The position numbers and the translations under genes were made by a program. The notes below the pieces were generated by a model, which did not search any database, was not told where the DNA came from, and saw only the letters and a program-made list of their open reading frames with translations. Below are positions 1-25,523 of a DNA stretch of 25,523 nt, in pieces. The DNA comes from a virus, in the IMG/VR virus record IMGVR_UViG_3300042862_000090, positions 1 to 25,523 of that record. One strand, written 5' to 3'. Position 1 is the stretch's first letter, and each line of letters begins with the position of its first letter.

Positions 1-634
1 AATAAGAATTATAAGTAGGATAAGTTGCTCCACTTCCAGTAAATGTCATTCCTGTTGCTTGAAACGTTGGAGAATATCTAACATAAGTTTCTAATCCGGA
101 AGTACCACTTATACCTTGAATACCTTGGATACCTTGGACTCCCTGAATACCCTGCGGACCTTGATTACCTTGTACACCTTGTGGTCCTTGATCACCTTGA
201 GGTCCTTTAATATCTCCAGCATCAAACCAAACTGTTCCATTCCAAGTCATTAAAGATCCATCAGATAATAAAATCCAAGCATCACCTATATTTGCACCAG
301 GAAGACTTCCCGCACCTGCATTAAATGCAGCAAGATCAGCATATGATCCTAGTAAAGTAACTGAATTACCTGCTGTACCTTGTGGTCCTTGATTTCCCTG
401 AACTCCTTGTATTCCTTGTGCACCCTGAATCCCTTGAATTCCTTGAGGTCCTTGCGGTCCTATTTGACCAGGTCCTAATTGAGTAATAAAATCAGCTACA
501 GATATGGCTCCAGCTAGATATCCGTCATCTCTTCTGTTGTCTTTTAAACCTACAGGAAGTAATGTCTTATCAGGATCAACAGAAGTAACTACTCTTTTAC
601 CTTTAATCCAACTTATGAAGTTTAAAATATCCAT
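1..634 (-). CDS. Collagen-like tail fibre/adhesin, C-terminus beyond window
   Basis: The reading frame is open from the ATG at 634 to the window edge, so only the first 211 codons are visible. It opens with the MDILNFISWIKG module shared with the genes at 3458 and 4188, which contains VDPDKTLLPVGLKDNRRDDGYLAGA. Two blocks of Gly-X-Y triplets follow, unusually rich in Gly-X-Gln (GIQGIQGAQGIQGVQG type). Between them is a short globular segment ending in DGSLMTWNGTVWFDAGD, a kind of linker often seen in phage fibres. I infer a trimeric fibre with an N-terminal virion-attachment segment. The triplets should form a collagen-like stalk, and the receptor-binding tip lies outside the window. It is the first gene after a terminator and has a possible promoter 25 nt upstream. 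Confidence 0.85.
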   Translation of the reverse strand, partial: MDILNFISWIKGKRVVTSVDPDKTLLPVGLKDNRRDDGYLAGAISVADFITQLGPGQIGPQGPQGIQGIQGAQGIQGVQGNQGPQGTAGNSVTLLGSYADLAAFNAGAGSLPGANIGDAWILLSDGSLMTWNGTVWFDAGDIKGPQGDQGPQGVQGNQGPQGIQGVQGIQGIQGISGTSGLETYVRYSPTFQATGMTFTGSGATYPTYNSY

Positions 635-658
635 ATCATTTATAAATAGTTATATACT

Positions 659-673
659 TAATATACTAAAAAT
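659..673 (-). promoter_or_regulatory. Possible phage late promoter element, copy 1
   Basis: Read on the minus strand this 15-mer is ATTTTTAGTATATTA. It matches the element at 4212-4226 in 14 of 15 positions. Both copies lie 24-25 nt before a fibre-gene ATG and just after a terminator. It lacks the host TAnnTTTG box. Promoter function is inferred from position and repetition only. Confidence 0.4.
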
Positions 674-682
674 AATTGAGAT

Positions 683-715
683 AAACAAAAAAACCTTAGA
701 TGTTTAAATCTAAGG
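683..715 (-). terminator. Rho-independent terminator of the 4188-740 fibre operon
   Basis: A perfect 8-bp stem, CCTTAGAT with ATCTAAGG, closes a 6-nt loop. On the minus strand it is followed by a run of seven T (TTTTTTTGTTT). It lies just past the stop of the gene at 740-1051. Confidence 0.85.
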
Positions 716-739
716 TCTTATAGTTATTGTTTAAATTTA

Positions 740-1051
740 TTAACTCAGTTTCAAAAAGTTATCATAAATTTCTTTATCCTTACTAGATAGTGTAGTGTAA
801 TCAAAAGTAACAACATCATCATTAATAACTTCTGATGTCATTCTACTCATTTCTACATCTTCTGTATTATTAATTATAGTTGTAGTATTTGCTGCAAAAA
901 CATTTACAAAATCTGTATATGTTTTTTGATTTTCTGTAGATAAGATATCTTTAGTAACTGTATAGTTAACTGTCTCATTATCAATTTCTTTAGTAACTAA
1001 TACTAATTCAATTGTAATATCTGACTGACCTGCTGAAATAAATGTATTCAT
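740..1051 (-). CDS. Hypothetical protein of the tail fibre operon
   Basis: I do not recognise this 103-residue protein. It is polar, rich in Thr, Asn, Asp and Glu, with no signal peptide or membrane segment. Alternating beta-type stretches (ITIELVLVTKEI, VNYTVTKDIL) come first and a helical C-terminus (LSSKDKEIYDNFLKL) ends it. Its ATG starts 2 nt after the stop of the beta-helix fibre gene, and a terminator follows, so it is the last gene of the fibre operon. A small virion protein or a fibre chaperone would suit the location, but nothing in the sequence proves either. Confidence 0.7.
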   Translation of the reverse strand: MNTFISAGQSDITIELVLVTKEIDNETVNYTVTKDILSTENQKTYTDFVNVFAANTTTIINNTEDVEMSRMTSEVINDDVVTFDYTTLSSKDKEIYDNFLKLS

Positions 1052-1053
1052 AA

Positions 1054-2520
1054 TTATATGTATTGTGGAACTATTAAGTTTGCCTCTTGAGTAAATCCTG
1101 TTGCTGTATATAAACTTGTGATAGAGTTATTTGCTCTTGTAGCTTGTACATTAATCATACCTGCACTTGAACCTGCAATACCTGACATAAAGAAATCTGA
1201 TGCATTAGCATGTTGACAAACTACATTATTAGCATAAACTCTTGAAGAAGCTGAAGTTAAACTAAGTGTATTAAACCCACCTGCAGCATCTCCATTATAA
1301 ATAGTACAATCATTTAAAAATAAGTTTGCTGCACCTACTCCAATAATTGCATTAGCATCTGTACTATCTCCTCTTACAATTGTAGAATTTTTAATTTGTG
1401 TACTACCTGCACCAACAGATGCAACAATAGAAGTAGTACTTATATTTCCTTCAATGAGTTGTTTAGAACCACTATTATTTAATAAAGCTCTTTGTGTACC
1501 AGCATATATATTACCATTAAGTCTTAATGTATAAGCATTAGATGTTGTCCAATCAGAAATACATCCGCTGTTAGAACCTAAAAATGTAGCATTAGTTACT
1601 TCATTATATAAATCACCATTAATAGTAATTATAGAAATTGCTGCTACTGCATAAGTAACTAAACATTGCTTATAAGAAGCATTATTGCCATATAATCCAC
1701 CATCTTCAATAACTATTTTAGGACATGTAATATTTACATTTCCTGTATATCCAGCAATTGTTCCTTGACCCCTTACATCAAAGATACTATAGGGGGCTCT
1801 AACAAATTCTTTAACATTTAAGTTTATATCAACTTGTCCTCTAATTCTAGAACCGTTTGCGTTACCAGCATTAGTTTTTAAACTGTTACAAGTAATATTT
1901 ATCTTAGGAAAATAAAGAACATTACCATTAGCAATTTGAAAAAAACCATTATTTGTTGCATTATCTGTTTTATCAAATTCAATTGTTAAAGTACAACCAT
2001 AGTTTAATGTAATAGATGCCGATCCTGTAAACTGAGCATATCCAAATAATCCAGATACTGCTTGTTGATCAGAAAAAGAATCACTTGCTCCAGATGTATA
2101 AAATACTACACCATTTTCTGCATAGTAATAAATTCTATTTCTAAATACAATACCTTCATTATACTGACCAGGTCTCAAATGAATTATAATTGGAATACTA
2201 GCCCCTAATGCAACAGCAGCAGCTGTAGCAGCAGCAATAGTTTTATAAGTATTAACTAATGAACCAACTTCTGCAGTAGCATTATTACCATATACTAAAT
2301 CTACATATAGTGTATATGCAGCATTTACATCTGTAAGTCCAGGTACAACTTGTGCTAAAATAGAATCAGCAAAATCACGGTATGTGTTTAATGCTGGTCT
2401 ATAATTACCATCATAGTTTGGATTTCTTACTCCTAATGTAATTAGATCAGTGTCTTGTGGTACATCCACAATAGCTTTTAATCTAATTAGATCAGGATAG
2501 TTAGTTAGATTATTTAACAT
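1054..2520 (-). CDS. Tail spike/fibre with beta-helix-like body
   Basis: This 488-residue protein begins with a diverged form of the attachment module of the neighbouring fibres: DLITLGVRNPNYDGNY, then RDFADSIL, parallel LLPVGLKDNRRDDGY and VADFA. After an Ala-rich helical segment (about 85-105) comes a long, repetitive, beta-rich body, with many short strands such as ITINGDLY, LRLNGNIY and LFLNDCTIYNGD spaced about 20 residues apart. That pattern is typical of right-handed parallel beta-helix tailspikes. It has no collagen triplets. The role is inferred as a receptor-binding or glycan-degrading spike; no catalytic residues can be assigned by eye. It lies 14 nt after the preceding fibre gene. 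Confidence 0.75.
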   Translation of the reverse strand: MLNNLTNYPDLIRLKAIVDVPQDTDLITLGVRNPNYDGNYRPALNTYRDFADSILAQVVPGLTDVNAAYTLYVDLVYGNNATAEVGSLVNTYKTIAAATAAAVALGASIPIIIHLRPGQYNEGIVFRNRIYYYAENGVVFYTSGASDSFSDQQAVSGLFGYAQFTGSASITLNYGCTLTIEFDKTDNATNNGFFQIANGNVLYFPKINITCNSLKTNAGNANGSRIRGQVDINLNVKEFVRAPYSIFDVRGQGTIAGYTGNVNITCPKIVIEDGGLYGNNASYKQCLVTYAVAAISIITINGDLYNEVTNATFLGSNSGCISDWTTSNAYTLRLNGNIYAGTQRALLNNSGSKQLIEGNISTTSIVASVGAGSTQIKNSTIVRGDSTDANAIIGVGAANLFLNDCTIYNGDAAGGFNTLSLTSASSRVYANNVVCQHANASDFFMSGIAGSSAGMINVQATRANNSITSLYTATGFTQEANLIVPQYI

Positions 2521-2534
2521 ATCTTTAATTTAAA

Positions 2535-3458
2535 TTATGAATGTTCAGTTATACGTACTCTATTAATTGTTGCTTGTTCAGCAGGTGTTCCTAATAATAC
2601 AGCAAAAATAATATATAAATCTGCAGTAGGGTTAATTGTTACTTCATCTCTAGTATTGCTTACAAATGAAATATCATTTGCACCTATCTGAAGAAAGTTA
2701 TACCCATATATTTTATTACCAACTTTTTGAAAATCTCTTTCATTTCTAAACCATCCTCCATCTGCCGATTGATTAGCACCAGTAGCAATTCTTGTAGCAC
2801 CTACTAATGAATTAGAGGTATTAACCCAAATTTGAGATTGAACTACATCAGAACCTGTACGATACACACCCCATGATGTTTGAAGAACACTGTTTGTAGC
2901 AAGTGTGTTTGCAGGAACTAAAATACTTCCTGAAATGTATGGTGTTAAAGCAATACCTCCTGTTACAACAGATCCTTCTGGAATTGCACCAATAGCTTTA
3001 AATCCTGAAATATTAGGTCCGGGTACTCCTTGAACTCCTTGTGGTCCTATTGCTCCTTGAGAAGCTAATAATGCCCAATTTGCTGTATCTAAACTAGGAT
3101 CAGTTGTACCTGATGTTGGATTAATACAAAAGTAAGAAGCTCCGCCAAAACCTACTGCATCATCTGCAACATAAGAATTACCTGATACCCATGCACCTTG
3201 CCATGTTAATCCAGCTGGTCCTACTGGTCCAGGTAAACCATTTGCGCCTGTAGCACCTGTTAAACCTATTGGTCCTGCAGGTCCTGCTGGTCCTGGACCA
3301 AATTGATTTGCAAAATCCGCTACAGATATAGCACCTGCTAAGTATCCATCATCTCTTCTATTGTCTTTAAGACCTACTGGTAAAAGAGTTTTAGATGGAT
3401 CTACAGTAGTAACTTGTCTACCTCCTTTGATCCAACTAATAAAATTTAAAATATCCAT
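2535..3458 (-). CDS. Collagen-like tail fibre with chitin-binding-like module
   Basis: This 307-residue protein has five parts. Residues 1-52 are the shared attachment module (MDILNFISWIKGG, LLPVGLKDNRRDDGY). A collagen-like stalk of GPAGPAGPIGLTGATG type follows. Around residues 84-130 is a segment resembling a CBM5/12 carbohydrate-binding module (WQGAWVSGNSYVADDAV, ASYFCI, NWALLA). A second short collagen block (GAIGPQGVQGVPGPN) leads to a beta-rich C-terminal head of about 155 residues. The architecture fits a trimeric fibre whose middle and tip modules could touch host surface glycans. The start is fixed by identity with the paralogues. It lies in one operon with genes 4188 and 2520. Confidence 0.85.
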   Translation of the reverse strand: MDILNFISWIKGGRQVTTVDPSKTLLPVGLKDNRRDDGYLAGAISVADFANQFGPGPAGPAGPIGLTGATGANGLPGPVGPAGLTWQGAWVSGNSYVADDAVGFGGASYFCINPTSGTTDPSLDTANWALLASQGAIGPQGVQGVPGPNISGFKAIGAIPEGSVVTGGIALTPYISGSILVPANTLATNSVLQTSWGVYRTGSDVVQSQIWVNTSNSLVGATRIATGANQSADGGWFRNERDFQKVGNKIYGYNFLQIGANDISFVSNTRDEVTINPTADLYIIFAVLLGTPAEQATINRVRITEHS

Positions 3459-3480
3459 GATTTTATTTGTTTATTATTTG

Positions 3481-4188
3481 TTATGAGTAAACTCTTATTT
3501 CTATTGGAAAATTATCTAATACATCATTATCAATATCTTCTGGTTGCAACAAAGTTGTTATACGTACTTTATCAGAATCTTCCCTTGTAACTATAACAAA
3601 CCGACCATTATTTGTAAGGTCCTCATTAAGAGCTGGTACTCCATATATTGTTTGTTGTGATCCAAAAGGTCCTGATAACCACGTTTTATTATCTGTAAAA
3701 GCACCAACTAATACACCATAATAAACTCCAGCACTATCATAATTCCAAATTATATTCCCAATAGTATTCTCTAATACTGTTACTACTGGAGCTCCTGTAT
3801 TGAATAGTAAAGCACTGCCTCCATAACTTATAGGTGTGTCATTATTTATTGCAACAAAATAAGTACCTGGGTCATTGTTTGGTGCACCAACATTTAAGAA
3901 GTTTCCACCAGGATTTTGAATTTGATAAGTTACTCCTTTTGTTAATGGTCCAGAACTAATTCCAATTGTATTACCAAAACCACTCTGTGTTAATAAAGCT
4001 GTATACACTTTATATGCAGGTACTGGTGCAAGTTGTGCTGCAAAGTCTGCTACTGTAATAGCACCAGCTAAATAACCATCATCTCTGCGGTTATCTTTTA
4101 ACCCAACAGGTAATAATGTTTGTGTAGGATCAACTGAAGTAACAACTCTGCCACCCTTTATCCAAGAAATAAAATTTAAAATATCCAT
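3481..4188 (-). CDS. Short tail fibre/adhesin sharing the N-terminal module
   Basis: I place the start at the ATG at 4188, giving 235 residues, because from there the protein matches its paralogues (MDILNFISWIKGG, then LLPVGLKDNRRDDGY). An in-frame ATG 11 codons upstream would add residues absent from the others and would overlap the likely promoter. After the roughly 55-residue module there is no collagen stalk. A single beta-rich head follows (YKVYTALLTQSG to the end), with GNIIWNYDSAGVYYGVLVGAF in its middle. It is probably the shortest member of a set of fibres attached at one virion site, and it is the first gene of the 4188-740 operon. Confidence 0.8.
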   Translation of the reverse strand: MDILNFISWIKGGRVVTSVDPTQTLLPVGLKDNRRDDGYLAGAITVADFAAQLAPVPAYKVYTALLTQSGFGNTIGISSGPLTKGVTYQIQNPGGNFLNVGAPNNDPGTYFVAINNDTPISYGGSALLFNTGAPVVTVLENTIGNIIWNYDSAGVYYGVLVGAFTDNKTWLSGPFGSQQTIYGVPALNEDLTNNGRFVIVTREDSDKVRITTLLQPEDIDNDVLDNFPIEIRVYS

Positions 4189-4211
4189 TGCTAATGTTTT
4201 TGTATACAGTA

Positions 4212-4226
4212 TAATATACAAAAAAT
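4212..4226 (-). promoter_or_regulatory. Possible phage late promoter element, copy 2
   Basis: Read on the minus strand the 15-mer is ATTTTTTGTATATTA, 14 of 15 identical to the copy at 659-673. It sits 24 nt upstream of the ATG at 4188 and directly after the terminator at 4232-4266. The function is inferred. Confidence 0.4.
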
Positions 4227-4231
4227 ATTTG

Positions 4232-4266
4232 AAATAAAAAAATCCTCAGCCTGTAAACTGAGGATT
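4232..4266 (-). terminator. Rho-independent terminator of the tRNA-Cys to 4308 operon
   Basis: A perfect 9-bp stem, AATCCTCAG with CTGAGGATT, closes an 8-nt loop. On the minus strand it runs into TTTTTTTATTT. It lies about 40 nt past the stop of the gene at 4308. Confidence 0.85.
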
Positions 4267-4307
4267 AAATTTTCTAGCTAAATGAGGTAACAAATACTAG
4301 AATACTT

Positions 4308-4514
4308 TTATGCACATAAATAACCAACTGTAAAAGCAACAATGATGATTAAAGTAATAGCAACATTGCTCATAAATCTTGCTTCCGGATCTTCTTCCCA
4401 CATATGTTTTTGTGGATTGTAGACAGGCTTAGTTAAACTTATTGAAGCGGCCCAAAGAGTAATTACTAGTATCACTGCTATAAACCATCCTATTGCTTTA
4501 AAAATTAGTATCAT
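4308..4514 (-). CDS. Small two-segment membrane protein
   Basis: This 68-residue protein has two clear hydrophobic segments, about residues 2-26 (IFKAIGWFIAVILVITLWAA) and 48-67 (NVAITLIIIVAFTVGYLCA). A charged loop with a KHMWEEDPEARF stretch joins them. I see no lipobox. Its start overlaps the upstream stop as ATGA, so translation is probably coupled. It is the last gene of its operon. A small bitopic membrane protein could be a holin-like lysis protein or an exclusion protein, but no lysin lies beside it, so I assign no function. Confidence 0.7.
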   Translation of the reverse strand: MILIFKAIGWFIAVILVITLWAASISLTKPVYNPQKHMWEEDPEARFMSNVAITLIIIVAFTVGYLCA

Positions 4515-4816
4515 AGTGAATCAATTCTTTTTTGTAAATATACTAAAGCTTTTTCTAAATCTTCTTTTTCTTTAGATTTATTTTTCTTTCCTGCTCTAGC
4601 TACATATTTAATTACATTGCCAAGGTAGAAGTCTTTATCTAAACCCCACGCTTCCAGTACGTTAAACACTTCATATACATTACCAGCTCCACCATAATGA
4701 TTAGGTCTTGTAGGATTTTCTGCAATACCTTTTCTTTCATTGTACTGGTTACATACCAAATCATGTTCTGCTGAACTTGTCATTACATATGGAAAGTCTT
4801 CATGATTAGTATCCAT
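4511..4816 (-). CDS. DUF3310-type protein (T7 gp1.7-like family)
   Basis: I start this protein at the ATG at 4816 (MDTNHEDFP), 2 nt after the upstream stop; a TTG three codons earlier is less likely. The C-terminal 60 residues carry the DUF3310 signature: PNHYGG, VYEVFNVLEAWGLDKDFYLGNVIKYVARAGKK, and EDLEKALVYLQKRI. In that family phage T7 gp1.7 is described as a nucleotide kinase active on dTMP/dGMP. Whether this protein has that activity cannot be judged from sequence alone. The N-terminus is poorly conserved. The stop overlaps the next ATG. Confidence 0.8.
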   Translation of the reverse strand: MDTNHEDFPYVMTSSAEHDLVCNQYNERKGIAENPTRPNHYGGAGNVYEVFNVLEAWGLDKDFYLGNVIKYVARAGKKNKSKEKEDLEKALVYLQKRIDSL

Positions 4817-4818
4817 GA

Positions 4819-5112
4819 TTACCAAATTATTACAACATCCATTTCACTAAGTACAAACTTCATTGTACCACCAACTTCTAGTCTTTCAACTGTTTCTAAG
4901 TTCAATGCAGATGTACGGACATACACTTTATCTCCAACTTTTACATCTTCTACTTTGTCTCCTACTGCATACACATTCAACTTGTTCCACAACTTAATTG
5001 TTTCTTGCATAATGTGTTCTTCATCTTTTTCAGATAACTGGATAGATGATTCTTTTCTTACTGGTACATCAACTAAGATTGTACGGCCTCTTAATACTTT
5101 AAATTCTGACAT
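4819..5112 (-). CDS. GroES-like co-chaperonin
   Basis: This 97-residue protein has the length of GroES and what looks like its layout. An N-terminal strand (FKVLRGRTILVDVPVRKESS) resembles the GroES opening. A mid-part (NVYAVGDKVEDVKVGDKVYV) strongly resembles the GroES stretch VVAVG...VKVGDKV, and a closing strand (MKFVLSEMDVVII) resembles YLIMRESDILAI. Known phage counterparts such as T4 gp31 replace host GroES so that GroEL can fold the major capsid protein. I infer a similar role. The mobile loop (residues about 18-40) has no obvious hydrophobic IVL-type tripeptide, so GroEL binding needs testing. It lies in the tRNA-Cys operon, 3 nt after the preceding gene. Confidence 0.6.
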   Translation of the reverse strand: MSEFKVLRGRTILVDVPVRKESSIQLSEKDEEHIMQETIKLWNKLNVYAVGDKVEDVKVGDKVYVRTSALNLETVERLEVGGTMKFVLSEMDVVIIW

Positions 5113-5115
5113 AAT

Positions 5116-5403
5116 TTAATTTTTAAATGTTACTACTTTTACTGCTGCCATTTGTGCACTTACTAGTTCTCCTACTGCATGGTCAAATAACAAGCTCTTA
5201 ATCGGAGATTTTCCGTTTTCTTCATATGATTCTAACATGATATTAGCAACTTCAGCCATCAGGCTTTTTACTTTAGCTACCTTGTCATCATTAGAAGAGT
5301 TGAATTCAATACCTACTAATAACTCACCAAAAGATAAAATCTTTGTTTCTTTAAAGCCTACTGTTTCTTCTACAGCTTCATTTACATTTGTGTTCTCTTC
5401 CAT
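5116..5403 (-). CDS. Acb2/Tad1 hairpin-like protein, candidate anti-CBASS sponge
   Basis: This 95-residue protein has a low-complexity acidic N-terminus (MEENTNVNEAVEE), then a pattern I recognise from small phage proteins of the Acb2/Tad1 hairpin family. VGIEFNSSNDDKVAKVKSLMAEVANIM gives an FNxS-type turn followed by a long helix. A second helix ends in LVSAQMAAVKVVTF, matching the family's A-Q-M-x-A-V-K-x-x-T ending. Acb2 and Tad1 proteins bind the cyclic nucleotide signals of CBASS or Thoeris and so block those defences. The assignment rests on motif memory only. It overlaps the downstream gene by one base (TAATG). Confidence 0.5.
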   Translation of the reverse strand: MEENTNVNEAVEETVGFKETKILSFGELLVGIEFNSSNDDKVAKVKSLMAEVANIMLESYEENGKSPIKSLLFDHAVGELVSAQMAAVKVVTFKN

Positions 5404-5651
5404 TATACAACTGTTTCATATGTTAATTTAAATATATCTTCCCGGCAAGGATAGAACTCACCCTTAACTCCTCTGATAATATAATCTCCTACTGTAGCTG
5501 TCATATCTCCTTCTAGAGTTACAACAACTAAATTGTTTGCTTCACCTTTGCTAAAGCATTTTTCACAAAAACCTAACATCTCAGTTAAGTTGTCACCTGT
5601 CCATTGTTTTGCTTGAATGACTACAGGTTTCTTTCTATAAAATTTTGGCAT
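5403..5651 (-). CDS. PGDYG-like conserved phage protein
   Basis: This protein follows a pattern common in phages: KFYRKKPVVIQAKQWTGDN at the start, then TLEGDMTATVGDYIIRGVKGEFYPCREDIFKLTYE at the end. The family is often annotated as PGDYG-domain and has no established function. I start at the ATG at 5651, because relatives begin just before the KFRKKPVVIEA-like stretch. In-frame ATGs at 5663 and 5666 would add a copy of MPKF and overlap the upstream gene, giving an odd MPKFMPKF start. It lies in the tRNA-Cys operon and is probably cytoplasmic. Confidence 0.75.
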   Translation of the reverse strand: MPKFYRKKPVVIQAKQWTGDNLTEMLGFCEKCFSKGEANNLVVVTLEGDMTATVGDYIIRGVKGEFYPCREDIFKLTYETVV

Positions 5652-5655
5652 AAAC

Positions 5656-5847
5656 TTAGGCATCATATTGAGTTGTATCCTTCTTAACGGGAATAACAGA
5701 CTGATCTCTTAACAAGTCAAATTTAATTTGTTCTAAGATTCCTATTAGGATCGTTGCGGGCATGCTAACTTTGTCTAAGCCCATTTCAATTTCAATTCCT
5801 TGATCTTCATATACATGAATGGCAAGGATGGTTGTTTTTTCTAACAT
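5656..5847 (-). CDS. Hypothetical small protein
   Basis: I do not recognise this 63-residue protein. It alternates strand and helix (TTILAIHVYEDQGIEIEMGLDKVSM, then ATILIGILEQIKFDLLRDQ) and has no membrane segment or cysteine motif. It is the first protein gene of the operon, 22 nt after the 3' end of tRNA-Cys, so both are likely made from the host-type promoter at 5954-5984. Confidence 0.65.
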   Translation of the reverse strand: MLEKTTILAIHVYEDQGIEIEMGLDKVSMPATILIGILEQIKFDLLRDQSVIPVKKDTTQYDA

Positions 5848-5868
5848 ACTTATTTGGTTTTTAGTTTG

Positions 5869-5943
5869 AGGTACAGATAGGATTCGAACCTATGGCTTTA
5901 CAGTTTTGCAGACTGTTGCTTTAGACCACTCAGCCACTGTACC
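5869..5943 (-). tRNA. tRNA-Cys (anticodon GCA)
   Basis: Read on the minus strand, the acceptor GGTACAG pairs with CTGTACC. The D arm is GCTGAGTGG...AAAGC, the anticodon arm ACAGT-CTGCAAA-ACTGT has GCA in the loop, and the T arm carries GGTTCGAATCC. Position 73 is U, as is usual for tRNA-Cys. CCA is not encoded. It heads the operon and begins about 10 nt after the -7 box of a consensus host promoter. Confidence 0.95.
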
Positions 5944-5953
5944 TTATTTTATA

Positions 5954-5984
5954 CAAATATAAACTTTTTTTATTTACAAACAAA
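5954..5984 (-). promoter_or_regulatory. Bacteroidota-consensus promoter of the tRNA-Cys operon
   Basis: On the minus strand TTTG (5981-5984) lies exactly 19 nt before TATATTTG (5954-5961). This is a full match to the TTTG/TAnnTTTG consensus of the Bacteroidota primary sigma factor. The tRNA begins 10 nt later. The upstream TTTG lies inside the T-run of the preceding operon's terminator. Confidence 0.8.
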
Positions 5985-6009
5985 AATCCCTAGAATATTT
6001 TCTAAGGAT
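5977..6009 (-). terminator. Terminator of the sugar cassette
   Basis: The minus-strand stem is ATCCTTAGAA with TTCTAGGGAT, a 10-bp stem with one A-C mismatch and a 4-nt loop. TTTTTGTTTG follows. It lies 15 nt past the stop of the acyltransferase gene, and its T-run doubles as the -33 region of the next promoter. Confidence 0.75.
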
Positions 6010-6024
6010 CTTTCTTACCTAAGC

Positions 6025-6597
6025 TTAGCAAAAATTTTCATCAATACAAATATAATCTTTTTCTAATAACTTTAACTTATCAGATCTTTTTTTTATAATT
6101 TTTGCTGGAGTTCCTGCTATTATACTATAAGCTTCAAAACTCTTCATAATTAAAGAATTACTTCCTGCTGCCACTCCTTCTTGTAAATGTACACCTGGAA
6201 GTATAACACAACTTGCTCCAATTACAACATGGTTATCTAAAATTACAGGTTTAGAGGTTACGTTTCTTAAATTTATTGGAACTGTTGGATTGGTAAGAAA
6301 GTTTCCAGAGTAGTCATCTGTTGATGAGTATATACTCACGCGTGATGATAAACCAGAAAAATTTTTTAATGTAATTTTTGCAGCACCCACTAACAAACAA
6401 AAGCATCCAATATGTATATTGTTTCCTATGCTTATACCATCCTTTCCTGCAGATAGTACGCAAAAGTCATCTATCCTTACATTATCACCTATTTCAATAT
6501 TACTTGGGTTATACAGACTAGTTTTTTTTGATATAAGGACATTGGTCCCAAAACTCTTTAAACTAAGTTCTTTAAGCTCATTTTCAGTATAGTACAT
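6025..6597 (-). CDS. Left-handed beta-helix acyltransferase (WbbJ/maltose O-acetyltransferase type)
   Basis: This 190-residue protein consists mostly of hexapeptide repeats of the left-handed beta-helix fold. Examples are IEIGDNVRIDDFCVLSAG, ISIGNNIHIGCFCLLVGA, VILDNHVVIGASCVILPGVHL and VAAGSNSLIMKSF. It ends in AGTPAKIIKKR, a hallmark of sugar O- and N-acetyltransferases of the WbbJ/maltose acetyltransferase kind. These trimeric enzymes move an acetyl group from acetyl-CoA to a sugar. It is the last gene of a four-gene run with GT2, DegT and methyltransferase genes (gap 3 nt), so an amino sugar made by that run is a likely substrate. Confidence 0.85.
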   Translation of the reverse strand: MYYTENELKELSLKSFGTNVLISKKTSLYNPSNIEIGDNVRIDDFCVLSAGKDGISIGNNIHIGCFCLLVGAAKITLKNFSGLSSRVSIYSSTDDYSGNFLTNPTVPINLRNVTSKPVILDNHVVIGASCVILPGVHLQEGVAAGSNSLIMKSFEAYSIIAGTPAKIIKKRSDKLKLLEKDYICIDENFC

Positions 6598-6600
6598 AAT

Positions 6601-7413
6601 TTATTTCCAGTAATTCATAAATCCAGTACTGTAATGTAAATAATCAGTCTGGAATAATTTATTTATTGACTCTATATTAGACTTAAGATTTTCAGGTTCT
6701 TTTTTAAATAACACCCAGCATTTAGATGATGGACAATATATTGAACTAACGTAACCCCATTGCTTCATTAAAATATCCATACTCTTATTGGTATGTAATG
6801 CAGAATGGACAGGTGGTGTAATATAGAACCAGTTTGGATCATTAGGTATATTTTCACAAACTACTGTGTGTATTATCATTATCCCATCTTCAGTTACTAA
6901 ATTGTTTATATGATCAAGGTCTGCTCTTTTTCGTACATGCTCAAATAAAGCACTTGTAACAACCACATTTACTTTACTCAAGTTTTCCTCTTTAACGTAT
7001 TGAACAGTATCAGCAGTATTATCTGTAACATATGGATCATACACTGGTAATGATAAATCAAAATATTTTAAAAGTATCTTACTTAATGTACCATACCCAC
7101 CAGCATAGTCAAGCATATTAGTTTTAATAATATTGTTCTTCACTAAAATATTTATCATTGTTGCCTGCTCTATATAGGGTGGTTCATTTATATCTTCTCC
7201 AAGCATTTTATTTTCAAAGAGTGTGTGGAAATCAAAATTTAATTTACACCATGCATCATACTCCATTTTAAATACAGTATCAGAACAAGTAAATCCACAT
7301 GAGTTACATTTGTAGTAATGAGAACTATTTAAAAAATAATCATAGGGAGGTTGATACTCTTTAGTAAAAGCATATGTTATATCATTACCGCATATTATAC
7401 ATTGATCTTTCAT
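6601..7413 (-). CDS. SAM-dependent methyltransferase with N-terminal zinc-binding segment
   Basis: This 270-residue protein starts with two Cys pairs (C5-x2-C8, C36-x2-C39) as in zinc-binding sugar C-methyltransferases. A Rossmann SAM-binding motif I follows (MLDYAGGYGTLS, residues 100-111), with an acidic residue after the next strand (VYDPY), and LFEHVRKRADLDHI then sits where motif IV usually lies. The layout resembles methyltransferases of deoxysugar and O-antigen pathways, though the family's C-terminal domain is mostly missing (usual length about 400). I infer methylation of a sugar nucleotide or glycan. It lies between the aminotransferase (gap 1 nt) and the acyltransferase (gap 3 nt). 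Confidence 0.8.
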   Translation of the reverse strand: MKDQCIICGNDITYAFTKEYQPPYDYFLNSSHYYKCNSCGFTCSDTVFKMEYDAWCKLNFDFHTLFENKMLGEDINEPPYIEQATMINILVKNNIIKTNMLDYAGGYGTLSKILLKYFDLSLPVYDPYVTDNTADTVQYVKEENLSKVNVVVTSALFEHVRKRADLDHINNLVTEDGIMIIHTVVCENIPNDPNWFYITPPVHSALHTNKSMDILMKQWGYVSSIYCPSSKCWVLFKKEPENLKSNIESINKLFQTDYLHYSTGFMNYWK

Positions 7414-7414
7414 T

Positions 7415-8032
7415 TTACTGTGTATATATTTTAAATTGTGACAAATCTGGATATACTAGTTCTATATCTGGATTGTGTTTCTTTGTGCCATCTTGATTAT
7501 AGAATTGACCCATCAATTGTATACCTCTTGCGGCCAACTCTGGTATCATATAAAAGTTCCAACCAGTCATGGTAAATGTATCTTCATGATATGAACATTC
7601 ATTTCTTCCACTATATCTAGCTTTCTTAAACCATTCGTATGCTTCTTTATCATCCGTTAGTATTGCTCCACCTTTTGATAACTTTAAGTGTTTATGTGGA
7701 CCTGTAAAAGAAATGCACATGTGTGTACCTGGACTGTACATATCAGCAGTAAACCTTAAAGCTGAGTCCCAAACTTTTGTTGGCTTCAATTGGTACGCTC
7801 CTTTAAATGAACCTTCTATAAATTTAACTACCCCATTAGCATGCATTATCTCACATGGCACAGATGGATATGTTTGACTTGGGATTTCTATTTCTTTGCC
7901 TGATATGTTTTCATAATATAACGCTAAAAAAAGAGCATTGCTCAAACTGTCTATAGCCACCACATATGGTGCACTAGTATAGTCTGATAATACTTTTTCA
8001 AATTCCTTTGTAATATTATGTGGGTTTATCAT
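7415..8032 (-). CDS. Compact DegT/DnrJ/EryC1/StrS-type sugar aminotransferase
   Basis: This 205-residue protein matches the N-terminal PLP-binding half of DegT-family sugar aminotransferases. Visible parts are a DSLSNALFLAL helix in place of the usual cofactor-binding G-T-x-A stretch, the IPSQTYPSVPCEI strand, WDSALRF (D89, in place of EDAAQA) and SFTGPHKHLKLSKGGAILTDD, where K114 would bind PLP. SGRNE follows as in the family (GxN/RGR). The family is normally 360-400 residues; the C-terminal small domain is almost absent. This may be a minimal enzyme, a degenerate one, or one needing a partner. It overlaps the GT2 gene by 4 nt (ATGA). Confidence 0.75.
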   Translation of the reverse strand: MINPHNITKEFEKVLSDYTSAPYVVAIDSLSNALFLALYYENISGKEIEIPSQTYPSVPCEIMHANGVVKFIEGSFKGAYQLKPTKVWDSALRFTADMYSPGTHMCISFTGPHKHLKLSKGGAILTDDKEAYEWFKKARYSGRNECSYHEDTFTMTGWNFYMIPELAARGIQLMGQFYNQDGTKKHNPDIELVYPDLSQFKIYTQ

Positions 8033-8673
8033 ATAAGCTTTTGTAGTTTTTGAGTATCTCTGTCATATAAATCAGATGCCATTTCTGCAGGTATAGATAC
8101 CAAAAATTCTTTTATAAATTCTTCTTTACTGTAGAATCTTTTTGGGTAATGGAACATGGTAAAGTGATATCTATTTATTCTAACGTCACCTTCTGGGTTA
8201 ACTGTATGCGCCCCACCACTATAATTTATTTCTCCAATAGACTTTCTAAACATTAAAGATTTACAGTACCATGGATGTAATTTTCCATGTGTAAATTCCC
8301 TTGGGCCATTTTGTCCTTCTTGAACTACCATGTTATAACCTTTAAACTTAATTACGTCAAAATTTTCAATAGCATCAAGATCCTCCAAACTAATATTGAT
8401 CAATTCATCCTGGTCTACTACAATGATCCATTCTGCTTCTGATTCTTTCCAACAGTTATTTCTCAAGTATGTTCCAGAAATACCTTTTGGTTCTTCTAAT
8501 ATATAGTCTACAACATTACAACCACGGCTTCTGCAATAGTCTCCTGTTTCATCTGTAGAGTTATCATTATAAATATTGATTTTACATCCTGGAAATCTTT
8601 CTTGATAATGATCTAAGAACATTGGTAAGATATGCATCCCATTATAAGCTGGTACAAATATTTCTACTTTCAT
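8029..8673 (-). CDS. Family 2-like (GT-A fold) glycosyltransferase
   Basis: This 214-residue protein opens with VEIFVPAYNGMHILPMFLDHY and IYNDNSTDETGDYC, the nucleotide-sugar-binding start of GT-A glycosyltransferases. VVDQDE (residues 85-90) is the DxD-like metal site. There is no transmembrane segment, so it acts in the cytoplasm. It is the first gene of the sugar cassette, overlapping the aminotransferase by ATGA. A TATATTTG box lies only 4 nt before the ATG and has no -33 partner, so transcription may be leaderless or come from readthrough of the terminator at 8686-8732. The acceptor is unknown: a virion protein, a host glycan or DNA are all possible. Confidence 0.85.
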   Translation of the reverse strand: MKVEIFVPAYNGMHILPMFLDHYQERFPGCKINIYNDNSTDETGDYCRSRGCNVVDYILEEPKGISGTYLRNNCWKESEAEWIIVVDQDELINISLEDLDAIENFDVIKFKGYNMVVQEGQNGPREFTHGKLHPWYCKSLMFRKSIGEINYSGGAHTVNPEGDVRINRYHFTMFHYPKRFYSKEEFIKEFLVSIPAEMASDLYDRDTQKLQKLI

Positions 8674-8685
8674 AAAACAAATATA

Positions 8686-8855
8686 ATAAAAAAACCCAGG
8701 TAGTAATTCTTGATCAGAGAAACTTTCCTGGGGGTGTTACTGGTTATACATTTCTGCTTTCCCATTAACGGAGAGACCAAGCAGCAGATCTAACGGGATG
8801 CATATTTGGTACTGAGCCTGCAAATCCTATTCACAGGTCTAGCAAAAGACTAATC
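8686..8855 (-). ncRNA. Candidate structured RNA ending in a strong terminator
   Basis: This stretch has no open frame and is richer in G and C than its neighbours. On the minus strand it can form several hairpins in order: AGACC/GGTCT enclosing GGAT-TTG...CAAA...ATCC; CTGCTT/AAGCAG with an inner TCTCC/GGGA; and a final CCCAGG/CCTGGG stem (8695-8700 with 8727-8732) followed by TTTTTTTATT. A weak promoter-like pair (TTTA-N19-TTATTTTG) lies in the end of the lipoprotein gene. It could instead be a long structured 3'UTR of that gene. Confidence 0.45.
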
Positions 8856-9209
8856 TATACAAAATAATCTCTTTCTACTGTAGCTATAAATATTAAATTC
8901 ATTCACAGTATCTATCCAATATCCCAATGGGAAAGTGTCCTTGCAATAGAATGGATAGTCTGCCGTGTTATTATAGATAGGACTTGATACAGTATCCCAA
9001 TGATATGTATAAACATACCTAGGTCTAGTGTTGTCATACCCATCACCATTCCACCAACCTGGATCACTTTGAACATCAATAGAGTCCTTGTATCTTCTCT
9101 CCCACAGATACATTGCTTTACATGTACATGGCTCTGCATTAGGACCATACTCTTCCTTCTTACATCCAGTTAAGAAAATTGTTAATGCTAATAATAATAC
9201 TTTTTTCAT
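8850..9209 (-). CDS. Phage-encoded lipoprotein
   Basis: The 119-residue precursor begins MKKVLLLALTIFLTGCKKEE, a textbook lipoprotein signal peptide with lipobox LTGC, so Cys16 would be lipidated. The mature part has Cys residues at CTCK, FYCKD and near the C-terminus, and is rich in Tyr, Trp and Asp (YVYTYHWDTV, YPFYCKDTFPLGYW). I recognise no family. Phage lipoproteins made in the infected cell commonly block superinfection by binding the receptor (T5 Llp is an example), and that is my preferred guess. The gene stands alone between two candidate RNAs, with a 14-bp palindrome directly before its start. Confidence 0.75.
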   Translation of the reverse strand: MKKVLLLALTIFLTGCKKEEYGPNAEPCTCKAMYLWERRYKDSIDVQSDPGWWNGDGYDNTRPRYVYTYHWDTVSSPIYNNTADYPFYCKDTFPLGYWIDTVNEFNIYSYSRKRLFCID

Positions 9210-9217
9210 AATATTTA

Positions 9218-9231
9218 TACCTTTAAAGGTA
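9218..9231. promoter_or_regulatory. 14-bp palindrome upstream of the lipoprotein gene
   Basis: TACCTTTAAAGGTA is a perfect palindrome ending 8 bp before the lipoprotein ATG. Its inner TACCTTTA is one base off the TAnnTTTG -7 box on the minus strand. It may be an operator or translational hairpin; chance cannot be excluded in AT-rich DNA. Confidence 0.35.
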
Positions 9232-9284
9232 ACTACTTTTCAAAAACACTACATAATAGAGAATCAATATCCCCAATATGATAT

Positions 9285-9489
9285 AAAAACAGAGGCTCCC
9301 ACCTGCCTTACTCTGTCATGAGCTTATCTCTACAGTAACTCACCCGATGCCACGGATGCTTAACCACCCTGCATTCCCTCCTTCACAATGTTAAGTTGTC
9401 TTGTGAGCCAGTTGTTTTTACTTTCTTTAGGGAGAACTTGTAATGGGTATCCTAACGGTTTTATCCTATTAGCTTGTCTCCCGTCTTAT
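9285..9489 (-). ncRNA. Structured non-coding RNA of about 205 nt with own promoter and terminator
   Basis: A consensus host promoter lies at 9494-9524 and an intrinsic terminator at 9285-9315 (CAGAG/CTCTG with an inner AGGC/GCCT, then TTTTTATA). Between them is a GC-richer stretch with no credible minus-strand frame. Visible helices are GGGAGA/TCTCCC (9477-9482 with 9430-9435), TCACAA/TTGTGA (around 9384-9406), and GAG-TTA/TAA-CTC near 9320-9340. I do not recognise the family: it lacks the landmarks I know for 6S, tmRNA, RNase P, GOLLD or ROOL RNA. It lies upstream of the lipoprotein gene and may be an independent regulator. Confidence 0.65.
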
Positions 9490-9493
9490 ACCA

Positions 9494-9524
9494 CAAATAT
9501 ATATTATAATATGCATAACACAAA
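9494..9524 (-). promoter_or_regulatory. Bacteroidota-consensus promoter of the 205-nt RNA
   Basis: On the minus strand TTTG (9521-9524), a 19-nt spacer and TATATTTG (9494-9501) match the consensus exactly. Transcription should start near 9487-9490, just before the GGGAGA helix strand. Confidence 0.8.
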
Positions 9525-9647
9525 ATATAACTTACAAATGTATGCTATACTTTACATATTATACCAAATATACTTTACATAATAGTACTATATTGTAAAT
9601 TTTATTTAAGGTTATTCCCTGATGAAAATTATTTATTTTGTGCCATA

Positions 9648-10142
9648 TTATTTAATTTTTCCTAATTGTCTAAATACTATTGATATTCTTTTGTGTTCTA
9701 GTTTTTCTATGCTGTGTTTCCAATGTGTTCTGTATACACCTTTAAGCTGTATAATAGATCTTGCTGGTAAAGTTATAACTTCTCTTTTTGTTCCATATGT
9801 CAAAATAAGTTTTGCATCTGATAACAAACTCAATATGGTTATTACAGGTCCAGCATCTACATTATCTATATGCGGAACCATCTTGTTTCCTGGATAATAA
9901 GTGTTAACTGTTATATCTTCTGGTAAAGCATCTAGTATTTTTTTATCTATCAACCTATAACATAGATCTAGTAGATACTCAGGAATAGGATCTAACTTCT
10001 CATTACTATAAATAGAATTGCCATATCTTACTAGAGTTCTATCATTAGATACTTTGCTGTTTGCTTCAGCTTGTGCCAGAGACTCTAACAGTAAGAGTTC
10101 TTCTTCTATAGATATAACATTAAATTCTGGTGTTACTATCAT
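9648..10142 (-). CDS. AlkB-like 2-oxoglutarate/Fe(II) dioxygenase
   Basis: This 164-residue protein carries the complete 2OG-Fe(II) oxygenase signature: NTYYPGNKMVPHIDN with H91-x-D93, the distal H143 in WKHSI, and R152-x5-R158 (RISIVFR), the AlkB-type 2-oxoglutarate and substrate arginines. LDPIPEYLLDL and DITVNTYYPG are also typical. It is shorter than E. coli AlkB (216 residues). Family members remove methyl groups from DNA or RNA bases, or act on modified nucleotides. In this phage it may repair alkylated DNA or process a base modification. It is transcribed leftward from the divergent region, from a promoter overlapped by a palindrome. Confidence 0.85.
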   Translation of the reverse strand: MIVTPEFNVISIEEELLLLESLAQAEANSKVSNDRTLVRYGNSIYSNEKLDPIPEYLLDLCYRLIDKKILDALPEDITVNTYYPGNKMVPHIDNVDAGPVITILSLLSDAKLILTYGTKREVITLPARSIIQLKGVYRTHWKHSIEKLEHKRISIVFRQLGKIK

Positions 10143-10154
10143 ACTAAATAATTA

Positions 10155-10183
10155 TGTCACAAATATAGTAAACATTTGTGACA
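10155..10183. promoter_or_regulatory. 29-bp palindromic operator over the AlkB promoter
   Basis: TGTCACAAA and TTTGTGACA are perfect 9-bp inverted repeats separated by 11 bp, that is, about two helical turns centre to centre. The left arm overlaps the minus-strand -7 box TATATTTG (10160-10167), which lies 17 nt before the AlkB ATG. This is the geometry of a dimeric repressor or activator site. No TTTG sits at -33, which would suit an activator-dependent or tightly regulated promoter. Confidence 0.6.
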
Positions 10184-10405
10184 GTTTATCCCCGGTCTAT
10201 TTTACTAAGTTCATGTACCCCAGGGGTATAACTAGATGGGGAAATTACGGGATATGGGTTTATAATATGTAAGGGATTGTGAAGGGGCCTCCCTACAACA
10301 CCCCCCGGGGCCTGGCCGATTGGGGGGTACCCCTATGACTCTGAGGGCATGAATCTCATACTAGATAAAAATAAAAACTTTTTATTACTGTGGAAAAAAG
10401 GTTGC
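10184..10405. other. Divergent intergenic region with GC-rich island, possible origin
   Basis: I see no gene in these roughly 220 bases. They contain G and C homopolymer tracts unlike the rest of the window. There are palindromes TACCCCAGGGGTA (10216-10228), CCCCGGGG (10303-10310) and GGGGTACCCC (10324-10333). ACCCCCC (10300-10306) can pair with GGGGGGT (10322-10328), and AGGG with CCCT around 10283-10294. Four G-runs at 10223-10258 (loops of 11, 7 and 4 nt) could form a G-quadruplex. An AT-only inverted repeat (AATAAAAA/TTTTTATT, 10370-10388) follows. The position between divergent gene blocks suits a replication origin; this is inference. Confidence 0.35.
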
Positions 10406-10418
10406 CGCTTGTAACTGA
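10406..10418 (+). promoter_or_regulatory. GCCGCTTNNAACT element 1
   Basis: The sequence is GCCGCTTGTAACT, one of five same-strand copies in 10406-12112. It precedes a roughly 95-nt RNA candidate that ends at the terminator at 10494-10523. I infer a phage promoter core. Confidence 0.45.
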
Positions 10419-10424
10419 TCTTAT

Positions 10425-10523
10425 GTGAAAAGTGATGCATCTCACTGACCCAACATATGGAAAATGTGCTAGCTACTGGTGAACACAAGATGTGAACAGA
10501 GAGAAATCTCTGTTCTTTTTTTT
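10425..10523 (+). ncRNA. Short structured RNA with strong terminator
   Basis: This stretch has no open frame. Small hairpins GTGA/TCAC (near 10434), ACAT/ATGT (near 10453) and CACA/TGTG (near 10483) are followed by a textbook terminator. That terminator is a 9-bp stem, GAACAGAGA with TCTCTGTTC, closed by a GAAA tetraloop and followed by eight T. The repeat element at 10406 would place the start about 10425-10435. Exact ends are uncertain, and I recognise no known RNA family. Confidence 0.5.
10494..10523 (+). terminator. Rho-independent terminator with GNRA loop
   Basis: The perfect 9-bp stem (10494-10502 with 10507-10515) has loop GAAA and is followed by TTTTTTTT. No protein gene lies upstream on this strand, which argues that it ends a non-coding transcript. 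Confidence 0.9.
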
Positions 10524-10538
10524 AACCACAATGCTTAG

Positions 10539-10551
10539 GCCGCTTTTAACT
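10539..10551 (+). promoter_or_regulatory. GCCGCTTNNAACT element 2
   Basis: The sequence is GCCGCTTTTAACT inside CTTAGGCCGCTTTTAACTTA, a 20-mer identical to copy 3 at 11144-11163. It lies 16 nt after a terminator and 14 nt before the first stem of the next RNA. Confidence 0.5.
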
Positions 10552-10559
10552 TAGTTTGA

Positions 10560-10672
10560 TTATTGATAAGTTATGTCCCAACACGGAAGTGAGACATAGT
10601 TGAGTTACAAGTCCTGGGACTTTTAGGCAGCTAGGAGAGGGAATGTACGCCCTTGGCATAACTTATCTTTTT
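10560..10672 (+). ncRNA. Structured RNA closed by an 11-bp stem, ending in a T-run
   Basis: An 11-bp perfect stem, GATAAGTTATG (10565-10575) with CATAACTTATC (10657-10667), encloses about 80 nt and is directly followed by TTTTT. Inside are TCCCA/TGGGA (10576-10580 with 10615-10619), containing a CAC-GGAA-GTG mini-hairpin, and AGGG/CCCT (10638-10641 with 10650-10653). Together they make a three-way-junction-like fold. No frame runs through it. It may be a free RNA of about 110 nt or a leader that controls the gene at 10698. Confidence 0.6.
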
Positions 10673-10697
10673 ACTAACTTAATTAAACTATACTATT

Positions 10698-10883
10698 ATG
10701 ATTGTAAAGAACATGATTGAAGAGATTGAGGGTATTATGATTCTTAACAAAGCTAAGGTGGACCATAAGGTTCTCAATGCTTTAAAGGAATTAGATCCTA
10801 AAGACATTAAGGATTACCGCAATAGCCTAGCACTAGAGTGGCAGGTTAAGCACAAGAACAAGATGATACTATTAGAGGATTAA
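10698..10883 (+). CDS. Hypothetical early-region small protein
   Basis: I do not recognise this 61-residue protein. It is mostly helical and charged (MIEEIEGIMILNKAKVDHKVLNALKELD, then RNSLALEWQVKHK). It is the first plus-strand protein gene after the divergent region. The leader AATTAAACTATACTATT belongs to the A/T-rich motif found before several genes here. Its last codons (Leu-Glu-Asp-stop) form the left arm of the terminator. Confidence 0.65.
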   Translation: MIVKNMIEEIEGIMILNKAKVDHKVLNALKELDPKDIKDYRNSLALEWQVKHKNKMILLED

Positions 10884-10894
10884 CATCCTCTTTT
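10874..10894 (+). terminator. Terminator overlapping the stop of gene 10698
   Basis: GAGGAT-TAAC-ATCCTC followed by TTTT. The stem begins in the penultimate codons, and the TAA stop lies in the loop. Confidence 0.7.
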
Positions 10895-10930
10895 AGTATT
10901 ATATATTTTTTAACTAATAATATAAACATT

Positions 10931-11119
10931 ATGAAAACAATTATTTTTATTTGGTACTTAGTGACAGGAACTGTAGTACCACAACACAAAGTGAATGACA
11001 GACAGACTTATGCTGTGTTCTTTGAAGATGGTAAGGTAGTAGACTTTGCCTTTAGAGGTGAAGTTATGCAGTATATACTTACTGGTGAGTTTGAGTATGA
11101 TGAAACATTAGAGGATTAA
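10931..11119 (+). CDS. Hypothetical early-region small protein
   Basis: This 62-residue protein starts with a hydrophobic stretch (MKTIIFIWYLVTGTVV) and continues with FEDGKVVDFAFRGEVMQYILTGEFEYD. The N-terminus is too short and irregular for a sure membrane segment and may be a buried strand. It ends Leu-Glu-Asp-stop like the gene before it, and again these codons lie in a terminator stem. The function is unknown. No GCCGC element precedes it, so it may depend on readthrough from 10698. Confidence 0.65.
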   Translation: MKTIIFIWYLVTGTVVPQHKVNDRQTYAVFFEDGKVVDFAFRGEVMQYILTGEFEYDETLED

Positions 11120-11136
11120 GTTCCTCTTTTGTTTTA
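11110..11136 (+). terminator. Terminator overlapping the stop of gene 10931
   Basis: GAGGA and TCCTC pair around a 6-nt loop that holds the stop, followed by TTTTGTTTT. It is nearly the same sequence as the terminators at 10874 and 11428. Confidence 0.65.
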
Positions 11137-11148
11137 CATTATACTTAG

Positions 11149-11161
11149 GCCGCTTTTAACT
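11149..11161 (+). promoter_or_regulatory. GCCGCTTNNAACT element 3
   Basis: GCCGCTTTTAACT lies 12 nt after a terminator and 23 nt before the ATG at 11185. This is the shortest distance to a protein gene and the best case for promoter function. Confidence 0.5.
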
Positions 11162-11184
11162 TACATTAATTTAAACTATACATT

Positions 11185-11418
11185 ATGGAAATTACACGCG
11201 TACAACCACCTAAATTCCGTGTTGGTAAACACTTGCTAAATGAATATGAACTTAGAACATTAATGCTTGAGGTAGCACAGGGTAAAAAACCTGCTGGTAT
11301 TAAAGTTAAGTGTTCTGAAGGTAACATATCTACCATTAGAAAAGACGGTGTGCTAACTGAGAAGTTAACAGGTTTAGATTTAGCAGTTTCACTGACATTT
11401 CAAATGCTTGCTTTGTAG
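11185..11418 (+). CDS. Hypothetical early-region protein
   Basis: I do not recognise this 77-residue basic protein. KPAGIKVKCSEGNISTIRKDG followed by LTGLDLAVSLTFQML suggests a small alpha/beta fold. It has no membrane segment. Its leader AATTTAAACTATACATT carries the A/T-rich pre-start motif. It forms a single-gene unit between the element at 11149 and the terminator at 11428. Confidence 0.65.
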   Translation: MEITRVQPPKFRVGKHLLNEYELRTLMLEVAQGKKPAGIKVKCSEGNISTIRKDGVLTEKLTGLDLAVSLTFQMLAL

Positions 11419-11427
11419 ACTTATTTA

Positions 11428-11453
11428 AAGAGGAGTAACATCCTCTTTTTTTT
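11428..11453 (+). terminator. Rho-independent terminator
   Basis: AAGAGGA and TCCTCTT pair around a 6-nt loop, followed by a run of eight T counted from the stem end. Confidence 0.85.
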
Positions 11454-11477
11454 GTCTCCCCACGGTGTAGCTTTGTA

Positions 11478-11504
11478 ACTCAAGTGCTGATAATGAACTA
11501 GTTA
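11478..11504 (+). repeat. 27-bp repeated element B, copy 1
   Basis: It begins ACTCAAGTGCTGATAAT and ends TAGTTA. It matches 23 of 27 positions of the copy at 12229-12255. Here GTAACT/AGTTAC flank it as an inverted repeat. It lies in a gene-free gap and its role is unknown. Confidence 0.5.
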
Positions 11505-11526
11505 CAAAAAACCCATATTGCTCAGA

Positions 11527-11584
11527 ACTCATACCCTATTGCGCTGCGCGCAAGGCTTATTTGCCGCTTTTAACTGTGAGGGAT
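11527..11584 (+). repeat. 58-bp duplicated element A, copy 1, with covarying hairpin
   Basis: It matches 46 of 58 positions of 12064-12121 with no gaps. It contains the hairpin TTGCGC-TGC-GCGCAA and, downstream, GCCGCTTNNAACT element 4 (11563-11575). In the other copy the hairpin is TTCCCC-TGC-GGGGAA, so two base pairs have switched on both sides. This indicates selection on the folded form, in RNA or as extruded DNA. Confidence 0.65.
11563..11575 (+). promoter_or_regulatory. GCCGCTTNNAACT element 4
   Basis: GCCGCTTTTAACT lies 44 nt before the ATG at 11620, within duplicated element A. The previous terminator is about 110 nt upstream. Confidence 0.5.
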
Positions 11585-11619
11585 TATTATTTATTTATTA
11601 ACTTTTAAAACCCATTATT

Positions 11620-12012
11620 ATGGCAAAGTTTGATTTTAAATTAGAGGAAAACCCTAACACAGGAGAACCTATGTACGTAAGTACAATGCAAGGAGAATTA
11701 ATTTCTATTGCAAAGGATCCTATTGCTAACTCAAGTGCTAATGCGAGCTTGTTCTATCCTGCTACAGTGCAGTATGAAAATGCTAAAGGCAATGTAGTAA
11801 AGAGTGGTTGTTTGGTGTATGAAAAAAACTTCAATTATGGTATGTCAGTAGGCAGTACATATTTGGGTAAAATCATCATTACCAAGGACAAACCATTACC
11901 ATTGTTAGTTCTTTCTCACCTTGATAGAGCATCTAATGCTACTATGGAGGACTTTGGCTTTGACATTAGCCTGTTAAATGTAACAGACTTTGATGTTATC
12001 TCAAAGAAGTAA
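11620..12012 (+). CDS. Hypothetical early protein with beta-rich fold
   Basis: I do not recognise this 130-residue protein. It is beta-rich (PMYVSTMQGELISIAKD, ASLFYPATVQYENAKGNVVKSGCLVYEKNF, STYLGKIIITKDKPLPLLVLSHL), which could fit an OB-like or SSB-like fold, but there is no decisive motif. It is free of membrane segments. It forms its own transcription unit, with element A/GCCGC upstream and a strong terminator downstream. That arrangement suggests separate and perhaps high expression. Confidence 0.7.
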   Translation: MAKFDFKLEENPNTGEPMYVSTMQGELISIAKDPIANSSANASLFYPATVQYENAKGNVVKSGCLVYEKNFNYGMSVGSTYLGKIIITKDKPLPLLVLSHLDRASNATMEDFGFDISLLNVTDFDVISKK

Positions 12013-12020
12013 TGATAATG

Positions 12021-12055
12021 CCTCACACTATTATATAGTGTGGGGTTTTATTTTT
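12021..12055 (+). terminator. Rho-independent terminator
   Basis: CCTCACACTA and TAGTGTGGGG form a 10-bp stem with one G-T pair around loop TTATA, followed by TTTTATTTTT. Confidence 0.9.
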
Positions 12056-12063
12056 ACCCAAGG

Positions 12064-12121
12064 ACTCATATCCTATTCCCCTGCGGGGAAGGCTTTCTGG
12101 CCGCTTGGAACTGTAGGGGAT
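12064..12121 (+). repeat. 58-bp duplicated element A, copy 2
   Basis: This is the second copy of the element at 11527-11584, with hairpin TTCCCC-TGC-GGGGAA and GCCGCTTGGAACT (12100-12112). It lies just after a terminator. No protein gene starts for another 390 bases. Confidence 0.65.
12100..12112 (+). promoter_or_regulatory. GCCGCTTNNAACT element 5
   Basis: The sequence is GCCGCTTGGAACT. If it is a promoter, it drives a transcript with a leader of roughly 390 nt before the gene at 12512, or an RNA that lies in that gap. Confidence 0.4.
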
Positions 12122-12156
12122 ATATAAGGTAGTATCATTATATTACATTTATTGTT

Positions 12157-12180
12157 ACGGTCATAGTAAGTAATAATAAG
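12157..12180 (+). repeat. Direct repeat, copy 1
   Basis: ACGGTCATA followed by AAGTAATAATA, paired with 12319-12342. The two copies differ mainly by GT versus CAT in the middle and lie 162 bp apart. Confidence 0.5.
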
Positions 12181-12228
12181 TCATAATAAGACATATAAAG
12201 TGTTTATACTCTACTATACAGAAATGAG

Positions 12229-12255
12229 ACTCAAGTACTGATAATCAGGTAGTTA
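12229..12255 (+). repeat. 27-bp repeated element B, copy 2
   Basis: It begins ACTCAAGTACTGATAAT and ends TAGTTA, 23 of 27 identical to 11478-11504. In this copy CTGATAATCAG can form a small hairpin. Confidence 0.5.
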
Positions 12256-12318
12256 ATTTTTTGTAAGAGTGTGTTAATGTGGGTTATTGGGTGTAAAACA
12301 CCTACCATTACTTTACCA

Positions 12319-12342
12319 ACGGTCATACATAAGTAATAATAG
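12319..12342 (+). repeat. Direct repeat, copy 2
   Basis: ACGGTCATACATAAGTAATA; the partner is at 12157-12180. Confidence 0.5.
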
Positions 12343-12511
12343 ACTCAGTCTATACACTATTAGTATATAGCTAGACATAAACTATTAGTACACTACTATC
12401 TCTACTATTACTATCCTTAGTACTATATCCTATTAGAGTAACATAACAACATCTCCCGGAAAAAAGCATTTAGCCCTAAATAAACTATATTAACTACTTA
12501 AAACTAAACTT

Positions 12512-12757
12512 ATGGAAACTTATTACTGGACTATGAAGAATGGTCAAAAGATCAATGTTGATGATATGGATGAAAATCATTTAAGAAATACTCTTAAGCT
12601 TATCATTAGAACAGCTGAAGCTAGAGCTAAAGCTAAACAAATAGCTGAGTCTAAGTTTAGACTCCGTGGAGATATAGCACAAGACCATGTAGCACAAATG
12701 GAAGATCAAGATTACTTTGATGAATGTGCTGCTGACTTTGAATTTTGGAAATCTTAA
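12512..12757 (+). CDS. Hypothetical small protein
   Basis: I do not recognise this 81-residue protein. After METYYWTMKNGQKINVDDMDENHLRNTLKLI comes a long charged helix (RTAEARAKAKQIAESKFRLRGDIAQDHVAQMED) and an acidic aromatic tail (YFDECAADFEFW). The opening resembles small phage proteins that start with a strand 'W.m..G..i.v.dm...HL.n.l..i'. It leads a run of small genes, each preceded by a version of TTAACTTAAACTATAA. Confidence 0.7.
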   Translation: METYYWTMKNGQKINVDDMDENHLRNTLKLIIRTAEARAKAKQIAESKFRLRGDIAQDHVAQMEDQDYFDECAADFEFWKS

Positions 12758-12774
12758 TAACTTAAACTATAATT

Positions 12775-12987
12775 ATGACAAAAGAAACTTTAACAAGACT
12801 TCTTAATGAAGCTTGTGAATTACTTATTATTTTTGAAGATGGTAATGTAGCTAATAATGAAGATAAAACAAGAATTGTTGCAATTTTCAATGAGATTAAA
12901 TATGCTGATAAAATAGATTCTGAAATGTATTTATCAGCTGATGAAGAATGTCAGGATTGGAATACATTTAATAAAGATAAAATTTAA
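12775..12987 (+). CDS. Hypothetical small acidic protein
   Basis: This 70-residue protein is mostly helical and acidic (LLNEACELLIIFEDGNVANNEDKTRIVAIFNEIKYADKIDSEMYL) and has no recognised domain. The leader AATAACTTAAACTATAATT directly precedes the ATG and is the clearest example of the repeated pre-start motif. It lies in a run of small genes with gaps of about 17-20 nt. Confidence 0.65.
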   Translation: MTKETLTRLLNEACELLIIFEDGNVANNEDKTRIVAIFNEIKYADKIDSEMYLSADEECQDWNTFNKDKI

Positions 12988-13006
12988 TTAACTTAAACTA
13001 TAACTT

Positions 13007-13159
13007 ATGGAAGAAATAAAACAAGCAATAGAACAAAAACTACCTCAGATACGTGAAGAAAACAGAGAAGAATGGGAAAAATTATCAATTAGATTAGCTA
13101 AACTAAAATTAGATAGAGGAGATTCTGTTTCTTCTATAGTAGATTATATACTTAATTAA
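13007..13159 (+). CDS. Hypothetical 50-residue protein
   Basis: The frame from the ATG at 13007 to the TAA at 13159 encodes MEEIKQAIEQKLPQIREENR, EEWEKLSIRLAKLKLDRGDS and VSSIVDYILN, a charged helical protein with no Cys and no membrane segment. The start follows AATTAACTTAAACTATAACTT, the same leader as its neighbours, which is the main evidence that it is real. The function is unknown. Confidence 0.6.
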   Translation: MEEIKQAIEQKLPQIREENREEWEKLSIRLAKLKLDRGDSVSSIVDYILN

Positions 13160-13178
13160 TTAACTTAAACTATAAATT

Positions 13179-13346
13179 ATGAAAAGACAAGCATCAGTAG
13201 GTATGTACTACCTATACACAATGATTATTGTGTTTATTTTGGCATTATTTATGTCATCTTGCGGAACTACATCTCATGGATGTAACTATGCTAAAGCACA
13301 AAAGTACAATGCAAAACAAATGAGAAAGTCTCATAGATACAACTAG
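13179..13346 (+). CDS. Small lipoprotein-like protein
   Basis: The 55-residue frame starts at the ATG at 13179 after the leader TTAACTTAAACTATAAATT. MKRQASVGMYYLYTMIIVFI is followed by LALFMSSCGTTSHGCNYAKA, a hydrophobic segment ending in a possible lipobox (MSSC, Cys28), then a short basic tail (KQMRKSHRYN). The long N-terminal region makes lipidation uncertain; a simple membrane anchor is the alternative. Very short lipoproteins of this kind can be outer-membrane spanin-like or exclusion proteins, but nothing here shows which. Confidence 0.55.
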   Translation: MKRQASVGMYYLYTMIIVFILALFMSSCGTTSHGCNYAKAQKYNAKQMRKSHRYN

Positions 13347-13347
13347 T

Positions 13348-13506
13348 ATGAAAGAGGGACAGTATATAGCTATCACACCATTATTTAGTATTACTAAAAG
13401 AATTGAAGTGGTTAGAGTTATTAAAGTCTTTTCTGATCATACTTATGATGTACAGTATCCTAATGGTCATATAGAAAGGCTCCCGATTGGAGCTTTTCTT
13501 GCTTAA
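13348..13506 (+). CDS. Hypothetical small protein, SH3-like
   Basis: The 52-residue frame begins one base after the stop of the preceding gene. MKEGQYIAITPLFSITKRIE, VVRVIKVFSDHTYDVQYPNG and HIERLPIGAFLA give five short strands, a pattern like small SH3/KOW barrels. It has no catalytic motif. Tight spacing with the lipoprotein-like gene suggests a shared transcript. Confidence 0.5.
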   Translation: MKEGQYIAITPLFSITKRIEVVRVIKVFSDHTYDVQYPNGHIERLPIGAFLA

Positions 13507-13531
13507 ATTATTAACTGTTAAATTATGTTAA

Positions 13532-13786
13532 ATGTTTAGAAAAAAGATTATAGCTCTAGAAGAGAAAAAGAAGCTGAGAAAGATTGATTTAAGTATGGTT
13601 CATGATATAGGAGCAGATCCTATGACTGCAGAAATGTATAAGAATGATCTTATGGTTGAGATTATGCATATTGATAATGAAATTAACTATGAAAGATCAA
13701 TGAGACCAATTAGATGTGCTGCAGTTATATTTGTAGCAGTAGCAATATTACTAGTAGTTTACATAGTAATATCAGAAATTTTGTAA
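13532..13786 (+). CDS. Small protein with C-terminal membrane anchor
   Basis: This 84-residue protein has a charged helical N-terminal part (FRKKIIALEEKKKLRKIDLS, then EIMHIDNEINYERSM). A single strong membrane segment closes it (CAAVIFVAVAILLVVYIVISEIL, about 62-84), so it is tail-anchored with a cytoplasmic coiled-coil-like domain. A short ATG frame just upstream ends after four codons, so the ATG at 13532 is the usable start. The function is unknown. Confidence 0.65.
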   Translation: MFRKKIIALEEKKKLRKIDLSMVHDIGADPMTAEMYKNDLMVEIMHIDNEINYERSMRPIRCAAVIFVAVAILLVVYIVISEIL

Positions 13787-13804
13787 TTTATAAAAACCAG
13801 ACAT

Positions 13805-14155
13805 ATGGAAAAGAGAAAAGTAGGTAGACCTAAAAAAGTGGTCACACCAACACCTAAAGTTAAAATTAACTATAGAGAAGCTTATTTACAAGCTTTAGAA
13901 GTTATTGATGACTTACATCAGAAAATAGAAAAAGCTGATGAAAGAAAAACAGTATGGATTGATAAGGCTAAAGAAGAATACCAAAAAGCTATAGCTATAA
14001 TTAGTTTAGTTAAAGAACAAATTGATACAACTGTTAATGATTTAATTCAAGTTGAAGTTACAACAGGTAAAATCACTGCACTTGATGCTATCTATCATGT
14101 TAGTATGCTTGAGCGTGTAATTGAAGCTAAGTTTAATTCTGAAACTGAAGAGTAA
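13805..14155 (+). CDS. AT-hook coiled-coil protein
   Basis: This 116-residue protein begins MEKRKVGRPKKV, containing the AT-hook core GRP flanked by basic residues, which binds the minor groove of AT-rich DNA. The remainder is a long charged helix (AYLQALEVIDDLHQKIEKAD, KEEYQKAIAIISLVKEQIDT) able to form a coiled coil. In an AT-rich phage it could organise DNA or regulate transcription; this is inference. The stop overlaps the next start (TAATG). Confidence 0.7.
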   Translation: MEKRKVGRPKKVVTPTPKVKINYREAYLQALEVIDDLHQKIEKADERKTVWIDKAKEEYQKAIAIISLVKEQIDTTVNDLIQVEVTTGKITALDAIYHVSMLERVIEAKFNSETEE

Positions 14156-14352
14156 TGAGTAAAATTATTAAGTTTCATGAACAGAATGTACAAACTTTAA
14201 AAGTACTTGAAGGTTCAACATGTGTTACTTGTGGTACACATTTAGAACCAGGAGAAAGAGTTTATCTTCAAGAAGATGATACAAAACTTATGACAATGCC
14301 AAAGAATGGTAAGCCTGCCGGAGTATCTGTAATTTGTGCTAATTGTAAGTAA
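14155..14352 (+). CDS. Small zinc-ribbon protein
   Basis: This 65-residue protein carries CVTCGTHLEPGERVYL in the middle and CANCK at the very end, two CxxC knuckles about 35 residues apart, making one zinc ribbon. The flanks (IIKFHEQNVQTLKVLEGS) are beta-rich. Its start overlaps the AT-hook gene stop (TAATG), so the two are probably translated together. It is probably nucleic-acid or protein binding; nothing more specific can be said. Confidence 0.7.
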   Translation: MSKIIKFHEQNVQTLKVLEGSTCVTCGTHLEPGERVYLQEDDTKLMTMPKNGKPAGVSVICANCK

Positions 14353-14357
14353 TGTGT

Positions 14358-14386
14358 TAGTCAGGATGGATAATCTGTCCTGACTA
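14358..14386 (+). promoter_or_regulatory. Hairpin directly before tRNA-Arg
   Basis: TAGTCAGGA and TCCTGACTA form a perfect 9-bp stem with an 11-nt loop, ending 4 nt before the tRNA. It has no T-run. It may guide tRNA processing or act as a weak terminator. Confidence 0.45.
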
Positions 14387-14390
14387 TAAT

Positions 14391-14467
14391 GGTCCCATAG
14401 CTCAGCTGAATAGAGCAATTCACTTCTAATGAATAGGCCACAGGTTTGAATCCTGTTGGGATCACCA
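14391..14467 (+). tRNA. tRNA-Arg (anticodon UCU), CCA encoded
   Basis: Acceptor GGTCCCA pairs with TGGGATC (one G-U). The D arm is GCTCAGCTGAATAGAGC. Anticodon arm ATTCA-CTTCTAA-TGAAT has TCT in the loop. The T arm is ACAGG-TTTGAAT-CCTGT. The discriminator A is followed by an encoded CCA (14465-14467). It reads AGA, the favoured Arg codon in this AT-rich window. Confidence 0.95.
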
Positions 14468-14519
14468 AGACAGCTGGAACAGACAGCATTATTTATTTAT
14501 TTATTTAAAACTTAGAATT

Positions 14520-14825
14520 ATGTTAGGAAAACTATTCAAGAGAAAAAAAGAATTAAAGCCTTCTAATGAATTGAAGGTAGCTATTATTGAAGATAGCACA
14601 GACAACTTGTATACTAATTTTGGTATTACAGATGAAAGAAGAAATGAATTGATTGAGCTTACATTAGCTAGTTATAAGAATCATAGTAATCTATCTAAAT
14701 CTTATGAAGAGATTATTGCAAAGTGTAAACATGTTAATGAAGTCATAGTGTGTGTAATTATTTTTGAAAGAAAGATTAGTCATTCAAAGGAACTTTCTGC
14801 ACTAGCAAATTTAATTGGATTATGA
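14520..14825 (+). CDS. Hypothetical protein
   Basis: I do not recognise this 101-residue protein. It starts very basic (MLGKLFKRKKELKPS) and continues as a helical protein (ITDERRNELIELTLASYKNH, HVNEVIVCVIIFERKISHSK). The hydrophobic stretch EVIVCVIIF is too short to span a membrane. The last 4 bases overlap the next gene as ATGA, starting a three-gene translationally coupled set (14520-15459) after tRNA-Arg. Confidence 0.65.
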   Translation: MLGKLFKRKKELKPSNELKVAIIEDSTDNLYTNFGITDERRNELIELTLASYKNHSNLSKSYEEIIAKCKHVNEVIVCVIIFERKISHSKELSALANLIGL

Positions 14826-15043
14826 TAAAAGATAATGTAATTGATTCAGCACTAGGGTTTGACTTTAGTGCTGATATTATTGACAATGAAGGTCAATATG
14901 TTCAAGTAGGTGCTAAAACAACTTTACCTATAACTGATGAACAACCTTGTATAGGTAATAGAGTTGGTGGTGAAAGTTGGTTTACAAACTTTAATAAAGA
15001 TCTCTTAGCTAAAGTAAGAGACTACAAAAGATTAAACTTATGA
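14822..15043 (+). CDS. Hypothetical small protein
   Basis: This 73-residue protein has no recognised domain. It is mixed alpha/beta (NVIDSALGFDFSADIIDNEG, QYVQVGAKTTLPITDEQPCI) with a cluster GNRVGGESWF and a basic end. It overlaps both neighbours by ATGA/ATGA junctions. Phage proteins with a GNRVGGESWF-like stretch occur as short conserved unknowns. Confidence 0.6.
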   Translation: MIKDNVIDSALGFDFSADIIDNEGQYVQVGAKTTLPITDEQPCIGNRVGGESWFTNFNKDLLAKVRDYKRLNL

Positions 15044-15459
15044 AAATACATGTTGCATATGATGAAACTGATGTAGCTAAAGCATTAACCAAGATTATCA
15101 AAGATTCTAATTCAGAAGAGTTTGTAAAATTATTGACTCCTATGCTATGTCAAAGTACTAATGCGGCAAATTGGTTTTTTAAGTTAATGATTGGTAATAA
15201 ACTACCTGATGTTATTCCAACAGGTACTCTTTGTAAAATCAGTGTCAATAATTTAGGTTATAGTTGTAACAAAGATGCTATTAGAGCTAAATATGGTGAT
15301 GAGAACGGAAATGTTGTTGTAACTGTAAAAGAATTTAGAGGCCATCATGATTATAGCAGTTACTACGTTCAATATACTAGTGTAGATGTTAGTGGTAATG
15401 ATAAGATAGATACTACTATGGTGCAAGGTGATGAACTAGAAGTAATTAAGGAAATTTAA
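15040..15459 (+). CDS. Hypothetical conserved phage-type protein
   Basis: This 139-residue protein has a helical first half (DETDVAKALTKIIKDSNSEE, MLCQSTNAANWFFKLMIG). The beta-rich second half begins with IPTGTLCKISVNNLGY and runs on through GNVVVTVKEFRGHH, where the stretch LPDVIPTGTLCKI to VKEFRGHHDYSSYYVQY resembles a small barrel. The function is unknown. It closes the coupled set 14520-15459; a terminator lies 42 nt later. Confidence 0.65.
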   Translation: MKIHVAYDETDVAKALTKIIKDSNSEEFVKLLTPMLCQSTNAANWFFKLMIGNKLPDVIPTGTLCKISVNNLGYSCNKDAIRAKYGDENGNVVVTVKEFRGHHDYSSYYVQYTSVDVSGNDKIDTTMVQGDELEVIKEI

Positions 15460-15500
15460 TGCAGTATATCTCTGGATATGCTTTTCCTAACAAAAATAAC

Positions 15501-15524
15501 AAGGGGGCTTATGTCCCCTTTTTA
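15501..15524 (+). terminator. Rho-independent terminator
   Basis: AAGGGG and CCCCTT pair around an 8-nt loop, followed by TTTTTATT. It ends the 14520-15459 set. Confidence 0.8.
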
Positions 15525-15558
15525 TTGTATTAGCTATATAATGTTTTTTATTAAATTT

Positions 15559-15586
15559 TAATTTAAACTATATAAAATTTAAATTA
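15559..15586. repeat. AT-only inverted repeat before gene 15615
   Basis: TAATTTAAA and TTTAAATTA are perfect 9-bp arms with a 10-bp spacer, between the terminator and the next gene. It could be an operator, but low-complexity AT sequence makes chance plausible. Confidence 0.3.
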
Positions 15587-15614
15587 TATATTTACTCAAC
15601 TTTATGTGCAAAGA

Positions 15615-15881
15615 ATGTTATATCAGCTTCCAAATGGAAAAGTTATTAATTTAAGTATTGATCAATACTTAGAACTTACTAATGAAGACATACAATATAT
15701 GATGTCTATAGACTTTGGCGACCATATAATCAATCCTTTTAGTGATTCTGCAATCACACAAAACTCAAAAGAAAAATATTATGACTTTGATTATCTATCA
15801 GATGATGAAAGTTTTGATGACAGAATATCAGATGATGAACCATTTGATGATATCATAGACCTTTCAGGTCCTACAGATTAA
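15615..15881 (+). CDS. Conserved small phage protein with acidic tail
   Basis: I start at the ATG at 15615 (MLYQLPNGKVINLSIDQYLEL); a GTG three codons earlier is possible. The opening, with NGKVINLSIDQYLELTNEDIQYMMS, matches a short protein type I associate with Bacteroidota phages, of unknown function. The rest is strikingly acidic (YYDFDYLSDDESFDD, ISDDEPFDDIIDL), with an SDDE-SFDD/SDDE-PFDD repeat. The tail could mimic DNA or bind basic proteins. It stands alone between a terminator and gene 15983. Confidence 0.65.
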   Translation: MLYQLPNGKVINLSIDQYLELTNEDIQYMMSIDFGDHIINPFSDSAITQNSKEKYYDFDYLSDDESFDDRISDDEPFDDIIDLSGPTD

Positions 15882-15982
15882 ATATTTATATTGTAATACA
15901 CAGTATATCCCACTTATTACAGATTGAGTATCTGTGATATAGTATTCTACTCACACATCTATTTATTTTTAAATTTATTATT

Positions 15983-16459
15983 ATGAACACAAAAGTAATT
16001 GTATTAGCAGATCCTGCTACAAAAACTGTTATTAACCTATCTGCTAATAAACCAGAATGGGGTTATGTAAGATTGCAACAATTAAGATTTGTTGCTGATG
16101 AAAAATCTGGTTTTATGCGTGCTAAAAATGTAACAGCATTATTACCAGCATTAGTTGATGATTTACAAGCTGCTAATTTCTATGAAAATCAAGAAATTAC
16201 TGGTAGAATTGTTGTAGAAGAATCTTTAACACCATTTAACAAAACTAATCCTGATAGAGATCTTAAAATAGCAGGTGCTACAGGTATTATTTGTAGAGTT
16301 GAAGGTGCTCCTATTTATCGCAGAACAAGATTTTCTTTTAATGCTAATGCTCAAGATACACATGTACAACATGATAATGTATCTGAATTAAGAGCTGCGT
16401 ATGAAACAGAAAAAAGTTCAGCAATGCAACCTAATGAAGATTTCTCTATTAAAGAATGA
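15983..16459 (+). CDS. Conserved phage protein, possibly ssDNA-binding
   Basis: This 158-residue protein resembles a conserved family of flavophage proteins. Visible blocks are KPEWGYVRLQQ, ALVDDLQAANFYENQEITGRIVVEESLTPF, NPDRDLKIAGATGI, and GAPIYRRTRFSFNANAQDTHVQHDN. The beta-rich core with a flexible acidic C-terminal tail (SAMQPNEDFSIKE) has the look of an OB-fold ssDNA-binding protein, but no motif proves this. It is flanked by its own A/T leader and a strong terminator, so it is probably separately and strongly expressed. Confidence 0.7.
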   Translation: MNTKVIVLADPATKTVINLSANKPEWGYVRLQQLRFVADEKSGFMRAKNVTALLPALVDDLQAANFYENQEITGRIVVEESLTPFNKTNPDRDLKIAGATGIICRVEGAPIYRRTRFSFNANAQDTHVQHDNVSELRAAYETEKSSAMQPNEDFSIKE

Positions 16460-16470
16460 TTTTAACTTAT

Positions 16471-16503
16471 AGGGGGACATAATCTGTTCCCCTTTTTATT
16501 TAT
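16471..16503 (+). terminator. Rho-independent terminator
   Basis: AGGGGGACA and TGTTCCCCT form a 9-bp stem with one G-U around loop TAATC, followed by TTTTATTTATT. Confidence 0.9.
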
Positions 16504-16520
16504 TTATTTTATTGTATATT

Positions 16521-16997
16521 ATGGAAAAGCTTAAAAATGAGGTAAGAGATTATCAGATGCGGTCAGAAACTGTGACTAGCTATCAACAAGACAGATACAA
16601 TCAGTATCAAAACTATTTGTATAAGAGAGCATTGTATGGTTTAAGTGCTCTTACACAAGATGAATTAGCTACCATGTGTAGTAAAAAGAAACAAAGAGTT
16701 ATTAATGTTTATAAGAAAGCTCAAGTAGTTATCAATAAACTTAAACAACAAGCAACTATAAGTTATACTAACTTTATATTTGAAACTTTGTTTCCAAAGA
16801 GTCCTATTACTCAAGCTTTACTTGCTGAAACTGAGACAGATGATGCTTTAATCAATAAATTAAACTTTAAAGATTTAGGTATTGAAAAGTCTCAAATTAT
16901 TACTATCTTTATTGCTGAAGGAGTGCTGCCTAAAAACTTTTTAAGTTTAGAGGGACCTCAAAACCAGTTACCAAGATTGAGAAATGATAAAAAGTAA
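16521..16997 (+). CDS. Conserved helical phage protein of unknown function
   Basis: The start is the ATG at 16521 (MEKLKNEVRDYQMRSETVTS); a TTG three codons earlier is unlikely. The 158-residue protein has a Gln/Tyr-rich helix (YQQDRYNQYQNYLYKRALYG), LTQDELATMCSKKKQRVINVYKKAQVVINK, and a C-terminal domain (NKLNFKDLGIEKSQIITIFIAEGVLPKNF). It may bind nucleic acid through the basic KKKQRV helix. It overlaps the HNH-like gene by 14 nt and begins the helicase-containing replication block. Confidence 0.65.
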   Translation: MEKLKNEVRDYQMRSETVTSYQQDRYNQYQNYLYKRALYGLSALTQDELATMCSKKKQRVINVYKKAQVVINKLKQQATISYTNFIFETLFPKSPITQALLAETETDDALINKLNFKDLGIEKSQIITIFIAEGVLPKNFLSLEGPQNQLPRLRNDKK

Positions 16998-17397
16998 ACT
17001 TAAAATGTGTGATGGATGTCAAAAACCATCTATGATCTGGAAGAACCATGGGGGATTCAAGTATTGCAAGTATTGTTGGAGTTGCCAAAAAGCCATTGAT
17101 ACAGACAGTTCACAGAAACCAACTGATTATAAAATCCCTCTGGTTTCTTCTAAAAGAAAAAAGAAAGATGTTGAGTATCTTAAATTAAGAGAAAGATTTC
17201 TAAATGAAAATCCAGTATGTCAGGTCTCTGTAACCGGTTGTATGAATGGTGCCAGTGATGTGCATCATAAATATGCCGGTTCAAACAGAGATGCCTTTTA
17301 TTTGGTTCAAAGTACATTTTTAGCAACATGCAGGTCATGTCATTTGTGGATCCATTCTAACCCAAAAGAAGCAAGAATACTAGGATATTTAAAATAA
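16984..17397 (+). CDS. HNH-like endonuclease with N-terminal zinc ribbon
   Basis: This 137-residue protein has a Cys-rich start (CDGC, then CKYCWSC, residues 9-34), a basic linker and an HNH-type half. That half includes CQVSVTGCMNGASDVHHKYAG (two Cys and the HH pair) and a later CRSCHLWIHSNP. The pairing of two CxxC-like knuckles with HH and a late His fits the HNH metal finger. Phage relatives include recombination-associated HNH proteins such as NinG; close identity is not claimed. It lies among replication genes, so a recombination or junction role is plausible. Confidence 0.7.
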   Translation: MIKSKLKMCDGCQKPSMIWKNHGGFKYCKYCWSCQKAIDTDSSQKPTDYKIPLVSSKRKKKDVEYLKLRERFLNENPVCQVSVTGCMNGASDVHHKYAGSNRDAFYLVQSTFLATCRSCHLWIHSNPKEARILGYLK

Positions 17398-17398
17398 C

Positions 17399-17429
17399 TT
17401 GCTATTATGTAATAATTGTCATATATTTG
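17399..17429 (+). promoter_or_regulatory. Host-type promoter of the GIY-YIG gene
   Basis: TATATTTG (17422-17429) is a full -7 box, with TTG (17399-17401) 20 nt upstream. The ATG follows 12 nt after the box. It lies just after the HNH gene stop. Confidence 0.65.
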
Positions 17430-17441
17430 TAAAAAGATATT

Positions 17442-18200
17442 ATGAAAAATTATTATGTATATATACATGTTAGACTAGACTTAAATGAAGTTTTTTATGT
17501 TGGTATGTCTACAATTAACAATGAAGGTTTAATTTATTCAAGAGCTTATAGATCTGCTTTTGAAAAAAGAAAAACAGCTTGGCATGATTATGCTAGAATA
17601 TGCCCCTATACTGTTAAGATAGTAAAAGAAAACCTTACTAAGGAAGAAGCTTTTAAATTAGAAATGAAGCTTATTAAAAAGTATGGTAGAAAAGATTTTA
17701 ATACAGGGACTTTAATAAATCAATGTGATGGTGGAGCAGGATTAAAAAATCCAGGTCCTCAATTGAAAAAAAAGATCCAATTTTCTAAAAAACATTTATC
17801 TCATGTATATAAACAAGCTCAAAAACCTTATAGTATTTCAGTTAGTGCATATACTAAAGATGGTAATTTTGTTAAAACTTATAATAGTATAAATGACGCA
17901 TGTAAAAATGTTAATTGTTTACATGCTGATATTACAAGAGCTATTAATGGTAGAAGATTTTTAATTGCAGGTTTTCAATGGAGAAAGTATGAAATTAAAA
18001 CTGGTATAGGTAAAGTACCTGAAAAAAAGCAATGCAATAAGCAAATTGGTCAGTATGATTCTAATACTAGCACCTTAATAAAAGTTTGGGAAAGTGCTTC
18101 TCAAGCATCTAAAGATCTAAATATATCTAGAACAGGTATTAATAATTGCTTAAAACAAAAAAGCCATACAAGTGCTGGGTATATTTGGAAATTTATTTAA
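17442..18200 (+). CDS. GIY-YIG homing endonuclease with NUMOD-type repeats
   Basis: This 252-residue protein begins with a GIY-YIG domain. YVYIHVRLDLNEVFYVGMS carries the GIY/YIG counterparts, followed by the Arg helix IYSRAYRSAF and the catalytic Glu in EEAFKLEMKLIKKYGR (E74). Two similar DNA-binding repeats follow (SVSAYTKDGNFVKTYNSIND...GFQWRKY and QYDSNTSTLIKVWESASQAS...GYIWKF), NUMOD1-like with a helix-turn-helix. This is the layout of free-standing phage homing endonucleases, which cut alleles lacking the gene and spread by repair. It has its own host-type promoter and interrupts the replication block. Confidence 0.9.
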   Translation: MKNYYVYIHVRLDLNEVFYVGMSTINNEGLIYSRAYRSAFEKRKTAWHDYARICPYTVKIVKENLTKEEAFKLEMKLIKKYGRKDFNTGTLINQCDGGAGLKNPGPQLKKKIQFSKKHLSHVYKQAQKPYSISVSAYTKDGNFVKTYNSINDACKNVNCLHADITRAINGRRFLIAGFQWRKYEIKTGIGKVPEKKQCNKQIGQYDSNTSTLIKVWESASQASKDLNISRTGINNCLKQKSHTSAGYIWKFI

Positions 18201-18295
18201 ATCTTAAACAACAAGAATAATAACCAACTAATCCTGCAGAAGCCAGAACATTGGGCTGGTTAAAATAATTTATTAACTGATTAAAAATTCTGATT

Positions 18296-19033
18296 ATGAA
18301 AAATGATTTTATTAAAATTCCTGTTACAACAAATTATAATATGTTTAACAGATTACCAATGCAAAGACCAACATTGTCTAAGCATACACAAGAATTAGTA
18401 GAAAGTGTTCGCGTATTAGGGAACACAAGACAAGTTATTTGTTGTAAAGTAGATTTCTTTACAGGATCAAAATTAACATATGTAATAGATGGTGATCATT
18501 TATTAGATTGTTGTAGAAGAGAACAAATTCCGGTAAGATATGAGTATGTTGAAGTAATTGACAAAGAAGATCTTATTAGAAAAATGGCTTATTATAACAA
18601 TTCATCTAAGTCTTGGCAGTTAAAAGATTACATTCATGCATTTTCATTTTATAGTCCTGATTATGTTAAACTTAGTGAGTATATGGGGTTATATAATTTA
18701 GAATCTTTAATGATTGCAGCAATTTGTAATAATAATAATTCATATAATAGTGTTTCTGCTGCTAGTGCTAAGATTAAAAATGGAGAGTTTAGAGTAACTA
18801 ATCCTAAAGCTCAAGAAATGTGTAAAGCATTTAGTGATCTATTTATTAAGATTGGAGTTGCTGATAGATGGGTTAAGAAACAATTCTTAACTGTATTTAT
18901 TCAAGCTTATCCTACATATGATCATAAGAAAACATTAGCAAATATTGAGGAGCACATTAAAACAATTAAAGTTATGTCAGATCCTTCTTATGCTAATAAA
19001 TTTATTCAAAAGAATGTATTCAATTTAATTTAA
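18296..19033 (+). CDS. ParB/Sulfiredoxin-like domain protein
   Basis: The first 85 residues fit the ParB N-terminal fold. TLSKHTQELVESVRVLGNTRQVICC matches the helix before the catalytic or nucleotide-binding core, and YVIDGDHLLDCCRREQIPV (residues 62-80) matches the DGxHR-like box, here DGDH. The remaining 160 residues are helical with a run NNNNSYNSVSAAS, and could be a DNA-binding half. Phage ParB-like proteins can be nucleases or CTP-binding clamps; which applies cannot be told. It ends one base before the helicase gene starts, so the two are probably co-translated. Confidence 0.75.
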   Translation: MKNDFIKIPVTTNYNMFNRLPMQRPTLSKHTQELVESVRVLGNTRQVICCKVDFFTGSKLTYVIDGDHLLDCCRREQIPVRYEYVEVIDKEDLIRKMAYYNNSSKSWQLKDYIHAFSFYSPDYVKLSEYMGLYNLESLMIAAICNNNNSYNSVSAASAKIKNGEFRVTNPKAQEMCKAFSDLFIKIGVADRWVKKQFLTVFIQAYPTYDHKKTLANIEEHIKTIKVMSDPSYANKFIQKNVFNLI

Positions 19034-19034
19034 C

Positions 19035-20126
19035 ATGGACAGACAAGACATACAACTAGAAGCATTAGCTGCTACTGATAGTAAACAAAGAAGTTCAATC
19101 TGTTTAGGCACAGGGGTCGGTAAGACCCTTGTTGGCCTAAACTATATTGAGAGAAACAGTACACCACTAATGAGAATACTGGTAGTTGCTCCTAAAAAAG
19201 CAATATTTCAGTCATGGAAAGATGATGCTGAAAAGTTTAATATGCATCATTTATTAGGTAGAATAGTATTTACTACTTACTTAAGTCTGAATAAGAAAGA
19301 TCCAAAAGACTTTGATATTGTATGTCTAGATGAATGTCATTCATTACTTGATAGTCACCGGGGATTTTTGCAATTATATAAAGGTAAAGTACTAGGTTTA
19401 ACGGGTACTCCACCTAGATATAAAGATTCAGAAAAAGGTAAGTTAGTACATGAATTCTGTCCTGTAGCATATACTTTTAAAGCAGATGAAGCTATTGAGA
19501 ACGGTATCTTAAATGATTATCAAATCATTGTACATGAGCTTTACTTAAGTAATCAGAAGAACTTTCCAGTTAATATGAAGAACAGATCATTTATGACATC
19601 TGAGGTTCAGAATTATAGTTACTGGTGTAACAGACTAGAAACAGGTTCTGGTCCGGTACATATCATGAGAGTTATGAGAATGAAAGCTATGATGGAGTAT
19701 CCAAGTAAAGAGCACTATGCTAAAAAACTATTTGAAGATATCCAAAGTAAATGCATTCTGTTTGCTAATACTCAAGATCAAGCTGATAAACTATGTAATT
19801 ATAGTTATCATAGTAATAATACCCAATCTGAGGTAAACTTAGATTTATTTAAAAATGGTAAGATTAATAAACTTTCAACTGTTCTGCAGTTAAATGAAGG
19901 TATAAACATACCAGATTTAAAACAAGGTATTATAATGCATGCTTATGGTAATGAAAGAAAAGCAAGTCAAAGAATTGGTAGACTACTCAGATTTAATCCT
20001 GATGATAAAGCTATTATTCATATCTTGTGTTATAAAGACACTGTAGATGAAAAATGGGTAAAAGATGCTCTAGAAGGATTTGACCAAAGTAAAATACTCT
20101 GGAAAAACTTTAACATTACATTATAA
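19035..20126 (+). CDS. Superfamily 2 DNA/RNA helicase
   Basis: This 363-residue protein has a full set of SF2 motifs. They are Q-like start MDRQDIQLEAL, Walker A GTGVGKT (25-31), Ia VVAPKKAIFQSW, Walker B DECH (99-102), III LTGTP (122-126), IV ILFANTQDQADKL, V LNEGINIPDL and VI QRIGRLLR (312-319). The compact length and DECH box suggest a UvsW- or RecG-like phage helicase for branched DNA or replication restart. I infer a role in replication or recombination, together with the ParB-like gene just upstream. Confidence 0.9.
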   Translation: MDRQDIQLEALAATDSKQRSSICLGTGVGKTLVGLNYIERNSTPLMRILVVAPKKAIFQSWKDDAEKFNMHHLLGRIVFTTYLSLNKKDPKDFDIVCLDECHSLLDSHRGFLQLYKGKVLGLTGTPPRYKDSEKGKLVHEFCPVAYTFKADEAIENGILNDYQIIVHELYLSNQKNFPVNMKNRSFMTSEVQNYSYWCNRLETGSGPVHIMRVMRMKAMMEYPSKEHYAKKLFEDIQSKCILFANTQDQADKLCNYSYHSNNTQSEVNLDLFKNGKINKLSTVLQLNEGINIPDLKQGIIMHAYGNERKASQRIGRLLRFNPDDKAIIHILCYKDTVDEKWVKDALEGFDQSKILWKNFNITL

Positions 20127-20143
20127 TTTATTATATTAGTTAT

Positions 20144-20398
20144 ATGGATATATCTGATACACACAAACTTATAATGCACAATGATGACATAAATGATTTT
20201 CCTTATGTTATGGCTTGCTTGATTAAATTATGTAATCATGATCCTATTCAAGCTGAGCAGTGTGCATTAATTACACATAGTAACGGTAAATGTGACATTA
20301 AAAATGGTTCATGGTATGATATGCAATCTATAAGTGAAGATTTAGTATCTTTGGGACTTAAAGTTACTGTAGAAGAACATGAAAGTCATATGCATTAA
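20144..20398 (+). CDS. Hypothetical small protein
   Basis: This 84-residue protein has no family I can name with confidence. It reads DISDTHKLIMHNDDINDFPYVMACLIKLCNHDPIQAEQCALITHSNGKCDIKNGSW and resembles in outline a ClpS-type adaptor: HNDDINDFPYVMACL corresponds to the ClpS NDDxTPmeFVv..L stretch, AEQCALITHSNGKCDI to A...m..vH..G...v. ClpS delivers N-end-rule substrates to ClpAP. If correct, the phage could redirect host proteolysis. It follows the helicase gene by 17 nt and overlaps the next gene by 20 nt. Confidence 0.6.
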   Translation: MDISDTHKLIMHNDDINDFPYVMACLIKLCNHDPIQAEQCALITHSNGKCDIKNGSWYDMQSISEDLVSLGLKVTVEEHESHMH

Positions 20399-20651
20399 TG
20401 ATACTAAAAAGCCAGCTAAGATTCCTCAAAATGAGTGGATTAAGGAAGGTACTATCTATACTGTTACTGAAACAGTAAAAATGGGTATCCAAGCAGGTAA
20501 GTTTGGATATCTTCTTAAAGAAGTATCATTATCTAAAAATTCTTTTCCTTATGAGTATTATGATGCTGATAGATTTGGTATCTTAGTAGATCAATCATTA
20601 GAAAATGCAGTAGAAGAAGAAGAGTTAATTGAAGAAGAACTTGCTGTCTAA
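20379..20651 (+). CDS. Conserved small phage protein
   Basis: This 90-residue protein has a form common in Bacteroidota phages. MKVICINDTKKPAKIPQNEW, KEGTIYTVTETVKMGIQAGK, FGYLLKEVSL and PYEYYDADRFGI give a beta-barrel-like domain, and an acidic tail (NAVEEEELIEEELAV) ends it. The function is unknown. It overlaps the preceding gene by 20 nt. The ATG at 20379 is fixed by the MKVICIND start typical of relatives. Confidence 0.75.
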   Translation: MKVICINDTKKPAKIPQNEWIKEGTIYTVTETVKMGIQAGKFGYLLKEVSLSKNSFPYEYYDADRFGILVDQSLENAVEEEELIEEELAV

Positions 20652-20667
20652 TTAAAAATCAAATTTT

Positions 20668-20835
20668 ATGAAAGAAATGTTTATAGGAGCAGTATGGCTA
20701 TATGTTGTGCTGTCTCAAATAATGACATTGTACTTTATGTGGTTATGGTCTCATGATCATAGCTTCTTAAATACAATTACTATTGGGGCCTTAGTATCTG
20801 AATTTAAAGGATTATTATTTCCGTTTTTCTTATGA
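20668..20835 (+). CDS. Small membrane protein
   Basis: The frame from the ATG at 20668 to the TGA at 20835 encodes 55 residues: MKEMFIGAVWLYVVLSQIMT, LYFMWLWSHDHSFLNTITIG, ALVSEFKGLLFPFFL. The first 27 residues form one strong membrane segment and the C-terminal end is also hydrophobic. The stop overlaps the next ATG (ATGA), supporting real translation. The role is unknown. Confidence 0.6.
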   Translation: MKEMFIGAVWLYVVLSQIMTLYFMWLWSHDHSFLNTITIGALVSEFKGLLFPFFL

Positions 20836-21275
20836 GTTATACAGAAACTGATGTCCGGGATTATTTAACCAATGTGTTTATAATCAAGAAAACAAGAAAA
20901 AGAAACTACTTAGATAATAGAAACTATTTACTAGCTTTAATGTTTTATAAGTTTAATTTAACTGAAGATGAGTTAGGTTTTATATTTAAAATTGATAGAA
21001 GTACTATAAACATATCTAAAAAGATTCCTTATTTCTTGTTGTTATTGCAAGATGGCACATTCATTAAAAATACTACAGAAGTACAAAAGTTATTTCCATT
21101 TACTTTTCCTGAACCTAATATAAAATCTAAGCTTAAGCAAAGAAGCAAAGTCATGTTAAGTTTGGATCAAATGTTATATGGCCAAGTAAAGATGTATGCT
21201 GATAAAAATGATATGTATATGCATACTGCAATTAGAGAATTAATTAAAAAAGGTTTAGAATTATGGGAAGAATGA
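20832..21275 (+). CDS. Putative DNA-binding protein: HTH plus ribbon-helix-helix
   Basis: Residues about 20-70 (RKRNYLDNRNYLLALMFYKF, LTEDELGFIFKIDRSTINIS) look like a helix-turn-helix of the DnaA domain IV or phage HTH kind, including the D-R-S-T-I recognition-helix pattern. The C-terminus (SKVMLSLDQMLYGQVKMYADKNDMYMHTAIRELIKKGLELW) has the strand-helix-helix layout of ribbon-helix-helix proteins. I infer a 147-residue DNA-binding regulator or replication initiator with two DNA-reading parts. It overlaps both neighbours (ATGA on each side). Confidence 0.65.
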   Translation: MSYTETDVRDYLTNVFIIKKTRKRNYLDNRNYLLALMFYKFNLTEDELGFIFKIDRSTINISKKIPYFLLLLQDGTFIKNTTEVQKLFPFTFPEPNIKSKLKQRSKVMLSLDQMLYGQVKMYADKNDMYMHTAIRELIKKGLELWEE

Positions 21276-21544
21276 AAGAAGTTTACATGCAAGTCATGGA
21301 AGCTAATGATGGTATACCAGAAGGTTTAACCATTGGAGAAATGTCTGAAATGAAACAAATGGAAATTTATAACTGGGAATTGTATGAAAAAGAAAAAAGA
21401 AAAAATATCTTACTTGATATTGAAGATCCAGAAGAGATCAAAAAGATTGAGCTCACTGAAAGAAACTTCAAAAACTGTCTTAGAGAAGATTTTGAGAAGA
21501 GAGAGCAAGAACAAAAAAGAATTGCCAAACTTTATAGGAACTAA
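21272..21544 (+). CDS. Hypothetical helical protein
   Basis: I start at the ATG at 21272, which overlaps the upstream stop as ATGA; an ATG three codons earlier is possible. The 90-residue protein is Met-, Glu- and Lys-rich (MKEVYMQVMEANDGIPEGLT, IGEMSEMKQMEIYNWELYEK), with long charged helices ending in REDFEKREQEQKRIAKLYRN. It has no Cys or membrane segment. The function is unknown. Confidence 0.65.
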   Translation: MKEVYMQVMEANDGIPEGLTIGEMSEMKQMEIYNWELYEKEKRKNILLDIEDPEEIKKIELTERNFKNCLREDFEKREQEQKRIAKLYRN

Positions 21545-21546
21545 TA

Positions 21547-21762
21547 ATGAAGAAGGAGATTAAATTATATATGTATTATACTAGTTTGTTTATTGTAGGT
21601 ATGATGTTTACTTTATCAGTAAACAAAACTGATAAGAGTTTAAAACATACTTCTAATAAAAATACTTTTCATTCTAATCTTGTAAAAGATTGGAGTAATG
21701 TAAATAATTCAGAAAAGAAAAAGTATCTAGAACATTTATACAACACAACTAAATCAAACTAA
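21547..21762 (+). CDS. Small protein with N-terminal membrane segment
   Basis: This 71-residue protein has one membrane or signal-anchor segment (IKLYMYYTSLFIVGMMFTLSV, about 4-24) followed by a polar, Asn/Lys-rich domain (SNKNTFHSNLVKDWSNVNNS). A KKE start gives the positive-inside charge, so the C-terminal part would be periplasmic. The function is unknown; it begins 2 nt after the preceding stop. Confidence 0.6.
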   Translation: MKKEIKLYMYYTSLFIVGMMFTLSVNKTDKSLKHTSNKNTFHSNLVKDWSNVNNSEKKKYLEHLYNTTKSN

Positions 21763-21763
21763 G

Positions 21764-21898
21764 ATGGAAAAAGAAGTAAAAAAGAATTGTTACTATTGTC
21801 ATTTAGATAAAGTTAAATCTGAAATGCAAGAGATTGGAGTTTGGGTATGTAATGATTGTTTAGAAAAAGCTAATCCTTTAGTTAAAAAAAAGAAATAG
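21764..21898 (+). CDS. Tiny zinc-finger protein (ClpX zinc-finger-like)
   Basis: The 44-residue frame starts at the ATG at 21764: MEKEVKKNCYYCHLDKVKSE, MQEIGVWVCNDCLEKANPLV, KKKK. CYYC and CNDC are two CxxC knuckles 18 residues apart with GVWVCNDC between strands. The spacing and the V-W/Y-V-C-x-x-C ending resemble the N-terminal zinc finger of ClpX. It has a basic tail. It lies one base before gene 21900 and one after 21762, so it belongs to the run. Confidence 0.6.
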   Translation: MEKEVKKNCYYCHLDKVKSEMQEIGVWVCNDCLEKANPLVKKKK

Positions 21899-21899
21899 T

Positions 21900-22121
21900 A
21901 TGAAAGTTGAAATATCTGATTATGAAGAAAAACAGCATTTAATGCTAGTTGCATTAAACATGGCTGGATTAGCTGTAGATTATGTTACAGTAGACTTAAT
22001 ACACAGTACATTGCTAAAATTTACTGAAAAAGGTGGTAATATGGATATGTTAGATGCTGTAGTTGTTAAAGAAACACATGCAAAAAAATGGGATAACTAC
22101 TTTAAACAACAAGAACAATGA
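21900..22121 (+). CDS. Hypothetical small protein
   Basis: This 73-residue helical protein has no recognised domain (VEISDYEEKQHLMLVALNMA, GLAVDYVTVDLIHSTLLKFT, then VVKETHAKKWDNYFKQQEQ). The first 50 residues contain a compact helix-strand-helix segment. It starts one base after the zinc-finger gene and overlaps the next gene by ATGA. Confidence 0.65.
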   Translation: MKVEISDYEEKQHLMLVALNMAGLAVDYVTVDLIHSTLLKFTEKGGNMDMLDAVVVKETHAKKWDNYFKQQEQ

Positions 22122-22312
22122 AACAATCAGCAGTAGAATGGTTAGGTGAAAACTTAATTACAGAACCTTATAGTGAGCAAGATTTTAAATACAATAATGA
22201 GTGTTGGAATAAAGCCAAAGAAATGTTTGAGCAACAGATTAAAGATGCTTATCAAACAAGTCATATTTCAATGATGACTGCAGATCAATACTATAATGAA
22301 AAATTTTCTTAA
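22118..22312 (+). CDS. Hypothetical small conserved-type protein
   Basis: This 64-residue protein begins QSAVEWLGENLITEPYSEQD, continues FKYNNECWNKAKEMFEQQIK and ends in a short helical tail (QYYNEKFS). The opening SAVEWL and the KAKEMFEQQIKDAY helix are common in small Bacteroidota phage proteins of unknown function. It overlaps both neighbours (4 and 17 nt). Confidence 0.7.
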   Translation: MKQSAVEWLGENLITEPYSEQDFKYNNECWNKAKEMFEQQIKDAYQTSHISMMTADQYYNEKFS

Positions 22313-22502
22313 ATTTACTACAGTATGGATTAGTCAAAACTTGGCTATTCCATTCTGGACTATTGGTCATATTCATTTAATGACCACTGTGTATGAAGAT
22401 GTTATGGAAATAATTGCTTCCTTTGGTATGAATATCATAGTAGCAATTGGTTTCTGGATTAATTATAAAGAATATAAACAAGAAAAAACTAAAAAATTAT
22501 GA
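22296..22502 (+). CDS. Small membrane protein
   Basis: This 68-residue protein has hydrophobic segments at about 8-28 (TVWISQNLAIPFWTIGHIHL) and 38-56 (IIASFGMNIIVAIGFWINY), then a basic tail (KEYKQEKTKKL), so it is probably bitopic with a cytoplasmic C-terminus. It overlaps the next gene, which encodes an exported protein, by ATGA. A paired role at the inner membrane is possible but unproven. Confidence 0.65.
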   Translation: MKNFLKFTTVWISQNLAIPFWTIGHIHLMTTVYEDVMEIIASFGMNIIVAIGFWINYKEYKQEKTKKL

Positions 22503-22954
22503 AAAAGATTATATTTGCATTAACATTGTTATTAAGTTTAACAACTTTTGCACAAGAAACAACAGTAATAGGAGATAATATCTATCTTAAACAAGATGGT
22601 GATTTTAGAACTGTTATATTTAAGTATCCAGATAATGATGGTGCTATATCATTAGCTAAGTCAGATAATAAAATAGTTTTATTTTTGAGTCTGTTAGAAG
22701 GTTACCAATTTGGGAACAGTGGAGATGCTACTTTTGTTATTACTTTTAAAAAAGGAGATAGATTAACTGAGTACACTACTTATGGTAGAGTTACAGAAGG
22801 TCTTAAAATGGCTATTGTAAAAAATAATATTAAAGATGATGCTGCATTCTTAACAAGTTTCTTAGCATCTGATTATATGATGATAGATATGAGTGGAGAT
22901 ACTTACTTCTTTAGTTTAGATGAAAGTACTAGGGCTTATCAATTTTTAAAATAA
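22499..22954 (+). CDS. Exported protein with signal peptide
   Basis: The 151-residue precursor starts MKKIIFALTLLLSLTTFAQE, a clear Sec signal peptide of Bacteroidota type, with cleavage likely after FA or FAQ. The mature part is beta-rich (NIYLKQDGDFRTVIFKYPDN, DATFVITFKKGDRLTEYTTY) and ends MMIDMSGDTYFFSLDESTRAYQFLK, resembling small periplasmic proteins that bind or sense. A phage gene for a periplasmic protein may act in exclusion, lysis timing or envelope protection. The start overlaps the membrane-protein gene. Confidence 0.75.
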   Translation: MKKIIFALTLLLSLTTFAQETTVIGDNIYLKQDGDFRTVIFKYPDNDGAISLAKSDNKIVLFLSLLEGYQFGNSGDATFVITFKKGDRLTEYTTYGRVTEGLKMAIVKNNIKDDAAFLTSFLASDYMMIDMSGDTYFFSLDESTRAYQFLK

Positions 22955-22960
22955 TTTATT

Positions 22961-23185
22961 ATGGCTGATATATCCATGTGTTCAGGACAAGATTGTCCGA
23001 TTAAAGAAAAATGTTATAGGTTTACAGCTCCTAAAAGTCTTATAGCACAAAGTTATTTTGCAGAAGCTCCGGGTAAAACAGAAGATGGTAAATTTACTTG
23101 TGAAATGTACTGGGGTGATAATAATGAAGCTGTATGGAATCAACTAAAAGATATAACTAATGGGAAAGATAACACTGACATTTGA
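22961..23185 (+). CDS. Cys-rich small conserved phage protein
   Basis: This 74-residue protein begins MADISMCSGQDCPIKEKCYR and has a fourth Cys in GKFTCEMYW, giving CxxxxC-x5-C plus a distal Cys, consistent with a small zinc or disulfide site. I recall the MCS..DCP...CYR(F/Y)TA opening in many Bacteroidota phage genes, without known function. It overlaps the next gene by 26 nt. Confidence 0.75.
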   Translation: MADISMCSGQDCPIKEKCYRFTAPKSLIAQSYFAEAPGKTEDGKFTCEMYWGDNNEAVWNQLKDITNGKDNTDI

Positions 23186-23378
23186 TTCTAATGAAGAAGC
23201 AGAAGAAGCTAGAACAGCTTTGGATGCTGGTAGATGGAAGATATTAGCTTGGGATTTAGATCAATATCTAAGAGGCAAAATTAAATATTGTCCAGATAAT
23301 GAAGATCCTGCAGCTTATGAGACAGTCAGAGAAAAACTTAGAGATATATTAGAAGAGTATAATTTAAACCTAGAGTAA
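23160..23378 (+). CDS. Conserved small phage protein
   Basis: This 72-residue protein has an alpha/beta start (MGKITLTFDSNEEAEEARTA) with WKILAWDLDQYLRGKIKY in the middle and a closing helix (YETVREKLRDILEEYNLNLE). The AWDLDQ(Y/W)LR..IKY stretch is common to small phage proteins annotated as hypothetical. The start lies within the preceding gene. It is probably cytoplasmic; the function is unknown. Confidence 0.75.
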   Translation: MGKITLTFDSNEEAEEARTALDAGRWKILAWDLDQYLRGKIKYCPDNEDPAAYETVREKLRDILEEYNLNLE

Positions 23379-23379
23379 G

Positions 23380-23559
23380 ATGAATGCAAAAAAAGAAAAC
23401 TACAAAGTAGAAGAAATCCAGAATGATGGATTAATCAAGTACATAGTAAGAAAGAAGGCTTTCTTATTTTTCTGGAGTGATGTCAAAGATCACACAAATC
23501 AAGTTATAGTATATGATTCTAAAAGAAAGGCTCAGGCATACATTAACTTCCTTAAGTAG
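23380..23559 (+). CDS. Hypothetical 59-residue protein
   Basis: The frame runs from the ATG at 23380 to the TAG at 23559: MNAKKENYKVEEIQNDGLIK, YIVRKKAFLFFWSDVKDHTN, QVIVYDSKRKAQAYINFLK. It is basic and looks like a small beta-beta-alpha fold. It starts 1 nt after the preceding stop, which supports it. It overlaps the start of the next gene by 47 nt, so one of the two starts may be different. Confidence 0.6.
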   Translation: MNAKKENYKVEEIQNDGLIKYIVRKKAFLFFWSDVKDHTNQVIVYDSKRKAQAYINFLK

Positions 23560-24214
23560 CAAATTTTACAGATGGCTGTTAGGAAGAGAGATATTTTTAA
23601 AGCTACTTAAGAAAAGACATGATAAAGATGTGGAGTATAGAGTGAAAAAACGCTTTATTATTAGACCTATAGAAACTTTTTTAACAAGAAGTTATCCTGG
23701 TATCACTTCTGAACAAGAATTAATGCTGGCTACTAAAAGGTATTATAATTTTAGTAAAGTTGATGAGTTTAAATTAATGGCTGAATTTATGAGTATTTAT
23801 AGAGACGTTTCTGGAATGAAAGACTTAGTCAAAATTATTGTTGAAGAACATTATCATATGACTAAAAATGTTGATCAAAATTTGCATTATTTATGGCATC
23901 TCTATAATCATGGTACAAAGGCTGGTGAATACCGGCCTTTTATTTTACTAGCAGAGATCCAATTATTAAAAGCTTTAGATTATATAACTGAAGATGAAGC
24001 GCATAACATGTCTAACATGATGCAATCTGAAGATACTGATAATCTAAATCTTGTATATCTTTCTATACTTAATATGAGAAAGAAAAGAATAGAAAAACAT
24101 GGAGAATGGGGTATAGGTCCAGCAAGTGTAAGACTTAGTGAAATTGTAAAGGACTATCCACATACTGTATTATCTAAAGAATTATTTATAGCAACTTTTA
24201 CTAAACAGGTATGA
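23513..24214 (+). CDS. Hypothetical conserved protein
   Basis: This 233-residue helical protein has a basic amphipathic start (MILKERLRHTLTSLSSKFYRWLLGREIFLKLLKKRHDKD). It continues with VKKRFIIRPIETFLTRSYPGITSEQELMLATKRYYN and a conserved-looking stretch (DQNLHYLWHLYNHGTKAGEY). I know no family. The first codons overlap the preceding gene; internal GTG codons near 23627-23645 could be the true start. The stop overlaps the next gene (ATGA). Confidence 0.65.
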   Translation: MILKERLRHTLTSLSSKFYRWLLGREIFLKLLKKRHDKDVEYRVKKRFIIRPIETFLTRSYPGITSEQELMLATKRYYNFSKVDEFKLMAEFMSIYRDVSGMKDLVKIIVEEHYHMTKNVDQNLHYLWHLYNHGTKAGEYRPFILLAEIQLLKALDYITEDEAHNMSNMMQSEDTDNLNLVYLSILNMRKKRIEKHGEWGIGPASVRLSEIVKDYPHTVLSKELFIATFTKQV

Positions 24215-24474
24215 CAGAACAAGATTTAATTGATTTAGGCTTTACTAAAGTAGATATCAATGACTCAGAAAGTCAAAATGGATATGATTATCATTATTAT
24301 AATCTTGAAGTATTTGATAATTTAACATTAAGTTCCGTAGATAGTGATGAAGTAAAAGATGACCAGTGGTTTATTTATAACCTAGACTGGCCACTTAACT
24401 TCAAAATATCTGATAAAGAACAAGTTATTCAGTTTCTAGAGATCCTTCATTGTCCGCATCAGAACGCAGTTTAG
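24211..24474 (+). CDS. Conserved small phage protein
   Basis: This 87-residue protein starts MTEQDLIDLGFTKVDINDSE and continues with YDYHYYNLEVFDNLTLSSVDS and WFIYNLDWPLNFKISDKEQVIQFLEIL, an alpha/beta pattern frequent in phage genes of unknown function. It is the last plus-strand gene. Its final 50 bases overlap, tail to tail, the minus-strand gene ending at 24425, and I see no terminator between the two. Confidence 0.75.
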   Translation: MTEQDLIDLGFTKVDINDSESQNGYDYHYYNLEVFDNLTLSSVDSDEVKDDQWFIYNLDWPLNFKISDKEQVIQFLEILHCPHQNAV

Positions 24475-24715
24475 CCTTTTCAGCAAGAATATTAAAGATA
24501 ACTAATGTAGCTGCTGATTTCCAGCACTCATCAATTTTTTGAGAAATTAAATCCATAGGAGCAGGTGTTGTTAAAACTTCACCTGTTCTTAAATGGATTT
24601 TAGTTCCTGCATCAGAATTCATTGCATTAACAAATGATATTCTAGTTATATGAGTAACATTAAGATGCTCTATATAAGGACCATCTTTATCTGTAAATTC
24701 TATTGCTAAAAACAT
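24425..24715 (-). CDS. Hypothetical protein
   Basis: This 96-residue protein is mixed alpha/beta (MFLAIEFTDKDGPYIEHLNV, THITRISFVNAMNSDAGTKI, HLRTGEVLTTPAPMDLISQK) with an acidic end (LRSDADNEGSLETE). The first 50 residues resemble a small beta-sheet domain of a kind seen in phage YopX-unlike short proteins; no family is claimed. Its ATG overlaps the phosphoesterase stop by one base (TAATG), so the two are co-translated. Confidence 0.7.
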   Translation of the reverse strand: MFLAIEFTDKDGPYIEHLNVTHITRISFVNAMNSDAGTKIHLRTGEVLTTPAPMDLISQKIDECWKSAATLVIFNILAEKAKLRSDADNEGSLETE

Positions 24716-25494
24716 TAGACTATTTGATTACCTTCTATTTTATAATTATTTACTTGAACCTGGCCACCTACTTTCTTTAAGATAGCAAAACCATGGTTCC
24801 ATTCATTGATCTCTAAATACTCAGGAGTAAGCTCACATAAACATCCAAGGCTATAACCACGGATAATTGTTGACTCTCCTGGTCCATAGACTCTTTGAAT
24901 ACTAGAACTAGTTTTATGAAAGTGATTGATAAGACAGTTAGTCTTTAATCTCATTAGAGCTGTACGGGCTGGTACTACACCACCTGCACCTGGAATTTTA
25001 TCTCCATGTTCTATTAAGAAGTCACCAAAGACAACTTTAGATCTAAATGGAATGTATTGTACACCATATTCTGCAACATGTAATAAGACATCTAGTCTAA
25101 ATTCATCCATGTCAATTAGCTCTGATGCTTTTACTCTAAGGTATCTTTCAAATCTATTTTCATGGTTACCCGGAATTAAATAAATTGGAATACTTGGGAA
25201 TCTAGATCTACAATAGTCTAGAAACTGTCTACCGGCTTCTATTTCTTGTTTGAAATGAACCATTCTTGGATCTTTCTCATGGAATGAAAGCTGATAGAAG
25301 TCTAATAAGTCACCATTGATGAATAAAGATTCAATCTTTTCTTCTTCCATTTTGGCAAATGCTACTTCTATAGCATCATTATCTTGGTAAGGAATATGAA
25401 CATCTCCAATGATGCCTACTGATTTGGTTCCCGTAGGAAATACAAAAGTATCACGCTTGCTAGCATAAGACTCTGGTAAGAATTTTTCTTTCAT
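24715..25494 (-). CDS. Calcineurin-like metallophosphoesterase
   Basis: This protein, about 259 residues, carries the metallophosphoesterase motifs in order: IIGDVHIPYQDN (GDxH), FINGDLLDFYQ (GDxxD), LIPGNHENRFE (GNHE), then NHFHKT and an IEHGD-like His. These bind two metals and hydrolyse phosphoesters; phage relatives act on DNA ends, nucleotides or proteins. The ATG at 25494 is the first visible start, but the frame stays open to the window edge upstream (QQELKVEFT), so the true start may lie beyond. It overlaps the next gene by one base. Confidence 0.85.
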   Translation of the reverse strand: MKEKFLPESYASKRDTFVFPTGTKSVGIIGDVHIPYQDNDAIEVAFAKMEEEKIESLFINGDLLDFYQLSFHEKDPRMVHFKQEIEAGRQFLDYCRSRFPSIPIYLIPGNHENRFERYLRVKASELIDMDEFRLDVLLHVAEYGVQYIPFRSKVVFGDFLIEHGDKIPGAGGVVPARTALMRLKTNCLINHFHKTSSSIQRVYGPGESTIIRGYSLGCLCELTPEYLEINEWNHGFAILKKVGGQVQVNNYKIEGNQIV

Positions 25495-25523
25495 AGTAAA
25501 TTCTACTTTAAGTTCTTGTTGAT

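Follow-up and report, generated by a model that had tools for sequence, protein, structure and literature searches.

A compact covarying RNA family of phage tRNA islands with a conserved partner RNA

A conserved structured RNA core of about 130 nt, which we call RNA1, is encoded on the minus strand of the phage DNA analyzed here (the window, a complete IMG/VR virus record of 25.5 kb and 31% GC). It occupies positions 9283..9416 and scores 135.8 bits against our covariance model, R1. Comparison of its homologues indicates that RNA1 is real as a folded RNA, with a shape kept by evolution, and that it is a new family among the structured RNAs of phage tRNA islands, one that could figure in an unpublished or non-open list. 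The best explanation, to which we assign a probability of roughly 0.6, is that RNA1 would be a trans-acting stable structural RNA, made or processed with tRNAs and bound to a partner.

RNA1 is preceded in the window by a Bacteroidota-type promoter (9494..9524, minus strand). The pattern scan located a -33 TTTG (9521-9524), a 19-nt spacer, and the -7 box TATATTTG (9494-9501), exactly the host promoter that an earlier note, made from the sequence alone, had described. The published Bacteroidetes consensus is TTTG/TANNTTTG, the -7 box having its G at position -5 (PMC6847099), which places the predicted +1 at about 9489. The window contains TTTG-N19-TANNTTTG two times, where shuffles predict 0.26, and 3 of 100 shuffles reach two; the second site (5954-5984) lies directly before a tRNA-Cys gene. 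The relatives L004-L008 keep the -7 box with a spacer of 20. A ~207-nt noncoding transcript produced from a host-type promoter (window 9489-9283, minus strand) is thus supported at the sequence level.

The stretch is richer in GC than the window (44% vs 31%) and carries no minus-strand ORF of at least 40 aa, as the earlier note had stated. Two plus-strand ORFs, at 9088-9321 and 9388-9582, overlap it and are not conserved. A plus-strand coding signal in relatives, which would have spoken against an RNA, does not appear: no frame is open in all RNA1 homologues, stops fall in nearly all frames, and indels of 1-2 nt occur. At the 3' end, an inverted repeat (9288-9294/9311-9317) is followed by TTTTTATA, with a U-run at 9285-9289, and to this extent the proposed intrinsic terminator holds. 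The same hairpin, however, is P5, an integral covarying helix that is retained in members without the U-run (L126, L141). Because P5 covaries also where the U-run is missing, we assign it to the RNA fold; it is probably a structural part of RNA1 first and also a terminator in the window lineage. A generic terminator scan missed this hairpin, whose loop is too long for the scan.

The transcript had been described as a single well-bounded RNA of 205 nt. A promoter-driven, noncoding, structured RNA of about that length (~207 nt) is consistent with our data, but it is built from two modules, RNA0 and RNA1. RNA0 (9430..9482, minus strand) is a 5' stem-loop, GGGAGAC...ACCGUUAGGAU...GUUCUCCC, conserved in L004-L008 and L103, and its inner stem shows compensating variants (UAAUAGG/CCUAUUA, UAAUGGG/CCCAUUA, and GUUGGGA/UCCCAAC). 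In L126, a tRNA-Lys gene separates RNA0 from RNA1, and L009, L093, and L139 have RNA1 with RNA0 missing ahead of it. The RNA0 loop ACCGUUAGGAU is similar to the hairpin loop (CCGUUAGAU) of RNA2, a second RNA described below, which suggests that the same partner may bind both.

The RNA stretch is flanked by a small lipoprotein-like gene (8850-9209) and, on the other side, by a 2OG-Fe(II) oxygenase gene (9648-10142, Pfam PF13532). The oxygenase protein, used as a query, found 42 viral loci; eight of them contain the RNA, and two of these are identical to the window there. In several of the other RNA-carrying loci the oxygenase lies ~0.8-1.3 kb away from the RNA, indicating that the two move independently. 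Conserved-block DNA patterns extended this set, and homologues are now found in at least 21 IMG/VR contigs besides the window. Two further DNA patterns added no new members; because independent patterns gave the same contigs, we judge the family to be nearly complete in IMG/VR at the present level of divergence. A 66.7-kb contig (G009) holds two diverged copies, one per contig end (L159:289-420(-) and L160:19881-20000(-)). Each copy in G009 is followed by the same small gene, duplicated, whose product resembles the protein of window 23160-23378(+).

Model R1 recovers every member at 133-151 bits, except for a truncated copy, the second in its contig, at 111; it gives no convincing matches beyond the known members. 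Two weak matches, L158 9250-9366 (15.4 bits), which looks coding, and L228 (9.5 bits), were taken as chance. Two near-diagnostic patterns, which match nearly all members, had no match in ~85,000 bacterial and archaeal genomes, so prophages give no host assignment; RNA1 is so far phage-only in sequence searches and apparently absent from bacteria. Searches by blastn of 50,697 phage records with three RNA1 queries and one RNA2 query returned short chance matches only, and R1 found nothing in T4, Lak-A2, four other huge phages, and FpV4, a set without a positive control. Rfam, as the earlier note had anticipated, gave no match for the window RNA stretch or for RNA1, with all Rfam 15 families below the gathering score. 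ARAGORN and Rfam found no tRNA or tmRNA at 9283-9489, and the tRNA-like acceptor and T arm are not present there.

The stretch had also been called highly paired, and folding energy alone does not bear this out. The window RNA has a z of -0.59, with 53 of 200 shuffles equally or more stable, and the z values of the individual homologues are near 0. Single-sequence folding of either strand was not better than shuffles and was not used as evidence; since folding energy is not significant, the case for the RNA was made by comparison. The structure was written by hand on 16 distinct sequences, 72-99% identical, and consists of P1, P2, P3 (outer and inner), P4, P5, and a loop-loop pairing. In the five-helix fold 97.4% of cells are paired, with two-sided changes in 15 pairs and 56 cells. 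None of 500 shuffles reached the observed level of covariation, and structures slid by 1-3 columns fell to 34-46%. The covariation test on related phages that the earlier note had suggested is thus positive, and this comparative evidence is decisive for the pairing.

All helices are given on the minus strand. P1 and P2 together span 9378..9407. P1 (CUC/GAG, 9405-9407/9378-9380) is invariant and so putative, while P2 (9396-9400/9382-9388), closed by the loop CUUAAC (9390-9395), is 93.8% paired with three two-sided pairs. P3 spans 9347..9374, and its outer part (9371-9374/9347-9350) is 100% paired and its inner part (9365-9369/9354-9358) 97% paired, each with two two-sided pairs; the loop is GUUAAG (9359-9364). 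The P4 hairpin (9337-9342/9319-9324, within 9319..9342) has two-sided changes in four of its six pairs, including the compensatory series GAG/CUC to AGA/UCU to GCA/UGC. P5 (9311-9317/9288-9294, within 9288..9317) has four two-sided pairs, the variants ACAGAG/CUCUGU, ACAAGAG/CUCUUGU, and AUACAAG/CUUGUAU, and a near-invariant loop, AAG-NN-AGGUGGGAG. In the alignment, P2, P3, P4, and P5 are each shown to be backed by two-sided changes.

The P2 loop CUUAAC and the P3 loop GUUAAG are perfectly complementary, nearly invariant, and carried by adjacent hairpins. The six loop-loop base pairs are formed in 16 of 16 sequences (100% paired), the single variant type being U-A to U-G in three of them. A P2/P3 loop-loop pseudoknot is therefore likely; because the six pairs are almost invariant, this kissing interaction rests on complementarity, not covariation. 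A nested fold in which CUUAAC/GUUAAG forms an ordinary stem is the lowest-energy structure in a few homologues and was rejected on pair counts: the two-hairpin model has seven two-sided pairs and 96.6% pairing, against two and 86.5% for the nested alternative with the same loop pairing. RNA1 also contains the invariant unpaired stretches ACUGGCUC, GAGGGA, and AGGUGGGAG. The P5 loop would form only ~5 bp with the anti-Shine-Dalgarno sequence. Short motif resemblances to a group I intron, 6S RNA, tmRNA, and an RNase P remnant were dismissed for the lack of an Rfam match and the wrong number of helices.

The neighborhood of RNA1 was surveyed for 23 copies. Of these, 15 have a tRNA on the same strand no more than 1 kb away, against 2.0 expected. 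The arrangement is tightest in L126, where tRNA-Lys is followed after 7 nt by RNA1 and, 2 nt further, by tRNA-Met; the full order is tRNA-Leu-like shell, RNA0, tRNA-Lys, RNA1, tRNA-Met, linker, RNA2, such that processing at the tRNA ends would release RNA1. In L054, RNA1 abuts tRNA-Trp. L139 and L140 have no tRNA close to RNA1, and in L140 a -7 box, TACTTTTG, ends 6 nt before the RNA1 core, with a -7 box of its own for RNA2. The tRNA of the window, tRNA-Cys(GCA) (5868-5943, minus strand; ARAGORN and Rfam), spans 5868..5984(-) together with its promoter, which the pattern scan located and which has the same architecture as that of the RNA stretch. This tRNA is 3.5 kb from RNA1, and the few-nt placement in a tRNA cluster is therefore a feature of other members and not of the window itself. 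A 2.6-kb insert (6055-8680) with glycosyltransferase, truncated DegT-like aminotransferase, and methyltransferase genes separates RNA2 from tRNA-Cys; it is missing from L004, L005, and L006, where the tRNA is ~0.9 kb after RNA1. The sequence downstream of RNA1 differs by member (the lipoprotein gene, tRNA-Met 2 nt away, RNA2, or the duplicated small gene), and such varied neighbors around a retained RNA1 suggest action in trans rather than in cis.

Other noncoding elements were seen in the same regions. The tRNA-Leu-like shells (AGTCAGGTGGCGGAAT...GGTTCGAATCCTGTCCTGACTA) have a large insert that replaces the normal anticodon arm and occur at L142:10206-10312(-) and 9201-9325(-) and in L126 near 640-800; those of L142 score as tRNA in Rfam (38 bits) and are possibly non-decoding tRNA-like RNAs. 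The window contains a GC-rich noncoding stretch at 10143-10680, parts of which are conserved among relatives, and a strong plus-strand hairpin followed by T8 at 10494-10523.

RNA1 was introduced as an orphan RNA, a description that no longer applies, as it usually has tRNA neighbors and a conserved partner RNA. This partner, RNA2 (approximately 8684..8840, minus strand; nhmmer and RNAalifold), follows RNA1 co-directionally for 20 of the 23 copies in nhmmer searches, 165-1430 nt further downstream; further examples are L054:9605-9777, L142:8877-8710, and L140:6424-6598, among others. In the RNAalifold consensus of 17 RNA2 sequences, 13 of 31 predicted pairs show two-sided changes. Its 3' hairpin, CCCCAGG...CCUGGGUUUUUUU, is assigned from sequence as a terminator, and the RNA2 loop carries the invariant palindrome UGAUCA. 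The Rfam searches made gave no match for RNA2. Full-length matches were present in 59 of 107 further phage loci recruited by the RNA2 5' hairpin, and 71 RNA2-pattern loci lack RNA1.

A 19-mer, GCAT[AC]CCGT[AT]AGATCTGCT, is a recurrent loop: at least 119 viral stretches (L199-L305; for example L220:2974, L223:2596(-), L263:4288, and L302:53(-)) carry it in a hairpin. It is often found in a stem-loop followed by a U-run, or in an element between tRNAs. The loop is kept while the stem sequences vary, and it resembles a widespread motif for protein binding or 3D structure. L302:780-1248(-) encodes a phage tmRNA (RF00023, 54 bits) near an RNA2-type hairpin.

The phages that carry RNA1 are diverse. 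The SNF2-type helicase of the window is nearest to Flavobacterium phage proteins (31%); the A-type DNA polymerase of a 114-kb relative is distant from those of named phages; and the T4-like portal of G003, a 100-kb contig, is closest to those of 460-735-kb phages and Lak phages. These differing polymerase and portal affinities indicate that RNA1 crosses unrelated phage backbones. The host is probably a member of the Bacteroidota, as suggested by the promoters and the helicase neighbors.

Among known systems, T4 RNAs C and D (species 1 and 2) are phage structured RNAs of ~120-140 nt that lie in a tRNA cluster with few-nt spacers (AF158101 annotation), and RNA1 is placed in the same manner in L126 and L054. 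The T4 genome (AF158101) matches RNA1 neither in sequence nor with the R1 covariance model, and T4 rnaC has a tRNA-like T-arm (GGTTCGAATCCC) that RNA1 lacks. GOLLD and ROOL are ornate phage and prophage RNAs of unknown function that are located near tRNA islands and contain pseudoknots and kissing loops; each is a single RNA of far greater size, over 800 nt in many GOLLD members (PMC12286853). RNA1 is likewise phage-encoded near tRNA islands and shares the loop-loop principle, to the extent that its loops are complementary, which by sequence fits pairing within or between molecules; it differs in being modular and only ~130 nt long. A cmscan of four loci at E-values up to 5-10 gave no GOLLD or ROOL match.

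The phi29 pRNA is a phage RNA of ~120-170 nt with two hairpins whose complementary loops can pair within or between molecules. Its likeness to RNA1 is confined to this loop complementarity: the loops differ, Rfam Phage_pRNA is not matched, and the RNA1 relatives are not phi29-like, being phages of 100-115 kb that encode an A-type DNA polymerase or a T4-like portal. Freshwater-1 RNA (RF02979), a small structured RNA from freshwater metagenomes, has a 62-nt model with a sequence and fold unlike those of RNA1; it is present in the same tRNA island as RNA1 in L142, as a separate gene ~0.9 kb upstream, and in phage contigs with the RNA2 hairpin motif (L229, L235). In the purine riboswitch, two side-by-side hairpins are joined by loop-loop base pairing. 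The resemblance to RNA1 is one of architecture only, as RNA1 has no established closing helix, regulated gene, or Rfam match. An RNA polymerase decoy of the 6S type, one of the roles raised in the earlier note, is not supported by the predicted fold: 6S RNA is a single long hairpin that has a large bulge at its center, whereas RNA1 has four separate hairpins and no Rfam match.

We propose that the host-type promoter would yield a ~207-nt transcript made of the RNA0 hairpin and the compact ~130-nt RNA1, in which P2 and P3 may pack side by side through the 6-bp kissing loop. RNA1 would be made together with tRNAs and RNA2, in several relatives presumably being cut out with them, and would then be a stable structural RNA working in trans. 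The single-stranded surfaces that do not vary would most likely hold a macromolecular partner, which may be a protein, the ribosome, or RNA2 or RNA1 itself in a complex. We favor a trans-acting RNA with a partner because what lies downstream varies, RNA1 can sit between tRNAs, L140 gives it a standalone promoter, and several unpaired stretches are invariant. By analogy, RNA1 most likely works in a manner like that proposed for T4 RNAs C and D, GOLLD, and ROOL.

RNA1 could instead be a cis-acting element of a tRNA/RNA operon, that is, not a free RNA but a leader, attenuator, or processing signal through which neighboring transcripts are terminated or matured. In the window group U5 comes right after the terminator-like P5, GGCUC at the 5' end could base-pair with GAGCC at the edge of the P5 loop and stem (a pairing used by the lowest-energy fold of the window RNA), and RNA2 is close downstream. 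We nevertheless regard this as unlikely, if the foremost of the alternatives: several members lack the U-run and have a covarying P5 all the same, no downstream gene is common to the members, the invariant nucleotides are spread throughout RNA1 and not just near P5, and in L140 RNA1 and RNA2 each have their own -7 box. Slightly less probable is a single large ornate RNA, split by intervening tRNAs and genes, whose parts would be RNA0, RNA1, the RNA1-RNA2 linker, and RNA2 and would come together in trans, or as oligomers, via loop-loop contacts. The co-directional order is kept, many contigs have an RNA1-RNA2 spacing of just 165-290 nt in which the linkers are structured, and the complementary RNA1 loops and the RNA2 palindrome offer contacts; GOLLD and ROOL assemble likewise near tRNA islands (PMC12286853). 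RNA1 and RNA2, with or without RNA0, might on this model form an RNA-only or RNA-rich phage complex through CUUAAC/GUUAAG and UGAUCA contacts, as a split modular counterpart of the GOLLD/ROOL cages with pieces separately transcribed or tRNA-released, an idea to which we give the same low weight. Both the widespread occurrence of RNA2 without RNA1 and the separate promoters of the modules in L140 speak against a split large RNA.

A self-cleaving ribozyme or a metabolite-binding riboswitch, in which the parallel loop-paired hairpins and the conserved junction nucleotides would form a pocket for catalysis or ligand binding in an architecture like that of the purine riboswitch, ranks lower again. 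It would account for neighboring hairpins that are alike in length and complementary in their loops, and for the invariant joining segments, such invariant unpaired stretches being typical of both classes. However, no Rfam ribozyme or riboswitch family was matched, RNA1 has no fixed position before one gene class, and self-cleavage is unnecessary for maturation, as the ends are already set by tRNAs or promoters. That the stretch is unconserved, non-functional intergenic DNA with promoter-like and terminator-like sequences has a negligible probability. A folding energy no more favorable than that of shuffled sequence would fit this reading, which is refuted by the covariation over 16 sequences and by the conservation in unrelated phages.

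Phage tRNA islands have long been known for stable RNAs of unknown function, such as T4 RNAs C and D, and for the giant ornate RNAs GOLLD and ROOL. RNA1 adds a small family to these, one that covaries strongly, probably forms a pseudoknot, and is accompanied by a conserved partner RNA; its members occur in unrelated phages. With only ~130 nt, RNA1 lends itself to rapid structure determination, pull-down, and deletion, and this small size would make a general question testable, namely what use phages make of the non-tRNA RNAs in their tRNA islands.
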